DNA from: Thermoflexus sp.
GTDB taxonomy: Bacteria; Chloroflexota; Anaerolineae; Aggregatilineales; Aggregatilineaceae
DNA length: 64,000 nucleotides
Direction: 5' to 3'
NCBI GenBank assembly: GCA_020724465.1
Contig: DYGX01000001.1
Coordinates: 186,001 to 250,000 of the forward strand
Shown here: one piece after another, positions 1-64,000 of the stretch
Layout of the letters: the number at the start of each line of letters is the position of its first letter
Position numbering within the stretch: position 1 is the stretch's first letter
The notes under the pieces: generated by a model
The model's input: the letters and a program-made list of their open reading frames with translations, nothing else
The model's database searches: none
Told to the model about the DNA's origin: nothing
Translations under genes and position numbers: made by a program

Positions 1-3000
1 GCACCGTCAGGTCATACGCAAGCGCGCCGTCAAACGTCGTATCCACATTCCCTACGGCCAGCGTATAGTGACCCGTTTCGGGCAGAAGCACTTGGGGCGC
101 CACAGCCCGCCCGGAAGCGTCGGCGGCGGCCGTAGTCAGCACAGCGCCCGTCTGCGTCCGGATCTGGAAGCTCAGCAGGGCCGGGTCGCCGCGAATAGCT
201 CGCGCTTCTGCCGAAATGACATCCCCTTTGGTCCCCGCAAAGGCCCACACGTCGATCCGGTTCTCCGCCGTCAGCACCCGGCTGACCGTCCGGTTCAGCG
301 ACAAAGCCTGCTGCGCATCGGACAGACTGCTCAAATCGCGCGTCAGGGTGACGCGGTACAGGCCACGCTCGCCCTGGCTGGTGCGGACGAGCAGACGATA
401 CACGCCCGGGCGCGGCAGGCTGATCGACTCCAGCGTCACGGTCGATGCGCCCACCATCGAGGCACGGCGCAGAAATGGCACGCCGGCGGTGTCGGCCAGC
501 TCAACCGTGAGCGGCAGGCTCTGGCCGTCCACGGGCTGAACCGCGATCGACACACGCTCTCCGCCGAGCGCTGAAAAAAGCCAGACGTCTGCCGGGTTGT
601 CTGGATCGAGATTGCCGTATCCCTCAGTGTCAAGCGCGCGGCCATCGCGGCTGAGCGCGCTCGCGCCGCGCAAAGCCAGGTGGATTGCCACCGGACTGGC
701 TGCAGACTCGCCCCCGACAGGCTCTACGACCAGGCGGTACACGCCTTCATTCGCCACGCGCGCATCGAGACTCGCGCGCCAGGGCGTGTCTGGAGCGACG
801 TCCGTGGCGGCCAGCACGCCGCCCCCGACGGTCTCTAGGCTCAGCTGCAACCCGCCGGACCCGGCCGGGCGTGCAGCCTGGATCCGGATCTGATCTCCAT
901 CCTGCGCGTAGAAAACCGCGTAAAGAGGAGCATCCACGCCGGGCAGCTCCGCGTGAAGCGTCTGGCCGAAGTCGATCACGTGGCCGGGCAGAACGCCGCG
1001 CACACTGTCGTCCAGACGGCTCAAATCGTCCACGCGCAGCAGATACCGCCTGCCGGGGTCATACCGCACCGTGATGTAGTAGCGCCCGGCCGCCGCAAAG
1101 CGATGCTCCAGGGTATTCCGCAGGCGATCCGGTCGAACGCTGCGCGCCAGCACCGCGCCTACTTCATCGAGCAGGGTGATATCTGGCGCGGCGGCACGCG
1201 CCAGCCCGATCGCCGAGATGTCGACCTTCTGGCCCGCGCCGGCCTGAAAGCGCCAGACCTGATAGCGCGCATTGAGCGGGATCTCACCGCGCACGGTCGT
1301 GTCGAGCGCGATCGGCTGCGCGTTCGCCAGCACATCCGGGCCGGGTCGCGATGCGGGCAGGATTTGCTCGGCCGGGTCCAGCACAAGGGGCTCGGTTACC
1401 GGCTCAGGCGTAGCGATCAGGGATGCCTGCCCTGCCGCAGCCATCTGTGCGACCGGCGGCGTCGGGTCGAACGGTGGCTCTGCGGCGGCGGTGATCAGGT
1501 AGCGGGTGTGCGTCACTCCTGCCGGCTGATGGACCACAATGGTATACAACCCGCTCTCAGCCACCGGCGCCGACAGGATCTCCGGCTGCTGCACGTCAAC
1601 GGGGATTAGCGGTGCCAGCAGCCCGTCGGGCTGCACAACCAGCAACTCCGGCAGCGCCGCATCCGGCACGCTCTCCACCCGAACCTGAAGCAGCGCCGGT
1701 GCCGCGACGCGGATCGTCCACCGGTTTTCCGCGCTGCTGCCGGACAATGCGCCGCGCGCCGGAACACCCGGCACGAGCAAGCCCCCCGTTATTGGCTCGG
1801 CCCGCAGCGTGTACGTCGCCTGCTCTGCCGTCATATTGAGAACAGCGATCCGATAACGCCCCGGCGCAGGAATCTCCAATACAAGCCGTGCCAGGCCGTT
1901 CACCGGCTTACCGACTCGCTGGTCCAGCAGCTCTCCAATGGGCGATTCGACGCGCAGCGCGAGCGGCGGACCGTCCGGGGGACCCGCCAGCTCGAACGCC
2001 CACACACCCGGCTGATCGATGTTCAATGTCCATTCATCGCCGGATTGAGGCGATAGCTCGCCGGCGCCTCGCGGCTCGGGGGGCGAGCCGAGCAGACCGC
2101 GCTCAACCCGATCAACGAGCAAATCGAATGGCTGTCCCCCGGCGCCGCTGCGCGTCAGGCCAATGAGATAGCCCTCTACGCCCAGCGCGCGTAGCACCAC
2201 TTCATAGACACCCGCCTGCTCCAGCAGCAAAGCCTGGTCGAACCCGGCGGCCACCCATCGCTGGAACAACAGGTCGCCCTGCGGACTGTAGACCTGCGCG
2301 ATCCCGCCTGACGAGAAGACATCCGGGCGCAAAGACAGCCGCATCAGATCACCGGCGCGCGCGTCAAAGAACCAAACATCCGGCTCACCAAGCTGTTGAG
2401 CGTGCCGCGACGCATCAAAAGGCAAAGCGCGCGCCGTCCGGCGGGCTATGCGAAGCTGGATAACCTCGACGGCGAAGTCCAGCGAGGTGTTCAGGTCCAC
2501 ATCCGGAGATGTGATCTCCAACCAGGCGCCGGTCAGGCTGCCGAGCGAAAGGCTGGCGCGGACGCTGCCCAGACCGGCGAACGAGTCCAGTACCGCCCGA
2601 TTTTCGCTCAGCACGTTGACCGCGATCCGCGCCTGGGGGTTGGATGCATCGAGCGCCAGCGCCAGCGTCCCGCTCGCGCGCACGCTGAACAGCGCGACAG
2701 GCGCGTTGCCTGTCAGGCGGCTGCGCGCCGGGCTGCCCAATTCGAGCGGCATGGGCACAAAGCCGGTATCCACGCGGCTGGAGCTGCGCAGATGCACGGT
2801 GAGCCGGTAGGCCCCGGTCCGCGCGTCGGCCGGGCGCACGGCGACCGTGTAGGTGCCACCAAGCGGCAGCCGGACGGCGCTCAACCCGGCGCCGGCGGTC
2901 GAACCGGCCCCGCCGGTGGTCGCAACGACGCTTCCGGTCGGGCTGAACAGCGTGACTTCGGGCCGGAACGTGCCACCCGAAGGGATCACGGTGACATCGA

Positions 3001-3544
3001 CCACGTCACCCGGCTCGCTACGAAACGACCACACATCCTGCGCCATCGGGTCGATCAAATCGCCTTCGACCGTCTGGCCATAGCTCAACGCGACGTCGCG
3101 ACGCGCCGCCGTCCCGGCCTGAGCCAGAATCAGACTCAGGGCATAGCGCCCGGCGGTGTTCTGGCGCGCGCGCAGCTCGATCGTGTGCTCGCCGCCGTTC
3201 GCCAGCCGGACCGTCGTCTCGAAAAGCGTCGAATCCGACAGCGGCCACGGCAAATCGAGCACAACTTGCCCGCCCGGATCGCGCACGAGCAGCGACGGAA
3301 CCAGATCGCCCTCGATGCGCTCGACGCGAATCGTTACCCGGTCGCTCGCGCCGCCGGAAAAGCGCCATGTGTCCGCCGCCGGAGTCGAGCCGATCTCGCC
3401 CTGCACGCGGTCGCCGTATTGCAGACGCAGATCCTGAGCAAGCGTCACCCGCCAGGCAAGCGTTGCGCCAACCGCAGCGCCTGCTGCCAGCAGCAGCAGC
3501 CAGAGTCGAATCCAGCTAGCGATCCGTGTGCGCCGTCCGGCCAT
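1..3544 (-). CDS. Giant secreted PPC-repeat protein (3' end outside window)
   Basis: The minus-strand frame is open from an ATG at 3544 to the left edge, giving at least 1181 residues. It starts with an Arg-rich n-region and a Leu/Ala-rich hydrophobic segment (about residues 10-30), which I read as a signal peptide or anchor. The rest is a long run of units of about 100-120 residues. Each has the pattern 'G.. V.G.L.....D.W.F.. ..GD.V.I...............G.Y.L.V', which resembles bacterial pre-peptidase C-terminal (PPC) domains, beta-sandwiches usually attached to secreted enzymes. No catalytic domain is seen in the visible part; one could lie beyond the window. It is divergent from the TPR gene, with a TATAAT-like -10 on the minus strand at 3592-3587. 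The role is probably an extracellular or surface adhesive or scaffold protein, which is inference. Confidence 0.75.
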   Translation of the reverse strand, partial: MAGRRTRIASWIRLWLLLLAAGAAVGATLAWRVTLAQDLRLQYGDRVQGEIGSTPAADTWRFSGGASDRVTIRVERIEGDLVPSLLVRDPGGQVVLDLPWPLSDSTLFETTVRLANGGEHTIELRARQNTAGRYALSLILAQAGTAARRDVALSYGQTVEGDLIDPMAQDVWSFRSEPGDVVDVTVIPSGGTFRPEVTLFSPTGSVVATTGGAGSTAGAGLSAVRLPLGGTYTVAVRPADARTGAYRLTVHLRSSSRVDTGFVPMPLELGSPARSRLTGNAPVALFSVRASGTLALALDASNPQARIAVNVLSENRAVLDSFAGLGSVRASLSLGSLTGAWLEITSPDVDLNTSLDFAVEVIQLRIARRTARALPFDASRHAQQLGEPDVWFFDARAGDLMRLSLRPDVFSSGGIAQVYSPQGDLLFQRWVAAGFDQALLLEQAGVYEVVLRALGVEGYLIGLTRSGAGGQPFDLLVDRVERGLLGSPPEPRGAGELSPQSGDEWTLNIDQPGVWAFELAGPPDGPPLALRVESPIGELLDQRVGKPVNGLARLVLEIPAPGRYRIAVLNMTAEQATYTLRAEPITGGLLVPGVPARGALSGSSAENRWTIRVAAPALLQVRVESVPDAALPELLVVQPDGLLAPLIPVDVQQPEILSAPVAESGLYTIVVHQPAGVTHTRYLITAAAEPPFDPTPPVAQMAAAGQASLIATPEPVTEPLVLDPAEQILPASRPGPDVLANAQPIALDTTVRGEIPLNARYQVWRFQAGAGQKVDISAIGLARAAAPDITLLDEVGAVLARSVRPDRLRNTLEHRFAAAGRYYITVRYDPGRRYLLRVDDLSRLDDSVRGVLPGHVIDFGQTLHAELPGVDAPLYAVFYAQDGDQIRIQAARPAGSGGLQLSLETVGGGVLAATDVAPDTPWRASLDARVANEGVYRLVVEPVGGESAASPVAIHLALRGASALSRDGRALDTEGYGNLDPDNPADVWLFSALGGERVSIAVQPVDGQSLPLTVELADTAGVPFLRRASMVGASTVTLESISLPRPGVYRLLVRTSQGERGLYRVTLTRDLSSLSDAQQALSLNRTVSRVLTAENRIDVWAFAGTKGDVISAEARAIRGDPALLSFQIRTQTGAVLTTAAADASGRAVAPQVLLPETGHYTLAVGNVDTTFDGALAYDLTV

Positions 3545-3625
3545 ATCACCTTATCCGGTCCTGCCCGCAGAGATCTCGCGAGCTTGATTATAGTCTACCT
3601 GTCCCAAGGCGCGACCGCACCCTGT

Positions 3626-3653
3626 TTGCGGGCGCTGGCGGTCCGGCTATAAT
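3626..3653 (+). promoter_or_regulatory. Sigma70-type promoter for the TPR gene
   Basis: TTGCGG (3626-3631), a 16-base spacer and TATAAT (3648-3653) lie 42 bases before the ATG at 3696, which has GGAGG at 3685-3689. A second TATAAT reads leftward at 3592-3587 toward the PPC-repeat gene, so this gap holds divergent promoters. Confidence 0.6.
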
Positions 3654-3695
3654 GCAGGGTGATGCGGCTGTTCTGGCGCCCGACGGAGGAACCCG

Positions 3696-4871
3696 ATGGC
3701 TACACACGATGAGCTGAGGCGAGCCTATACCCTGATCAAGCAGGAGCAGATCGACGAGGCGCTGTCGATTCTGCGCCCCATCGTCCAGGCTGAGCCCGAA
3801 AATGTGGATGCCTGGTGGCTGCTGGCCAATGCAGCCGTCGAGCCGGACGAGGCGCGCGAAGCCCTGCTCATGGTGCTGCGAACCGATCCGGACTATGCCA
3901 ACGCGCCGAAAGCCCGCGAAATGCTCGGCAAGCTGAATGAGCAGTTTCCGCCCACGCCTGAGGAAATCGAGCGGTTCCCCGAACTGCGCCCGGCTGCCGC
4001 CCCCGAAGCGCCTGAAGTCAGCACGGAAGAGGAATGGTTTGGACTGGAGCTGGAAGAGCCGTTCGGCGAGCCAGCCGCTGGTGCTGGCGCTCCGCCTTTT
4101 ATGGAGGACGCGTTCGACGATCCGTTTGGCGCCGAGACGTTCGAAGCGATCGATATTGACGAAGAGGTGTTCAACATCGATGAAGACCCCTTCGCGGTGC
4201 TGGATGAAGATCCCTTCGCCCTGGACGAGCCGCCGGCTCCGGCGGTCGAAGTAGAACGGCGCGAACCGGTCCGCACCGTCATCTTTGACGAAACGCCTGA
4301 GGCGCTGGATCCCGAGGCGCGCGCCGCGGGCGAAGAACGCGCGGCGCGCCGCCGCGGGCGAGCGGGCCGGGTGCTCGGCGCGCTGGCAGGCTTGGTGCTC
4401 GTGGCCGTGCTGGTGATCGCGCTGATCGCCCTGCTGCTGCCGGCGCTGGAGCCAAAGGCGACCGACCTCGGCAGCCTGTCGGCCATCAGCGCTGACGATC
4501 AGCAGGCGGCGCTGGTGCAGGCGGTCTCAGGCCAGGTTCAGGTGGCCGCGCTTCCGGCGGGAACAGGCGCCCCACAGGTCGTGCTGGCCAACAGCGCCCT
4601 CGGCCCCACACTGTTCGTCCAGCTCTGCGCGCGCCCCACCCCCGCTCTGCCCCAGATCATCGAGCAGGCCATGACACTGGCGGTCAGCCAGGCGTCCGCG
4701 CTCGCCGGGCAGGATACGATCCGCGCGGTGGGCGTCAACATCACCCGCTGCGACGCGCTCACAGCGGACACGCTCTATCGTGCCGCCGTCCCACTGGCCG
4801 ATGCCGCAGCCTATGCGGATTTGCAGCCGGGCGACCCGCGCTGGATGGAGTTTCAATCGCGCTGGAACTGA
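3696..4871 (+). CDS. TPR-containing single-pass membrane protein
   Basis: This is a 391-residue protein. Residues 1-75 form about two tetratricopeptide-like helical pairs (AYTLIKQEQIDEALSILRPI, then VDAWWLLANAAVEPDEAREAL). Residues about 90-210 are very acidic and low in complexity (repeated DPF/DEDPF motifs). A basic stretch (RAARRRGRAGR) leads into one strongly hydrophobic helix (about 225-250), and a roughly 140-residue C-terminal domain follows. The basic residues sit on the N-terminal side, so the TPR part is predicted to be cytoplasmic and the C-domain outside, which is inference. TPRs mediate protein-protein contacts. I do not recognise the C-terminal domain and assign no function. It converges on the histidine kinase gene with a 12-base gap. 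Confidence 0.8.
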   Translation: MATHDELRRAYTLIKQEQIDEALSILRPIVQAEPENVDAWWLLANAAVEPDEAREALLMVLRTDPDYANAPKAREMLGKLNEQFPPTPEEIERFPELRPAAAPEAPEVSTEEEWFGLELEEPFGEPAAGAGAPPFMEDAFDDPFGAETFEAIDIDEEVFNIDEDPFAVLDEDPFALDEPPAPAVEVERREPVRTVIFDETPEALDPEARAAGEERAARRRGRAGRVLGALAGLVLVAVLVIALIALLLPALEPKATDLGSLSAISADDQQAALVQAVSGQVQVAALPAGTGAPQVVLANSALGPTLFVQLCARPTPALPQIIEQAMTLAVSQASALAGQDTIRAVGVNITRCDALTADTLYRAAVPLADAAAYADLQPGDPRWMEFQSRWN

Positions 4872-4883
4872 TTGCGCGGGGGG

Positions 4884-6554
4884 TCAAACACGAGACGTGG
4901 GCGCCTGGTTCGCGCCCGGCAGCCAGAGCATGAAGCAAGTCCCCTGGCCGGGGCGGCTTTCGACCTGGATCGTTCCACCGTGCCCTTCGACAATGCCGTA
5001 CGTCACGGCCAGTCCCAGACCGGTCCCTTCGTCCTTGGTGGAGTAGAAGGGATCGAAGATATGGGCCACGGTTTGTTCGTCCATCCCCACGCCGGTATCG
5101 CGCACAGCGATAACCGTGCCTTTCCCTTCGGCATAGACGGACACCTCCAGGTCACCACCACCCGGCATCGCTTCCATCGCGTTTAGCACCAGGTTGAGCA
5201 GCACCTGCTTAAGTTGCGTCGAGTTACCCGAAACCGGTGGGGCGTCCGACAGGTTGGTATAGACGGACACGTGAGCGCGTTCAAGCTGCTTGGCTGTCAG
5301 GATCAGGACTTCGTTCACCAACTCGTGCACATCGACAAGCGCGTGCTCCGAGTTACCGGGACGCGCGAAATCGAGCAGGCGCGAAACAATCGACTTGATG
5401 CGCTGGACTTCGTTCTCGGCCACGCGCAGAATTTCGCTGTCGACCAGGCGACCCGCCTCGCTGTCCTCGATTGCCACTTCCAGGCAGTTTAAGATGGGTT
5501 GCAAAGGGTTGTTGACTTCATGCGCGATCCCGGCGGCCATCCGTCCAAGCGCCGCCAGCTTCTCGGCGCGGATCAGTTCGGCCTGGGCGGCCTGCAGCTC
5601 GCGCGAGCGCTGCTGGACCTTGTCTTCCAGCGTCTGAGCGTAATTTTGCAGCTCGGCGTAAAGCTGAGCGTTGCGAACGGCCAGCGCCGCCTGTTCGCCA
5701 ATCAAGCGCAGCATGCGCAGGTCCGACCCGCTGAGGCTGCGGCCCGAATGAAGGCCGACGATCAGCGTTCCTAACAGAGTACCGTGGTGCTTGAGCGGCG
5801 CGGCCATCGCGGAGGAAAAGCCGTACCGCTCCAGATGAGCCAGTGTACCAGAGCTGTTGCCCGGCCCCGGCACAAGCAGGGGTTCGCCGGTGCGGTAGAC
5901 GGTTGCCAGCAGCGAGTTGGGGTTTTCCAGCAAGGCCAACACCGTGTCGGCTTCCAGCATCCCGTTCTGGCTGTCGCGCACCAGGATCGGATGACCCTGG
6001 GGATCGAACAGAACCAACTCTGCATACGGTGCGTCGAACTCCTGCGTGGCGATGTCGAGAATCAGTTCGGTCAGGTCTTCCAGGCCAAGCCGCTGATTGA
6101 GCTCTGCACCGATGCGGACCAGGGCTTCCAGCTCTTCGCTGCGGCGCTGCAAGCGGTCCTCAAGCTGGCGGGCGCGCATTTTGCTCTGGGCGCGAGCCAG
6201 CAGTTCGTGATAGTTGTACGGCTTGCGGATATAGTCGTCGGCTCCCAGCTTCAAGCCGTGAGCCACGTCCGAGGGTTCGCGCGCCGCCGCGGTCACGAAA
6301 ATCACGGGGATGCGCGCCGTGGAGGGATTGTCCCGAAGCTGCCGGGTAACCTCGAACCCGTTGATCTTCGGCATCTGTACGTCCATCAAGATCAGATCGG
6401 GCCGCAGGCTGCGCGCCTTCTCCAGGGCGATCTCGCCGTCCTTGGCGATTTCCACGGCGAAGCCCTCGCGCTCGAAGATGCGCGTGAGCAACACAGAGGC
6501 GCTTTGCTCGTCGTCCGCGATGAGCACCAGGGGCTTGCGCTCGTCCATCGGCAT
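4884..6554 (-). CDS. Response receiver-GAF-histidine kinase hybrid
   Basis: This is a signal-transduction protein of about 556 residues. An N-terminal receiver domain (about 8-125) carries the acidic pair D14/D15, phosphoacceptor D58 in LILMDVQMP, and the switch Lys in YIRKPY. A GAF domain follows (about 150-310), then a coiled coil, a HisKA domain with the phospho-His in MAAGIAHEVNNPLQP (NtrB-like H-E-x-N), and a HATPase_c domain with N, G1 (DTGVGMD) and G2 (GTGLGLAV) boxes. There are no membrane segments, so it is cytosolic. I chose the ATG at 6554 because AGGAG lies 5 bases upstream; an upstream in-frame start at 6587 lacks this. The receiver-first order suggests it takes phosphate from another kinase or is self-regulated. 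No DNA-binding partner is adjacent. Confidence 0.9.
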   Translation of the reverse strand: MPMDERKPLVLIADDEQSASVLLTRIFEREGFAVEIAKDGEIALEKARSLRPDLILMDVQMPKINGFEVTRQLRDNPSTARIPVIFVTAAAREPSDVAHGLKLGADDYIRKPYNYHELLARAQSKMRARQLEDRLQRRSEELEALVRIGAELNQRLGLEDLTELILDIATQEFDAPYAELVLFDPQGHPILVRDSQNGMLEADTVLALLENPNSLLATVYRTGEPLLVPGPGNSSGTLAHLERYGFSSAMAAPLKHHGTLLGTLIVGLHSGRSLSGSDLRMLRLIGEQAALAVRNAQLYAELQNYAQTLEDKVQQRSRELQAAQAELIRAEKLAALGRMAAGIAHEVNNPLQPILNCLEVAIEDSEAGRLVDSEILRVAENEVQRIKSIVSRLLDFARPGNSEHALVDVHELVNEVLILTAKQLERAHVSVYTNLSDAPPVSGNSTQLKQVLLNLVLNAMEAMPGGGDLEVSVYAEGKGTVIAVRDTGVGMDEQTVAHIFDPFYSTKDEGTGLGLAVTYGIVEGHGGTIQVESRPGQGTCFMLWLPGANQAPTSRV

Positions 6555-6641
6555 CCCGTCTCCTGCCAGATCGCTACCGGATATCATAATCTGAGATCCG
6601 GGTTCGCGAAACTACTCGTTCTAAAAATCTGGCGTCGGATG

Positions 6642-6650
6642 TGCTAGAAT
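6642..6650 (+). promoter_or_regulatory. Extended -10 promoter of the protease operon
   Basis: TGC directly precedes TAGAAT (6645-6650), 36 bases before the first CtpA start at 6687. No good -35 is seen, which is usual for extended -10 promoters. Confidence 0.45.
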
Positions 6651-6686
6651 GCGCATCTGGCGCAAATAATGAGGGACACGGTCTGA

Positions 6687-7919
6687 ATGGGTGCAAACCG
6701 CAGTCGAAAAGCGCGGCTGTACTGGGCCGCCGCGCGAGGAATGCTAACCGGCCTGGTGCTGAGCGGCGTGTTTCTCGCCGGGTTCCTGCTGCGCGGGCGC
6801 GTGCCTGTCGCTGCCGACGCCGACGGCAACGGCGAGACATTTCCGCTGCTGGCACAGGTGAAGGAACTACTTGAGGCCAACTATCTGCGGCCGCTCCCAG
6901 ACGACCGCACGCTCGAATACGCAGCCGTGCGCGGCTACCTGGCCGAGCTGAACGATCCCTACACCTTCTTCATCGATCCCCCGGTGGCCCAAAGCGAATC
7001 CGACGTGCTGGCCGGCCAGTACGGGGGGATCGGCGTGCAGGTGCAGCGCGACGAGCGCGGTGATGTGGTGCTCTATCCCTTCCCCGACGGACCTGCGGCC
7101 CGTGCCGGGGTGGAGAACGGCGCCGTGCTGCTGGCTGTGGACGGCGCGGCGATCCCCGCAGGAGAGCGCCTGGATGTGATCGATCGCCTGCTCCGGGGTG
7201 AGGTGGGCGATGGTCGCGGCGTCACCATTGCCATCCGCGCGCCCGGTGCCGACGAAACGCGCGATCTCTTCATCGAGTTTGAAGTCGTGCAGGTCCCATC
7301 CGTGGTGTGGCGCGTGCTGGCCGAAGAGGAGACGTTCGGCTATGTGCAGGTGATCCGCTTTACCAGCCGCACGCCCGACGAGCTTCGTACCGCGCTTGAG
7401 GAGTTCGAGTCCCTCGATATTCAGGCGCTTGTGCTCGACCTGCGCGGCAACTCCGGCGGGCTGCTTCAAGAGTCGGTTGAGGTCGCCTCAGAGTTTCTCG
7501 ATGGCGGCGTGGTGTTCTACGAAGTCCGGCGCAGCGGCGAGACGGCTACCACCGCGACGCCGGGTGGCGCCTGGACCACGCAGCCGCTCGTCGTGCTGGT
7601 AGACGCGGGCACGGCCAGCGCCGCCGAACTGGTCGCGGGCGCCATCCGCGATCGCGAGCGTGGGATTCTGATCGGGCAGCGCACCTACGGCAAAGGCTCA
7701 GTCCAGCTCATCTTCCGCCTGAAAGATGGCTCGTCGGTGCACATCACGTCTGCCGAGTGGTTCACGCCGAACCGCACGCCGTTGGAAGGCAACGGCCTTG
7801 AGCCGACAATCAGCATGATTCCCGACGAATCGGGCCGCGATGTCGAACTGGGCGAGGCCATTCGCCAGCTCCGCGCCATTGTGGCGGGCCAGGACGATAC
7901 AGCGGAAGGGGATGAATGA
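6687..7919 (+). CDS. S41 (CtpA-like) serine protease, first copy
   Basis: This is a 410-residue carboxyl-terminal processing protease. A basic N-terminus and one hydrophobic segment (about 12-36) anchor or export it. An N-terminal helical region (LLEANYLRPLPDDRTLEYAAVRGYLAEL) is followed by a PDZ domain (about 105-195, YGGIGVQV...) that should bind substrate C-termini. The S41 catalytic core has Ser311 in DAGTASAAEL and Lys336 in TYGKGSVQ. The 25-residue Ser-Lys spacing is that of the CtpA/Prc dyad, so it is predicted to be active. It probably cleaves envelope proteins in the extracytoplasmic space. A second S41 gene starts 3 bases after its stop, and the pair look like an in-place duplication that has diverged. 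Confidence 0.92.
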   Translation: MGANRSRKARLYWAAARGMLTGLVLSGVFLAGFLLRGRVPVAADADGNGETFPLLAQVKELLEANYLRPLPDDRTLEYAAVRGYLAELNDPYTFFIDPPVAQSESDVLAGQYGGIGVQVQRDERGDVVLYPFPDGPAARAGVENGAVLLAVDGAAIPAGERLDVIDRLLRGEVGDGRGVTIAIRAPGADETRDLFIEFEVVQVPSVVWRVLAEEETFGYVQVIRFTSRTPDELRTALEEFESLDIQALVLDLRGNSGGLLQESVEVASEFLDGGVVFYEVRRSGETATTATPGGAWTTQPLVVLVDAGTASAAELVAGAIRDRERGILIGQRTYGKGSVQLIFRLKDGSSVHITSAEWFTPNRTPLEGNGLEPTISMIPDESGRDVELGEAIRQLRAIVAGQDDTAEGDE

Positions 7920-7922
7920 CAG

Positions 7923-9161
7923 ATGAGCATGGATGTTCCTCGCCCGGCGGGGACGCTGCCGCCCGGCACTGCCCGCCGCGCCGACCTGGCGCGGGTTGTC
8001 CTGCTGCTCACCATGACGGCAGCGATCGCCTTCCTGGCCGGGATGCTGTTCGAGCAGACGACCGACTCGCCGCACAATGATGAAGATTTCGCGCTGTTCT
8101 GGCAGACGTGGAACATCCTGGAGCGCGAGTTCTACTATGGGCTGCCGCCGAAAGAGCAGTTGATCCAGCACGCCATTCAAGGGCTGTTGCGGGCCACCGG
8201 CGACCCCTACACCTTCTACGTGCCGCCCGCGCAGGCCGAATTCGACCGCCAGCAAACGGCGGGAGCGTTCGGTGGCATCGGGGCCGACGTCACGCTCAAC
8301 GCCGACGGCAACCTGGTGATCATCAGCCCGTACAGCGGCTATCCGGCTGCCGAAGCCGGTCTCAAACCGCAGGATCAGATTCGCGAGGTCGATGGGCGCT
8401 CGCTGCAGGGCCTGTCTGTCAGCGAGGCGGTCGCTTTGCTGCGCGGCGAGGTCGGCACGGATGTGACGATCACCGTCTACCGTCCGTCAGAAGACCGTCA
8501 GTTCACAGTCACGCTGACCCGCGTCCGCGTCGAGCTGCCCACGGTTGACGCGCGCATGATCGATGATATCGGCTACGCGCGTCTGTTTTCGTTCAACAGC
8601 ACCGCGACAGCGCAGCTTGAGGACGCGGTGCAGCGCCTGATCGGCGAGGGTGCCCGTGTCCTGATTCTCGATCTGCGCGACAACCCCGGCGGCCTGCTGG
8701 ATCAAGCCATAGGCGTCAGCGATCTGTTTCTGGGCGAGGGAGTGGTCGTCAAGCAACGCTCGCGCAGCGGACGAGAGACAGTCTACCGCTCCGAAGCGGG
8801 AGACCCTGGCGAGTCGCTCCCGATGGTTGTGCTCGTCAACGGCGGCAGCGCGAGCGCGTCCGAGGTCGTCGCCGGCGCGCTGCGCGATCACGGGCGGGCC
8901 GTGCTGGTCGGTGAAAGGACGTACGGCAAAGGCTCCGTCCAGCATGTCCACACCCTGGCTGATAATTCCCAGGTGCATGTGACTTTTGCGCTCTGGTTTA
9001 CGCCTGCCGAAACACCCATCCAGGACGAAGGTCTGATGCCGGAGATTATCGTCGAGGTGCCCGACGAGACGGAACCGGGCGAAGACCCCATTCTGGAGCG
9101 CGGGCTGGCAGTCGCCCGCGACCTGCTCGGCGCAGATGCGAGCGCCCGCGAAAACGAATGA
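7923..9161 (+). CDS. S41 (CtpA-like) serine protease, second copy
   Basis: This is a 412-residue paralogue of the preceding gene with the same plan: N-terminal hydrophobic anchor (about 20-45), helical region, PDZ domain (about 110-200, FGGIGADV), and S41 core with Ser311 in NGGSASASEV and Lys336 in TYGKGSVQ. The catalytic residues fall at exactly the same residue numbers as in its neighbour. The two proteins differ mainly in the N-terminal anchor and surface loops. The start at 7923 lies 3 bases after the upstream stop, so the two are very likely co-transcribed and perhaps translationally coupled. They could form a hetero-oligomer or split substrates, which is inference. Confidence 0.92.
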   Translation: MSMDVPRPAGTLPPGTARRADLARVVLLLTMTAAIAFLAGMLFEQTTDSPHNDEDFALFWQTWNILEREFYYGLPPKEQLIQHAIQGLLRATGDPYTFYVPPAQAEFDRQQTAGAFGGIGADVTLNADGNLVIISPYSGYPAAEAGLKPQDQIREVDGRSLQGLSVSEAVALLRGEVGTDVTITVYRPSEDRQFTVTLTRVRVELPTVDARMIDDIGYARLFSFNSTATAQLEDAVQRLIGEGARVLILDLRDNPGGLLDQAIGVSDLFLGEGVVVKQRSRSGRETVYRSEAGDPGESLPMVVLVNGGSASASEVVAGALRDHGRAVLVGERTYGKGSVQHVHTLADNSQVHVTFALWFTPAETPIQDEGLMPEIIVEVPDETEPGEDPILERGLAVARDLLGADASARENE

Positions 9162-9177
9162 GGCGAGAGACAGGCAA

Positions 9178-9639
9178 ATGAACGAAGGCCGAAAGATCGT
9201 CACCACCAACCGCAAGGCACGGCACGATTACGAAATCCTCGACACGCTCGAGGCAGGCATCGCCCTGACAGGATCCGAAATCAAATCGATCCGGGCCGGG
9301 CATGTCAACCTGCGCGAGGCCTACGTCCAGCCGCGCGACGGCGAGCTATGGCTGATCAATGCCCACATCGCAGCCTACGATCAGGCCGGCGTGTACGGGC
9401 ACGACCCGCTGCGACCGCGCAAGCTACTGCTTCACCGGCGCGAGATCGACCGGCTGGTGTCGCGCGTGCAGGAAAAAGGGCTGACGATTGTCCCGCTCAT
9501 GATGTACCTGACGCGCGGCATCGCCAAAGTGGAGATCGCCGTGGCGCGGGGAAAGAAGCAGTACGACAAGCGCGAATCGCTGCGGCAGCGCGAAAGCCAG
9601 CGCCAGATCGAGCGCTCGCTGCGCGACCGCAGCCGCTAG
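9178..9639 (+). CDS. smpB: SsrA-binding protein SmpB
   Basis: This is a 153-residue protein with the full SmpB signature: ARHDYEILDTLEAGIALTGSEIKSIRAGHVNLREAYV near the N-terminus, a central HxxxYDQAGVYGHDPLRPRKLLLHRREI segment, and a basic C-terminal tail (KKQYDKRESLRQRESQRQIERSLRDRSR). SmpB binds tmRNA and delivers it to stalled ribosomes for trans-translation. I chose the ATG at 9178 (MNEGRKIV) because it matches family N-termini and has a purine-rich Shine-Dalgarno just upstream; the longer frame from 9136 overlaps the protease. It follows two tail-specific proteases by 16 bases. That context is attractive, since tmRNA tags are degraded by tail-recognising proteases, but the S41 enzymes here are exported. 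No ssrA gene is visible in this window. Confidence 0.97.
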   Translation: MNEGRKIVTTNRKARHDYEILDTLEAGIALTGSEIKSIRAGHVNLREAYVQPRDGELWLINAHIAAYDQAGVYGHDPLRPRKLLLHRREIDRLVSRVQEKGLTIVPLMMYLTRGIAKVEIAVARGKKQYDKRESLRQRESQRQIERSLRDRSR

Positions 9640-9650
9640 GCACAGGAAGC

Positions 9651-10454
9651 GTGTTCGCCGTGCAAGGACCCTGGCCCGATTCGATCCGCGGTATTAACGA
9701 CCTGCCCGGGCCGGAGAAGCGCGCCATCTACCGAACCCTGATTCCGGACTGGGTTTTCACGCGTTTCGACATCGACCCGGAGACGCTGACGGTCGATGGC
9801 GAGTCCGTGATCGATTTCCGCTGCCCGGCCGGCAGCAGTGCTGTTGCGCTGTCGGTGTATCATCGGCCTGGCGCCGAGGACCCGGTGCTGCACCTCAACA
9901 TGATGGACACGTTCAACAACCAGTTGATGGTCCTGATGGTGACGGTTAACGATCCGGACGCGCCTCGCTTTAACATTGATGTGGACGAAGAAGGCAGGCC
10001 GACCCAGCTTGGCACGCTCTCCCGCAACCTCCCCGAGGAAATCCGCGCCATGCAGGCGGGGTTGGCTCCGGGCCAGGTGCGGCGGGGTCTGCGCATCTTC
10101 CGGACTGGCATCCCAACCTTCGAGCTGTTCTTGAAGCGGATGGGGCATACCATCTACTTCATCGAGCCGCTGTTCTATCACAACGCCATCGCCTTCGAGC
10201 GCTACGGGTTCGCCTACGCGCGCGGTCTGCGGATGATGGAGACGATCCACGCCGAATTTCAGCCGGGCGGCGAGCTGCACGCGCGCCTGACCGGGGAAAA
10301 CCCCTTCCGCATGCCCGACGCCTGGCAGACGATTCTGGGGCGCTCGTGGGCAATTCATGACGGAATTCTCGGCCACCCCTTCACCGGGGTGCAGATGTAC
10401 AAGCGGGTCGGCGAGCGCGCCTGCATCGAGACGTTCCCCTGCGCCCGCTGGTAG
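9651..10454 (+). CDS. Conserved hypothetical protein, 267 aa
   Basis: The GTG at 9651, with AGGA a few bases upstream, starts a 267-residue soluble protein 11 bases after smpB, so it is probably in the same operon. Predicted features include an N-terminal segment (GPWPDSIRGINDLPGPEKRAIYRTLIPDWVFTRFDID), a central mixed alpha/beta region and a C-terminal part rich in aromatics with HPFTGVQMYKRV. There is no signal peptide, no membrane helix and no motif I can tie to an enzyme. Longer in-frame starts reach back to 9348 inside smpB and are judged spurious. I do not recognise the family. Confidence 0.8.
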   Translation: MFAVQGPWPDSIRGINDLPGPEKRAIYRTLIPDWVFTRFDIDPETLTVDGESVIDFRCPAGSSAVALSVYHRPGAEDPVLHLNMMDTFNNQLMVLMVTVNDPDAPRFNIDVDEEGRPTQLGTLSRNLPEEIRAMQAGLAPGQVRRGLRIFRTGIPTFELFLKRMGHTIYFIEPLFYHNAIAFERYGFAYARGLRMMETIHAEFQPGGELHARLTGENPFRMPDAWQTILGRSWAIHDGILGHPFTGVQMYKRVGERACIETFPCARW

Positions 10455-10462
10455 TCTGGCGG

Positions 10463-10491
10463 TTGCCCGGCGCCGGGGCGCGTGGTACTAT
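10463..10491 (+). promoter_or_regulatory. Promoter of tRNA-Arg
   Basis: TTGCCC (10463-10468), an exact 17-base spacer and TACTAT (10486-10491) place a start about 6-7 bases later, just ahead of the tRNA at 10504. Confidence 0.6.
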
Positions 10492-10503
10492 GGTGGACGA
10501 TGA

Positions 10504-10576
10504 GCCGCCGTAGCTCAGCGGATAGAGCGCTAGTCTTCGGAACTAGGCGTCGCGGGTTCGAATCCTGCCGGCGGTA
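10504..10576 (+). tRNA. tRNA-Arg (anticodon TCG)
   Basis: A 73-base cloverleaf can be folded by eye. The acceptor stem is GCCGCCG/CGGCGGT (first pair G-U), with D arm GCTC...GAGC, anticodon stem CTAGT/ACTAG and loop CTTCGGA giving anticodon TCG (reads CGA). The T arm is GCGGG-TTCGAAT-CCTGC with one G-U pair, and the discriminator is A. The CCA end is not encoded. Confidence 0.95.
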
Positions 10577-10612
10577 CTGCTTCAAATCAAGCCGAATCGC
10601 TCGTCTGCCGGG

Positions 10613-10641
10613 TTGATCGTCCTCCCTGACGATGCTACAAT
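10613..10641 (+). promoter_or_regulatory. Promoter of trpS
   Basis: TTGATC (10613-10618), 17 bases and TACAAT (10636-10641) give a near-consensus promoter about 48 bases before the trpS ATG. No T-box or other leader structure is seen in the short leader. Confidence 0.6.
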
Positions 10642-10688
10642 CCGTGTGCTTTGCAGCGACTTCACACACGGATCAGGACATCGTCTCG

Positions 10689-11723
10689 ATGAGCGAAACC
10701 CGCCCACCCCAGCGCAACAAGCGCGTTCTCTCTGGCGTTCAGCCTTCCGGCAATCTGACGATTGGCAACTACCTCGGCGCGCTCAAACAGTGGGCGCGCG
10801 AGCAGCACAATTACGAAAGCTTTTTCTGCGTTGTGGACCTGCACGCGATCACCGTGCCCTACGACCCGGCCACCCTGCGCGCGAAAACCCGCGAGGTCGC
10901 CGCCCTCTATCTGGCCTGCGGCATCGATCCGGCGATCTCGACCGTGTTTGTGCAGTCTCACATCCCGGCGCACAGCGAGCTGGCGTGGCTGCTCAACTGC
11001 GTGACTCCGCTCGGCTGGCTGTACCGGATGACTCAGTTCAAGGACAAGGCCGCCAAGCAGCAGGCCGAGTCGGTCAGCGCCGGCCTGCTCAACTACCCGG
11101 TGCTGATGGCAGCCGACATTTTGCTCTATCAGGCCGATGCCGTCCCGGTGGGCGATGACCAGCGCCAGCATCTGGAGCTGACGCGCGACCTGGCGCAGCG
11201 TTTCAACCACCTTTTCGGCGAAACCTTCACCATTCCCGAGCCGATGATCCCGCCGGCCGGGGCGCGGATCCGCGCGCTGGATGACCCCACGGTCAAGATG
11301 AGCAAGAGCGAGGTGTCGTCGGAGTATCATGCCGTCTATCTGCTCGACCCGCCCGACAAAGCTCGCAAGAAGATCATGCGCGCGGTGACAGACTCCGGGC
11401 GGGAAATCCGGTTTAGCGACGATCCGGAGCGGGCCGGGGTCAATAATCTGCTCGAGCTGTATGAAGCTATGACCGGTGAGACGCGCGAGGCAATCGAGGC
11501 GCACTTCGCTACAGCACGCGGCTATGGCGATCTGAAGAAGGAAGTGGCCGATGTGCTGATCGCCACGCTGGAGCCGATTCAAGCGCGCTATCACGAGCTG
11601 ACCCGCGACGTCAGCTACATCGACGGCCTGCTCGCCGAGGGAGCAGCGCGGGCGCGCGTCGTCGCGAACGCGACGCTCGATCTGGTCCGCGAGCGGATGG
11701 GGTTCCTCAAGGCGCGCACCTAG
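10689..11723 (+). CDS. trpS: Tryptophan--tRNA ligase
   Basis: This 344-residue class I aminoacyl-tRNA synthetase charges tRNA-Trp with tryptophan using ATP. The HIGH-type motif is in GVQPSGNLTIGNYLGAL near the N-terminus, and the KMSKS loop is intact (PTVKMSKSE, about residue 200). The tryptophan-pocket segment PVLMAADILLYQADAVPVGDDQ is also present. Length matches the bacterial TrpRS family (about 330-350). The ATG at 10689 (MSETRPPQ) is chosen over 10632, which lies inside the promoter. It is followed 18 bases later by a zinc-ribbon protein gene. Confidence 0.97.
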   Translation: MSETRPPQRNKRVLSGVQPSGNLTIGNYLGALKQWAREQHNYESFFCVVDLHAITVPYDPATLRAKTREVAALYLACGIDPAISTVFVQSHIPAHSELAWLLNCVTPLGWLYRMTQFKDKAAKQQAESVSAGLLNYPVLMAADILLYQADAVPVGDDQRQHLELTRDLAQRFNHLFGETFTIPEPMIPPAGARIRALDDPTVKMSKSEVSSEYHAVYLLDPPDKARKKIMRAVTDSGREIRFSDDPERAGVNNLLELYEAMTGETREAIEAHFATARGYGDLKKEVADVLIATLEPIQARYHELTRDVSYIDGLLAEGAARARVVANATLDLVRERMGFLKART

Positions 11724-11741
11724 CCTGCGCGGAGCCGCGAG

Positions 11742-12464
11742 ATGGTGCCGGAAGATACGCTTGGCTTGCTCCCCCCGGTTCAGGGGTGTCTGTTCTGCCA
11801 CTCAGAAGGCGCCATCAGCCTGGAGGCGGGGCGCGCGCGTCTTGTGCGAAGCGCGGCTTTTCCGCTGATCAAATGTGCGCACTGCGGCAGCATCGCCGAG
11901 CTAGACGTAGACCCGGCCGATCTGGATCATTGGCGCATCCGCTATCGCAAGATCAGTCACGCTCCGCGCTACTACTATATGACTCTGCTGTTCGGGAGCG
12001 GGGCCTGGATCGAAGGGCTGCAGGCGCTCCAGTTCAGCACCCAGGGATTCGTGCAGCGACAGCGCGTTCGCCAGGCCAGCGAGGGCGATTTCTCCTGGCT
12101 GGCGCCGGTGTCCCTTGACCCGGCCCCGCCTTTCATTGTGCAGGGCGAGACGGCGCTCCTGGTCTTGCGTGCGGTATCTTTCATACGCCCGGCGCCGCAG
12201 ACCTGGCTCTTCCGCACCGGCCAGGACGAGCTTCTTGACTCGGGCAAACTCTACATCACCGACCGGAAGCTGCATCTGGTTGGCCAGCGCCGGGAGTGGT
12301 CGGTGGCCTGGGCTGACGTTCTCGAGTCAGAGTATGACGCGGACACCTGGCGCGTTCGCGTGGGCGGCGATGACAGAATGCGCCAGTTTACCGGCGCGCG
12401 CAGTGCAAATGAGGTCGATCCTCAACTAATCACTGTGATGGTAAACTATTTGAAATCGCGCTGA
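11742..12464 (+). CDS. Zinc-ribbon protein with PH/GRAM-like C-terminus
   Basis: This is a 240-residue soluble protein. The N-terminus has two CxxC knuckles, CLFCHSE and IKCAHCGS, about 35 residues apart, consistent with one zinc ribbon. The C-terminal half contains LLDSGKLYITDRKLHLVGQRREWSVAWADVLESEYD. That resembles the first strands of a PH/GRAM-like beta-barrel ('lets you see the threshold, then converts to display form' proteins of the DUF1720/short-PH type), which is inference. It lies 18 bases after trpS and probably shares its transcript. I assign no function. Confidence 0.7.
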   Translation: MVPEDTLGLLPPVQGCLFCHSEGAISLEAGRARLVRSAAFPLIKCAHCGSIAELDVDPADLDHWRIRYRKISHAPRYYYMTLLFGSGAWIEGLQALQFSTQGFVQRQRVRQASEGDFSWLAPVSLDPAPPFIVQGETALLVLRAVSFIRPAPQTWLFRTGQDELLDSGKLYITDRKLHLVGQRREWSVAWADVLESEYDADTWRVRVGGDDRMRQFTGARSANEVDPQLITVMVNYLKSR

Positions 12465-12489
12465 TTCCGTAAATGTGACCTTTAGCTGC

Positions 12490-12518
12490 TTGACAAGCAT
12501 CCCGTAGTTAACTATACT
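12490..12518 (+). promoter_or_regulatory. Consensus sigma70 promoter with no downstream gene
   Basis: TTGACA (12490-12495, perfect), 17-base spacer, TATACT (12513-12518). This is the best promoter in the window. The next plus-strand gene is more than 3 kb away, and a strong terminator follows within 85 bases, so it most likely makes a short RNA. Confidence 0.75.
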
Positions 12519-12524
12519 AAGACG

Positions 12525-12602
12525 TGTAGTGGTGTTGAATAGACATCCCACCACCCCACCCGCTTGAGCGTCGCGTCTCCCCACACGCGACGCTCGCTTT
12601 TT
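12525..12602 (+). ncRNA. Candidate small RNA (about 78 nt)
   Basis: The candidate is defined by a perfect-looking promoter at 12490-12518 and an intrinsic terminator ending in TTTTT at 12602. The predicted transcript starts near 12525. It has a first hairpin of six perfect pairs (GTGGTG 12529-12534 with CACCAC 12549-12554, 14-base loop) and a single-stranded C-rich stretch CCCACCCGCTTG (12555-12566). The terminator hairpin of 11 perfect pairs follows. No reading frame with a Shine-Dalgarno fits. The C-rich segments could pair with GGAGG-type ribosome binding sites, as in many small regulatory RNAs (inference). It lies between convergent genes, which is a common location for such RNAs. Confidence 0.5.
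12566..12602 (+). terminator. Strong intrinsic terminator
   Basis: An 11-bp perfect stem (GAGCGTCGCGT 12566-12576 with ACGCGACGCTC 12585-12595) with an 8-base loop is followed by GC and TTTTT. It ends the candidate small RNA and would also stop read-through from trpS. Confidence 0.85.
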
Positions 12603-12654
12603 CGGCCTTGTCGCTCGTCGGGATGCGAGGTTTCGTTATTCGCTGCCGGTGCAC

Positions 12655-12690
12655 AAAAGCACAGGCCGCCCGAAACGATCGGACGGCCTG
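12655..12690 (-). terminator. Terminator of the P-type ATPase gene
   Basis: CAGGCCG (12662-12668) pairs with CGGCCTG (12684-12690), and pairing continues inward past one mismatch. On the minus strand it is followed by TGCTTTTG. It lies 30 bases beyond the ATPase stop. Confidence 0.6.
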
Positions 12691-12719
12691 ATTTGTGCCT
12701 CGCGAGTGGCCGGGCGAAC

Positions 12720-15512
12720 CTACGCCGAGTGCGCGGCCCGGGCTTCGTCCCGCCGGTGTAAAGCGCGCAGATAGATCTTGGTTACCTCGGCCACCACCGC
12801 GGGGAGCAGAATCAGCGGGGCCATGTACAGCCAGTGGACCGCGCCGAGCGTCACGGTCGAGAACAAGTTCTGCAGGAACGGGATATACAGCACCGCCAGA
12901 AGCAAGATGATCGACGTCCCGACGGCGTACTGCATGTACCTGTTCGAGAATATGCCGATCCGCACCAGCGGGTACAGCTCCGAGCGCGCCGTGTAGGCGC
13001 GCAGCAGTTCCGAGAATGCCAGCGTCACAAACGCCATCGTGCGGGCCAGTTGCCAGCTATCGGGGTCGAGATGGCGCCCGATCGCGAACGCCGCCAGCGT
13101 GGCCGCCGTCTTGACGACAGTCTGGACGAGCATCCCGATCCGCATGTCGCGATCGATGATCGGTTCTTTGACGGGGCGCGGTGGATGATCCATGATGTCG
13201 GGGTCGCCCTTCTCGACTCCCAGCGCCAGCGCGGGTGCGCCGTCGGTGAGCAGGTTTAGCCACAGCAACTGGATCGGCGTGAGAGGTGCGGGCGCGCCGG
13301 CCAGCGTCGCCAGAAAGATCACGCCGATCTCTGCCAGGTTGCAGCTCAGCAGGAAGAACACGAATTTGCGGATATTGGCGTAGATGATCCGCCCTTGTTC
13401 CACGGCGGACACGATGCTGACGTAGTTGTCGTCGGTGAGCACCATGTCTGCTGTTTCTTTGGAGACGTCTGTGCCGGTGATGCCCATCGCCACACCGATG
13501 CTCGCCCGCTTCAGGGCCGGAGCGTCATTGATGCCGTCGCCGGTCATCGCCACCACGTGATCGCGCGCGCGGAAGGCTTCCACGATGCGCACTTTGTGTT
13601 CGGGCGACACGCGCGCAAACACATCCACATCGTCGATCACATCGGCCAGGGCCTCAACGGGCATCCGCTCTAGCTCGTCGCCGCGTATCACGCGCCCCCC
13701 TTCGCGCAGCAACCCGATCTCGCGGGCGATGGCGCGGGCCGTGTCCGGATAGTCACCGGTAACCATGACCGTCCGGATCCCGGCATGGCGGGCGCGGTCG
13801 ATGGCCGGCTTGACCTCGGGCCGCGCCGGGTCAATCATGCCAATCAACCCGATCAGCGTCAGGTGTTGCTCGATCGTCTCTGGTGTGATTGAGGCGGGCA
13901 GCTCATCGAGGTGCCGCTGCGCAATGGCCAGCACGCGCAGCGCGTCGGCAGCCATCTCGCTGTTGCGCTGGCGGATGCGCTCGCGCCTCGCGTCATCGAG
14001 TGGGATAGCTTTGCCATCCTCAAGAATCGCATCGCAGTGCTCAAGCAGGATTTCGGGTGCCCCTTTTGTGAACACGAGATACCCGCTGCCATCTGGCAGG
14101 CGATGAATGGTGCTCATGCGTTTGCGGCTGGAGTCGAACGGAATTTCGTTGATACGCGGATAGCGATCCTCGAGATCTTCTCGCCACAGCCCGGCCTTGG
14201 CTGCCGCGACGACCAGCGCGCCTTCGGTCGGGTCGCCTACCATCCGGTAGGTCATATCGGAGTGCCCGTTCCCGGTTTCATTTTCTGGCTCGAGCCGGGC
14301 ATCGCTGGCCAGCAGCGCCCCTTCCAGCAGGCGACGCACATCCGGTATCTGGCCCGGATCAGCCGTCTCGCCATTGCGATGAAAGGCTCCCACCGGCTGA
14401 TACCCCTGCCCCGAGATCTCATACTGCCTGCCGCCGACATAAATGCGGGTGACTGTCATCTGGTTTTGGGTCAGCGTGCCTGTTTTGTCGGAGCAAATCG
14501 CGGACGCGCTGCCCAGCGTCTCTACCGCCGGCAGCCGCCGGATGAGCGCGTTGCGCCGGATCATCTCGCGCATCCCGATCGCGAGGTTGATCGTCACAAT
14601 CGCCGGCAGCCCTTCGGGCACGGCGGCGATGGCCAGCGCGACAGCCGTCATCACGGAATCGGTCAGGGCGCCGATGAAGTCGAATTCCCCCGACGTGATC
14701 TCGCGCGCGAAAATGATCACACCCACCATCACGCAGATCGCCAGCGCGCCGACGCTCAACGTCCGGCCAAGCTGGTCGATCCGCTGCTGAAGCGGCGTTA
14801 CTTCGTCCTCGGTGGATTGAATCATATCTGCGATCTTGCCGATCGCGGTCTGCATCCCCGTGTGCACAACGACGCCGCGCCCCCGGCCATAGGTCGCAGT
14901 CATCCCGGCATACGCCATATTCTTGCGGTCGCCCAGGATCGCATTCGCGGCCACGACAGCGTTGGCGTCCTTATCAACCGGCACAGACTCCCCCGTTAGC
15001 GAGGCTTCGTCGATCTTGAGGTTGACCGTCTCGATCAGCCGCACATCCGCAGGAACGAAGTTGCCGGCTTCCAGAACGACGATATCACCGGGCACGACCT
15101 CGCTGGCGGGGATCGTCTTTTGGTGACCGTTGCGGATCACATCAGCCTCAGGGGACGCCAGCTTGCGCAGCGCAGCGAGCGCCTCTTCGGCGCGTCCTTC
15201 CTGGATGACGCCGAGCGCGGCGTTGAGCACGACGATGGCGGTAATCGCCGCCGACTCGAGCCAGTCGCCCAGGAACGCTGACAGGATGGCCGCGAAGATC
15301 AGGATGTAGATGACAAAGTTGTTGAACTGCGCCAGCAGCCGGTGCCAGAAAGTTGGTCGCGGGCGCTCGCGCAGCGCGTTGGGGCCATAGCGTTCGAGGC
15401 GGCGGGCGGCTTCTTCCTCGCTCAGGCCGCGCTTGGGGTCAGTCTCCAGTGCAGCGAGCACTTCTTCGATCGTGACACTGTGCCACTCGTAATCTGGGGT
15501 TGGCTCTCCCAT
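12720..15512 (-). CDS. Calcium-type P-type cation ATPase
   Basis: This is a 930-residue P-type ATPase of the PMR1/SERCA/PacL class that pumps cations, most likely Ca2+, out of the cytoplasm using ATP. Features in order: N-terminal cation-ATPase domain (YEWHSVTIEEVLAAL...), TM1-2, an actuator domain with the TGES loop (DEASLTGESVPV), and TM4 with AAVPEGLPAIV (the SERCA-type calcium site PEGLP). The phosphorylated Asp342 is in CSDKTGTLTQ, followed by a nucleotide-binding domain with KGAPE and the hinge TGDGINDAPAL. The six C-terminal membrane helices include NLLTDGAPALALG (calcium-site N and D). All catalytic residues are present. The ATG at 15512 is preferred because AAGGG lies about 9 bases upstream; a TTG at 15533 would add seven residues. 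Confidence 0.93.
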   Translation of the reverse strand: MGEPTPDYEWHSVTIEEVLAALETDPKRGLSEEEAARRLERYGPNALRERPRPTFWHRLLAQFNNFVIYILIFAAILSAFLGDWLESAAITAIVVLNAALGVIQEGRAEEALAALRKLASPEADVIRNGHQKTIPASEVVPGDIVVLEAGNFVPADVRLIETVNLKIDEASLTGESVPVDKDANAVVAANAILGDRKNMAYAGMTATYGRGRGVVVHTGMQTAIGKIADMIQSTEDEVTPLQQRIDQLGRTLSVGALAICVMVGVIIFAREITSGEFDFIGALTDSVMTAVALAIAAVPEGLPAIVTINLAIGMREMIRRNALIRRLPAVETLGSASAICSDKTGTLTQNQMTVTRIYVGGRQYEISGQGYQPVGAFHRNGETADPGQIPDVRRLLEGALLASDARLEPENETGNGHSDMTYRMVGDPTEGALVVAAAKAGLWREDLEDRYPRINEIPFDSSRKRMSTIHRLPDGSGYLVFTKGAPEILLEHCDAILEDGKAIPLDDARRERIRQRNSEMAADALRVLAIAQRHLDELPASITPETIEQHLTLIGLIGMIDPARPEVKPAIDRARHAGIRTVMVTGDYPDTARAIAREIGLLREGGRVIRGDELERMPVEALADVIDDVDVFARVSPEHKVRIVEAFRARDHVVAMTGDGINDAPALKRASIGVAMGITGTDVSKETADMVLTDDNYVSIVSAVEQGRIIYANIRKFVFFLLSCNLAEIGVIFLATLAGAPAPLTPIQLLWLNLLTDGAPALALGVEKGDPDIMDHPPRPVKEPIIDRDMRIGMLVQTVVKTAATLAAFAIGRHLDPDSWQLARTMAFVTLAFSELLRAYTARSELYPLVRIGIFSNRYMQYAVGTSIILLLAVLYIPFLQNLFSTVTLGAVHWLYMAPLILLPAVVAEVTKIYLRALHRRDEARAAHSA

Positions 15513-15656
15513 CCGACTACCCTTCGGTGACAAGGCAAAAGCATCCGTACAATCATATCATACCGCGGTAAAATGGGGTCAGTGCCCCTCCCAAAGAATG
15601 GGGGGCCTGGGACGCCGCCGCGTCTTAGAGAATGCAGTGCCGGATTGCCCGGAGTG

Positions 15657-15665
15657 TGTTATACT
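15657..15665 (+). promoter_or_regulatory. Extended -10 promoter of the repair operon
   Basis: TGT directly precedes TATACT (15660-15665), 39 bases before the first gene of the helicase-nuclease operon. The -35 is weak. It is the only clear promoter seen upstream of five closely packed genes. Confidence 0.45.
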
Positions 15666-15704
15666 TAAGCGTTCAGAACAAATGTTTGCACATAGGCGCA
15701 CGCT

Positions 15705-17768
15705 ATGAACCGTTCGCGTTTCATCGAGGGGCCAGCCGGCAGCGGCAAGACAACCGCCGCCATCGAGCATGTCCACGCGCTGCTGCGGGATGGCGTCCCG
15801 GCAGAGCAGATTCTGATCCTGGTGCCGGCCCGCTCGCTCGGCACGCCGTTTCAGCGTGCGCAGGCAACGCCGGACTGGCCGCCCGGTGCTCCGCTGGACG
15901 TTGTTACGCTGGGCGGTCTGGCACGGCGCGGCATTGAGCTATTCTGGCCGCTGATCGCTCGCCGCGCCGGGTTCCGCGACCCGCTGCGCGAGCCGCGCTT
16001 CCTCACGCTCGAGACGGCGCAATATTACATGAACCGGCTGGTGGCCGAACAGATTCGCAGCGGGGTATACGATAGCATCAGCGTGCGGCGCAGCCAGATC
16101 ATCCGCCAGACGCTCGACAACCTTGCCAAGGCTGCCGTCAATGGATTCACTCTCGAAGAGGTCGAAGCCCGGCTGATCACGGCCTGGGGCGACCGGCACT
16201 CCAGCCGCCCGCCGGTCTACCGCGCCAGCGTGGATCTCGCTCGCCGCTTCCGCGCGCTCTGCCAGGAAAACAACCTGCTCGACTTTTCCTACCAGATCGA
16301 CCTGTATGCCCGCCATCTGCTGCGCGAGCCGCAGTACCGCGCGTGGTTCGCGGGCCAGTACCGGCATCTGGTGGCCGACAACCTCGAAGAGAACGTGCCG
16401 GTTGTGGCCGACTTCATCCGCTGGGCGTGGGACGCGCTCGACACTGCACTGCTGGTCTACGATCGCGACGCCGGCTACCGCGTGTTCCTCGGCGCCGATC
16501 CCAGCGGCATGGCGGAGCTGGCCGACCTCTGCCAGGAAGTCGAGCATCGCGAGCCAGCAGGGGTCTCCGAGACTCCGCTCAACGCCCTGTCGAGCACACT
16601 CGCCGCCCTGCTTGACGGCGCGCGCGTGGACGAGAGCGAGCCGAGCATTGAGCCGGGGCTGGCGCTGAGCGTGCAGACGCACAGGTTCTTCCCCCAGATG
16701 GTCGACGGCGTGGTAGACGAGATCGCCGCGCTGGTCGAAGCGGGGACGCCGCCGGGTGAGATCGCGGTCCTGGCGCCGCTGTTGGGCGACTCGCTACGCT
16801 TTGAGCTGATCGACCGCCTGGAAGAACGGGGGATCCGCGCCGTCTCGCACCGGCCCTCGCGCGCGCTGCGTGATGAACCGGCGGCGCGTGCCATGCTGAC
16901 TCTGATGACGCTCGCCTATCCGGACTGGGGAATTCACCCGCCAGTGCTCGACGTCGCCGATGCGCTGCAGCAGGTTATCGAGCCGCTCGACCCGATCCGC
17001 GCCTGGCTGCTGGCGCAGATCGTCTACCGGCCCGGATCCGGCAGCCTCGGCTCGTTCGATGTGATCAAGCCGGGGATGCAGGAACGCATTTCCTACCGCA
17101 GCGGTGAGCAGTACGAGCGGCTGCGCAGCTGGCTGCTGGCGTTTTCCGAGGACGCGCCCACCTCGCCGCCGGATCACTTCCTCAGCCGGCTCTTTGGCGA
17201 GGTGCTGTCGCAGCCGGGGTTTGGCTTCCATGCCGATCTGGAAGCGGGTCGGGTGATCGCCGAGCTGGTTGAGTCCGCCCGCAAGTTCCGCCAAGTCCTG
17301 CACCCGGACGGCGCCGACGACTGGCGCGAGCCAACCCGCGAGTACTACACGCTGGTGCAAGAAGGGCTGCTGGCCGCACAGTATCTGTCAAGCTGGCAGA
17401 TGGAGCAGCAAGATGCCGTATTTCTTGCCCCGGCATATACCTTTCTGATGCGCAACCGGGTTGTCGACCACCAGTTTTGGCTTGATGTCGGGAGCAGCGT
17501 GTGGTGGGAACGCCTGGAGCAGCCGTTGACTCACCCGTACGTGCTGGCCCGCAGCTACCCTGCCGACCAGATCTGGACCGACGATCTGGAGTTCTACGCG
17601 CGGCGTGATGCGCTGCGCAGACTGGTGTTGGGCTTGGTGCGGCGCTGTCGCGAGCGCGTACACCTGGCGGTCTGCAACCTGGGCGAGAGTGGCTATGAAC
17701 AGCGCGGCCCACTGCTGCAGATCATCCAGCGCCTGCTGCAGCCTCAGGCCAGTGAGGGGGATGTGTAA
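15705..17768 (+). CDS. Degenerate SF1 helicase-like subunit (AddB-like)
   Basis: This 687-residue protein begins with an intact Walker A motif (GPAGSGKT, residues 9-16). It continues with UvrD/AddB-like segments: QILILVPARSLGTPFQ (motif Ia region), a Walker-B-like HLVADNLEEN in place of the DExx box, and FLGADPSG (motif III-like). The C-terminal RRCRERVHLAVCNLGESG is reminiscent of motif VI. Without a proper DExD/Q motif, ATP hydrolysis or translocation may be impaired. The order resembles the AddB subunit of AddAB, whose helicase site is inactive and which scans for Chi, but the C-terminal nuclease of AddB is absent here and is encoded two genes later. Its stop abuts the next gene's ATG (17769), so expression is probably coupled. 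Confidence 0.75.
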   Translation: MNRSRFIEGPAGSGKTTAAIEHVHALLRDGVPAEQILILVPARSLGTPFQRAQATPDWPPGAPLDVVTLGGLARRGIELFWPLIARRAGFRDPLREPRFLTLETAQYYMNRLVAEQIRSGVYDSISVRRSQIIRQTLDNLAKAAVNGFTLEEVEARLITAWGDRHSSRPPVYRASVDLARRFRALCQENNLLDFSYQIDLYARHLLREPQYRAWFAGQYRHLVADNLEENVPVVADFIRWAWDALDTALLVYDRDAGYRVFLGADPSGMAELADLCQEVEHREPAGVSETPLNALSSTLAALLDGARVDESEPSIEPGLALSVQTHRFFPQMVDGVVDEIAALVEAGTPPGEIAVLAPLLGDSLRFELIDRLEERGIRAVSHRPSRALRDEPAARAMLTLMTLAYPDWGIHPPVLDVADALQQVIEPLDPIRAWLLAQIVYRPGSGSLGSFDVIKPGMQERISYRSGEQYERLRSWLLAFSEDAPTSPPDHFLSRLFGEVLSQPGFGFHADLEAGRVIAELVESARKFRQVLHPDGADDWREPTREYYTLVQEGLLAAQYLSSWQMEQQDAVFLAPAYTFLMRNRVVDHQFWLDVGSSVWWERLEQPLTHPYVLARSYPADQIWTDDLEFYARRDALRRLVLGLVRRCRERVHLAVCNLGESGYEQRGPLLQIIQRLLQPQASEGDV

Positions 17769-20120
17769 ATGGCCGAGCGGGTTCAGCTCCGCCCGGAGCA
17801 AAGTGTGATCGTCGAGGGATACACCGGCGGCAAAGTCGGCGTGGCTGCGGTTCCTGGATCGGGCAAGACGTTCACCCTGTCCCATCTGGCCGCGCGCCTG
17901 GTCGCGACGCTGACGCGTGAGGGGGCATTCGATCCCGACGACGAGCGCGAAGTGCTGATTGTGACGTTTACCAATACGGGGGTGAACAGCTTTCGCGCGC
18001 GCATCGACCGCATCCTGCGCGAGCAGTATGGCCTGCTGTCCTACATCGGCTACCGGGTTCGGACGCTGCATGGTCTGGCGCATGATATCGTCCGCGAGCG
18101 CCCTGCCCTGGTCGGGCTGGCGGATGACTTCACCATCCTTGACGAGAAATCCGCGCTGGACATCCAGCGTGACATCGTTCTACAGCGCCTGTCCGATTGG
18201 TGGTCGCTGTTCGAGTCCTACGGGAACGACTCGGACGGCGCCAATCGCAAAGCTCTGCGCTACCGCTTCGAGCAGGAGCTTCCAGAGCTGATCCAGCGTT
18301 TCATCAAGTACGCCAAAGACCTGCGCCTGACCCCGGAGCTGATCGCCGTCCCGCTGCGCCGTGCGGGGGGCGAGTACGACCTGGCGCGTTTTGCGACGGA
18401 AGTCTATGCGGACTACCAGCGCAGTCTGGCGTATCGCGGCGCAGTCGATTTCGATGACCTGGTCCGGCTGGCGCTCGAAGCTCTGCATCGCGACTCCCAC
18501 TATCTTCGACGGCTGCGGGCACGCTGGCCCTACATCCTCGAAGATGAGGCGCAGGACAGCAGTCGCCTGCAACAGGAAATGCTCGAGCTGCTCAGCGACG
18601 GGCGCAACTGGGTGCGAGTAGGCGACCCCAATCAGGCGATCAACACCACCTTCACCACCGCCAATCCACGCTTCCTGCTCGACTTTCTCGATCCCGCCGT
18701 CTCACCGGACGTGACCGAGCGCCCGCTGTCGGTATCCGGCCGGTCGGCGCCGTCAATTATCGCGCTCGCTAACGAGTTGCTGCGCTGGACGGTTGAAGAA
18801 CATCCCGCGCCCGACCTGCGCGACGCCTTCAACTATGCCTATGATACTGTTCGCCATGTGCGGCGCGGGGTGATCCTGCCTGTCGACGAGACAGATCCGC
18901 AGCAGAACCCGCCCGACTCGGACGCGCTGATTCACATCGCTTATACGCCCGGTCAGAAGATCACGCCTGAGCGCGAGCGCGAGATGGTGGTGGCGGGAGA
19001 ATGGTTCTCGCTGGCGGAGTTTTTCGCCGGACTGGAATCCGTGCCGCAAGCGGAGCGGCCAACGGTGGCCGTTCTGGTGCCCGAAAACAGCCTCGGTTTC
19101 AAGCTGACCGAACTGCTGCGCAGGTACCAGATCCCCTACGAAGAGCTGCTGCGCAGCACGACGGAGACGCGCGAAGCCGTTGCGCAACTGCGTGCGGTGC
19201 TTGAGTACCTGGCCGAGCCAACCGATCTCCGCAAGCTCAAGCAGGTCTATTGGACGGTGATGACACCCGAGCAGCGTGCGCTGGTCGAAGAGGACCCCGA
19301 CTTCCGGCAGACGCTGACGCGGGTGTTCTCGCGGGTGAAGAACGTCGAAGAGTTCCTCTGGCCGGCCGATCACATCGCTTTGGACGAGAGTCTTCCGCCG
19401 GGTGCGGACTACCCCTGGCTGGCTGAGGCGCTGGACGACTTCCGGCGGCTAGTCCGCCGCTGGCTTGAGGCGACGATTCTGCCGGTGGACCAGCTTGTGC
19501 TGACGATCGGGGGCGATCTGTTCAGCGATCCGGTTGATGTCGCGCTGGCGTACAAGGTAGCCGTCTTGCTGCGTGGCATGGCGGACAGCCATCCCGACTG
19601 GCGTCTGCCAGAGTTCGCCGAAGAACTGCGCGTGATCAGCAGCAACGAACGTCGCTTTATCGGCTTCGATGACGTCGAAGCCGGCTACGAGCCAAAGCCG
19701 GGGGTCGTGACGGTTGCGACGATTCACGCTGCCAAGGGCCTCGAGTGGGACCGGGTCTATCTGATGGCCGTCAGCAACTACGGCTTCCCATCGGCGCAAC
19801 CCTACGATCGGTACATCTCCGAGCGGTGGTATGTGCGCGATCGCCTGAATCTCGAAGCCGAACTGCTGGCTCAACTTGACCGCCTGGCCGGCGTCTCACG
19901 TGATCCGTATGTCGAGGGCGAGGCGACGTATCAGGCGCGCCTGGATTACGCGCGCGAGCGACTGCGCCTGCTGTACGTAGGCATTACCCGTGCGCGCAAA
20001 GAGCTGATCATCACCTGGAACATGGGCCGCTCTTGGCAGAACGGGATCGAGAACCAGCCCGCTTTGCCTCTGCTCGCGCTGCAGGCGTTTCTCCAACAGG
20101 AGCGTGGTGAATGGCAGTAG
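17769..20120 (+). CDS. UvrD/AddA-like SF1 DNA helicase
   Basis: This 783-residue superfamily 1A helicase has a complete motif set: Q-motif region (LRPEQSVIVEGYTGGK), Walker A AVPGSGKT (27-34), Ia (LIVTFTNTGVNSFRARI), II YILEDEAQD, III VRVGDPNQAI, V VATIHAAKGLEWDRVYL and VI LLYVGITRARKELIIT. The motifs indicate an ATP-driven 3'-5' translocase on ssDNA. Unlike AddA or RecB it has no C-terminal nuclease domain; the nuclease is the next gene, which overlaps this one by 10 bases. Together with the upstream degenerate helicase it probably forms a double-strand-break end-processing complex (inference). Confidence 0.9.
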   Translation: MAERVQLRPEQSVIVEGYTGGKVGVAAVPGSGKTFTLSHLAARLVATLTREGAFDPDDEREVLIVTFTNTGVNSFRARIDRILREQYGLLSYIGYRVRTLHGLAHDIVRERPALVGLADDFTILDEKSALDIQRDIVLQRLSDWWSLFESYGNDSDGANRKALRYRFEQELPELIQRFIKYAKDLRLTPELIAVPLRRAGGEYDLARFATEVYADYQRSLAYRGAVDFDDLVRLALEALHRDSHYLRRLRARWPYILEDEAQDSSRLQQEMLELLSDGRNWVRVGDPNQAINTTFTTANPRFLLDFLDPAVSPDVTERPLSVSGRSAPSIIALANELLRWTVEEHPAPDLRDAFNYAYDTVRHVRRGVILPVDETDPQQNPPDSDALIHIAYTPGQKITPEREREMVVAGEWFSLAEFFAGLESVPQAERPTVAVLVPENSLGFKLTELLRRYQIPYEELLRSTTETREAVAQLRAVLEYLAEPTDLRKLKQVYWTVMTPEQRALVEEDPDFRQTLTRVFSRVKNVEEFLWPADHIALDESLPPGADYPWLAEALDDFRRLVRRWLEATILPVDQLVLTIGGDLFSDPVDVALAYKVAVLLRGMADSHPDWRLPEFAEELRVISSNERRFIGFDDVEAGYEPKPGVVTVATIHAAKGLEWDRVYLMAVSNYGFPSAQPYDRYISERWYVRDRLNLEAELLAQLDRLAGVSRDPYVEGEATYQARLDYARERLRLLYVGITRARKELIITWNMGRSWQNGIENQPALPLLALQAFLQQERGEWQ

Positions 20121-20983
20121 AGCGTACACGCACGGCCTGGCTCAGCCAGTTCGTGTTCAGCCAGAGCAGCCTGCAAGACTTCGCGGATTGCGAGCGCCGC
20201 TTCCAATTGCGCTATGTTGAGGCGCAGCCCTGGCCGGCGGTACAGTCCGAGCCGCTGCTGGAGCGCGAGCTGCACGCCGAGCGCGGCGACCGATTCCACC
20301 GTCTGGTCCACCGTCACCAGGTCGGTATCGAGCTGTCAGAGCTTGCGCCTTATGCCGCCGGCGATCCGGACCTCGCGGCTTGGTGGGACGCTTATCTCAG
20401 TTTTGTCGATCTTCACCGGCTGCCTGGCCAGCGCCTGCCGGAATTCAGCCTGGTGACCGAACTGGAAGGGGTGCGCCTCGTCGCAAAATACGACCTGCTT
20501 GTCCTCGAACCGGCAGGCGGCGCGGTCATCTTCGACTGGAAGACCTATCACACCAGGCCGCCCCGTGCGTGGTTCGAGAGCCGCCTGCAAACTCGCGTCT
20601 ACCCCTATGTGTTGGCCCGCGCCGGACGGAATCTTCCCGGCGGCCCGCGCGATGCATCCAGCATCCGCATGCTCTACTGGCTGCCGGCGTTTCCTGCGGA
20701 CCCGGTCGAGTTTGTCTATTCGCAGGACCGGTTTGAGCAGGATGAGGCCGCCCTCAGCGCCCTGCTCTCGCAGATCCGCCAGCGGCTGGCAGTCACCTCG
20801 TCGACGGCAATCACTGCGACATGGCCCTTAACCCCAGACGAAAGACGCTGTCGGTTCTGTGAATACCGGTCCCTCTGCGCACGTGGAGATGTTGCGGGGA
20901 TTGCCGTCGACGAGGTGATTGACAGCGATTTCGATAGCTCTTCCCTTCTGGGGTTGAGCGACGTCGAAGAGGTGGGCTTCTAG
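20111..20983 (+). CDS. PD-(D/E)XK nuclease with 4Fe-4S staple (RecB/Cas4-like)
   Basis: This 290-residue single-domain nuclease has catalytic residues in RGDRFHRLVH (His), VRLVAKYD, and D142-W-K144-T of VIFDWKTYHT. The four cysteines Cys27 (DFADCERRF) and Cys247, Cys250 and Cys256 (CRFCEYRSLC) have the Cys...Cx2Cx5C layout of the iron-sulfur staple in AddB, AdnB and Cas4 nucleases. It should cleave ssDNA or processed ends. Because both helicase genes immediately upstream lack nucleases, I infer that this is the nuclease subunit of a three-protein AddAB-like machine. No cas1 or cas2 or repeat array is present, so a CRISPR Cas4 role is unlikely. recJ starts 6 bases after its stop. Confidence 0.87.
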   Translation: MAVERTRTAWLSQFVFSQSSLQDFADCERRFQLRYVEAQPWPAVQSEPLLERELHAERGDRFHRLVHRHQVGIELSELAPYAAGDPDLAAWWDAYLSFVDLHRLPGQRLPEFSLVTELEGVRLVAKYDLLVLEPAGGAVIFDWKTYHTRPPRAWFESRLQTRVYPYVLARAGRNLPGGPRDASSIRMLYWLPAFPADPVEFVYSQDRFEQDEAALSALLSQIRQRLAVTSSTAITATWPLTPDERRCRFCEYRSLCARGDVAGIAVDEVIDSDFDSSSLLGLSDVEEVGF

Positions 20984-20989
20984 GTTCTA

Positions 20990-23320
20990 ATGACTACACG
21001 AAATACCCTGCGCTGGCTTGATCCGCCTGAATGCGTTGTCGATCCGGATGTCGCCCGCAGCCTCGGCGGGCATCCTCTTGTCGCGCGTATTCTCGCCCAG
21101 CGCGGCTACAACACCCTCGACGCCGCACGCGCTTTTCTCGATCCGGCCTGTTACCACCCCACGCCCGCCGAGGACCTGCCCGATCTCATCACCGCCAGCG
21201 AGCACCTTCAACGGGCCATTCATGATCACCAGCCGATCCTCGTCTGGGGCGACTTCGACGTCGACGGCCAGACGTCCACCGCGCTCCTGATCGAGGCGCT
21301 CCGCTTGCTTGGTGCCAGCGTCGATTTCTATATCCCGCACCGTCTGCGCGAGTCGCACGGCGTTCTCATCGACAGCCTGAAGACCCAACTGGAACGCTTT
21401 CCGGCCGCGTTGCTGATCACCTGCGACACCGGCGTCTCTGCCCACGATTCTATTGACTATGCGAAGTCAGCCGGACTCACCGTCCTCATCACCGACCATC
21501 ACGATCTGCCGCCCGAGTTTCCTCCCGCCGACGCCGTCGTCAACCCCAAGCGTCTGCCCGCTCACCATCCGCTGGCGACGCTGCCCGGCGTCGGCACGGC
21601 CTACAAGCTGGTCGAGCATCTCTACACCCGTCTCGACCGGGCGTCCGACCTGGATCGCTTTCTCGATCTTGTTGCCCTCGGCATCGTCGTCGATGTCGCC
21701 CACCAGACGGGAGACACGCGCTATTTGCTCCAGCGCGGCCTCGACCAGTTGCGCGCCACACAGCGGCTCGGCCTGCAAACTCTGATCGAGCGCGCAGGTC
21801 TGCAGGCATCCGCGCTCTCCGCGACCGACATCGCCTTCCAGATCGGGCCGCGCCTCAACGCCGCCGGCCGGCTGGACGACGCCCGCCCCGTCGTCGAACT
21901 GCTCACCACGTCCGACCCCGGGCGGGCGCAGGTTCTGGCGGCTCAGCTCGACGGCCTCAACCAGGCGCGCCAGCTAGAGGGCCGCCAGATCTATAGCGCC
22001 GCCCAGGAACAGATCGAGCGCGATCCCAGTCTGCTCGATTGGGAAGCGCTTATCCTCGCCAGCCCTCGCTGGCACCCCGGCCTGATCGGCCTGGTCGCCA
22101 GCCAGCTTGCTGAGTTCTACCAGCGCCCAACAGTTCTCTTTTCGCTGGCGGAGGATGGCGTCGCGCGCGGCTCCGCCCGCTCGGTTCCCGGCTACGACAT
22201 TGGCGCGGCGATCGCAGCCCAGGCAGACCTGCTGCTCCACCACGGCGGCCACCCCGGTGCAGCCGGCTTGAGCCTGCCCGCCGATCATATCCCAGCCTTT
22301 CGGCGGCGCCTGTCCGACACCCTGCGCGCCCAGTACGATCCGTCCGCGCGGCCCGGTCTCGCCCTCGACGCCTACGTCACCTGGCACGAGCTATCAGTTG
22401 ATCTCGCCGCCGAGCTGGATCGGCTGGCGCCCTTTGGCGAGGGGAATCCGCCGGTCACGCTCGCCGCGCGCGATCTCACGCTCAGCAGCGCCTCACTCAT
22501 CGGCCGCACCCGCGAGCACCGCCGCCTGATGGTGCAAGACGCTGCAGGAACGCGCCGCGGCGTGGTCTGGTGGAAGAGCGCCGACCGCCCGCTGCCGGAT
22601 TCGCCCTTTGACCTCGCTTTTCGCCTCAGCGTCAGCGCCTACCGCGACGCTCCGGAACTTCAGATCGAGCTGGTCGATTTCCGCCGCGCAGCCAGCGCGC
22701 CGGTCGAGATCCCCGCCGTCCAACGCGAGGTGCTGGATCGCCGGGCGGCCCCCGATCCGCTGGCCGACCTGCGCGCACTCCTGGCGCGGTATCCCGGCGC
22801 GCAGGTTTGGGCCGAGGGCTACCGCCGCGCTGAATCACCGGGGCAGCCGCTGGACAGGCTGGCACCTGCCGACACGCTGATCATCTTCACTGCGCCGCCC
22901 GATCCACGCGCGCTGCGCGCGGCTTTGGAGCGCGTCGAGCCGGTGCGGGCCGCGCTCCTGGCCGTCGACCCGCCGATCCGTACGCTCGGCGCGCTGCAGC
23001 GACGCTTGCTGGAGTTGAGCAAATATGTCATCAACCAGGCGGCTGGCCGCGTCACGCTGGATGACCTTACCGCGGCGACAGGCCACTCGCTCACCACGCT
23101 CACCCACCTGCTCGAGTGGTTCGACGCACTGGGCGAGGTCACCGTGCGCTGGACGCCAGACAGCGAGCTTGAGCTGGCCGTCGGACCGGGCGTGCGCCAA
23201 CGCGACCCCGAACCGCATCTGGCTGCCGCGCGCGTCGCGTTCGAGGAAACCGCCGCTTACCGCGCCTACGTGCGCCGTGCCGATCCGTCGCATATTCTTG
23301 GCTGGACATCCGAACCATGA
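20990..23320 (+). CDS. recJ: Single-stranded-DNA-specific exonuclease RecJ
   Basis: This 776-residue protein degrades ssDNA 5'-3' in recombination and repair. The DHH-family motifs are present: VWGDFDVDGQTSTALL (motif I, DxD), LLITCDTGVSA (motif II), LITDHHDLPPE (motif III, DHH) and LVALGIVVDVAHQTGDTR (motif IV). The DHHA1 domain has the HHGGHPGAAGLSL motif, followed by an OB-like region. It is longer than E. coli RecJ (577) because of a roughly 200-residue C-terminal extension, which I do not recognise beyond a possible winged-helix-like segment (LDDLTAATGHSLTTLTHLLEWFDALGEV). It sits directly after the helicase-nuclease genes and shares a 4-base ATGA overlap with the next gene, so repair genes form one operon. 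Confidence 0.94.
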   Translation: MTTRNTLRWLDPPECVVDPDVARSLGGHPLVARILAQRGYNTLDAARAFLDPACYHPTPAEDLPDLITASEHLQRAIHDHQPILVWGDFDVDGQTSTALLIEALRLLGASVDFYIPHRLRESHGVLIDSLKTQLERFPAALLITCDTGVSAHDSIDYAKSAGLTVLITDHHDLPPEFPPADAVVNPKRLPAHHPLATLPGVGTAYKLVEHLYTRLDRASDLDRFLDLVALGIVVDVAHQTGDTRYLLQRGLDQLRATQRLGLQTLIERAGLQASALSATDIAFQIGPRLNAAGRLDDARPVVELLTTSDPGRAQVLAAQLDGLNQARQLEGRQIYSAAQEQIERDPSLLDWEALILASPRWHPGLIGLVASQLAEFYQRPTVLFSLAEDGVARGSARSVPGYDIGAAIAAQADLLLHHGGHPGAAGLSLPADHIPAFRRRLSDTLRAQYDPSARPGLALDAYVTWHELSVDLAAELDRLAPFGEGNPPVTLAARDLTLSSASLIGRTREHRRLMVQDAAGTRRGVVWWKSADRPLPDSPFDLAFRLSVSAYRDAPELQIELVDFRRAASAPVEIPAVQREVLDRRAAPDPLADLRALLARYPGAQVWAEGYRRAESPGQPLDRLAPADTLIIFTAPPDPRALRAALERVEPVRAALLAVDPPIRTLGALQRRLLELSKYVINQAAGRVTLDDLTAATGHSLTTLTHLLEWFDALGEVTVRWTPDSELELAVGPGVRQRDPEPHLAAARVAFEETAAYRAYVRRADPSHILGWTSEP

Positions 23321-23937
23321 AGCCTTACGCTGTTCCCGCCCGGACAACACGGGTCGAAACGGTCGTCGTCAACTCGCGCTTTATCGCCACCACTGGCCGC
23401 GCCGACTCGGTGGACGAGGCCAAAGCCTTCATTCAGGCGGTGCGCGACGAGATGCCCGACGCCACTCACCATGTGTACGCCTTCAAGGTCGGCTACGGCG
23501 GCAGCGTGATCGAGGGCATGAGCGACGACGGCGAGCCGTCGGGCACGTCCGGGCCGCCCGTTCTGGCGGTGCTGCGCGGCGCCGATGTCGGAGACATCGT
23601 CGTCGTTGTGACGCGGTACTTCGGGGGAACCAAACTGGGCACCGGCGGCCTGGTGCGCGCCTATAGCGGTGCGGCGAAAGAGGTGCTGGCCGCCCTGCCC
23701 CTTGAACTGAAGATTGAGAAATCAGCCGTGGGCGTCACGGTCGCCTATAGCCACTACGAGCGCCTCAGACAACTCCTGGCCGCGCACCAGGCCGAGATCG
23801 AAGACGAAGCCTTCGCCGCCGATGTGACCGTTTTCGCCCGGTTACCTGCCGACCAAGTCGAGCCACTCGCCGCCGCCGTGCAGAACCTGACAGCCGGCAG
23901 CAGCGCGGTCATCATCCTTGACGAATCCGGCGGCTGA
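23317..23937 (+). CDS. yigZ: YigZ/IMPACT family protein
   Basis: This 206-residue protein has an N-terminal UPF0029/IMPACT domain carrying NSRFIATTGRADSVDEAKAFI, DATHHVYAFKVG, SDDGEPSGTSGPPVL and VTRYFGGTKLGTGGLVRAYSGAA, which are the family signatures. A C-terminal ferredoxin-like domain resembling the EF-G C-terminal domain follows (VTVAYSHYERLRQLLAAHQAEIEDEAF). The eukaryotic homologue regulates Gcn2; the bacterial role is not established. It overlaps recJ by the ATGA and is the last gene of the repair operon. A hairpin follows the stop. Confidence 0.93.
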   Translation: MKPYAVPARTTRVETVVVNSRFIATTGRADSVDEAKAFIQAVRDEMPDATHHVYAFKVGYGGSVIEGMSDDGEPSGTSGPPVLAVLRGADVGDIVVVVTRYFGGTKLGTGGLVRAYSGAAKEVLAALPLELKIEKSAVGVTVAYSHYERLRQLLAAHQAEIEDEAFAADVTVFARLPADQVEPLAAAVQNLTAGSSAVIILDESGG

Positions 23938-23945
23938 CAACAACA

Positions 23946-23968
23946 CGGGCGGCCCTGTGGACCGCCCG
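23946..23968. terminator. Hairpin between convergent genes
   Basis: CGGGCGG (23946-23952) pairs with CCGCCCG (23962-23968) around a 9-base loop. It lies in the 43-base gap between the yigZ and LCP stops and could serve both strands. The flanking T-runs are weak. Confidence 0.45.
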
Positions 23969-23980
23969 CCCTTCTCGGCG

Positions 23981-25822
23981 TTATCCGGCGTCGCCGGCAG
24001 CGTCAGCAACCGGTGGCCCACGCCGCAGATCGTCCTCGGCGCTGCCGAGCACGCAGCTATTGTAGCCACGCCCAATCTCGACGCGGAAATCGACGCCCCG
24101 GTTCGGGTTCGGCTCCACGATGACCTGCGCCTCGCCCACACGCAACACCCGCATCAGGTCTTCGAGCACGCTGCCCTTCGTCTGGCCCGTGTAATCGTAC
24201 AAAACGGTCAGGTCGCGCGCCGGGCCGCCCGATGCCCCGCCCCGCAGTGCCGCGAACCCTTCCCACGCCAGCCGGTCGGCTGCCACCGCATCGAAGCCGA
24301 TGTTCCAGGCCGAAGCGTCCACCACCTCGACGGTCGTCGCGCGCCGGCTGAGCCGGTTGGCAGTGGGCGGGGTGAGGAAATCCTTGATCAAGGGGATCAG
24401 CTCGTCCCGGTTGGGCAGAAAGACCTCGCGCCCGTCGTCCGGCGTCCTGAATGCCGTGTAATGCACGCCGACCGAGCCGCTGTAGCGCGCGATGTTGCTC
24501 ATATCCAGACTGGCCGCCAGCGGCACAAACCCAAGCACATCCGTCAGTGTCATGTTGGTGTCGATGATCGCCGCTGCTTCCGGCCATAGATCGGTGACCT
24601 GCTCGAACAGGCCGGTCTCGCGCGCCTGATACCACATCGCGCGCAACAGGTCCATCTGGCGCCGGCCCCGGTCGAAATCGTTCGTCGTCTGGCGGCTGCG
24701 AGCATACCACAGCGCCATATACGGCTCCAGCTTCTGTCGCCCGATCGGCAGGGTGTAGTATTCCCAGTTCTCTTCAAGGGTGGGGTCCAGCTCTGGGTCG
24801 ATCAGCCGCCAGTCTGAGATCGCGCAGTCTACGCTGACTTCCAGCCCGCCCAGCTTCTCGACGATCATCTGGAAATCGTCAAAGTCCGCGCGCGCGTAAT
24901 AGTCCAGCTCGATCCCCAGGTTATAGAGGATCGTCTCTTTGAACAGGCCGAAGCTGCCACCGGGGAATTCGCTCCGCGCGCCGTAAGCAAAGGCCAGGTT
25001 GATGCGATCCATCGTGTGGTTTGGGATATACACCAACAGATCGCGCGGCAGATGCCACATGGCGACGGTGTTCTCGCGCTTGTTGACCGACACCAAAATG
25101 ATCACATCCGTGCGGCCGATTCCGCCCCCCTGAGTCGTATCGCTGCCCAACAGCGCGATGTTCACGATCTCCGGATCGTCTTCCATCAGCGGGACGCGTG
25201 GCGGAATCTCAACCACAGGCGTCAGGTAGGGCGCGATGTACGTGCCCTCGATGACATACGTCGCCGTGGGCGTCACGCTCGGCGTGGGCGTGATGCTGGC
25301 AGTCGGGGTGACGCTGGGCGTGAAAGTCTCCGTCGGAGTGAACGTCTCCGTGGGAACCGGCGTCGCCGAGGGACGGGGCGTGTTGGTCGGGATCGCCGTT
25401 GGGTTGATGCGCGGCGTGTTGGTCGGAATGAGGGTTGGCGTCGGCTCGTCGGTCGCTGTCGGTTGGGGCGTTTCGGTTGGGCGCGGCGTGTGCGTAAGTG
25501 TCACGGTCAAGGTCGCGCTCGGGATGGGCGGCGTGTCTGTTGCCGTCGCCGGCTGGACAAGCGCCACCGGCTCGGTGGCGACCGTCGGAGCCGGCTCTTC
25601 ATTTAGCGGCGACTCGTGCGGCAGCCCGCGCAGATACACAGCGATGGCGGTCGCCGTGCCTTCCATCACCTCGTCGTGCGCAGCGCGGCGCTCGCGCTGT
25701 TCGAGTTCGTTGAGAATCCCGTTGGCCGCGTACACCGCATAGCCAAACGTGCTCAGCAAAGCCACCAGCAGAAGCAGGCCCCACAAGGCCCGGCGCAGTA
25801 TCCATAATCCTGTGCGCATCAC
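23981..25822 (-). CDS. LytR-CpsA-Psr (LCP) family cell-wall ligase
   Basis: This is a 613-residue membrane-anchored protein. One N-terminal helix (about 10-32, ALWGLLLLVALLSTFGYAVYA) is followed by a long Thr/Pro-rich spacer (about 85-195, repeats of the TPTxTP type) that probably spans the wall. The LCP catalytic domain (about 215-480) has IALLGSDT, GRTDVIILVSVN, MWHLPRDLLVYIPNHTMDRINLAFAYG and RQTTNDFDRGRRQMDLL, carrying the pyrophosphate-lipid binding Arg/Asp set. A C-terminal LytR_C-like domain follows (ATTVEVVDASAWN...VAADRLAWEGF). LCP enzymes transfer lipid-linked glycopolymers to peptidoglycan. The start is a GTG at 25822 with an ATG as the second codon (25819), and either may be used. 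Confidence 0.92.
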   Translation of the reverse strand: MMRTGLWILRRALWGLLLLVALLSTFGYAVYAANGILNELEQRERRAAHDEVMEGTATAIAVYLRGLPHESPLNEEPAPTVATEPVALVQPATATDTPPIPSATLTVTLTHTPRPTETPQPTATDEPTPTLIPTNTPRINPTAIPTNTPRPSATPVPTETFTPTETFTPSVTPTASITPTPSVTPTATYVIEGTYIAPYLTPVVEIPPRVPLMEDDPEIVNIALLGSDTTQGGGIGRTDVIILVSVNKRENTVAMWHLPRDLLVYIPNHTMDRINLAFAYGARSEFPGGSFGLFKETILYNLGIELDYYARADFDDFQMIVEKLGGLEVSVDCAISDWRLIDPELDPTLEENWEYYTLPIGRQKLEPYMALWYARSRQTTNDFDRGRRQMDLLRAMWYQARETGLFEQVTDLWPEAAAIIDTNMTLTDVLGFVPLAASLDMSNIARYSGSVGVHYTAFRTPDDGREVFLPNRDELIPLIKDFLTPPTANRLSRRATTVEVVDASAWNIGFDAVAADRLAWEGFAALRGGASGGPARDLTVLYDYTGQTKGSVLEDLMRVLRVGEAQVIVEPNPNRGVDFRVEIGRGYNSCVLGSAEDDLRRGPPVADAAGDAG

Positions 25823-26029
25823 GCGTATTTCCTCACCATCCGACAGACCGCGGAATACTACCCCAACCCGGGCGAGTATACCAAAATCGCCCCGCCGTGA
25901 TCAGAGTGCCGTGCGGCGACTCCCCTACGTCCGTCTGACGCGGCCCGAGCCGCACCCTTCCGCCAGCGCCGAACCGTGTTAAACTAAGTGCGACAATGAC
26001 GATCGGCTCACGGATAGCACAAGCCAACC

Positions 26030-26953
26030 TTGACCGAGACAACCGGCACATCCCAGAACCCTATTCTCGCGGTCATCGCGGCCTACAACGAAGACCGTTT
26101 CATCGGCAGCGTCGTGCTCAAGACGCAACACTACGTCGACCAGGTCATCGTCGTCGACGACGGCTCCACCGATGGCACGGCGCAGATCGCCGAGCAAGCC
26201 GGCGCGATCGTGCTGCGCCACGACCGCAACCGGGGCAAGGCGCAGGCGCTCAACACCGGACTCGGCCATGCGCGCCGCCTTCAACCGCGTGCCGTGGTGT
26301 TGCTCGATGCCGACGGCCAGCACGACCCGGCAGCGATCCCGGCGCTGCTCGCCCCGGTGTGCGATGGCGACGCGGACATTGTCGTCGGCTCGCGGTTTCT
26401 GGGTGTGCCCAGCAACATCCCGCGCTGGCGCGTCTTCGGCCAGCGCGCGCTAACCGCCGCGACCAATCTTGCGTCTGGCACGCCGCTGTCGGATTCGCAG
26501 AGCGGATTCCGGGCGCTGTCGCCCAAAGCCGTCGAGCGCATGGTCTTTCGTCCCGACGGTGGCTTCTCGATTGAATCCGAGATGCAGTTCCTCGCCCACG
26601 AGCATAAGCTGGTGATCCGGGAGATTCCGGTTGTGGTCCGCTACGATGAGCCGCCCAAGCGCAATCCGTTCGGCCACGGCTGGCAGGTGCTCAACGGGAT
26701 CATCGCCCTCGTCAGCCAGCGCCGGCCCCTGTTCTTCTTCGGCGTTCCCGGTGTGGTTATCCTGGCGCTGGGCTTGGCGCTCGGCATTGAGGTCGTCAAT
26801 CGCTATGAAGCCCACGCTCAGCTTGCCGTGGGCTACGCGCTGGTCAGCGTCTTTCTCAGCCTCGTCGGGATCCAGACCGTCTTCACCGGGATCGTCCTGC
26901 ACACCATCCGCGCCTTTCTGGCCGATTCGCGCGCCTCGTGGGGGCCGGACTAG
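26030..26953 (+). CDS. GT2 glycosyltransferase (dolichol-phosphate-mannose synthase-like)
   Basis: This is a 307-residue GT-A fold enzyme. The N-terminal catalytic domain has ILAVIAAYNEDRFIG, VIVVDDGSTDGTAQIAE, NRGKAQALNTGL and the metal-binding LLDADGQHDP (DxD). It also has SRF and DSQSGFRALSPKAVERM, which is typical of polyprenyl-phosphate sugar transferases. Two C-terminal membrane helices follow (about 230-255 and 265-290). It probably transfers a sugar from a nucleotide donor to a lipid carrier for surface polysaccharide. The start is a TTG at 26030. An ABC ATPase gene begins 13 bases after its stop. Confidence 0.88.
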   Translation: MTETTGTSQNPILAVIAAYNEDRFIGSVVLKTQHYVDQVIVVDDGSTDGTAQIAEQAGAIVLRHDRNRGKAQALNTGLGHARRLQPRAVVLLDADGQHDPAAIPALLAPVCDGDADIVVGSRFLGVPSNIPRWRVFGQRALTAATNLASGTPLSDSQSGFRALSPKAVERMVFRPDGGFSIESEMQFLAHEHKLVIREIPVVVRYDEPPKRNPFGHGWQVLNGIIALVSQRRPLFFFGVPGVVILALGLALGIEVVNRYEAHAQLAVGYALVSVFLSLVGIQTVFTGIVLHTIRAFLADSRASWGPD

Positions 26954-26966
26954 GAGCAGGTGTGCC

Positions 26967-28145
26967 GTGCCGACCATCACGCTGCGCCACATCACCAAGC
27001 GCTACGGCGCCGGAAACGCGGTCGAGCCAGGTGCGATCAGCCGCCTCGTTACCGCCACCACGCGGCCACTCTTCGGCGAGGGTGCCGCCCCCCCGCGCGA
27101 GCATCGTGATCTGCCCGAGCCGCGCGACCGCGAATACGCCCTGCACGACCTGTCGCTGACGATCCGCGATGGCGAGACCATGAGCATTGTCGGGCCGTCC
27201 GGCTGCGGCAAGACCACGCTGCTGAAAGTGATCGCCGGGCTGGTCACGCCCGATTCTGGCGAGGTGCTTTACGACAACGTGCCCATCGCCAGCATCCCGA
27301 TCTCCGAGCGCGGCATTGGCATGGTCTTCCAGAACTATGCGCTCTATCCGCACATGGAATCGCGCGAGAACATCGGCTTCTACGACCTGATCCGCCACCA
27401 GCCCGAGCGCATCCCGGAGCGCATCCGTACCATTGTTGAGGTGATGGGCGTGGCGCTGGAGCATCTGCTCGACCGCAAGCCGCCGACGCTTTCGGGTGGC
27501 GAGCAGCAGCGCGTGGCGATCGCCCGCTGCCTGGCACGCGACCCGCGCGTCTTCCTCTTCGACGAGCCGCTCTCGAACCTGGACGCCAAGCTGCGTATCG
27601 ACACGCGCGTTCAAATCAAACGCCTGCTGCAGCACTACAGGATCACCTCGGTCTATGTGACGCACGACCAGACCGAGGCCATCGCCCTCGCCAACCGCAT
27701 CGCTGTCATGAAGGATGGAACGATCCAGCAGATCGGGACCTTCGAGCAGTTGTACGAACGGCCTGTTAACGCATTCGTGGCGCAGTTCTTCGGCCAGCCG
27801 CCGATGAATCTGTTTCCGGGGCGCGCGTATGGTGATCGATGGGAAGGGAGCCGGTTTGGAGTAGCGCCGATCCGGCCCGGACTCCGGCATGCGCAGAAAA
27901 CACTGCTCGGCATTCGGCCCGAACATGTTCAGATCGTCGCCGAAGGGGTCCCGGCCCGGATCGACCACATCGAGTATATCTTTCCGGAACGGCGCAAGCT
28001 GCTTTACCTGACGCTCGGCGAGCTACGTTGTGTGGCCAGCGTCCCGCTGGAAGTCCCGGCGGAGCGCGGCGACCGTGTCCAGCTCGCCTTCCCCGGCGAA
28101 AACATCTTCCTTTTCGACGAGGAGTCCGGCCAGCGCGTCGGCTGA
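26967..28145 (+). CDS. MalK/UgpC-like ABC transporter ATPase with an insertion
   Basis: This is a 392-residue ATPase. Walker A (GPSGCGKTT), Q-loop (GMVFQNYALYPHM), signature LSGGEQQRVAIARCL, Walker B VFLFDEPLSNLD and the H-loop YVTHDQTEA are intact, and a C-terminal TOBE/OB region follows. This is the carbohydrate-importer ATPase type. An extra segment of about 35 residues (about 14-50, containing PREHRDLPEPRDRE) interrupts the first beta-strands before Walker A, where MalK-type proteins have only a few residues. The GTG at 26967 is chosen because AGGAG lies about 10 bases upstream; longer in-frame starts run back inside the glycosyltransferase. No permease or binding protein is adjacent, so it may serve transporters encoded elsewhere. 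Confidence 0.88.
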   Translation: MPTITLRHITKRYGAGNAVEPGAISRLVTATTRPLFGEGAAPPREHRDLPEPRDREYALHDLSLTIRDGETMSIVGPSGCGKTTLLKVIAGLVTPDSGEVLYDNVPIASIPISERGIGMVFQNYALYPHMESRENIGFYDLIRHQPERIPERIRTIVEVMGVALEHLLDRKPPTLSGGEQQRVAIARCLARDPRVFLFDEPLSNLDAKLRIDTRVQIKRLLQHYRITSVYVTHDQTEAIALANRIAVMKDGTIQQIGTFEQLYERPVNAFVAQFFGQPPMNLFPGRAYGDRWEGSRFGVAPIRPGLRHAQKTLLGIRPEHVQIVAEGVPARIDHIEYIFPERRKLLYLTLGELRCVASVPLEVPAERGDRVQLAFPGENIFLFDEESGQRVG

Positions 28146-28164
28146 TGCCGGCGCCGCGCGCCGA

Positions 28165-31100
28165 TTATTCGTAGCGCAGGACGTTCATCGGCTTCTCGGC
28201 GGCTGCCCCCCAGGCAGACAGCATTGCCGCGCCAATCGCCACACCGATTCCAAGCAGAATCAGCCAGGCGATGGTCGATAGCTCGAGCAGCTCGCGTAGC
28301 TGTTCGGGCGACTGGCTCGCCAGCACCACCGCGACCGTCACCAACAGCCCAACGCCCGCGCCGATCAGCCCGGCGAGCAGTCCGATCAGGCCGTTCTCCA
28401 CGACGAGCATCCCCAGCACGCGCCAGCCCTTGAGGCCGACCGCCTTCATCACCCCGATCTGCCGGCGCCGCTCTTGCGTGGCCAGCGCGACAGTGTTGGC
28501 GATGATCGCGGTCCCCGCCAGCAGCGCCAGCCACGCCACCAACGTGGGAATAGCGTTAAGCTGTTCGAGCAAGTTCTTGAGAAGCTGGGTCAGTGCGCCC
28601 AGCTCAATCGCCACCGCCCCCGGCACATCCGCCAGCGCCGCGAGCGTCTGGTCCATATAGGCCGGGTCTTCCTCATTCACCTGCACCACAGTTACGATAT
28701 TCAGCGGCTCGACCGTGCGCGGCAAGGTGTCCGGCGGCAGCAGGAACTGATCGCCGAAACCTGCCTGGGCGCTCTGCGCCTTGACCACGCCCACCACTTC
28801 CAGCTCGAGCAGCAGGCCGTCGGGGTCGGAGCGGGTGCGGAAGCGATACTGCAGCCGGTCCCCGGCCCGGATGCCGAGATGCGCGGTTACAAACGACTCG
28901 CGCACCATGATCAGGTTCTTTCCGGCGTCTGATGGAAGAAGCCTGCGCCCGGAAGCCATTTCGTAGGCAGGAAGTTCCTCAAGGCTGCTGCGCTGAGACA
29001 GGATCATCACAAACGGATCTTCCTCAGCTTCCTCGCTGTTCGCAAAGTTGAAGGGGCCGCTGTGCTCGAATCGTGGCGGCTCTCCGTTCACCGCTTCGAG
29101 CACCGCGCGATACGTCGTAAACTGCGCGTAGTGCTCGATCCCGTCCAGTCCATCCAGCGTCTGGCGGATGGCCGCGGCTTGCTGCGGGGCGCGCGTCACC
29201 ACCAGCAGGTTCCCCTCGGCGCGCTCGGATAGCTGGAACTCCAGGATATGGCTCACGGCGCCGGTCGTCAGCGAGACCAGACTGAGCCCCGCGATCCCAA
29301 CACTGAGGCCGAGCAAGGTGGACGCAACCCGTGTGCGCCTGCCCGACATCTCGCGCAGAATCAGCCGCGCGTCCACGCTGAAGCGCCGGCTCAGCGCGCG
29401 CCACAGGAGCACAAAGGCGACAGCGCCAGCGGCGGCCCCCGCCCACCGCAGCCAGATCACCTGCGTGATCGCCAGCAGCACGCCTGCCAGCACCAGCGCG
29501 ACGCTGAGCAACACTGTGCCCAGCGTCGCCGCCGCTGGCCCGGCGCTGGCCGCCGAATCGCGCCATCCCGGCGGTGGCGACGGCAACGGATTGCTCGCCC
29601 CTTTGCGCTGCCACCACCACGCGCCGGAAAACACGCCGAGCGCCGCCACCGCTGCGATCGCCAGCGGGGCACGCGCCGCGACCGTCGCGCCAATCGCCGC
29701 GACCACCGCCAGCACCACGACGCTCACAACCCCGATCAAAACAACCGGGGGCAGCTTGCCGATCGCCCACACCAGCAACCAGTAGCCAACAAAGATCGCG
29801 CCCAGCAGCGCCAGCGCGCCCTCGACCAGCACGATCCCGGTCGCCTGGGCGCTGAGCGTCTGCCAGAAAGCGGTTCCATCCAGCAGGCCCGACAGCGCGC
29901 GCCCTGCCAGCAGCCCGATCCCGCCGCCTGCAGTCGCTCCCAGCGTCCCCAGCGCGATCACGCTGGCAAGCGCGCGCCCGTACCAGCGGATCAGCAGCCC
30001 GAACACGCCGGTCAGCAGCGCCCACGCCCCGATCCAGACAGCAGCGCCCTGCTCGTACGCCGTCCAGATCGCCCCGGCAGGCTTCGTCTCGCCAAGCTGC
30101 AACGGTCGCCAGCTCTCGGCCACAATCAACATCACGCCGGATGCCAGCGCCGCGCCGAGCGCCAGCGCGCCGTACAGCAGAACCGTCTGCCTCAGCGCCC
30201 GCAGCCCCAGCGTGATCGCCGCACGCCCTCGCTCGCGCCGTTCCAGCCCGCGCCCGCCCTTGACCGGGAGCACGCCGGCGACGCCGCCCGCTGCGCCCGT
30301 GATCCAGTTTTCGAGCCGCTCGAACCGCCGCGGCAGCCGGAAGACATAGTAATCCGGGATGGGCCGGCCAACGCCCAGGTTAGCGACGATCACCCCCAGA
30401 AACAGCCCGACCAGCGCCCCGCCCCCGACGATCATGTACACCGGATCGATGGTGATGGTGTCGTTGACAATCGAGCTAACCAGCAGCCCCAGCACGCCGA
30501 TCATGACGAGCAGCGTCACCAGCGTTTGCAGCAGCCCGGCCGCCGGCATCTGAGCCTCGTTCGGGCGCAGCACGATCGCAGGGCGCACCTGCCCGGCGAC
30601 GAGAGTGGGCAGGAACCCGAACAGCACGGTGATCACCATCCCCAGGAACAGGCCGCTCAGCATCGCCTCGGGATACGGCCGCCAGACCAGGGTCAGACCG
30701 AACGCCTGCTCGCCGACGCTCTTGACGAGATAGCTCAGCAGCACGCCGAGCGCCACGCCAAACAAGCTGCCGATCAGGCCCATCAGCGCGGCCTCGACCA
30801 GGAACAGCGCCGTCACGCGGTACGCCTTCAGTCCCAGCGTCTTCAAGACCGCGATCTCCAGCGTGCGGCGGCTGACGACGACCAGCATCGTGTTGATGAT
30901 TCCGATCCCGCCGATCAGCAGCGACGACAGCCCCATCACCAGAATCATGTCGTCGATCACGTCCGCCGTCTCGGCGTTCTCCTCTTCCAGCTCGACAATC
31001 GTGATTCGACTCAGCTTCTCATCCAGGTCGCCTTCCGTTTGCAGATGGCTCTCGAGATAAGCGATCAGGCTGGCGTCTACCGCCTCTACACTGCGCTCCA

Positions 31101-31950
31101 GCGGCACCTTGATGAAAACCTGATCGGGCAGCGGTCGCTCGCGCAGCACCCCCAGATCGCTGAATGGAACATAGATGAAATCCAGCAGCGCCGTCTGCGG
31201 GGTGGAGAGAATTGACTCCGCGCTGGCGGGCACAACCCCCGTCACCACGTACAGAACATCCGACGCCCCGATCCGCACGATATCGCCCTCGGCCAGTCCG
31301 GCTGCCGACTCCCGGCGCAGATTGCTCGATATCACAACCGGACGCGCGTTGCTGATGCGGTAGGTCGGATATGTGGCCCAGGCAAGCCCTGGCGCGCCGG
31401 CACCGGGCGCCGCGCTAAGGGCGCCAATCGCGCTCAGCGACGGGGCAACCCGCGCGGCGAGCGCCGTCTCGGCGTGCCCGGCGAACGCTTCGGCCAGCGT
31501 GCGCCCATCTTCCAGCGTGATGCTGTCATAGAACGGATACAGATCGGGTTCGATGGCCAGCGCCAGGACCGCCGTCGTCTTTACCGTCTGGCCCTGCACC
31601 ATCTGCCGGATGGACGTCACCCAATTGGCGCGCGCAACCGTAATCTCGACCCCTTCCTGCCGCGCCCAGTCGCGCATCGCTGCGACGGCTTCAGTCGAAA
31701 AAGCAGCCCATCCCGACGTGTTGCGGTCGACCAGTCCAACGGCGTTGCGCGTCGCGGCCAGCCGGATATCGCCCCGGTTCATCTGCGCCAGGTTGCTGGT
31801 CAGCTCGTCCGCCACCATGAATGCCAGCGACCGCAGCGCCACTACCGCCGCCACGCCGGTTGCCACGCAGATCAGCGCGAACAGCGTGCGCGTCCGGTTG
31901 CGCCACATGTCGCGCAGGGAATGGATGAAGAAAAAGCGCAGCAATCTCAT
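28165..31950 (-). CDS. Double FtsX/MacB-type ABC permease, 1261 aa
   Basis: This very large permease has two FtsX modules. The first is an N-terminal helix (FIHSLRDMWRNRTRTLFALICVATGVAAVVAL) with a MacB-type periplasmic domain (about 45-310) and a three-helix FtsX block (about 325-460, LIGGIGIINTMLVVVSRRTLEIAVLKTLGL). A run of further hydrophobic helices occupies about 475-850. A second MacB-like unit follows (LILREMSGRRTRVASTLLGLSVGIAGL and extracytoplasmic domain). It ends in a final FtsX block (GTAIIANTVALATQERRRQIGVMKAVGLKGWRVLG). Two complete half-permeases in one chain mean one polypeptide may form the whole channel. Its ATPase partner is the upstream gene, overlapped by 4 bases. It probably moves lipoproteins, lipids or peptides, or drives a wall enzyme; the substrate is unknown. 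Confidence 0.88.
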   Translation of the reverse strand: MRLLRFFFIHSLRDMWRNRTRTLFALICVATGVAAVVALRSLAFMVADELTSNLAQMNRGDIRLAATRNAVGLVDRNTSGWAAFSTEAVAAMRDWARQEGVEITVARANWVTSIRQMVQGQTVKTTAVLALAIEPDLYPFYDSITLEDGRTLAEAFAGHAETALAARVAPSLSAIGALSAAPGAGAPGLAWATYPTYRISNARPVVISSNLRRESAAGLAEGDIVRIGASDVLYVVTGVVPASAESILSTPQTALLDFIYVPFSDLGVLRERPLPDQVFIKVPLERSVEAVDASLIAYLESHLQTEGDLDEKLSRITIVELEEENAETADVIDDMILVMGLSSLLIGGIGIINTMLVVVSRRTLEIAVLKTLGLKAYRVTALFLVEAALMGLIGSLFGVALGVLLSYLVKSVGEQAFGLTLVWRPYPEAMLSGLFLGMVITVLFGFLPTLVAGQVRPAIVLRPNEAQMPAAGLLQTLVTLLVMIGVLGLLVSSIVNDTITIDPVYMIVGGGALVGLFLGVIVANLGVGRPIPDYYVFRLPRRFERLENWITGAAGGVAGVLPVKGGRGLERRERGRAAITLGLRALRQTVLLYGALALGAALASGVMLIVAESWRPLQLGETKPAGAIWTAYEQGAAVWIGAWALLTGVFGLLIRWYGRALASVIALGTLGATAGGGIGLLAGRALSGLLDGTAFWQTLSAQATGIVLVEGALALLGAIFVGYWLLVWAIGKLPPVVLIGVVSVVVLAVVAAIGATVAARAPLAIAAVAALGVFSGAWWWQRKGASNPLPSPPPGWRDSAASAGPAAATLGTVLLSVALVLAGVLLAITQVIWLRWAGAAAGAVAFVLLWRALSRRFSVDARLILREMSGRRTRVASTLLGLSVGIAGLSLVSLTTGAVSHILEFQLSERAEGNLLVVTRAPQQAAAIRQTLDGLDGIEHYAQFTTYRAVLEAVNGEPPRFEHSGPFNFANSEEAEEDPFVMILSQRSSLEELPAYEMASGRRLLPSDAGKNLIMVRESFVTAHLGIRAGDRLQYRFRTRSDPDGLLLELEVVGVVKAQSAQAGFGDQFLLPPDTLPRTVEPLNIVTVVQVNEEDPAYMDQTLAALADVPGAVAIELGALTQLLKNLLEQLNAIPTLVAWLALLAGTAIIANTVALATQERRRQIGVMKAVGLKGWRVLGMLVVENGLIGLLAGLIGAGVGLLVTVAVVLASQSPEQLRELLELSTIAWLILLGIGVAIGAAMLSAWGAAAEKPMNVLRYE

Positions 31951-32654
31951 ACCGGCACGTACTCGCGCACGATGCGCCCGTCACTCAGCTCCATCACGCG
32001 GCCCATTCGGGCCGCCAGGTCGCGGTCATGGGTCACCAGCACCACGGTCGTGCCGGTTTCGCGCCAGACGTTGCGCAGAGCTTCCAGCACCACTTCGGAC
32101 GCCACCGAGTCCAGGTTGCCGGTCGGCTCGTCCGCCAGCAGCAAGGGCGGGTTATTCGCCAGCGCCCGTGCAATCGCAACCCGCTGCTGCTGCCCGCCCG
32201 ACAGCTCCATCGGGCGGTGATGGAGCCGGTCGCCCAGGCCGAGCAGTTCCAGCAGCTCGCGCGCTCGCTTTTCGGGGTGAAACTTGGGGCGATTGGCAAA
32301 CTGGATCGGCAGCGCGACGTTCTCCAGCGCGGTCAGAGTCGGGATCAGGTTGAAGAACTGGAAGACAAACCCGATCTTCTCGTTGCGAACTTCGGTCAGC
32401 CGGCCTTCACTCATGTTGGTGATGTCCACGCCGTCGATCTCGATCCGCCCTGTCGTGGGCGTGTCCAGCCCGCCGATCAGGCCGAGCAGCGTGCTCTTGC
32501 CGCTGCCCGACGGCCCGACGATCGCGACCATTTCGTTCTCGTAGATCTCCAGATCGACACCCCGCACGGCATGGACCACCACGGGGCCGAGGGGCAGATC
32601 TTTTGTGAGGTTAGTCGCCCTCAGAATCGGGCGGCGTCCGTTTGTCTGGGTCAT
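31947..32654 (-). CDS. LolD/MacB-type ABC transporter ATPase
   Basis: This 235-residue ATPase has Walker A GPSGSGKSTLL, Q-loop GFVFQFFNLIPTLTALENVALP (the LolD/MacB family signature), LSGGQQQRVAIARAL, Walker B LLLADEPTGNLDS and H-loop VTHDRDLA. It energises the FtsX-type permease encoded next; the ATG of that gene overlaps this stop (ATGA, 31947-31950). Families of this type couple ATP hydrolysis to mechanical movement of extracytoplasmic domains rather than simple import. Confidence 0.93.
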   Translation of the reverse strand: MTQTNGRRPILRATNLTKDLPLGPVVVHAVRGVDLEIYENEMVAIVGPSGSGKSTLLGLIGGLDTPTTGRIEIDGVDITNMSEGRLTEVRNEKIGFVFQFFNLIPTLTALENVALPIQFANRPKFHPEKRARELLELLGLGDRLHHRPMELSGGQQQRVAIARALANNPPLLLADEPTGNLDSVASEVVLEALRNVWRETGTTVVLVTHDRDLAARMGRVMELSDGRIVREYVPV

Positions 32655-32783
32655 CCTTCATCACCCTCTACATCCAGGCAACCGGTACTGTAACACGGAC
32701 TGGCGCCAGTTCCCATTAAGAGAATATGAATTCACGCCCTGGCTGGTGGCGAGCGCGATAGTCTGGCGTAAGCATCGCGTTGG

Positions 32784-32812
32784 TTGACCCGGCCACCCAG
32801 GATTGTTATCCT
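32784..32812 (+). promoter_or_regulatory. Promoter of the L,D-transpeptidase gene
   Basis: TTGACC (32784-32789), 17 bases and TATCCT (32807-32812) lie 39 bases before the ATG at 32851. The rest of the 193-base divergent gap shows nothing else I can support. Confidence 0.6.
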
Positions 32813-32847
32813 TTTACCTGAACTCTGTCAATGCGAGGTGAAAAAGC

Positions 32848-34011
32848 GTGATGCGTGGTTCGAGATTAGTCCTGGTAGCCCTGGTACTTCTGAGTGTAAT
32901 AGGTTTGGAACTCGCGTCGGCAGTCCCGGCAACGGCCTTCCCTGGTGATGCGCGCGACGAGGACTGCAATGAGCGAATCGAAGCCATCCTGGCGACGACC
33001 CCAGAAGGAGAGACACCTCAACTGCCGAAGGACTGCCTGCCGCATACGGGCATGACAGCGCTCGAACTGCGCGCGGCAGAAGCCGAGATGAAAGCCGAGC
33101 CGTATCCGGACGTCATCCAGGTTCCGTACAATGAAGAAGTGGTCTGGACACGCGCGTACCGCCGCATGATCGGTGACATCACCATGTACAATGCTCCACA
33201 TGGCGAGCCGATCGGCTTCATGGATGCCGGCTACAACTTCGTGACGATCATCAATCAGCAGGATGGCTTCACCCAGATCAACTGGGGCGTGTGGGTACCA
33301 TCCGAGCAGATCGCCTACGCCGACGTGTCGCATTTCTCTGGTGTCGAGTTGCAGTCTCATCCCAAGCGCCCCTTCGCCTGGATGCTGGCCGAGGCATATC
33401 CCAGCCGCTACCCCGGCGGGCCCCAGGACAAGAGCCAGGAGCGCATCGAGCGTTACACCCTGATGAACATCTACGGTGTGGAGTACGTCGACGGATGGGA
33501 GTGGTATCTCGTCGGCCCGAACCAGTGGGTGCAGCAGATCCGTGTCGCCAAGGTCCACCCTATCGCCCGGCCTGAGGAAATCGGCGAGCACGAGCGCTGG
33601 TTTGCCATCGACCTCTACGAACAGACGCTCGTCGCCTACGAAGGCGATCGCATGGTCTTCGCCACCCTGATCTCATCCGGCTTGCCGCAATGGTCCACCC
33701 ACGAAGGGCTGTTCCGGATCTACGATCGCTACGAAGCAACGCGCATGAGCGGCGCAGTGGGGCAGCCAGATTTCTATTACATCGAAGAGGTGCCATACGT
33801 CATGTATTTCGATGACGAGATCGGCCTGCACGGCACCTACTGGCACGACCGTTTCGGCTACCGGCAGAGCCACGGCTGCGTGAACCTGTCCATTATGGAT
33901 GCCTGGTGGATTTACGACTGGACCAAAGAGGAACCCCACCAGAACGCCTGGGTATACGTGTACAGCAGCGGTACCTACCGCCGCGACCTGCCCGCCTGGG
34001 CACGCCGTTAG
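32848..34011 (+). CDS. Secreted YkuD L,D-transpeptidase
   Basis: This 387-residue exported protein has a signal peptide of about 28 residues (RLVLVALVLLSVIGLELASAVPATAFP). The middle part contains an SH3-like/GW-like segment (MIGDITMYNAPHGEPIGFMDAGYNFVTI). The C-terminal YkuD domain has WFAIDLYEQTLVAYEGDRMVFATLISSG and the catalytic HGTYWHDRFGYRQSHGCVNLS, with nucleophile Cys343 (counted from the ATG at 32851) and conserved His and Arg/Asn residues. It forms 3-3 peptidoglycan cross-links or attaches proteins to the wall. A GTG at 32848 directly precedes the ATG, and either could start. It has its own promoter and terminator, so it is monocistronic. Confidence 0.94.
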   Translation: MMRGSRLVLVALVLLSVIGLELASAVPATAFPGDARDEDCNERIEAILATTPEGETPQLPKDCLPHTGMTALELRAAEAEMKAEPYPDVIQVPYNEEVVWTRAYRRMIGDITMYNAPHGEPIGFMDAGYNFVTIINQQDGFTQINWGVWVPSEQIAYADVSHFSGVELQSHPKRPFAWMLAEAYPSRYPGGPQDKSQERIERYTLMNIYGVEYVDGWEWYLVGPNQWVQQIRVAKVHPIARPEEIGEHERWFAIDLYEQTLVAYEGDRMVFATLISSGLPQWSTHEGLFRIYDRYEATRMSGAVGQPDFYYIEEVPYVMYFDDEIGLHGTYWHDRFGYRQSHGCVNLSIMDAWWIYDWTKEEPHQNAWVYVYSSGTYRRDLPAWARR

Positions 34012-34033
34012 GCTTCCGGCTGGCGAGGATTGA

Positions 34034-34057
34034 ACGGGGCGCATGCGCCCCGTTTTT
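34034..34057 (+). terminator. Terminator after the L,D-transpeptidase
   Basis: A GC-rich palindrome (ACGGGGC with GCCCCGT, inner GCATGC) at 34034-34053 is followed by seven T residues. It is a classic intrinsic terminator. Confidence 0.9.
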
Positions 34058-34086
34058 TTGATTTTTTGATCCGGCGTGCCTGGGCG

Positions 34087-36077
34087 TTATTCGGAGTCGT
34101 CGATCTGCAGCTCGGTCCTGTCCATGTCTGCCGCCGTCAGCTCGCTCCAGGTCGAATCGCTGCTGCCTCGTCGCGCCGGATCCTGCGTTTCCGCCAGGCT
34201 CAGCGCCGCGACCAGAAACGCCAGCCGCCGCGCGTCCATTGTCTCCGTTTGCCAGTCCATCAAGCGCAGACCGAGGAACGCCAGGGCAACGAAGTACTCG
34301 TTCCAGCGGTTCGGCGCCGCCAGGCATTGCCGCACGACCTCGCGCACAGCGCCGATGATTCCCAGCGCCTCGGCCAGATCGCTGTCAGCGTGCCGCCGGA
34401 GCGGGCTTTCGCCATGATTGATTCCGCGCAGCAGATGCACAATCTCCCATGCTCCGGCCCAGCCAGGCTTCGCCAGCGCGGCGACGATCTCCACCAGCAG
34501 GCTGATCTCCAGCATGGCCCAGTCGAACAGGGTATGCCCCTCGCGCGTCCAGGCGAAGTCGATGAGCCAGGCATCGCCGCGCGGCCCCACCAGGACATTC
34601 CCGCGTGCAAGTCGCCATGGATCATCGACAGGTGTCCGGCCACAGGACGCTCAAGCAAGTCATTCACCTGCAAGATCGGGTTCGGCAGGTGCGGCACGTC
34701 CGGCAACGGCGAGGGCACCAGCGGAGCCTGGAAATCAAAGTCCGGCTCCAGACGCTGCAGGCTGCGGCTCAGCAGATCGTCGCGGGTGTGCACCACGCGC
34801 CCGCCCAGCCGCTCGACTACCTCGCCCCGGTAGTGCCCGGCTTCGTGCACATCCAGGCCGCGCAGTTCCACCTTGCTCGCCCGGTCCAACGCTTCGGGCT
34901 GGGACCCCGCCGCCAAATACAGGCGGCCGCGTTCCGGATCGATCTTTTGCACGCTGAACTCCTCGATGACGACGATCTCCCCCGGCAGCACCTGCGCGGA
35001 CCGGCTCCACCCGCCCAACGGGCGCAGGATGTGGCTGGCGTCTGCGAGCTTCGACTCGGGAACCGCTTCCAGCACCAGAGCGGGCGGCAGGACGTGCTCG
35101 TATTCGCGCCAGGCTCCAAACCGGTACGGCTTGCGTTGCAGCCACCACGCCGGGCCAAACGTCTCGAAGAGCGCCCGGATCAGATCGGCCACTTCGTGCG
35201 GATGGCGCTGCGCCGCATACTCGCGCAGGCTCACCGGCTCGGTGTCTTCGATCCGCCCGACGAAGGTGTACTTTAGCCCCCCGATCGGCAAGTCGTCGGG
35301 CACCACCGGTGTATCGACTAGGCGTGCGGTAGTCGAGGGCAGCGTGTCTTTCACATGCAGGTCATAGCGCCGCCGCTCGTATAACACGGCATAGCGGTCA
35401 TCGAGCTTCGCCACAACGGGCGCGTCCTTGTAGCCGTCCACCCGCTCCGGGCGCACCAGCAGCACACGCGCGCCGCTATAGCCGCCGCCCAACTCGCGCA
35501 CAATGTGCACCTGCCCGTATTCGCGAAACATCATCTGCAGCACGCGGCGCTGATCGGCGTCCACCATCACGTCGCCCAAGATCGGGATCTCCGGCGGCTG
35601 AGCCTCGACCGGCGCGTTCCAGTCAGCCGCCGTCTGGCGCAGCGCCGCAATGTCTGCGCCAATCTCGCGCAGCACGCGGCTGACCACGCTGTCCCCTTCG
35701 TCGAGAATCGCCAGCAACAGGTCGCGCTCGGACACCTCATCCGTGCCGGCGTGTTCCTCGGCCAGCTTGAGGATCTTCTGCGCGCGCGGCGTTTCGGGAA
35801 AGCCCGGCCAGTAGCGCCGATCTTCGTAGCGCCCAACCGACTCACGGATGCTGTAGCGGACAAAACGCGGCGACAGCCCGTGGTGTTGCAGCACAGCCCG
35901 TGTCAGCCCGCCTTGAAGCTGCGTCAGGGCAATGAACAGATGCTCGACGCCGATGAAATAATGGTGCAGACGCGTCGATTCCTGCCGCGCGAGATTGATG
36001 ATATCCTGCAGACCAATGACTTCCACCGCATTCTGTCCGTTTCTGGCCGCGCATGCCAGGCTGCCTGGTTGATACAT
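34087..36077 (-). pseudogene. Clp-N domain/phosphotransferase fusion, one-base frameshift
   Basis: The frame from the ATG at 36077 runs through an N-terminal double Clp-N-like repeat (about 20-150: LARQESTRLHHYFIGVEHLFIAL, then ARAQKILKLAEEHAGTDEVSERDLLLAIL). A kinase-fold N-lobe follows (VHIVRELGGGYSGARVLLVRP...APVVAKLD), with a beta-rich insert and then the catalytic loop HGDLHAG. There the frame is lost. In the next frame the protein resumes as NVLVGPRGDAWLIDFAWTREG and continues for about 165 residues to a stop at 34087. Adding one base near 34600-34604 restores HGDLHAGN...IDF, the catalytic Asp, Asn and metal-binding Asp of aminoglycoside-phosphotransferase-like kinases. Either the gene is recently broken or the assembly has an error; the frame is otherwise clean. 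The intact protein would be about 660 residues. Confidence 0.75.
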
Positions 36078-36174
36078 GGCCCTGGATCAATTAATACGCA
36101 AAGTATACCTGACCGCGCCGCACACCGCGTAATCGCCCGGTTGGCGCCGGACGATAGCCCGGAACCGCTAGAGT

Positions 36175-36183
36175 TGCTATACT
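36175..36183 (+). promoter_or_regulatory. Extended -10 promoter of thrB
   Basis: TGC directly precedes TATACT (36178-36183), 38 bases before the GTG of thrB. A second TATACT reads leftward at 36106-36101 toward the Clp-N fusion gene. Confidence 0.45.
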
Positions 36184-36220
36184 CCGCAACAGGTACCCGA
36201 CACGCTCTCGGAGCGCTATC

Positions 36221-37195
36221 GTGACACATCACACACCCACTCCCGCCCACGCGGTTCAACCTGTCCAGGAACACGTCGCGGCCTTTGCACCGGCCACGGT
36301 TGCCAACCTCGGTGTCGGCTTTGATATCTTCGGCATGGCGCTCGAGGCGCCCGGCGACATTGTACGCGCAGCATTCCGCGAGCGTCCGGGGGTAGTGCTC
36401 GAAGACATCACCGGCGATGGTGGGCGCCTGCCGCGCGCCCCGGGCCGCAACACCGCCTGCGTGGCCGCTCAGATCGTCCTGGAACGGCTGGGCGCGGCGG
36501 GGGGTGTCAGTCTGCGTCTCGAAAAAGGGCTGCCGTTGGCGAGCGGCCTGGGCAGCAGTGCTGCCAGCGCCGCGGCGGCGGCTGTGGCGGTCAACGCGCT
36601 GTTTGGCGCGCCGCTTGGGCCGGATGACTTGTTGCCAGCCTGCATCGAAGCGGAAGCCTCGGTCAGCGGGCGCCACGCCGACAACGTCGCCCCGGCTCTG
36701 TGGGGTGGAATCGTGCTGGTGATCGGAACCGATCCGTGCGCCATCCATCCGCTGCCGGTTCCTGCCGGGCTGCATCTCGCGCTGGTCACGCCCGATGTGG
36801 CCGTGCCGACCTCGCACGCTCGCGCCGTGCTGCCCGCACGCGTCTCCATGCACGACATGGTGCGCCAGACCGCGCTCGTGGCCGCGCTGGTGCACGCGTT
36901 GCACAGCGACGATCTCAAGCTGCTGGCGGAACTGGTTGAGCAAGATCCAATCGTGACACCGGCCCGCGCCACCCTGATCCCCGGCTTTGAGCAGGCGAGG
37001 GACGCCGCTCATACTGCCGGGGCGCTTGGCGTGCTGATCAGCGGGTCCGGCCCGACCCTCTGCGCCCTATGCGCCGATGCTGAGACGGCCAGCGCCGCGG
37101 CGCGCGCCTTCCAATCGACGTACGACGCTCTGGGGCTGCCGAGCACCAGCTTCACAACCCGGCCCAGCGTCTCCGGTGCCCGGGTCATCGTGTAG
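36221..37195 (+). CDS. thrB: Homoserine kinase
   Basis: This 324-residue GHMP kinase phosphorylates homoserine with ATP in threonine synthesis. Motif 1 is VAAFAPATVANLGVGFDIFGMAL, motif 2 (the ATP-binding Gly/Ser loop) is GLPLASGLGSSAASAAAAAVAVN and motif 3 is GVLISGSGPTLCALC; the EAEASVSGRHADNVAPALWGG segment is typical of ThrB. The GTG at 36221 is the only plausible start near the promoter. Its 3' end overlaps the stop of the convergent histidine kinase gene by 11 bases. No other threonine genes are adjacent. Confidence 0.93.
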   Translation: MTHHTPTPAHAVQPVQEHVAAFAPATVANLGVGFDIFGMALEAPGDIVRAAFRERPGVVLEDITGDGGRLPRAPGRNTACVAAQIVLERLGAAGGVSLRLEKGLPLASGLGSSAASAAAAAVAVNALFGAPLGPDDLLPACIEAEASVSGRHADNVAPALWGGIVLVIGTDPCAIHPLPVPAGLHLALVTPDVAVPTSHARAVLPARVSMHDMVRQTALVAALVHALHSDDLKLLAELVEQDPIVTPARATLIPGFEQARDAAHTAGALGVLISGSGPTLCALCADAETASAAARAFQSTYDALGLPSTSFTTRPSVSGARVIV

Positions 37196-40043
37196 CCGAT
37201 GCGCCCTGCTCCGCAACAGGATGCGCTCGGGGCAGCCAGAAGCCAAATGTGCTGCCCCGGCCGACCTCGCTTTCGAACCACACCTGCCCGCCGTGTCGCT
37301 CGACCACCGTCTTCACCAGCGACAGCCCGAGGCCCGTCCCCGGAATATGATCCGTTCCCGGCTCGCGCGCACGGTAAAACCGCTCGAACAGACGTGCCTG
37401 CCGCTCCGGAGAGATACCGTACCCGTTGTCCTGCACCGAAAACTGCAGCCGCTGGTCGGCTTGCGTAAAGCGGATCTTAACCCAGCCGCCATCGGGCGTG
37501 TATTTCACCGCGTTGCCGATCAGATTCGCCGTCGCCTGGCGAAGCTGCGTCATGCTGCCGAAGACCGGCGCGCTATCCAGCTCGCGCTCGTATTCCAGCG
37601 CGATCCGTTTGAGCGCCGCGCCCGCCCGCTCTCCCTCGACCACTTCGTAAATCAGCCCGGCCAGATCGAAGACCTGCCACTCGCTTTCGCGCTCGCTTTC
37701 GACGCGCTCCAGAGTCAGCAGGTCATCAATCAACGACTGGATCGTCTTGGCGCTGCGCCGCAAGCTGGCGACGTATTCTCCTATCTCCGTCCCGGCCTCG
37801 CCCGATGCCTCGGCGCTCATGGAGATCAGCTCGATGTAGCCGAGGATGTTGTTAAGCGGGTTGCGCAGGTCATGCGCGGCCATGCGGATCATCTCAGACT
37901 TGATCTTCTCCAGTTCCAGCACTTCGTGATACAGCAGGGACTGTCGCAAAGCGACCGATGCCTGGCTGGCGAGGGTCTGGACCTTGAAGACCTCGTTCGA
38001 ACTAAACAGCCGATCGCGCCGGCCCTCAAGCACGAGCGCCACGCCGATGAGCTCTCCCTGAGCGACCAGCGGCATCATCACCCCGGCCCGGATGCGCCGC
38101 TGCTGGAGCCAAAACACTTCGCCAGCCGGCAGCGCGGGATCGGCGGCGCGGATGATGAGCGGTCGCTGGTGTTGGATGGCTTCCAGGAAAGCCGGAAGTC
38201 CGGCCAGATCGATTACCTGTCCCGGTTCGGGCAGGATCTCCTGAGCATCGCGCGCGGTTCCGACCCGGTAGGCCGTCAGTATCCGCGCCTGGTGTGTGTC
38301 AGCCTGATAGTCCATAATGACCGCGCTCGAGCACTCCAGCGCCACCGCCATCGACTGCGCGATATGCTGCAGCACCTCGTCACGGTCCAGCGTCGAGGTG
38401 ATCGTGCGGCTCGCCGAGTACAGCACCGCCATATCGTCCGCCAACTGCTCGGACTGGCGGAACAGGCGCGCGTTGTCCAGCGCGACGGCAGCCCGGCGCG
38501 AGAGCCGCTCCAGAAAACTGGCATCGTTTTCCTGGAACGCATCCGGCTCGCTAGACGCCAGCATGATCACGCCCAGGATTTCGCCGCGCATCGACAGCGG
38601 CACCGCCATCTGCGATCGGGCGCCGGGCATCAGGTGAGCCTCTTCTTCATCCATCGCTGGCCCGCGCGCCACAATCGTTTCTCCGGTCCGCGCTGCCCGC
38701 CCCACAGCGCCCAGATCGAGTGGCCACGGATTCCGCTCGTCGAACTTCGACACGGCCTGATCCAGGTAGCCCATCGTGATAAACGGCACCAGCCCGCGCC
38801 GGTCGTCCGTCATCAGCGCCAGCAGACCGGTATCCGCCCGCGTGCGCCGCAGTGCCCAGTCCATGGTCAGCGTCATCACGCGGTCCATGTTCAGATGCGC
38901 GCCCAACTCCCGGTCGGCGCGGTGCATCATGGACAGCTCGTCCACCTGCTCGGCCAGTCGCTCGGCGGAACGTGCCGCTTCGTCCAGCAAGCGCGCGTTC
39001 TCGATCACATACGCCGCCTGGCTGGCGAGGATATCCAGCGCCCGCAACGATTCGGGGGTGGGCCGCAGCCCGTCGACCGGGTCCTGCACCCGGATCACAC
39101 CGAACACGCCGTGCTGCCCGAACCGCAGCGGAGCGAACACCAGATCGGCCGGCTGCCACAGCGAACCTGCATCGTCTGCGGGCAGGTAATACACACCGTA
39201 CACCCGGCTCGACTCCAGATCGCCGCTCAGATAGCGCGTCCAGACATCCTCAGGCACCAGGCCGTCAGGCGGCGAGCCATCGGGACTCTCTGCATGTCCG
39301 GCCGTCAGGCGCTCGGTGACGGCTTGGTTTTCGTCGAACAGGGTCAGAGTCACACTGCCCCAACCGAGCGCCTGCAGCGCCCGCGTGATCTCGATCAAGT
39401 TGGCGCGCGTGTCCGGCTGCTCAAGAATGCGCCGCACGGCAAGCTGCAGGTGGCCAAGACGCTCGTTCTCTTGCGCCAGCGCCTGCGCCAGATCGTCGGC
39501 TTCCGTCGCCGCCTGACGCGCAGACAAGAGCGCCGCCGCGAAGCTCGCCAGCAATTCGAGCGCCCGCTGCTCCGCCGCGCCATAGCCCCGCATCGCGCGG
39601 TCATAGACGGCCAGGACGCCGAGCAAAGCGCCGCCGACGATCAGCGGGGCCGCCGCCCCAGAGACGAAACCAGACTCCGCCAGAGGATCGCCGGATGGCA
39701 GTGCATCCCCATCCCCCGCGACGATGACCGCCAGCGCAGATGCGCACGCGCCAACCAGCCCGCGGTCAAGCGGCAGCGGCACGCTCAGCGCGATCTGGCT
39801 GCCCGCGATTAGATGAAGCAGCCGATCCTCATCGGCTTCCCACAGCCCCGCCGCCTCAGTGCGAACCAGAATCCGGGCGGCTTCGGCCACATGCTGAAGC
39901 GCCCGCGCGCTGCTGCCGTGTTCGGCCAGTTCACCCGCGATCAGGTCCAATGCGGACAGGGCGTCGTCGGCTGCCCCTGCCCAGGTTTCCGCCTGGGCCG
40001 TATCCTCAGTCACAGCGGGCTGGCCCGCGCTCCGTCGTTTCAT
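37185..40043 (-). CDS. Multi-GAF sensor histidine kinase
   Basis: This is a soluble kinase of about 952 residues with no membrane helices. It has a string of about four GAF-type sensor domains (roughly 20-170, 190-345, 375-530 and 540-695, each with a GVLAVYD/GVIRVQD/GVIMLASSE/GVALVLEGR-like strand). A HisKA domain with phospho-His in MIRMAAHDLRNPLNNILGYIELI (near 725) and a HATPase_c domain with NLIGNAVKYTPDGG, DNGYGIS and GTGLGLSLVK follow. The ATG at 40043 is chosen (MKRRSAGQ); a GTG at 40067 adds eight residues. It is the last gene of an operon behind YjbQ (32-base gap). There is no cognate response regulator nearby. The ligands are unknown. Confidence 0.9.
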   Translation of the reverse strand: MKRRSAGQPAVTEDTAQAETWAGAADDALSALDLIAGELAEHGSSARALQHVAEAARILVRTEAAGLWEADEDRLLHLIAGSQIALSVPLPLDRGLVGACASALAVIVAGDGDALPSGDPLAESGFVSGAAAPLIVGGALLGVLAVYDRAMRGYGAAEQRALELLASFAAALLSARQAATEADDLAQALAQENERLGHLQLAVRRILEQPDTRANLIEITRALQALGWGSVTLTLFDENQAVTERLTAGHAESPDGSPPDGLVPEDVWTRYLSGDLESSRVYGVYYLPADDAGSLWQPADLVFAPLRFGQHGVFGVIRVQDPVDGLRPTPESLRALDILASQAAYVIENARLLDEAARSAERLAEQVDELSMMHRADRELGAHLNMDRVMTLTMDWALRRTRADTGLLALMTDDRRGLVPFITMGYLDQAVSKFDERNPWPLDLGAVGRAARTGETIVARGPAMDEEEAHLMPGARSQMAVPLSMRGEILGVIMLASSEPDAFQENDASFLERLSRRAAVALDNARLFRQSEQLADDMAVLYSASRTITSTLDRDEVLQHIAQSMAVALECSSAVIMDYQADTHQARILTAYRVGTARDAQEILPEPGQVIDLAGLPAFLEAIQHQRPLIIRAADPALPAGEVFWLQQRRIRAGVMMPLVAQGELIGVALVLEGRRDRLFSSNEVFKVQTLASQASVALRQSLLYHEVLELEKIKSEMIRMAAHDLRNPLNNILGYIELISMSAEASGEAGTEIGEYVASLRRSAKTIQSLIDDLLTLERVESERESEWQVFDLAGLIYEVVEGERAGAALKRIALEYERELDSAPVFGSMTQLRQATANLIGNAVKYTPDGGWVKIRFTQADQRLQFSVQDNGYGISPERQARLFERFYRAREPGTDHIPGTGLGLSLVKTVVERHGGQVWFESEVGRGSTFGFWLPRAHPVAEQGASATR

Positions 40044-40075
40044 GCGCTCTCTGCTAGCTCCCTGCACCCCGCCGC

Positions 40076-40498
40076 TTATTCGCCGATCATTTGCACGACC
40101 AGCCTGCGCTGGCGTGCCCGGTTGTCAAAGTCCACGTAGATAATTTGCTGCCACGTTCCCAGCGTCAAACGCCCGCCCACAAACGGCACCGTCAGCGACG
40201 GGCCGAGCAGCGCGGCACGCACGTGGCTGTGCCCGTTGCCGTCGCCCCACCGCTGGTTGTGCGCATAGGGCCGATCCGGCGCGGCGATCTCGTCAAACAA
40301 CCGCTGCAAATCACGCACCGCGCCGCTCTCGAACTCCAGTGTCGTAACCGCGCTGGTCGAGCTGGGGCAGAAGACGGTCACGATTCCATCCGACAGACCG
40401 CTCGACCGCACAGCCCGCTCAACCTCTGCGGTGATGTCAATGACGTCCCCGTTTCCTCGTGTGGACAGCTCAATAGATGCCGTTTCGACCACAGCCAC
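40076..40498 (-). CDS. YjbQ/UPF0047 family protein
   Basis: This 140-residue protein carries the family signatures CPSSTSAVTTLE, the acidic/basic GDGNGHSHVRAALLGPSLTVPFVGGRLTLGTWQQIIYVDFDNRARQRRLVVQMIGE, and conserved His, Asp and Glu residues of the trimeric fold. Some members are annotated as having thiamine-phosphate synthase activity, but the physiological role is uncertain. It lies 13 bases downstream of the GT39-like gene and upstream of the kinase, in the same minus-strand operon. Confidence 0.93.
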   Translation of the reverse strand: MAVVETASIELSTRGNGDVIDITAEVERAVRSSGLSDGIVTVFCPSSTSAVTTLEFESGAVRDLQRLFDEIAAPDRPYAHNQRWGDGNGHSHVRAALLGPSLTVPFVGGRLTLGTWQQIIYVDFDNRARQRRLVVQMIGE

Positions 40499-40511
40499 GC
40501 CACTTTCACAT

Positions 40512-42563
40512 TCAGTTGATCCGCACCACGTAAGTATACACGAGCGGCTCGTACGTCCGCGGGCTGGCGTACTGGCGCAGCTCGCCGCCAGGGATGCGAG
40601 CGGTCAGGCGATACAGATCCGCCAGGCGCTCCGGAGCCACTACAAACGCGTGCCATCCCGGATCAAGCCCCGCCGGGAGATGGTCTACCTCACCAGTATA
40701 CTCGACCCCGGCATTTTCGGCAGTCAAATAGCGCAGCAAGTCGGTCGAGTTCATGTCCAGATTTTCCGACGAGAGGGTATGCACCCGATAGGCGCCGTTG
40801 AACGTCGCGGCGATCTGCGCAACCTGGTTGAGCCGGACCGTGCGCTCGCCGTACCACAACCTGCGCGGCACATAATCAACCACATAGAAGCCCAGGTTAG
40901 CCGCAGCCAGCGACCCGGCCAGCAGCACCGGCAGCGTTCGTCGCAGGACAACAACCGCGCGCGGACGCAGTGCATCTCCTGCCGCCAACGCCCGCGCCAG
41001 GGCCGCGCCCAGCGTCGCCAGCCCGATCCCCACCAGCACCGCCAGCGGCGGCGTCGCGCTGATGTAGCGCGGATAGTGGGGCGGATCGATCAGCAGCACA
41101 CCGCCCAAAATCGCCGTGCCCGCTACCCACGCCAGCAGGATCAGATGTGCCGGGTCGCGCCAGCGACGCGCGGCGACCGCCACACCCAGCAGAAAGGGCA
41201 CCCCCGCGAACCATCCCAGCAAAGCCCCGTACGGCCCGTAGATCGCGCTCTTGTCTGGCACCTGAAGGTAGGCCATCAGCCCGCCGTGAAGCTGGGCAGT
41301 CCAGAACGTCCGCGCCCGGCCCTCTGCCGCCGCATCCGCTGCCGCGCCGGTCTGCCAGACGCCCACGGCGTCGAGGCGAGGCGAGGACGGGCGTGTCGTG
41401 TCGCGATAGGCTGCGTAAGAATAGGGAAACACCACCGCTGCCAGCACCACCCCGGCGACCAACAACACTCCAATCTGCCGCCCAGCCTGGCGTGGCGCGC
41501 GGACCAGGCTGGCGATCGCATACACGCCGAGGACCAGCAGCACAAGCCGCCCGGCGAAATAGAAATACTGCGCCAGCCCGCCGGCCAGCCCGGCCAGCGC
41601 GGCATCCATCCGGTCGCCGCGACGCAGTGACCGCGCCAGCAGCCCCACCGCCAACGCTGCAAAGAACGGATCGCCGGTCATGTCCATGCCCGTCCGGCTA
41701 AACTGGACATGCACCGGAAAGGTCGCCATAAAGATCGCGGCGGTCCAGCCCACGCGCCGATGTACCAGACTCCGGCCCAGCCAATACACTGCCGGCACGG
41801 TCAGCGCGCCGAACAGTGCCCACGGCAGCCGTGCCGCCGCCTTTGTCTGGCCCAATAGCTCAATTGACACCGCCATCAGCGTATGGACGGTGCGTGGATG
41901 GTGCCAGATCCCCATTTCGAACGGGCTATAGTGCCAGTTCAGGTCTTGCGCCACTGACACAGCCTCGTAAGCAAATTGCGCCTCGTCTCCCGCCATCAGG
42001 TAGGGCACCGACTCCAGATACGCTACTCGCACGGCCAGCCCGACCAGAAACAGCACTCCTAGCCCGCGCCACATGCGCGGCTCCGTGCGCAAGCTCGTGC
42101 GGACCTCCCGCGCCCATGCGCCAACCTCGCTGTGCGGAACCAGGCCGGCAATCGTCAGGCCGATCCCCGCGCCCCACCCGGTCAGGTATATCCACACCGG
42201 GTGCTGCTGTTGAACCGCGCTCCAGCCAACGTAGACGCACAGCGCGAGCCCGGCGGCGGCCACGATCAGGCGCGCAGACAGCAACCGCCCACTGTGTTGC
42301 AGCGACGCCGCGGTCGCCCGGAGATGCGTTGCCCTCGCCGGGCGCGCCGCCCACATCGCCAGCAGCAACCCCGGCCCGGCCACAAGCGCCCCCGGCAAGA
42401 ACGCGCTCATATCCCGGTACCATAGCCACTGCCCAACGGCAAGCAGTCCCGCGGCAGCCAGCACCACCGCCGGAGACCGGCGCGCCGCCACCACCCAACC
42501 GCCGAGATGAGGAATACGGCCCACCAACGTGTGAGAGCGGCTCGCCTGGCCCATACGGTTCAT
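40512..42563 (-). CDS. GT39-like membrane glycosyltransferase
   Basis: This 683-residue polytopic protein has about 12-14 hydrophobic helices. A PMT_2/ArnT-like module follows the first helices: YLESVPYLMAGDEAQFAYEAV (Asp/Glu in the first extracytoplasmic loop, the family's catalytic acidic pair), then HHPRTVHTLMAV and FPVHVQFSRTGMDMTGDPFFAALAVGLLARSL. The enzyme is predicted to transfer a sugar from a polyprenyl-phosphate donor on the outer face of the membrane. The ATG at 42563 overlaps the upstream dehydrogenase stop (ATGA); a longer in-frame extension to 42854 lies antisense-free inside that gene and is rejected. The acceptor is unknown. Confidence 0.87.
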   Translation of the reverse strand: MNRMGQASRSHTLVGRIPHLGGWVVAARRSPAVVLAAAGLLAVGQWLWYRDMSAFLPGALVAGPGLLLAMWAARPARATHLRATAASLQHSGRLLSARLIVAAAGLALCVYVGWSAVQQQHPVWIYLTGWGAGIGLTIAGLVPHSEVGAWAREVRTSLRTEPRMWRGLGVLFLVGLAVRVAYLESVPYLMAGDEAQFAYEAVSVAQDLNWHYSPFEMGIWHHPRTVHTLMAVSIELLGQTKAAARLPWALFGALTVPAVYWLGRSLVHRRVGWTAAIFMATFPVHVQFSRTGMDMTGDPFFAALAVGLLARSLRRGDRMDAALAGLAGGLAQYFYFAGRLVLLVLGVYAIASLVRAPRQAGRQIGVLLVAGVVLAAVVFPYSYAAYRDTTRPSSPRLDAVGVWQTGAAADAAAEGRARTFWTAQLHGGLMAYLQVPDKSAIYGPYGALLGWFAGVPFLLGVAVAARRWRDPAHLILLAWVAGTAILGGVLLIDPPHYPRYISATPPLAVLVGIGLATLGAALARALAAGDALRPRAVVVLRRTLPVLLAGSLAAANLGFYVVDYVPRRLWYGERTVRLNQVAQIAATFNGAYRVHTLSSENLDMNSTDLLRYLTAENAGVEYTGEVDHLPAGLDPGWHAFVVAPERLADLYRLTARIPGGELRQYASPRTYEPLVYTYVVRIN

Positions 42564-45472
42564 GCCTGCTCGCGCCGCAGCGCCGCTGCCATCACCTCGA
42601 CCAGGTGGAGCGCCTCGCGCCCGGCCCCGTGTTGCACCTGCTCCCGGCACGAGACGCCGCTCGCCGCCACGATGGCCTCCGGCGCAGCCCGCACCGCTGG
42701 CAGCAGCCGTTGCTCGCCGATCTGCATCGAGAGCGCGTAATGCTCCTGCTCGTAGCCGAAGCTCCCCGCAACGCCGCAGCAGCCGTCGTCCAGCTCGGTC
42801 ACGCGGCAGTTGGGGATCAGCCGCAGGGCCCGGAGCGCCGCGCCGGTGCCCCATAGCGCGCGCTGATAGCAGTGACCGTGCAGCAACACCTCGCGCGGCG
42901 TCGCGTCAAATTTATCCGGTGGAAGCTTGCCTGCCGCGCCGATCTCCGCCAGCCATTCCTCGACCGTGATCGTCGCCGCCGCCACGCGCCGGGCGTCGTC
43001 GCGCAGCGCCACCGGCACGAGATCGGGATACTCGTCGCGGAAGGCCGCGGCGCAGCTCGGCTCGATCAGCATGAAGCGCTGGCCCCGCGCGGCAGCAGGC
43101 GCCATGCGCTGCACGTTTCGGGTCGCCAGCGCCCGCGCGCCGTCGAGCAAGCCCTTCGAGATCAGCGGGCGTCCGCAGCAGTCCAGCTCGCGCGGTCCCC
43201 AGACCGCGACGCTATAGCCCGCCGCCTCGGCCACCTGCAGCACCGCGCGCCCCAGATGTGGATAGTTGAACTCCGTGTACGTATCCGCGATCAGGATCGG
43301 CGCCGCGCTCTGCGTGCCGGACGCGGGCCTGGCGTGGCGCCGCGCCCAGGCGCTGAACCGCTCGCGGGCCAGCGGCGGCAGCGTTCGCTGCGTGCTGACG
43401 CCGAGCCGGCCCAGTGCCCAACGTCCCGGCGCTGAGCGCAGCACAGCGTTCGCCAGCGGGGGAAACAGGCTGCCCAGACGGTTAAGACGGTGGATATTGC
43501 CGAACAGCCGCGCTCGCAACGGCGTGCCATGCCGGTCGTAGTACGACGCGGTAAACTCGGCCTTCAGCCGTGCCATATCGACCAGCGACGGGCATTCCGC
43601 CTTGCACGCCTTGCACGACAGGCACAAATCGAGCACTTCGTAAACGCGCCGGTCCGCCAGGCCATCGACGCCCAGGCGCCCGGTCATCGCCAACCGCAGC
43701 GCGTTGGCCCGCCCTCGCGTCGAATCGCGCTCGTCGAGCGTCGCCATAAAACTGGGGCACATCGTCCCCGTGCCCTCTTTGCGACACACAGCCGCCCCAT
43801 TGCACATCTCGACCGCTGCGGCGAAGCTGCCATCCATCGACCAATCGAAGCGAGTTCGCGCAGGGGCATAGGGCGTCGCATAGTCCGGTCCATACCGCAA
43901 AATGCGGGGATCGTCCATCGGACCAACGTCCACCACCTTGCCGGGGTTCATCAACCCGCCTGGGTCAAAGGCACGTTTGACTTCGCGGAACGCCTCGGTC
44001 AGGCGCGGGCCGAAGAGCTTGCGGCTGAACTCCCCACGCGATAGCCCTTCCCCGTGCTCGCCGCTGGTCGTCCCGTGATAGGTCAGGACCAGGTCGCTGG
44101 CCGCCTCGGCAATCGCCCGATAGCGGCGCAGACCTTCAGCCGTCTTCAAGTTCAGCAGCGGGCGAATGTGCAGGCACCCCGCGCTCGCGTGCGCGTACAT
44201 CGCCATCTGCGCGCCGTTTTCGGCAACGATTCGCGCCACCCCGTCCACATAGTCCGCCAGGTGCTCGACCGGCACGGCGGCGTCTTCGATAAACGGCACG
44301 GGCTTGTACTCGCCGCGCATCGACATCAGCAGGCCAAGCCCGGCCTTGCGCACCTTGAGCACGTCGCCCATGCGCAGGTCCGTGTCGGCAATCACCACCG
44401 CCCCCCGATGGCCCAGCGCCGCCAGCCGTTGCTTCAGGCGGTCGATATGCGCGGCTAGCTCCGCGTCCGACTCGCCAAAGAACTCGACCACCAGCACCAC
44501 CGCCGGATCACCTTCAACAAACGTCAGATGGCGCGAGTAGTCTGGATGCGCACGCGTCAGATCCAGCAGCATTTTGTCGAGCAACTCGATGGCCGACGGC
44601 TGGACATCCAGCAAAGCGGGCACGGCTTCCAGCGCGGCGCGGACCTCGCCATAGTGAACCAGCGCCAGCCGGGTCATGCGAGGGCGCGGCACGAGGGCCA
44701 GCTCAATTTCGGTGACGGTGCCCAGCGTGCCTTCCGAGCCGGCAAACAACCGCGCCAGGTTGGGTGCCCGGGGATCCAGCCGGTTGAGCGCATAGCCGGC
44801 CACCGTGCGCCAGGTCTTCGGGTAGCGGGCGGCGATCTCGTCGGCGTAAGTGTGCAGGATGCCGCGCACCTGTTCGGCCAGCGCCGCCGCACGCGGGTAG
44901 GCCGGCGCGCCCTCGCCCAGCCGCAGACGCTCGCCGTCCGCCAGCACTGCCTCGACCGAGAGCACATGATCGCCAAACATGCCGTAGAGGATGCTGTGCA
45001 TCCCCGTCGCGTTGTTGCCCAGGCACCCGCCGACCGTCGCACGGTCGGCACTGGCCGGATCGGGGCCAACCATCAGACCAAGGGGCGCCAGTTTGGCGTT
45101 GAGAAGCCCCAGCACCACCCCGCTCTGAACGCGCACTCGCCGCGCCTCGGCATCGACACTGACCACGCGCCGCAGATGCCGCGCCAGATCGAGCACCAGC
45201 GCATGGCCGACCGTCTGCCCGGCCAGCGCGCTCCCTGCCCCGCGCGGCAGCAGCGGCACGCCGTGCCGCGCGGCCACCTGGTGCGCCGCCGCAACATCAT
45301 CGGCGTGACGCGGAAAGACCACGCCAACCGGTTCGATCTGGTAATTGCTGGCGTCCGTGCTGTACAGCAGGCGCGTCATCGCGTCGAAGCGCACCTCGCC
45401 TTCCAGCACATCCATCAGCGCATGCGCCAGATCGCGCATATCCGGGTCCAACCCGGCAGGCAGTGTACGCAT
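42560..45472 (-). CDS. FAD-linked oxidase fused to 4Fe-4S/CCG domains (YdiJ-like)
   Basis: This 970-residue cytosolic flavoprotein has an N-terminal PCMH-type FAD domain (PRHADDVAAAHQVAARHGVPLLPRGAGSALAGQT, ATVGGCLGNNATGMHSILYG) and a vanillyl-alcohol-oxidase C-type cap (PGGLMNPGKVVDVGP). Two ferredoxin-like cluster motifs follow (CNGAAVCRKEGTGTMCPS and CLSCKACKAECPS). Two CCG domains follow (LDCCGRPLISKGLLDGA and DDGCCGVAGSFGYEQEHY), which bind a further cluster or hand electrons to a quinone. The architecture is that of YdiJ/D-2-hydroxyacid dehydrogenases (about 1000 residues), oxidising D-lactate or D-2-hydroxyglutarate type substrates. The exact substrate cannot be read. The ATG at 45472 is most likely; a GTG lies one codon upstream. 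Confidence 0.92.
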   Translation of the reverse strand: MRTLPAGLDPDMRDLAHALMDVLEGEVRFDAMTRLLYSTDASNYQIEPVGVVFPRHADDVAAAHQVAARHGVPLLPRGAGSALAGQTVGHALVLDLARHLRRVVSVDAEARRVRVQSGVVLGLLNAKLAPLGLMVGPDPASADRATVGGCLGNNATGMHSILYGMFGDHVLSVEAVLADGERLRLGEGAPAYPRAAALAEQVRGILHTYADEIAARYPKTWRTVAGYALNRLDPRAPNLARLFAGSEGTLGTVTEIELALVPRPRMTRLALVHYGEVRAALEAVPALLDVQPSAIELLDKMLLDLTRAHPDYSRHLTFVEGDPAVVLVVEFFGESDAELAAHIDRLKQRLAALGHRGAVVIADTDLRMGDVLKVRKAGLGLLMSMRGEYKPVPFIEDAAVPVEHLADYVDGVARIVAENGAQMAMYAHASAGCLHIRPLLNLKTAEGLRRYRAIAEAASDLVLTYHGTTSGEHGEGLSRGEFSRKLFGPRLTEAFREVKRAFDPGGLMNPGKVVDVGPMDDPRILRYGPDYATPYAPARTRFDWSMDGSFAAAVEMCNGAAVCRKEGTGTMCPSFMATLDERDSTRGRANALRLAMTGRLGVDGLADRRVYEVLDLCLSCKACKAECPSLVDMARLKAEFTASYYDRHGTPLRARLFGNIHRLNRLGSLFPPLANAVLRSAPGRWALGRLGVSTQRTLPPLARERFSAWARRHARPASGTQSAAPILIADTYTEFNYPHLGRAVLQVAEAAGYSVAVWGPRELDCCGRPLISKGLLDGARALATRNVQRMAPAAARGQRFMLIEPSCAAAFRDEYPDLVPVALRDDARRVAAATITVEEWLAEIGAAGKLPPDKFDATPREVLLHGHCYQRALWGTGAALRALRLIPNCRVTELDDGCCGVAGSFGYEQEHYALSMQIGEQRLLPAVRAAPEAIVAASGVSCREQVQHGAGREALHLVEVMAAALRREQA

Positions 45473-45487
45473 CACAACATCACATCC

Positions 45488-45529
45488 TGAAAATGAAAAG
45501 GACCGCTCGTGGCAGCGCACAAGCGGTCC
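45488..45529 (-). terminator. Terminator of the UgpC-like ATPase gene
   Basis: GGACCGCT (45500-45507) pairs with AGCGGTCC (45522-45529) around a 14-base loop. On the minus strand it is followed by CTTTTCATTTTC. It lies 39 bases past the ATPase stop and just before the dehydrogenase operon. Confidence 0.75.
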
Positions 45530-45567
45530 CTGCTCGATTCCATGGAACGCGATCGGCAGTGCCGCCG

Positions 45568-46671
45568 TTACTGCAGCGCCTGCTCGGTTTCCTGGTCGAA
45601 CAACTGCATGTTGTACAGGTTCAGAACGACGTTGATCCGCTCGCCGACATGGACATCCGCGCGCGGGTCGAAACGGGCGAGGAAGGTCTTGCCACCTTCT
45701 TCGAGGTAGACGATCTTCTCGTTGCCCATCTCCTCCACCACGTCGACGTTCGCTTCGACCATCGCCGGCTCGACGTTCGCGGGCTGATAGTCCGGATGCG
45801 CGATGTTCTCAGGCCGGATACCGAAGATCACGCGCTTCCCCAGGTGCGGGCGGTACGTCTCGATGCGCGTGGACGGTACCGGGATTTGGAACAACCCCGT
45901 GTCCACCACCATCTTGCCGTCGACTTCCTTCAACTCCGAATTGTCGAAAAAGTTCATCGCCGGGCTGCCGATGAAACCGGCCACGAAGACGTTCGCGGGG
46001 TGGTCGTACAGATTGGTGGGGGTGTCAATCTGCATCAGCTCGCCAGCCCGCAGCACCGCAATCCGCTGGCCCATCGTCATGGCTTCGACCTGGTCGTGCG
46101 TCACGTAGATGAAAGTGGTTCCGAGACGCTGGTGCAGCTTGCTGATGAAGGCGCGTGCCTCAACCCGCAGCTTGGCGTCCAGGTTCGAGAGCGGCTCGTC
46201 CAGCAGGAAGACCGCCGGCTCGCGCACAATCGCGCGCCCCACGGCCACACGCTGGCGCTGACCGCCCGACAGCTGGCGCGGACGGCGGTCGAGCAGGTTC
46301 TCGATGCCCAGGCTCGCGGCCACCTCGCGCACGCGCTCATCAATCACCTGCTTGGGAGTCCGGCGCAGACGCAGGCCAAAGGCCATGTTGTCATAGACCG
46401 TCATGTGCGGGTACAGAGCGTAGCTCTGAAACACCATCGCGATATCGCGGTCTTTGGGCGCCACGTTGTTGACGACGCGATCCCCGATCAGGATTTCTCC
46501 TTCGGTGACTTCCTCGAGGCCAGCGAGCATCCGCAAGCTGGTGGACTTACCACACCCCGAAGGGCCGACGAAGACCAGGAACTCGCCGTCTGGGATTTCG
46601 ATGCTGAGGTTCTTGACCGCCACAACATCTCCCCAGCGCTTGGTCACGTTTCGATAGGTTACACTCGCCAC
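45568..46671 (-). CDS. UgpC/MsmK-type sugar ABC transporter ATPase
   Basis: This 367-residue ATPase has Walker A GPSGCGKSTSLRMLAGLE, Q-loop AMVFQSYALYPHMTVYDNMAFGL, signature LSGGQRQRVAVGRAI, Walker B VFLLDEPLSNLDAKLR and H-loop YVTHDQVEAMTMG. A C-terminal TOBE regulatory domain follows (FGIRPENIAHPDY). Such ATPases energise many carbohydrate importers. It stands alone with its own terminator and a TATAAT-like -10 (46729-46724), so it may be a shared ATPase. No permease genes are adjacent. Confidence 0.94.
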   Translation of the reverse strand: MASVTYRNVTKRWGDVVAVKNLSIEIPDGEFLVFVGPSGCGKSTSLRMLAGLEEVTEGEILIGDRVVNNVAPKDRDIAMVFQSYALYPHMTVYDNMAFGLRLRRTPKQVIDERVREVAASLGIENLLDRRPRQLSGGQRQRVAVGRAIVREPAVFLLDEPLSNLDAKLRVEARAFISKLHQRLGTTFIYVTHDQVEAMTMGQRIAVLRAGELMQIDTPTNLYDHPANVFVAGFIGSPAMNFFDNSELKEVDGKMVVDTGLFQIPVPSTRIETYRPHLGKRVIFGIRPENIAHPDYQPANVEPAMVEANVDVVEEMGNEKIVYLEEGGKTFLARFDPRADVHVGERINVVLNLYNMQLFDQETEQALQ

Positions 46672-46723
46672 GGGCTTCCTCCCATACGAACTGCTTTGAA
46701 AAATGCCTGCCTGGCCTAAAAAG

Positions 46724-46729
46724 ATTATA
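46724..46729 (-). promoter_or_regulatory. -10 element of the UgpC-like ATPase gene
   Basis: TATAAT reads on the minus strand 52 bases before the ATG at 46671, in an AT-rich island unlike its surroundings. The -35 is not convincing. Confidence 0.4.
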
Positions 46730-46834
46730 TTAGCCTATAGCGCCCCCTATTATGGCATCGTCCTCGCGCAAAAACAAATAGCTTCCGTCACCCCCTGGAG
46801 CGCCGTGTTACCGGTCGCCAGAGGCATACCCCGC

Positions 46835-48373
46835 CTAGTGCCGGAAATGACGCACCCCGGTGAAGACCATCGCCATGCCGTGCGCGTCTGCCGCGTCGAT
46901 AACTTCCTGGTCGCGGATAGAGCCGCCCGGCTGGACCACGCAGGTGACTCCCGCCGCTGCCGCCGCTTCGATCGCATCCGGAAATGGGAAGAAGGCGTCG
47001 GATGCCAGCGCAGCTCCGCGCGCGCGCTCGCCAGCCTTCTCAACGGCCAGGCGCACCGCATCGACCCGGCTGGGCAGGCCGCCGCCAATCCCGACCGTGG
47101 CGGTAGCAGTCGCCAGCACGATCGCGTTGCTCTTGACCGGCTGCACCGCCCGCCACGCGAAGCGCAGCGCCTGCAGCTCGTCAGATGTCGGGCGGCGCCG
47201 GGTGACGACCTTCCAGCTCGTTCCTTCGGGGTCGTCCCGGTCGGGACGCTGAAGCAAATACCCCCCGCAGACGCTGCGCAACTCAACGCGATCCGCGCAC
47301 CGTTCCGGGATGCGCAGTAGCCGGCAGTTCTTGCGACCTTCGCCGAGCATTTGCTGCGCCGCCGGGGTGAAGTCCGGCGCGGCGATCGCCTCGACAAACA
47401 GCGAACCCAGCGCGTCTACAAACGGTTCGTTCACCGTGCGGTTGGTGGCGATCACGCCGCCAAAGGCCGATACCGGGTCCGAAGCCAGCGCCAGCGGCAC
47501 CGCTTCGGCAGCGGTCAATGCCGTCGCGATCCCGGTCGGATTCAGATGCTTGACAATCACCACCGCCGGTTTTTCGAACATCCCCACCGCGCGCCAGGCT
47601 GCGTCCAGATCGAGCAAATTGTTGTACGACAGTTCCTTGCCGCCCAGCACGTGCCCGCCGAGCGGCGTCGCGTCCGCGCGAACGGCATACAGACCGGCGT
47701 GCTGATGCGGGTTTTCGCCGTAGCGCAGTTCGAGAATTCGCGTCAACCCCAGCGACACGATGGCCGGTAGAGCTTGGGTAGGTTCTTCCTGCGGGGCCAG
47801 CTCCCGCGCCAGATAAGCGTGAATGGCAGTATCATAGTCCCGCGTTAGCGCAAAGGCCTTCACCGCCAGCCGCCGCCTCAGTGCGTCGTCCAGACGGCCC
47901 GCCACACGCAGGCTGGTGAGCACCGTGCCGTAATCTGCCGGGTCGCAGACCACGGCCACGCGCGCAAAGTTCTTCGCCGCCGCGCGCACCATCGCCACCC
48001 CGCCCACGTCAATCTGCTCAATCGCTTCTTCCAGACTGATCCCTTCCTGCGAGATCGTCTCCTGGAACGGATACAGATTGCAGACCACCATGTCGATCGG
48101 CGCGAAACCAAAGCGCTTGAGGGTTTCCAGGTCTTCAGCCGTGTCGCGCGCCAGGATCGCGGCGTGGATCGCGGGATGGAGCGTCTTGACGCGCCCGGCC
48201 AGCATCTCCGGCGCCTGTGTCACCGCTTCGACCGGCGTCGGACTCAACCCCAAAACTTCCAGTGCCCGTGCTGTACCCCCGCTGGCCACCAGGTCCCAGC
48301 CCAGCTCGGCCAGGCCGTGCGCCAGGACGTCCAAACCCGTCTTGTCATACACACTGATCAATGCACGTGGCAT
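46835..48373 (-). CDS. purH: Bifunctional AICAR transformylase/IMP cyclohydrolase
   Basis: This 512-residue protein catalyses the last two steps of IMP synthesis. The N-terminal MGS-like IMP cyclohydrolase domain (ALISVYDKTGLDVLAHGLAELG, ASGGTARALE, GRVKTLHPAIHAAIL, VVCNLYPFQETI, EQIDVGGVAMVRAAAKN) is followed by the AICARFT domain (LRYGENPHQHAGLY, ELSYNNLLDLDAAW, VVIVKHLNPTG, SDAFFPFPDAI, VVQPGGSIRDQEVIDAADAHGMAMVFTGVRHFRH). Length matches the family. It follows purB on the same strand with a 152-base gap, which holds AGGGGAAGG just before its ATG and no other recognisable element. Confidence 0.97.
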   Translation of the reverse strand: MPRALISVYDKTGLDVLAHGLAELGWDLVASGGTARALEVLGLSPTPVEAVTQAPEMLAGRVKTLHPAIHAAILARDTAEDLETLKRFGFAPIDMVVCNLYPFQETISQEGISLEEAIEQIDVGGVAMVRAAAKNFARVAVVCDPADYGTVLTSLRVAGRLDDALRRRLAVKAFALTRDYDTAIHAYLARELAPQEEPTQALPAIVSLGLTRILELRYGENPHQHAGLYAVRADATPLGGHVLGGKELSYNNLLDLDAAWRAVGMFEKPAVVIVKHLNPTGIATALTAAEAVPLALASDPVSAFGGVIATNRTVNEPFVDALGSLFVEAIAAPDFTPAAQQMLGEGRKNCRLLRIPERCADRVELRSVCGGYLLQRPDRDDPEGTSWKVVTRRRPTSDELQALRFAWRAVQPVKSNAIVLATATATVGIGGGLPSRVDAVRLAVEKAGERARGAALASDAFFPFPDAIEAAAAAGVTCVVQPGGSIRDQEVIDAADAHGMAMVFTGVRHFRH

Positions 48374-48525
48374 GCCTTCCCCTCAGCTTTCAGCGAATTC
48401 CGACGCCGGGCGCCCAGGCGAGCCCCCGGCCTCTCTCGCCCTTTACTGTACAACCAAATTCCTCCCCAGAAAAAGCCCTGACTTAGGCAACGTGTACAGA
48501 TTACACCCCTGCGATCTGCCGCCAT

Positions 48526-49944
48526 TTAAGAAGATTCGTCAAGCGCCTGACGAATCCGGGCTGCCAGGCCGCGGGCCAGATCGGGCGCATCGCCCACGTA
48601 GGATCTGGCATCCAGAAGCTGCCGCACGACATCCGGCGCCAGGTAGGCTGTGATCACCTCATCCGCCGCCAGGCGTTCGGGCAGGGAGTCCGGTTCGCCT
48701 GCTTCGATCGCCTGCCAGGCAGCCAGCGAGTGCCGGCGCAACCGCTCGTGCATGGCCTGGCGGTCGGCTCCCGCCCGCCCCAGCGCCATCAGCACGCGCT
48801 CAATAGCCGCAAACGTGCCAAATCGAGCCAGCGTGCGCACTACCGCCGCCTTATCCACGCGCAGATCGCGGATCACGCGGCGTGCTGTGAGCAGCATCTC
48901 GTCCACGGCCAGAAACGCGCCCGGCAGCACCAGGCGGCGGTTGGCCGAGTCGTCGAGCGTGCGCTCCAGAGCAGACAGCGCGGCGTTATCCCACGCCACA
49001 CGCGGCAACCCCGCCACCCAGCGCGCCAGACTATCGATCTTTTCCGCCTGAACCGGATTGCGCTTGAACGGCATCGCCGACGATCCAACCTGCGCTGCTC
49101 CGAACGGTTCGCCCCATTCCCCGGCCAGCGGCGACTGGAGCAACCGCAGGTCGAGCATCAACTTATGCAGGCTGGCCGCCACCCCCGCCAGCGCGCACAG
49201 CACGCGCCAGTCTTGCTTGCGGGGCGAGGTTTGCGTCGCCACGGCAAACGCCGACAGGCCGAGCGCGTCCATCACGCGCGCCTCAAGCTCGCTGGCGGGC
49301 ATCCCCGTGCCATCCAGCAGCTCCGCGTACGACGCGCGTGTCCCGACCGCCCCCTTCAATCCCTTGCCGCGCACAGACGCGCGCACGCGCCGCACTGTCT
49401 GCCAGTCTTCCAGCAGATCCTGCCCGTACTGCGCCAGCCGATACCCGATCGTCGTCGGCTCGGCGGGCTGTAGATGGGTGAAGCCCATACACGGCGTGTC
49501 CGCCCAGCGTTCGATCCCATCGGCCAGCACGAGTAGCAGATCGCGCAGCCCGTCCTCGATCAGGTCCAGCGCCTGACGAAGCCGCAGCGCGTCGGCGTTG
49601 TCCTGGACGTCTGCACTGGTCGCCCCCAGGTGTAAGACCCCGCCGCCGGACGGACACTGCTCCGCAAAGGTTCGCAGCTCCGCCATCAAGTCGTGGTGGA
49701 TCTCGGCCTCAATTACCGCAGCGCGCGCCAGATCGATCGCGTCCGCGTGCGCGCGCAAATCGGCTACCTGCTCCGCCCTCACCAACCCCGCTGCCGCCTG
49801 CGCTTCGGCCAGCGCCACCCAGACCTGCCGCCACAGACGCCGCTGGTGTGCCACGCTCCACACACGCCGCATCGCCTCGCTGCCATAACGCCAGGTAAAA
49901 GACGAAAGATACGTCTCGTGGGAGAAACCGGTTTCAGATGCCAT
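48526..49944 (-). CDS. purB: Adenylosuccinate lyase
   Basis: This 472-residue fumarase/aspartase-superfamily enzyme acts at two steps of purine synthesis, releasing fumarate from SAICAR and adenylosuccinate. The signature loop GSSAMPFKRNPVQAEKI with catalytic Ser is intact. Other conserved blocks are EAEIHHDLMAEL (His), LHLGATSADVQDNADALRL and GFTHLQPAEPTTIGYRLAQYGQDL. Length fits the PurB family. It is placed directly upstream of purH. A conserved SAICAR/AMP pathway order is not otherwise visible here. Confidence 0.94.
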   Translation of the reverse strand: MASETGFSHETYLSSFTWRYGSEAMRRVWSVAHQRRLWRQVWVALAEAQAAAGLVRAEQVADLRAHADAIDLARAAVIEAEIHHDLMAELRTFAEQCPSGGGVLHLGATSADVQDNADALRLRQALDLIEDGLRDLLLVLADGIERWADTPCMGFTHLQPAEPTTIGYRLAQYGQDLLEDWQTVRRVRASVRGKGLKGAVGTRASYAELLDGTGMPASELEARVMDALGLSAFAVATQTSPRKQDWRVLCALAGVAASLHKLMLDLRLLQSPLAGEWGEPFGAAQVGSSAMPFKRNPVQAEKIDSLARWVAGLPRVAWDNAALSALERTLDDSANRRLVLPGAFLAVDEMLLTARRVIRDLRVDKAAVVRTLARFGTFAAIERVLMALGRAGADRQAMHERLRRHSLAAWQAIEAGEPDSLPERLAADEVITAYLAPDVVRQLLDARSYVGDAPDLARGLAARIRQALDESS

Positions 49945-50028
49945 CAGTGGTCGCCTCGCTGCCTGACCGAGTTCACATACAACCGGACCAGCGTACTCCC
50001 CCAGATGCTTGGCCGGGAAAGTGAAAAC

Positions 50029-50045
50029 CTGTACTATAATTACAG
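50029..50045 (+). promoter_or_regulatory. Promoter with overlapping inverted repeat
   Basis: A TATAAT -10 (50035-50040) with an upstream TG lies inside the inverted repeat CTGTA (50029-50033) / TACAG (50041-50045). A repressor or activator could act here (inference). It is upstream of the small-protein gene at 50158 and divergent to purB. Confidence 0.4.
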
Positions 50046-50157
50046 TAAAGGGATGTATTGTAACAGAATCGATTCCTTCACTTTGTCAAATGGAAGATTA
50101 ACACGGTGGTGCTAGCGAATCCGAGGTGGAATGAGTCTGGTAGTAAAGGAGACCGGG

Positions 50158-50361
50158 ATGCAGGAAGGAACTCTCAGACAAGGACGTGTCCTTCGCGTGG
50201 GACGCGGCTGGGCGGACGTTGCCTTCGGGCACACCGTACGCCGGGTCATTCTCAGCCCCAACCTTCTGGTCCGCGTGGGCAACTCGATCAGCGTCGATGG
50301 GAATGGCCGGGTCATTGTGCAGCCCCAGGAATACGCACCGGCAGCGAGCCGGGGGCGGTAA
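50158..50361 (+). CDS. Small conserved OB/S1-like protein, 67 aa
   Basis: The ATG at 50158 has an excellent Shine-Dalgarno (AAAGGAGA, 50147-50154) close upstream, which decides the start over 50131. The 67-residue product is basic and beta-rich (RQGRVLRVGRGWADVAFGHTVRRVILSPNLLVRVGNSISVDGNGRVIVQPQEY). Its alternation of Gly turns and Val/Ile strands recalls OB/S1-like nucleic-acid-binding folds such as the RsgA N-terminus, which is inference. It has no signal peptide. It stands alone between purB and a convergent gene. Confidence 0.75.
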   Translation: MQEGTLRQGRVLRVGRGWADVAFGHTVRRVILSPNLLVRVGNSISVDGNGRVIVQPQEYAPAASRGR

Positions 50362-50429
50362 ACACTTCATTCGACAATCGCTTCCTGAGAAAACGAGAGT
50401 TTCCTTATCTCGCGCAGAAATTGGGACAC

Positions 50430-50454
50430 GCGGCCGGAACAGCCTTCCGGCCGC
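50430..50454. terminator. Perfect 10-bp hairpin between convergent genes
   Basis: GCGGCCGGAA (50430-50439) pairs with TTCCGGCCGC (50445-50454), with a 5-base loop. It lies immediately before the stop codon of the minus-strand gene. T-runs are weak on both sides, so it may be a bidirectional terminator or 3' stabiliser. Confidence 0.5.
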
Positions 50455-50456
50455 CT

Positions 50457-52370
50457 TCATTCCGGTTCCGGCGGCAGGCGTAGCACCTTGTACGTGTCCA
50501 CGCGGATCACCACGTCCGACCCGAAAATCTTCGTTGGCTCGTCCTGGCCCGGCGCAACCACCCACCCGTTGATGAATCCGGGCGTGCTCAGCGTCACGCG
50601 CTGCGGTTCCTCGCCCGCGTTGACCAGATGCCATTGCTGCCCACCCGACGCCTCGCGCCAGATCGCAAACAGCACCGGCTGCCCGGCCTGAACGCGGGGA
50701 ATATCGTCGGCCGCAAGTGCCCCCGCCAGCTCATCCACCAGATCGTCGGACAAAGGCACGCGGTCAGAGTCGCGCCGCGCCGGACCGGGCAGACGCAGCC
50801 GGCCGGCCACAGCGCGCTTCAAGCGGCCGCCAGTGTGCCAGCGCGCACCCACCAGCGCCGCCCGATGGGTCACCCGGCGCAGCCCCGGCCAGTGACGCCA
50901 ACCCGGCCTGTCCGGCTCGAACGCGGTCCACAGGGGGCGCCCGCCACTGCCCGTCCGCGCCTGCTGCAGGGCGATCACCCGCCCGTTGCGGGCCGCAAAC
51001 GCCACCAGTCGCTCTTCCAGTCCGGGCACGGGGCCAGGCGGCACGATCAGCGTCTGGACACCGTCCCAGTCGCCCTCGCTCACGACGCGCAGCGGATAGC
51101 CCAGCCGGATCACCGCCTCGCACGCGGCCTCGACCAGCCCCTCGACCGGACGGCTCTTCCACCAGGTCATCACCGGCGGCGCATAGACCGCCAGCGGACT
51201 GGCGTTCGCCCGGCTGCCGATCCAGCCGCGCTGTGCTTCGATCCAGGCGTGAAAATGGGCGAGGGCTTCTCGCTGCTCGTGGAATACCCTGTCAAGGATC
51301 AGCGTCAGGCTGCGGTCCGCCCCGGGCAATATTCCGCCCACAAGTGCCGGGCTGCCGAGCGCCGCGGACGCACTGCTCGCTGCCTGAAGCCCGCGCGAAT
51401 TGCCAGCCCTCTTCTGCTCCGCGCTGCCGGACGGGAACGCCTCGCCCAGTGTGCTGATCGCCTGCGCCCGGCCCGCCAGCCGCGCCTGTGCGATACCGAC
51501 CGCAGCCGCCGCGACTGCTGGGTCTCCCACCGCCTCAAACGATCCCGGCACCAGGTAGAGGTCCACATGCGCGCTCAGCGCATCCGGATCGTGGCCATAG
51601 CGCAGAGCAGCGAGCTGTCCCTGCTCCGGCGGACCGTCGGCGGCGACCACAGCGTCAGGGCGCTGCGCCCGCGCCGCGGCAGCCCAGGCCGCGATCCGCC
51701 GCGTGGTCAGGTCGGCGCGCCACTCCAAATAGACCTGAACAGCACGCGACGACAGCGTGATCAGCCGCGGAATCCGCGCCCCGCCGGCAGCTTCGGCATA
51801 GGCGGCCCGACAGCGCGGGCAGTAGCATCCCGCTGCGCCGAGCAGCCCGCCGCCAACGCGGGCTGGCACGCCGCCGGCCCAGGGCGCCATCAACCACACG
51901 CCGTCTGCGCCGGCGTCCAACGCGCCCCGCAGGTGGCCCTCGACCTCGGCCAGCCACTCTGCCGCGTTCCAGCATGCGTACACCCGTCCGGGCCGAATCG
52001 GGATCGGCTTGCCGGTGGGATCGAGCGCCGCCCACGACCGGCGCGCATACCCGGCGTGCGGCACATAGCTCGAGGCATTGACCCCGGCCATGACGCGCAA
52101 GCCTGCCTGATGATACAGCCGCGCCACGCGCGAAAAGCCGAGGCGGTCCACCTCGTCCAGTTCCGGCGGCAGGCCCCAACTGTACACCAGAAAGACCCAG
52201 TTCGCGCCCATCGCGGCAGCGCGTGACACGCCTTCGGCTGAGTGCGCCATATCCAGCACCGGCGCGTCGATGAGGGCACGCGGAAACGCCCGCCGCAGAC
52301 TGAGCCGTGCGCTTCGCCCTCCCGGGAGCATCACCCCCCGAAACGTCCCTACGCTGAATTCGCTCGGCAT
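50457..52370 (-). CDS. Putative TIM-barrel glycoside-hydrolase-like protein
   Basis: This is a 637-residue protein without an evident signal peptide. An N-terminal (beta/alpha)8-like region (FRGVMLP..., WVFLVYSWGLPPELDEVDRLGFSRVARLYHQAGLRVMAGVNASSYVPH, DGVWLMAPWAGG, CYCPRCRAAYAEAAG) is typical of sugar-hydrolase-like barrels. A CxC..C cluster (CYCPRC) within the barrel is also found in some unclassified hydrolases of this kind. A middle Rossmann-like part and a C-terminal beta-sandwich follow (LFAIWREASGGQQWHLVNAGEE, VVIRVDTYKVLRLPPE). I choose the ATG at 52370 because AAAGGTGG lies just upstream; the frame extends to 52415. The substrate is unknown. Confidence 0.7.
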   Translation of the reverse strand: MPSEFSVGTFRGVMLPGGRSARLSLRRAFPRALIDAPVLDMAHSAEGVSRAAAMGANWVFLVYSWGLPPELDEVDRLGFSRVARLYHQAGLRVMAGVNASSYVPHAGYARRSWAALDPTGKPIPIRPGRVYACWNAAEWLAEVEGHLRGALDAGADGVWLMAPWAGGVPARVGGGLLGAAGCYCPRCRAAYAEAAGGARIPRLITLSSRAVQVYLEWRADLTTRRIAAWAAAARAQRPDAVVAADGPPEQGQLAALRYGHDPDALSAHVDLYLVPGSFEAVGDPAVAAAAVGIAQARLAGRAQAISTLGEAFPSGSAEQKRAGNSRGLQAASSASAALGSPALVGGILPGADRSLTLILDRVFHEQREALAHFHAWIEAQRGWIGSRANASPLAVYAPPVMTWWKSRPVEGLVEAACEAVIRLGYPLRVVSEGDWDGVQTLIVPPGPVPGLEERLVAFAARNGRVIALQQARTGSGGRPLWTAFEPDRPGWRHWPGLRRVTHRAALVGARWHTGGRLKRAVAGRLRLPGPARRDSDRVPLSDDLVDELAGALAADDIPRVQAGQPVLFAIWREASGGQQWHLVNAGEEPQRVTLSTPGFINGWVVAPGQDEPTKIFGSDVVIRVDTYKVLRLPPEPE

Positions 52371-52560
52371 CGCCCACCTTTGCTGTGATTGCCCGCGGCC
52401 ATGACCTACACGCATTATAGTGGAAGACGATACTTTCGGCTGCCCGGCGCCTGACCGGGCAACCGGGACTGGCCGGCGCTCTGTGCCCGCGCTACAATCA
52501 CTCGCAGAACAGGACGGCGGCCCCTGGGCTGACGATCATTTCGGATCAATGAGGGTTGAT

Positions 52561-52884
52561 ATGGCGAGCAATCACGCTGAACGAGTTCAATTGATGCGCC
52601 AGCTCCGCGACGCGAAGGTCCGGCACCATCTGGAGCAGTACGCGCCGGTCTGGATGGTGGACGAGACGCCCATCGTCGAGGACGACATCCTGCGGTTCGA
52701 CGTCGTCTTCTATCACCCGCGCTACGGGTGGGTTAATCGCCGATATCGCTATGATGCCTTCAACGATGTGCTGTACTACCACGGGCAGCGCCTGGTGCCC
52801 GAAGACGAAGCGTTGGAGCTGCAGGATCAGGAGCCGTACATCCCTGCCGAAACGATCAACACGGTGAACGCTTACGGAGGCTGA
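52561..52884 (+). CDS. Small conserved hypothetical protein, 107 aa
   Basis: The ATG at 52561 has GAGGG at 52551-52555 five bases upstream. The 107-residue product (MASNHAERVQLMRQLRDAKVRHHLEQY, then VWMVDETPIVEDDILRFDVVFYHPRYGWVNRRYRYDAFNDVLYYHGQRLVPEDEALELQDQEPYIPA) is rich in charged and aromatic residues, with no signal peptide. I do not recognise the family. It is flanked by a TACAAT -10 (52493-52498) and by the hairpin at 52931. Confidence 0.75.
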   Translation: MASNHAERVQLMRQLRDAKVRHHLEQYAPVWMVDETPIVEDDILRFDVVFYHPRYGWVNRRYRYDAFNDVLYYHGQRLVPEDEALELQDQEPYIPAETINTVNAYGG

Positions 52885-52930
52885 CGGCGTGCCGTTGCGT
52901 TCGCACAGCGTCGCACCGCGCGGCCAGAAT

Positions 52931-52960
52931 CCAGGGGAACGGTAGTGGCCGTTCCCCTGG
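52931..52960. terminator. Perfect 12-bp hairpin between convergent genes
   Basis: CCAGGGGAACGG (52931-52942) pairs with CCGTTCCCCTGG (52949-52960) around a 6-base loop. It sits in the 88-base gap between two converging stops and lacks a clear T-tract, so it may serve both strands. Confidence 0.55.
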
Positions 52961-52972
52961 TGTGCGCTCGGA

Positions 52973-54040
52973 TCAAACCCGCGTCGTGTTCCCCTGCGCC
53001 CGGTCCAGGGTCGGAGCGTCGGAACCCGGCAGAATCGACACCTGATACACCGTGGTATTTTTGGCGCCAAGATCGTACTTGTACGACTCGTCCCCGCGCA
53101 AGAAGTCCAGCTCCTCGCGGCCTTCGCGAATCGCGTGCTCGATCACCCTCGCCATCAGGATGATGCCAGGGCTCAGGTGGCCGTGGGCCTTGGAGTCGTG
53201 CCCGGAATTGTAGACCAGCACCCGGTTAGCGTAATCAAAGTTCAGATACGTTGCCACAGGCTCGCCCCGCACCGTCAGAAAGGTAAGCAGCAGCCAGCCA
53301 GCCGCCGCAATGCGCGGAACCACGCTGCGAAAGAATGTCACGTTCGCCGGGTCGCGCAGAAAGAGCGCCTTTTCGGCGCTGCTCGCGGCCATCAACTCTA
53401 AGAATTTCTCCAGTTCCGCGTTCAGATCGCGCTGCGAACAGACAATGTACCAGTCCACGTCTTCGCTCGCCGCCCGCCGAAGCTTGCGACGCAGCTCGTG
53501 CCGGTCTTTCTTGTCCAGGCTGGCAACGAACGCCTCGAACGAATCCGGCAGCGCGATGACCGGACAGACTTCTTGAAAGGTGATCTCGACCTCGAAGCCG
53601 TGGCGCCGGAACACGTCCGGCAGAAGCTGCACGGTCGCCGATGCTTCGGGCACGTTGCACAGCCGGATATCATCGAAATCGTCGTGGTGACCGGCAATGA
53701 ACGCCGCCATGGCCTCGAACACGTCCGCCTCGTGGCCGCGCCGCGCGACGACTTCCAGGTAATCCGTCACGTCCACGCAGCCGATGGCCCGCACTACCCG
53801 GCGCCCCGCGCCTTCCACGCGGACAAACCACGGCGCCAGGCCAACCAGCTCGCCGCCGGCGTCGCGCACCGCCAGCGACCAGATCTCACCCGGATGATAT
53901 GCTTCCCACCATGTCGACTGCCATTCGTACGTCAGGAAAATCTGATCGGCGCTACTGTCTTGTACTAATGCATTCCATTCGGGCTGAAGATCGCTGAACA
54001 GCGCCGTACTTGTGTATAGAGTTACATCCACCTCGCACAC
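52973..54040 (-). CDS. FemAB/CelD-like GNAT acyltransferase
   Basis: This 355-residue protein has the double-GNAT-like architecture of the BcsL/CelD family (Acetyltransf_6). The N-terminal half has FLTYEWQSTWWEAYHPGEIWSLAVRDAGGELVGLAPWFV. The C-terminal half has FLELMAASSAEKALFLRDPANVTFFRSVVPRIAAAGWLLLTFLTVRGEPVATYLNFDYANRVLVYNSGHD and the core motif (SPGIILMARVIEHAIREGREELDFLRGDESYKYDLGA). Such enzymes acylate amino sugars or peptides for envelope glycans. The substrate is unknown. No membrane helix is seen. Confidence 0.85.
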   Translation of the reverse strand: MCEVDVTLYTSTALFSDLQPEWNALVQDSSADQIFLTYEWQSTWWEAYHPGEIWSLAVRDAGGELVGLAPWFVRVEGAGRRVVRAIGCVDVTDYLEVVARRGHEADVFEAMAAFIAGHHDDFDDIRLCNVPEASATVQLLPDVFRRHGFEVEITFQEVCPVIALPDSFEAFVASLDKKDRHELRRKLRRAASEDVDWYIVCSQRDLNAELEKFLELMAASSAEKALFLRDPANVTFFRSVVPRIAAAGWLLLTFLTVRGEPVATYLNFDYANRVLVYNSGHDSKAHGHLSPGIILMARVIEHAIREGREELDFLRGDESYKYDLGAKNTTVYQVSILPGSDAPTLDRAQGNTTRV

Positions 54041-54083
54041 CTCTCACCGAACATCCGGGGCAAGCCCCCTGCCCACAGCACAT

Positions 54084-54089
54084 TATACT
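54084..54089 (+). promoter_or_regulatory. -10 element of the lipoprotein gene
   Basis: TATACT (54084-54089) lies about 80 bases before the ATG at 54170. The -35 is not clear. Confidence 0.3.
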
Positions 54090-54169
54090 GGACGAGACTT
54101 GTATCCCCCAATCCATGCGCATAAGATTGGCGCTAGAAATCGCGCCCGATGCCGCCGCAGGAGACAGGA

Positions 54170-55354
54170 ATGCGCTTGCCCTATCGCGTGACGCTTACCC
54201 TGGTGATGCTCGCGCTGCTGGCCGGTTGCGCCGGCAGTTCAGGTGCTCCACCCTCTCCCCCAACACTCACCGCGTCCCCGGCTGAGACCAGCCAGCCTGC
54301 CGTAGTTGAGATCTGGCACGCGCCGCCCCAACACCAGGCGGCGCTGAGCGCGATTGTCGATGCATTCACGCAGCGCACGCCCACTCTCACCGTGCGGCTG
54401 CGGGCTTACACGCCCGCCGAGTTGCGCGCTGCGTACCAGGCGGCAGTGGACAGCGGCGCCGGACCCACTTTGATCATCACCGCGGCGGAACAGCACGCCG
54501 CGCTGATCGCTGGTGGACGGCTGGCACCCATCCCGCGCGCACTGACCGACCAGCTTGGGAATCTACTGCCGCGCTCGCTCACGACCGCCGGGCAAAACGA
54601 GACTCCCTACGGTGTGCCGTTCAGCCTGGACTTCCCGCTGCTGTTCTACGACCGCGCGCGCGTCTCCACGCCGCCCGCTACGCTAGACGATCTGAAAGTC
54701 GCCGCGGCTGACTATGGCCTGGTGGTAACCCCGGATCTGTGGACAACGGCCGCGCTACATCCCGCGCTAGGCGAGCAGCTTGCCGGAGGCGCACTCCAGC
54801 GCGCCACGCTGTGGGTCTTCTTCGATACGCTAGCCTCGTTTGCCGCCGCGCCGGGCGTGCGCTTCGAGGCGAACCGCGAAGCCCTGACGCAGCGCGAGGT
54901 GGGCTTGCTGCTGGCCCCGGCCAGCACCTACCCGCTGCTGCACGGCGTGCTGGGGTCCGAACTGGGTACGGCCCCGCTACCCTATGCCGCCAGCAGTGAT
55001 CCGCATCCGGTCGCCCAAATGCAGTATGCCGGGTTCAACATCAACAACACCCGCGCCGAAACCAACGCCGCCGAGCAGTTCGTAGTATTTCTACTGGGAG
55101 AAGAAGCGCAGAGGCTGTGGTTCGATGCCACCGGCCAGCCGCCCGTCAATCCGGCCGGGATCGTCGACGAGGCCCTGCGTGCCGCCTGGCGCGAAACGGT
55201 GCGCTCGGCGCGGGTTGCACCGCTCCAGCCCGCCTTCTTCTCAACCTGGCTGCCGGCGCTGGACCGCGCGATCCTCAGCCTGATTGCGGGCGCAGGCGAT
55301 CCGGTGGCGCTCGCCGCCGAACTGAGCGACTTGCTCGGCGAGGCGCAGGAATAA
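54170..55354 (+). CDS. Extracellular solute-binding lipoprotein
   Basis: This 394-residue protein has an N-terminal signal with lipobox LLAGC (Cys20), a Ser/Thr/Pro spacer, then a cluster-1-type solute-binding fold (VEIWHAPPQHQAALSAIVDAFTQRTPTLTVRLRAYTPAELRAAYQAAVDSG, YGVPFSLDFPLLFYDRARV, LLLAPASTYPLL, AEQFVVFLLGEEAQRLWFDATGQPPV). It is the substrate receptor of an ABC importer, most likely for sugars or oligosaccharides. No permease is encoded beside it; the MalK-type ATPases at 26967 and 45568 are the nearest candidates for partners (inference). The start at 54170 has AGGAGACAGGA directly upstream. Confidence 0.9.
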   Translation: MRLPYRVTLTLVMLALLAGCAGSSGAPPSPPTLTASPAETSQPAVVEIWHAPPQHQAALSAIVDAFTQRTPTLTVRLRAYTPAELRAAYQAAVDSGAGPTLIITAAEQHAALIAGGRLAPIPRALTDQLGNLLPRSLTTAGQNETPYGVPFSLDFPLLFYDRARVSTPPATLDDLKVAAADYGLVVTPDLWTTAALHPALGEQLAGGALQRATLWVFFDTLASFAAAPGVRFEANREALTQREVGLLLAPASTYPLLHGVLGSELGTAPLPYAASSDPHPVAQMQYAGFNINNTRAETNAAEQFVVFLLGEEAQRLWFDATGQPPVNPAGIVDEALRAAWRETVRSARVAPLQPAFFSTWLPALDRAILSLIAGAGDPVALAAELSDLLGEAQE

Positions 55355-55414
55355 GGCATACCTGAAATGCTCCGGGATGACCGGAAAATCCGGCGCTGCG
55401 CGCAAAGAACAGGC

Positions 55415-55443
55415 TTGTCAGATGTGGCGGGTCCTGCTATAAT
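55415..55443 (+). promoter_or_regulatory. Promoter of tRNA-Thr
   Basis: TTGTCA (55415-55420), an exact 17-base spacer and TATAAT (55438-55443) give a near-consensus promoter whose start falls just before the tRNA at 55457. Confidence 0.75.
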
Positions 55444-55456
55444 TCCGCCCAGTTAT

Positions 55457-55529
55457 GCCACCCTAGCTCAATCGGCAGAGCAAACGCTTCGTAAGCGTTA
55501 GGTTATGAGTTCGACTCTCATGGGTGGCT
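55457..55529 (+). tRNA. tRNA-Thr (anticodon CGT)
   Basis: A 73-base cloverleaf has acceptor GCCACCC/GGGTGGC, D arm GCTC...GAGC, anticodon stem AACGC/GCGTT with loop TTCGTAA giving anticodon CGT (reads ACG), and T arm ATGAG-TTCGACT-CTCAT. The discriminator is T and CCA is not encoded. Confidence 0.95.
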
Positions 55530-55537
55530 CAGCGGAG

Positions 55538-55571
55538 ATGCCCCAGTGTGCTCACTGCGGGCATTTCTCTT
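55538..55571 (+). terminator. Terminator of tRNA-Thr
   Basis: ATGCCC (55538-55543) pairs with GGGCAT (55559-55564), and AGTG with CACT forms the upper stem around a 4-base loop. TTTCTCTT follows. A TATAAT (55571-55576) overlaps the tail and probably starts the udk transcript. Confidence 0.65.
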
Positions 55572-55614
55572 ATAATGTATCAGCGTGCAGGTGATATGAT
55601 TGCGAGGACCGCGC

Positions 55615-56268
55615 ATGTATCTCCAGCGGAAGCGTCCCCCGCCGGTCACCATCGGCGTCGCGGGTGGATCGGGGTCGGGCAAGACAACCGTCTCCAACGC
55701 GATTCTCGAGCGCGTCGGCACCGAGCACATCGCCTATCTTGAGCACGACTCGTACTACAAAGACCTGGACGACATCCCCCGCGCGCCCGGCCAGCGAATC
55801 AACTTCGACCACCCGGACGCTCTCGAAACGTCGCTGTTGATCGAGCATCTGCTGCGCCTCAAAGCGTGGGAGCCGGTGGAAGTGCCGGTCTACGACTTTA
55901 CGACTTTTCGTCGCACGGGAGCGGTGCGCATCGTGCATCCCCAGCCGATCATCCTGGTGGAGGGGATTCTGGTCTTTGCAGAGCCGGAACTTCGCAAGCT
56001 CTTTGACGTAAGGATATTTGTCGACACGGACGCGGATATCCGGTTCATCCGGCGGCTGCAGCGCGATATTACCGAGCGCGAGCGTTCTGTTGCCTCGGTC
56101 ATCGAGCAGTATCTGGACAGCGTGCGCCCGATGCACCTGGAGTTCGTCGAGCCGAGCAAACGCTACGCCGATGTCATCATTCCCGAGGGCGGGAAGAATA
56201 TCGTCGCGATCGAGATGGTCGCGGCCCGCATCCGCAGTCTGTTAGAGCATTCCGTTTCAACATCATGA
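55615..56268 (+). CDS. udk: Uridine kinase
   Basis: This 217-residue enzyme phosphorylates uridine and cytidine in pyrimidine salvage. It has Walker A GGSGSGKT (residues 17-24), YLEHDSYYKDLDD, INFDHPDALETSLLIEHL, VPVYDFTTFRR and ILVEGILVFAEPELRKLFDVRIFVDTDADIRFIRRLQRDI, typical of Udk. GAGGA lies 6-10 bases before the ATG at 55615; a TTG at 55600 is less likely. The last bases overlap the start of the next gene (ATGA, 56265-56268). Confidence 0.94.
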   Translation: MYLQRKRPPPVTIGVAGGSGSGKTTVSNAILERVGTEHIAYLEHDSYYKDLDDIPRAPGQRINFDHPDALETSLLIEHLLRLKAWEPVEVPVYDFTTFRRTGAVRIVHPQPIILVEGILVFAEPELRKLFDVRIFVDTDADIRFIRRLQRDITERERSVASVIEQYLDSVRPMHLEFVEPSKRYADVIIPEGGKNIVAIEMVAARIRSLLEHSVSTS

Positions 56269-56906
56269 GGGGCGCCCACGCGCTGCGTACCATGTTCCGC
56301 CGGATATCTGACCGCCTGCCACAACTGCTCACACGGCCCGCCACGCCGCTGCCACTCCGGACGATCAGGCTCGAAAACATGCGGCGCGCGGCAGCGCTGG
56401 TACTGGTTGCCACCATCACGATCCTGATCAGCATCAACCAGGAGCGTTTTTCCGCCCTGGCCGCGTTCGGATACATCGGCGCGTTTCTGGTCATGGCGCT
56501 CAGCAACGCGACGCTGATCCTGCCCGCCCCTGGCCTGATCTTCATCTTCGCCCTTGGCAATTCACTCCATCCGTTGCTCGTTGGCCTGTCTGGCGGGATG
56601 GGCGCGACGGTCGGCGAGCTGACCGGCTACATCGCCGGGTATACCGGGGTGGCGATTGCCGAGAACTCCTCGACAGTGCATCGCGTCCAGGCGTGGATGG
56701 AGCGCCACGGCCTGTGGACGATCTTTGTACTCAGCATCATCCCCAATCCGATCTTCGACATCGCAGGCATCCTGGCCGGGGCCGCCCGCATCCCGGTGTG
56801 GCGTTTTATGGGCGTTGCCGTCGTGGGCAAGGTGATCCAGGCCAGCGCCATCGCGCTGGCCGGGTCGCTCAGCCTGACCTGGGTGCAGAATTTGCTCGCT
56901 GGCTAG
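56265..56906 (+). CDS. VTT/DedA-like membrane protein
   Basis: This 213-residue integral membrane protein has about 4-5 hydrophobic helices. The VTT/SNARE-associated domain signature is present (LPAPGLIFIFALGNSLHPLLVGLSGGMGATVGELTGYIAGYTG, then WTIFVLSIIPNPIFDIAGILAGAARIPVWRFMGVAVVGKVIQ). The G-E-L-T-G and P-N-P-I-F-D motifs match the conserved re-entrant loops of DedA-like lipid transporters or proton-coupled carriers. The first 45 residues are basic and probably cytoplasmic. It is translationally coupled to udk by a 4-base overlap. The substrate is unknown. Confidence 0.87.
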   Translation: MRGAHALRTMFRRISDRLPQLLTRPATPLPLRTIRLENMRRAAALVLVATITILISINQERFSALAAFGYIGAFLVMALSNATLILPAPGLIFIFALGNSLHPLLVGLSGGMGATVGELTGYIAGYTGVAIAENSSTVHRVQAWMERHGLWTIFVLSIIPNPIFDIAGILAGAARIPVWRFMGVAVVGKVIQASAIALAGSLSLTWVQNLLAG

Positions 56907-57048
56907 AGCGTCCCCGGTCCTCAGCCTTTGCGCGGGATTGTGGGCAAGCTGCCCTCCTCTCATGGCGGGCGGGCATATCTCCAGTTCTGGTGGCTCATCT
57001 GGCGGCGGACCACAGCTTTATTTGCGGGTGCAGCGCCGCACCAGACCG

Positions 57049-57077
57049 TTGACCGTACCATGGCCCCATGCTATACT
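57049..57077 (+). promoter_or_regulatory. Promoter of the T-box leader and valS operon
   Basis: TTGACC (57049-57054), 17 bases and TATACT (57072-57077) with an adjacent TGC form a near-consensus promoter. The predicted start is near 57084, shortly before the T-box leader. Confidence 0.75.
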
Positions 57078-57104
57078 CGCCATAATCGCATACCCTCGAA
57101 CGGC

Positions 57105-57341
57105 AGTGACGGAGAGGAGTAGGCGGGACGAGGCTTTCAGAGAGCGCGGGTCATTGGCTGCAAGCTCGCGCAGCGCATCGCCGCCGAACGTCGCTCCTGA
57201 GCTGGCTCGCCGAAGCACCGGTTAGGCGAGTCCGGCAGCGCCCGTTATCGCGCGCAAGAGCGCCCGCCCATTCCGGGCGGGAAGCAAGGTGGTACCACGG
57301 AAGCTTGCCCTTTCGTCCTTGGTTGGCGGAAGGGCGTTTTT
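57105..57341 (+). promoter_or_regulatory. T-box riboswitch, valine specifier
   Basis: The T-box consensus is at 57282-57300 (AAGCAAGGTGGTACCACGG). Stem I carries GGAG-TA-GGCGG pairing with CCGCC-GAACGTCG-CTCC, which leaves an internal specifier loop with codon GTC (57190-57192). This is the position expected for the specifier, and GTC codes valine, matching valS further down. The UGGU of the T-box bulge would pair with an ACCA 3' end, fitting tRNA-Val with discriminator A. The T-box is followed by the terminator at 57307-57341. Uncharged tRNA-Val would be expected to stabilise the antiterminator. The transcript covers the methyltransferase gene before valS. Confidence 0.88.
57307..57341 (+). 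terminator. T-box regulated terminator
   Basis: GCCCTTTCGTC (57307-57317) pairs with GGCGGAAGGGC (57325-57335) with some G-U pairs and a 7-base loop. GTTTTT follows. The 5' side overlaps the antiterminator region, so formation depends on the T-box state. Confidence 0.85.
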
Positions 57342-57353
57342 ATTGGAAATGGG

Positions 57354-58127
57354 ATGACTATGGCTCAGTCTAACGATACGACAGCATTCTACGACGATGT
57401 GGCCGAGGACTATCATCTCAGGTATCGCGACTGGGATGCGGAGCTGGATCGCGAGGGGTTGAACCTGCGCCGCTTCTTCCGCGATCGCGATGTGAAAACG
57501 GTGCTGGATGCCTCGTGCGGGCCGGGCACGCAGGCGATCGCGCTCGCACGGCTGGGCTACACGGTCACCGCCGCCGATCCCAGTGCCGGCATCCTGGCGC
57601 GCGCCCGCGAAAATGCCGCCCAGTACGGCGTGAGTGACCGGATCACGTTTGTCCAGTCGGACTTTCAGAGCCTGCTGCGCAACGTCGAAGGGCCGTTCGA
57701 CGTCGTGCTGACCAAGGGCAACTCGATCCCGCACTTGCTGCTAGACGAGCAGATCGAGGAGACGCTGTTGAATTTCAACGAACTGCTGCGCCCTGGCGGT
57801 CTGCTGCTGATCGGGATGCGCGATTTCGAGCCATTGCTCGAAGACCGCCCGCGCTTCTGGCCGGGCCGCGTCCACGACGGGCCGGACGAGCAGGTCATTA
57901 CCTTCGACATCTGGGACTGGAACGATGGTCCACCCGTCACCGTCACTTTCAACCACTTCATCGTGCGCGGTGACGGCACGACGTACAAGGCAACCAGGCA
58001 TCCGGTCGTCTTCCGCGCTCTGACCGCGGCGGAAGTCGAAGTCGTGATGCTGGAAGTCGGCTTCGAGAATATTCAGTCGCACCACGATCGCTGGGAGCTG
58101 CTGATTACCGCCACGAAGCCGGCCTGA
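57354..58127 (+). CDS. SAM-dependent methyltransferase
   Basis: This 257-residue class I methyltransferase begins right after the T-box. It has the SAM-binding motif VLDASCGPGTQAIALARLGYTVTAADPSAGIL, the motif-II-like VQSDFQSLLRNVEGPFDVVLTKGNSIPHLL, and a C-terminal beta extension (TVTFNHFIVRGDGTTYKATRHPVVFRALTAAEVEVVMLEVGF). The closest family resemblance is to glycine/sarcosine N-methyltransferase-like or small-molecule methyltransferases. The substrate cannot be read. It is the first gene under the valine T-box, so its level should follow valyl-tRNA charging. The second ATG at 57360 is another possible start. Confidence 0.88.
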   Translation: MTMAQSNDTTAFYDDVAEDYHLRYRDWDAELDREGLNLRRFFRDRDVKTVLDASCGPGTQAIALARLGYTVTAADPSAGILARARENAAQYGVSDRITFVQSDFQSLLRNVEGPFDVVLTKGNSIPHLLLDEQIEETLLNFNELLRPGGLLLIGMRDFEPLLEDRPRFWPGRVHDGPDEQVITFDIWDWNDGPPVTVTFNHFIVRGDGTTYKATRHPVVFRALTAAEVEVVMLEVGFENIQSHHDRWELLITATKPA

Positions 58128-58164
58128 GATCGCTGCGCGCCGACCTGGAAAGGGGGTGATCGTC

Positions 58165-58304
58165 GTGTCGCTTGTTGTTGAGGGTGTCGCTGGCGGCAGC
58201 ACGGGCGCTGCCGGGGGGTGGTGCCGGGTGACAGGCAGCCCGGCACGGCCAGAGCACGTCGATCACGTACTGGAAACACGCAGGACATCACTACCGAGGA
58301 AACC

Positions 58305-58308
<4 letters not shown>
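58165..58308 (+). CDS. Possible translated short ORF coupled to valS (47 aa)
   Basis: A GTG at 58165 is preceded by AAAGGGGGTGATC (58149-58161), a near-perfect match to the extended Shine-Dalgarno AAGGAGGTGATC complementary to the 16S 3' end. The frame (LVVEGVAGG..., with Val-Val near the start) stops at TGA 58306-58308, overlapping the valS ATG (58305) as ATGA. Two hairpins lie inside it. It could be a regulatory leader or a coupling peptide; no protein family is recognised. Its reality needs expression or conservation data. Confidence 0.35.
58194..58246 (+). other. Two hairpins in the valS leader
   Basis: CGGCAGC (58194-58200) pairs with GCTGCCG (58207-58213), and GTGCCGGG (58221-58228) pairs with CCCGGCAC (58239-58246). 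No T-run follows either, so they are not ordinary terminators. Confidence 0.5.
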
Positions 58309-60947
<2,639 letters not shown>

Positions 60948-60972
60948 CCGGTTCGTTGAGCGAATAAGAAGA

Positions 60973-61005
60973 CGGGCGCTTCTCTGCCGGGAAGCGCCCG
61001 CTTTT
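60973..61005 (+). terminator. Terminator of valS
   Basis: CGGGCGCTTC (60973-60982) pairs perfectly with GAAGCGCCCG (60991-61000), then CTTTTCC. Confidence 0.85.
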
Positions 61006-61021
61006 CCACTGACCCGCGACC

Positions 61022-61255
61022 TTAGCCGCCCGGCCGATCTCGCTGGTGCATTTTGAGGAACAGGACCCGGCCCGCCTGCTGTGCGGCGCGGCGGACATCC
61101 GGATCGGGATCGCTGCGATAGATCGCTTCGAGCGTGTCGTACGCCTCGGTTGCTTCCAGCAGCGCCAGCTCTTGAATCGACTGCACGCGCACCTGCGGAT
61201 TTTTGTCTTTCAACCGGGCGAGATGATAGCGAATCAAACGTTCCGTTACCGGCAT
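61022..61255 (-). CDS. Small HEAT-repeat protein, 77 aa
   Basis: The 77-residue product has two helical pairs typical of HEAT repeats (RYHLARLKDKNPQVRVQSIQELALLEATEAYDTLEAIYRSDPDPDVRRAAQQAGRVLFLKM). HEAT repeats build alpha-solenoids for protein binding. It is third in a minus-strand row of three such genes; the preceding gene ends 33 bases upstream. No enzymatic motif is seen. Confidence 0.78.
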   Translation of the reverse strand: MPVTERLIRYHLARLKDKNPQVRVQSIQELALLEATEAYDTLEAIYRSDPDPDVRRAAQQAGRVLFLKMHQRDRPGG

Positions 61256-61288
61256 ACTTCTGGTGCCCCCTGCTTGCGTTGATCGTCC

Positions 61289-61606
61289 CTACTCGCGCAG
61301 ATGGCGGTCTGCCCTGCGCGCGCGAGCCTTCGCCAGAATCTCGGCGGCTTGTTGCTGCTCTGTTTCCGATGCGCCGCCGATCTCCCGCGAGCGATGCAGC
61401 GCCGCATAGTAGATCGCCTTGCCGGCGGTCTGCGCCTTGAGGCGCAGCGCCGGGTCTGGATCGGTGGCGAAAACGGCAGCCAGAGCGGGCAGCGCGCCCG
61501 CTTCGCCCAGCAATTCCAGAGCGCGGATGCTCGCTTCGCGTTCGGCGGGGTCGTTCGATCGCAGCCGCTCCAGCCAGACCGCCAGCGCGCCAGCCTGCTC
61601 AGCCAT
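61289..61606 (-). CDS. Small HEAT-repeat protein, 105 aa
   Basis: The 105-residue product has two to three HEAT-like helix pairs (AVWLERLRSNDPAEREASIRALELLGEAGALPALAAVFATDPDPALRLKAQTAGKAIYY) and a charged Ala/Glu/Arg-rich C-terminal helix. The ATG at 61606 overlaps the stop of the upstream gene by 8 bases, so the two are coupled. The DPDP.. motif at the repeat boundary also occurs in both neighbours (DPDPDVRRAA and HDPEPGVRSVAEWA), which indicates a common repeat unit. Confidence 0.78.
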   Translation of the reverse strand: MAEQAGALAVWLERLRSNDPAEREASIRALELLGEAGALPALAAVFATDPDPALRLKAQTAGKAIYYAALHRSREIGGASETEQQQAAEILAKARARRADRHLRE

Positions 61607-62105
61607 CGGACTGCTCCACCCGCAGATGAACCAACCCGGCCTCAAGTAGCGCGGCAAAGTCGTCCAGGCTCTCGACGCGTGGCAGAGCGCGCGGGGTGCT
61701 TGTGGGAACCGGCTGCACCGGCGCGGCGTCGGCCTGGCGCGTGGAGAGCGCCTCTTCCAGATGGCGCTCGTAGATGTGTTCGAGCGCGATCTGCTGCGCC
61801 CTGCTACGGCCCGGCACCGCTTCCAGCCCCAGCAGGAAATGCGCCTCGCGGTCCGGGGCCGGCTTCGGGTGATAGAGCGCCTCGAGCGCCTTCGCGGTCG
61901 AGTGGCCGCGCACCTGCGCGTCCCGCAGAATGGCAGCGGCCCACTCCGCCACGCTGCGGACTCCCGGCTCCGGATCATGCGTCGCGATCCAGGTCACTGC
62001 GTCCAGCGCGCGCGTCTCTTCGACCATCGCCAGCACACGCAGCGCGTCAACGCGCGCCCGCGGATCGGCGCCGCGCAGCCAGTCAGCCAGCCAGTGAAGT
62101 GTCAT
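61599..62105 (-). CDS. HEAT-repeat protein, 168 aa
   Basis: The 168-residue product begins MTLHWLADWLRGADPRARVDALRVLAMVEETRALDAVTWIATHDPEPGVRSVAEWAAAILRDAQ, two clear HEAT repeats, followed by a Pro-rich region (about 125-150) and a C-terminal segment (LDDFAALLEAGLVHL). It is first in the three-gene set. The ATG at 62105 is preferred because the frame upstream of it is short and lacks a better start. The partner proteins are unknown. Confidence 0.78.
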   Translation of the reverse strand: MTLHWLADWLRGADPRARVDALRVLAMVEETRALDAVTWIATHDPEPGVRSVAEWAAAILRDAQVRGHSTAKALEALYHPKPAPDREAHFLLGLEAVPGRSRAQQIALEHIYERHLEEALSTRQADAAPVQPVPTSTPRALPRVESLDDFAALLEAGLVHLRVEQSDG

Positions 62106-62164
62106 GCGCCAACTCCCGTCTCGCATCAGTTTAGCACAGGCCGCCTCGGCGGCGCTACGCGCGG

Positions 62165-62193
62165 TTCCGTGGAAAAGCCCGGCGTGCTATAAT
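62165..62193 (+). promoter_or_regulatory. Promoter of the nucleotidyltransferase gene
   Basis: TTCCGT (62165-62170), a 17-base spacer and TATAAT (62188-62193) with an adjacent TGC lie 42 bases before the GTG at 62235. Confidence 0.55.
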
Positions 62194-62234
62194 GCGTCCG
62201 CTTGCTCTACTGACGCGCAGGAGAACACTCGCTC

Positions 62235-63224
62235 GTGATTCAACAGGCTGTCATTCTCGCCGCCGGGCGCGGCACGCGCCTGGGCGCGCTCACGCAAGAC
62301 CGCCCCAAGTCGATGCTGCCGGTGCTGGGCAAACCGATCGTCGCACGCGTGCTGGACCACATGGCCGCCGCTGGAGTGCGGCGCTTCGTCATCGTGGTGG
62401 GACCTGACGACGGCGGAATGGCCAGGTACTTCGCCGGGGCCGCCCCGCCCGACCTGGACGTTCGTTTCGCGGTTCAGGCACGCGCCACCGGCACGGTGGA
62501 CGCGCTGACCCTCGCCGCGCCGCACCTCGACGGGCCGTTTCTACTGTCAGCCGTAGATAACCTGACTTCGCCGCAGCATGTCGCCCGCCTGGTCGCCCGC
62601 CACGCCGCCGACCCAGACGCCATCGCCACGCTCAGTTTGCTCCCGGCGGCGCCCGACGAAATCCGGCGCTCGGCGGGTGTCGTGGTCGAAGGCGAGTGGA
62701 TCGCTGCCATCGAAGAAAAACCCGCTCAGCCACGCGGCACGTGGGCGGCCATCATGCTCTACGCCTTCTCGCACGATTTTCTAGGCTATCTCTCCGACGT
62801 GCCGGTGTCCGGCCGGGGCGAGCGTGAGATCGTCAGCGGGATCCAGGCGGCGCTGGCCGGCGGGCGACGGGTGAGCTATGTGACGACCGGCCACCGGCTC
62901 CACCTCACGCGCGAAGCGGACCTGCTGGCGATCAATCTGGCGCTGCTGCACCAGGACGGCACCGCGGCGATCGACAGCGATCTTCCGTCTACGGTGCAAC
63001 TTATCCCGCCGGTGCGCATCGATCCTAACGTGAGCGTGGGCGACGGCGCGCGGCTCGGCCCGGATGTGTATCTGGAGTCAGGCGCGGTGATCGGTGCGCG
63101 AGCCGCAGTTGCCAGCAGTCTGGTGCTGGCGGGGGGCGTCGTTCCCCCAGGCGATACGTGTCAGGGGATGATTGTCGACCGCCGCGCCCGAATCAGCGTC
63201 CCCACGCCGGAAGTCGAGCGATAG
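62235..63224 (+). CDS. Sugar nucleotidyltransferase with hexapeptide tail
   Basis: This 329-residue protein has an N-terminal NTP-transferase domain with the signature AVILAAGRGTRLGALTQDRPKSMLPVLGKPIV (GxGTRL...K). The DNL motif (LLSAVDNLTSP) replaces the usual metal-binding DGD, and EEKP (AAIEEKP) is also present. A short C-terminal left-handed beta-helix-like part has hexapeptide-type repeats (IDPNVSVGDGARLGPDVYLESGAVIGARAAVASSLVLAGGVV). It probably makes an NDP-sugar for surface glycans, of the GlmU/RmlA/GalU class. The exact sugar and nucleotide cannot be decided. The start is GTG. Confidence 0.87.
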   Translation: MIQQAVILAAGRGTRLGALTQDRPKSMLPVLGKPIVARVLDHMAAAGVRRFVIVVGPDDGGMARYFAGAAPPDLDVRFAVQARATGTVDALTLAAPHLDGPFLLSAVDNLTSPQHVARLVARHAADPDAIATLSLLPAAPDEIRRSAGVVVEGEWIAAIEEKPAQPRGTWAAIMLYAFSHDFLGYLSDVPVSGRGEREIVSGIQAALAGGRRVSYVTTGHRLHLTREADLLAINLALLHQDGTAAIDSDLPSTVQLIPPVRIDPNVSVGDGARLGPDVYLESGAVIGARAAVASSLVLAGGVVPPGDTCQGMIVDRRARISVPTPEVER

Positions 63225-63264
63225 GGCCAACTACACGGCCCGGTAGAGGAAGGAAACGCCCGCT

Positions 63265-63741
63265 ATGCAGAACAGACGTTGGCTGCTTTTCGTCGCGGTC
63301 ATTATCGTTGCGGCGCTGGGCCTGGCCGCGTGCGGCTCGGACAATCCGGCGCCAGCCCCGGCACCGACCAACGCCCCGCCGGCGGCGGGAGTGGCCCAGG
63401 CAGCGCCGAACACGTACACCACGGTCAGCGTGCGCGAGGCGCACGACGCGCTGGAAGCGAACCCCGACGCCGTGATCGTTGACGTGCGCACCCCGCAGGA
63501 ATGGGCGACGACGGGCGTCCCGCCGGGTGCCGTGCTCATCCCCCTGGACGAGATCACCCGGCGCGCTCCGAGCGCGCTTCCCAAGGATCGGCCGGTGTAT
63601 GTGATCTGCAACAGCGGCAACCGCAGCCAGGTTGCGTCGGAAGCGCTCGTTCAGATGGGCTTCTCATCCGTCTACAACGTCAGCGGCGGCATCCAGGATT
63701 GGCTGCGCGCCGATCTTCCGGTCGAGCCGTATCGCCCCTAG
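63265..63741 (+). CDS. Rhodanese-domain lipoprotein
   Basis: The 158-residue product has a lipoprotein signal (lipobox GLAAC, Cys23), a Pro/Ala-rich spacer (about 27-48) and a rhodanese domain (about 50-150). The domain includes AVIVDVRTPQEWATTGVPPGAVLIPLDEI and the active-site loop VYVICNSGNRSQVASEAL, with predicted catalytic Cys115. It would act outside the membrane, in sulfur-carrier, phosphatase-like or redox chemistry. The Shine-Dalgarno GAGGAAGGA lies before the ATG. Confidence 0.92.
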   Translation: MQNRRWLLFVAVIIVAALGLAACGSDNPAPAPAPTNAPPAAGVAQAAPNTYTTVSVREAHDALEANPDAVIVDVRTPQEWATTGVPPGAVLIPLDEITRRAPSALPKDRPVYVICNSGNRSQVASEALVQMGFSSVYNVSGGIQDWLRADLPVEPYRP

Positions 63742-63781
63742 CAGCCTGCCGGCTTCAAGCCAGAGTTCGCCTTCACAAAGC

Positions 63782-63810
63782 AACAGGCGGCCCGCCAGGA
63801 GCCGCCTGTT
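63782..63810. terminator. Bidirectional hairpin
   Basis: AACAGGCGGC (63782-63791) pairs perfectly with GCCGCCTGTT (63801-63810) around a 9-base loop. TTTG follows on the plus strand and a TTTG on the minus strand. It separates the rhodanese gene from the convergent edge gene. Confidence 0.65.
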
Positions 63811-63837
63811 TGTGTTGTCGCCGCGACAGCCGGGCGC

Positions 63838-64000
63838 TTACCCGGCCTGGCGCGCTTCCTCCAGCATGGCGTTCAGGTCAGCGACGATCGCTTCGGGGTC
63901 GGCGATGTCCTTCTGAGCCATCAGCTCGCCCAGCGTGCCCCAAAACGCCTCGCCGCACACCACGCACAAGATGCCGCGCTTGGCCAGGAACCCGATCGCC
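63838..64000 (-). CDS. DUF1858-like protein (5' end outside window)
   Basis: The last 53 codons of a minus-strand gene are visible. The stop TAA is at 63838-63840. The end reads AIGFLAKRGILCVVCGEAFWGTLGELMAQKDIADPEAIVADLNAMLEEARQAG. The CxxC in an LxxRGxxCVxC context, followed by an amphipathic F/TLxE...IxDP segment, resembles the DUF1858/ScdA-N type small redox or iron-sulfur associated domain. It is incomplete, so the full architecture cannot be judged. Confidence 0.55.
   Translation of the reverse strand, partial: AIGFLAKRGILCVVCGEAFWGTLGELMAQKDIADPEAIVADLNAMLEEARQAG

Follow-up and report, generated by a model that had tools for sequence, protein, structure and literature searches.

A putative small RNA gene with a conserved C-rich linker in two families of one Anaerolineae order

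The locus lies in a 64-kb window (the whole stretch of 64,000 nucleotides that was analyzed), where trpS is followed by a gene for a 240-aa protein (11742–12464, plus strand), a predicted small RNA (sRNA) gene, and a cation ATPase gene on the opposite strand. The 240-aa protein had no Pfam or NCBIfam match, and the sRNA promoter starts 26 bases past the end of its frame. Copies of the locus were compared across the window's own family (f1, 18 genomes) and a second family of the same order (f7, 11 genomes). The parts of the window copy are listed below.

12490–12518, plus strand: sigma-70-type promoter, TTGACA-17-TATACT; both hexamers in place in 19/19 copies
12525–12602, plus strand: predicted sRNA transcript of about 78 nt; covariance-model match, fold z = -5.4
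12529–12554, plus strand: 5′ hairpin as predicted by folding for the window copy, 12529–12534 paired with 12549–12554
12544–12562, plus strand: C-rich linker CATCCCACCACCCCACCCG, the proposed pairing region; identical in 14/14 f1 copies
12553–12562, plus strand: 3′ half of the linker, ACCCCACCCG; kept as ACCYCACCCG in f1 and f7, 19/19 copies
12566–12595, plus strand: 11-bp terminator-type hairpin; folding and covariation
12596–12602, plus strand: U run, GCTTTTT, 3′ of the hairpin

The promoter is made up of a -35 box (TTGACA, 12490–12495), a 17-base spacer, and a -10 box (TATACT, 12513–12518). It has 11 of 12 consensus letters and was the best of six promoters within 9000–16000. The degenerate pattern TTGAC[A/G]-N16-18-TA[T/C]A[A/C/T]T matched only here on both strands of the window, which bears out the description of this promoter in a first-pass annotation as the best in the window. 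The sRNA would be transcribed from the promoter at 12490, with its 5′ end placed about 7 nt past the -10 box and its 3′ end at about 12602. The 11-bp perfect terminator noted in that annotation was confirmed: its arms (GAGCGTCGCGT, 12566–12576, and ACGCGACGCTC, 12585–12595) enclose a C-rich loop (CTCCCCAC, 12577–12584) and are followed by the U run to 12602. The window copy thus ends in a terminator, as an independent sRNA gene should; U runs are shorter in many of the relatives. The next plus-strand frame that we take as a gene starts at 15705, in keeping with the earlier statement that no plus-strand gene follows for 3 kb; intervening plus-strand frames, such as 13911–14999 (362 aa), overlap the opposite-strand ATPase gene and were taken as spurious. 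On the minus strand, the convergent ATPase gene is followed by a 12-pair terminator-like hairpin at 12662–12690.

When 61 genomes were searched at the DNA level, 13 relatives, all from f1, were strongly matched (E ≤ 4e-12), with the matched stretch beginning at 12540–12542. The covariance search of related genomes suggested in the first-pass annotation was also run: 14 of the 18 f1 genomes, counting the window genome, matched strongly (E ≤ 9e-19), and five of the 11 f7 genomes matched at E ≤ 0.1 (G153, G056, G152, G060, and G023). The window itself was matched at 12523–12601 with 84.9 bits by a family model that was trained on the same sRNA family, the window copy among its training sequences. 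A weak match in G010 (E 0.72) was considered as a fifteenth f1 copy and was rejected on reading. G060 and G023 scored weakly (E ~0.002), yet in both the same promoter stands where it is expected. A stricter-filter, order-wide model search missed these two copies; therefore, divergent copies elsewhere may also have been missed. The remaining f1 genomes (G001, G002, G010, and G015) had no strong sRNA match, no trpS match (E ≤ 1e-20), and no match to the 240-aa protein; the two control genomes in the trpS search were matched. Because trpS is normally essential, the locus is probably missing from these four assemblies.

TTGACA-16/17-TATACT is in place in all 19 copies (14 f1 and 5 f7), so the promoter is conserved, and every f1 copy combines the 17-base spacing with the full linker CATCCCACCACCCCACCCG, which was found in 0/5 f7 copies. 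Two f7 copies (L117 and L118) have a C-to-U change in the linker (ACCUCACCCG), and the terminator loop in f7 reads UCC followed by varied letters. When the pattern TTGACA-N16-18-TATACT was sought in 18 neighborhoods (454 kb, both strands counted), it occurred 16 times, once in each of the f1 and f7 neighborhoods L047–L062 (13 f1, 3 f7) and always at the sRNA gene; it was absent from both f4 neighborhoods. Identity to the window was 88.9%–98.3% for the sRNA core (54–63 aligned bases) in 13/13 f1 loci, 72.3%–78.7% for trpS DNA in the 10 of 13 f1 loci that matched, and 70.5%–75.6% for ATPase gene DNA in 10 loci, all figures from local alignments in which the changed 5′ hairpin falls outside the aligned part. 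The layout of promoter, 5′ hairpin, C-rich linker, and terminator hairpin is shared by 19 genomes of two families.

The surroundings of the locus are less constant. By tblastn, the 240-aa gene lies upstream in 12 of 14 f1 neighborhoods, the window included (38%–45% identity to the window protein), and the opposite-strand ATPase gene lies downstream in 11 of 14 (the window and 10 of 13 relatives); two of the three f1 neighborhoods without the ATPase gene (L049 and L055) end less than 430 bases from the sRNA gene. The element could be the mere terminator of a unit formed by trpS and the 240-aa gene, a conserved 3′ end with no separate RNA function. The 240-aa gene runs in the same direction just upstream, its stop is 54–125 bases before the linker in 9 of 10 relatives with a called frame (289 in G016), and the hairpin and U run have the form of a terminator. 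Against this, a promoter is kept at the same place in 19/19 copies, a bare terminator would not call for a loop and a 19-base linker that are invariant, and the 240-aa gene was not found in the 1.2 kb upstream in G008, where the ATPase gene is present, or in three f7 neighborhoods. We consider this explanation quite improbable. That the element acts in cis, as leader or attenuator for a plus-strand gene downstream, is highly improbable. Such a role would suit G056 and G152 (f7), where a plus-strand frame of one cluster begins 100–184 bases past the linker, and G007 (f1), where the long downstream frames are also on the plus strand, but not the window and the 10 f1 relatives in which the downstream ATPase gene is on the opposite strand, nor G153 (f7), whose first long downstream frames are likewise on the opposite strand. 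None of the three neighbor genes was found by tblastn on the 5.9-kb contig of G007 or in the three f7 neighborhoods, which argues that the element is a gene of its own. Overall, the context fits an independent gene better than an operon tail or a leader.

Coding potential was assessed across the same copies. The first-pass annotation saw no open frame and Shine-Dalgarno sequence between promoter and terminator; a 10-codon TTG frame does cross the sRNA region in the window copy, but no frame is conserved. There is no ATG, GTG, or TTG from the modeled start to the linker core in 11 of the 19 copies, and the frames of the other eight are not shared, as expected of an independent sRNA gene. The TTG frame would be the starting point for a micro-protein gene, and the reading GGGTGGGGTGGTGGGATG on the other strand in the 14 f1 copies would be that for a G-rich opposite-strand element, possibly a quadruplex, in the ATPase 3′ region. 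The scatter of frames goes against the former, and the latter has to contend with a conserved promoter directed along the plus strand and with five f7 copies that have no opposite-strand GGGATG. We regard either as extremely improbable.

The 78-nt strand has a predicted folding energy of -29.7 kcal/mol (z = -5.4), and none of 200 shuffles folded equally well or better. RNAalifold, applied to a MAFFT alignment of 14 copies in which 98.5% of cells pair, returned two hairpins, the same as those drawn by hand. In that alignment, both sides changed in 5 of 15 pairs, a count reached in 1 of 500 shuffles. Addition of f7 copies to the MAFFT alignment misplaced the f7 5′ hairpin, so alignments fitted to the covariance model were used instead, and another alignment, containing two opposite-strand matches, was left out of the analysis. 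Both-side changes rose to 8 of 15 pairs with 16 copies and 10 of 15 with 19, neither equaled in 500 shuffles, although these two alignments are biased toward the structure of the model to which they were fitted. The shuffles ignore relatedness; slid controls were lower, at no more than five pairs. These data indicate a conserved secondary structure with covariation, as expected of an independent sRNA gene. The first-pass annotation had counted a lack of conservation of either hairpin in relatives against its candidate sRNA; on this count the idea survived, and it is supported by the recurrence of promoter, covarying hairpins, and linker in both families. Action in trans on ribosome-binding sites is an inference.

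The earlier structural description needed some revision. It gave a 6-bp upstream hairpin, which is predicted for the window copy but in that form only there: 11 of 13 f1 relatives have a GTCC/GGAC hairpin right before the C-rich stretch, and L014 and L015 are altered at this position. By inspection, the window copy could form an alternative hairpin at the relatives' place (12532–12536 with 12542–12546). The 5′ hairpins of f7 use other letters, with covarying replacements, and pairing is retained in most copies; in L032 and L034 (f1), hairpin 1 is not at the usual place in the single-sequence minimum-energy fold. The C-rich stretch was described as single-stranded. This was upheld for 18 of the 19 copies, in which the linker core ACCYCACCCG is predicted to be unpaired with a mean probability of 0.77–0.98, but the window copy is the exception (0.45 for the core and 0.36 for the AUCCCACC part). 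Its linker is predicted to be half hidden because GUGGUG of the 5′ part pairs with CACCAC. Part of the linker is also paired in the prediction for L007 (as L031). The C run of the terminator loop is predicted to be unpaired at 0.90–1.00 in all 19 copies. Predictions for the linker (18/19) and the loop (19/19) thus provide an unpaired C-rich stretch of the sX13 and B11/6C kind.

At gathering score, the Rfam library did not match the sRNA in the window, nor anything in nine homolog loci; its only matches in the whole window were one T-box and two tRNAs. The T-box leader (RF00230, 57097–57323, plus strand, 115.9 bits) precedes a 257-aa frame that is methyltransferase-like by eye (57354–58127), and a long frame 3′ of it (58218–60947) resembles by eye a valine-type tRNA synthetase. 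With E relaxed to 5 over 321 bases around the gene, only RcsR1 appeared (E 0.67), downstream and outside the gene. The library presumably holds a 6C family; the 6C covariance model had no match at gathering score in the window or the nine homolog loci, and none near the gene with E up to 5. The Chloroflexi-1 model (RF01698) was also without a match in the window, the surroundings of the gene, and the nine homolog loci.

Searches of the order, class, and phylum gave nothing convincing outside f1 and f7; the model searches were strict-filtered, and the class and phylum samples were 396 and 400 genomes. At E ≤ 0.01 the covariance model matched eight class and three phylum genomes, the window genome included in both counts, and the listed matches other than G000 and G006 resembled, by eye, ordinary terminators or coding sequence lacking the promoter. 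Weak model matches in G025, G011, G010, and G016 (L039, L041, L042, L043, and L046) were dropped on reading, and L044 and L045 are by position the opposite strand of the sRNA gene's own hairpin. A promoter-plus-linker pattern, which misses three known f7 copies, matched 19 of 154 genomes of the order (14 f1, 2 f7, and 3 f3). The f3 places (L158–L160) were rejected because reading and folding found no terminator hairpin. Two of them, L159 and L160 (G032 and G051; from 1501), have a consensus-like promoter, a short GC hairpin, and then a CTCACCTCACC run, with no terminator hairpin; this is perhaps another C-rich RNA of a third family. L079 and L080 (G027 and G020; f4) have, at 1501–1577, a hairpin, a C run, and a terminator hairpin with a C-rich loop, an order that resembles the sRNA. 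They lack TTGACA/TATACT and are placed shortly after an apparent gene end; they may be divergent relatives but were excluded as ambiguous. Beyond these genomes, a gapped linker-hairpin pattern run on a contig collection of 84,980 species found 12 contigs, labeled Anaerolineae (7), Anaerolineales (2), Chloroflexi (2), and Ardenticatenia (1); all had apparently been found already, so the scan tests the specificity of the pattern and adds no cases. A 16-base linker string occurred in 56 viral contigs, none with the promoter or hairpin motif beside it, and was taken as chance; plasmids gave no match.

We propose, with a probability of roughly 65%, that the locus is the gene for a free-standing sRNA of about 78 nt that acts independently of Hfq and pairs through its C-rich linker with G-rich mRNA start regions. 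That an sRNA gene is present is strongly supported by the sequence comparisons. The sRNA most likely lowers gene expression by pairing with G-rich stretches of mRNA, a mechanism suggested by its anatomy and by known C-rich sRNAs, among which sX13 and B11 would be the nearest in mode of action. The linker would pair with G-rich stretches like GGUGGGGU near the start codons of several mRNAs, and the terminator loop CTCCCCAC is a possible second pairing site, its CCCC perhaps pairing likewise. Pairing would block ribosome binding and lower translation and stability of the mRNAs without Hfq; Hfq was found in 0 of 18 f1 genomes, and the control found it in 5 of 14 named genomes.

Repeated short C-rich motifs directed at ribosome-binding sites are known from the csRNAs of streptococci and the UCCC-motif sRNAs of staphylococci, which differ from the present sRNA in sequence, phylum, and layout. 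sX13 of Xanthomonas is an independent sRNA with unpaired C-rich stretches, as here; it is reported to repress mRNAs with GGGG near the start codon, with Hfq dispensable (PMC3771888). Its C runs are in three apical loops, whereas the present sRNA has one in its linear linker and another in the loop of its terminator, and no sequence relation is shown. In mycobacterial B11/6C, a C-rich terminator loop is reported to be the seed that pairs with G tracks close to ribosome-binding sites (PMC12395582); such a loop, here a possible seed, is common to both RNAs. B11 has three stem-loops with C runs of six and nine and comes from another phylum, whereas the present RNA has two hairpins and the invariant linker CATCCCACCACCCCACCCG. 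The Chloroflexi-1 motif (RF01698), listed for Chloroflexus aggregans (PMC2864571), is likewise a candidate structured RNA of the Chloroflexota, but its model is unmatched here. Titles and abstract openings among the literature matches listed, with subscription journals mostly outside the search, included no base-pairing or C-rich sRNA in Chloroflexota and no mention of this sRNA.

Candidate targets were sought in the 18 f1 genomes as the exact 11-mer complement GGGTGGGGTGG followed by ATG within 30 bases. The search returned 64 rows, 18 of them the opposite strand of the sRNA gene itself, and the reversed control returned 22; this control has GTA at its end in place of ATG, so little can be concluded from the excess. 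The remaining 46 rows represent 44 places, and every one was read: 32 are within a frame of over 120 codons on the same strand, seven are opposite a frame of that length, and five are in neither. By eye, no gene recurred among the 44 places in the 18 genomes except for one coding match common to G000 and G001, which belong to one genus. Two places resemble the start regions of long frames, named by eye as ParA-like (G002) and PAS-like (G016). With at most one mismatch allowed, the 9-nt complement matched the window 22 times compared with a shuffle mean of 18.5, and 24 of 100 shuffles were as high, which is chance level.

The absence of a recurring mRNA target in this exact 11-mer search of 18 genomes also favors another explanation, that the sRNA is real but its C-rich strand binds a protein, or keeps one away from other RNAs, rather than pairing with mRNA. 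Identity of the 19-base linker in 14/14 f1 copies is strict for a pairing seed and would suit a protein site. The C-to-U change in L117 and L118, however, would keep pairing to G possible, and the studied sRNAs with a comparable layout are reported to work through base pairing. We regard a protein site as unlikely. If the linker is an mRNA-pairing seed, its simultaneous use on many targets would explain why the C-rich letters are almost completely conserved.

A broader proposal is tentative, at a little under even odds: that this is an undescribed sRNA family of one Anaerolineae order, a broad Hfq-independent translational repressor with two C-rich seeds, the linear linker and the loop of the terminator, and with stricter conservation than a tRNA synthetase gene since a single seed recognizes many mRNAs. 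If true, it could be one of the first trans-acting sRNA families with a definable mechanism in the Chloroflexota. It would offer a compact, conserved, and testable sRNA in bacteria where no Hfq was found, and a further case of a C-rich seed from a distant phylum, of relevance to the question whether sRNAs that act without a chaperone can generally use G-rich ribosome-binding regions as a handle.
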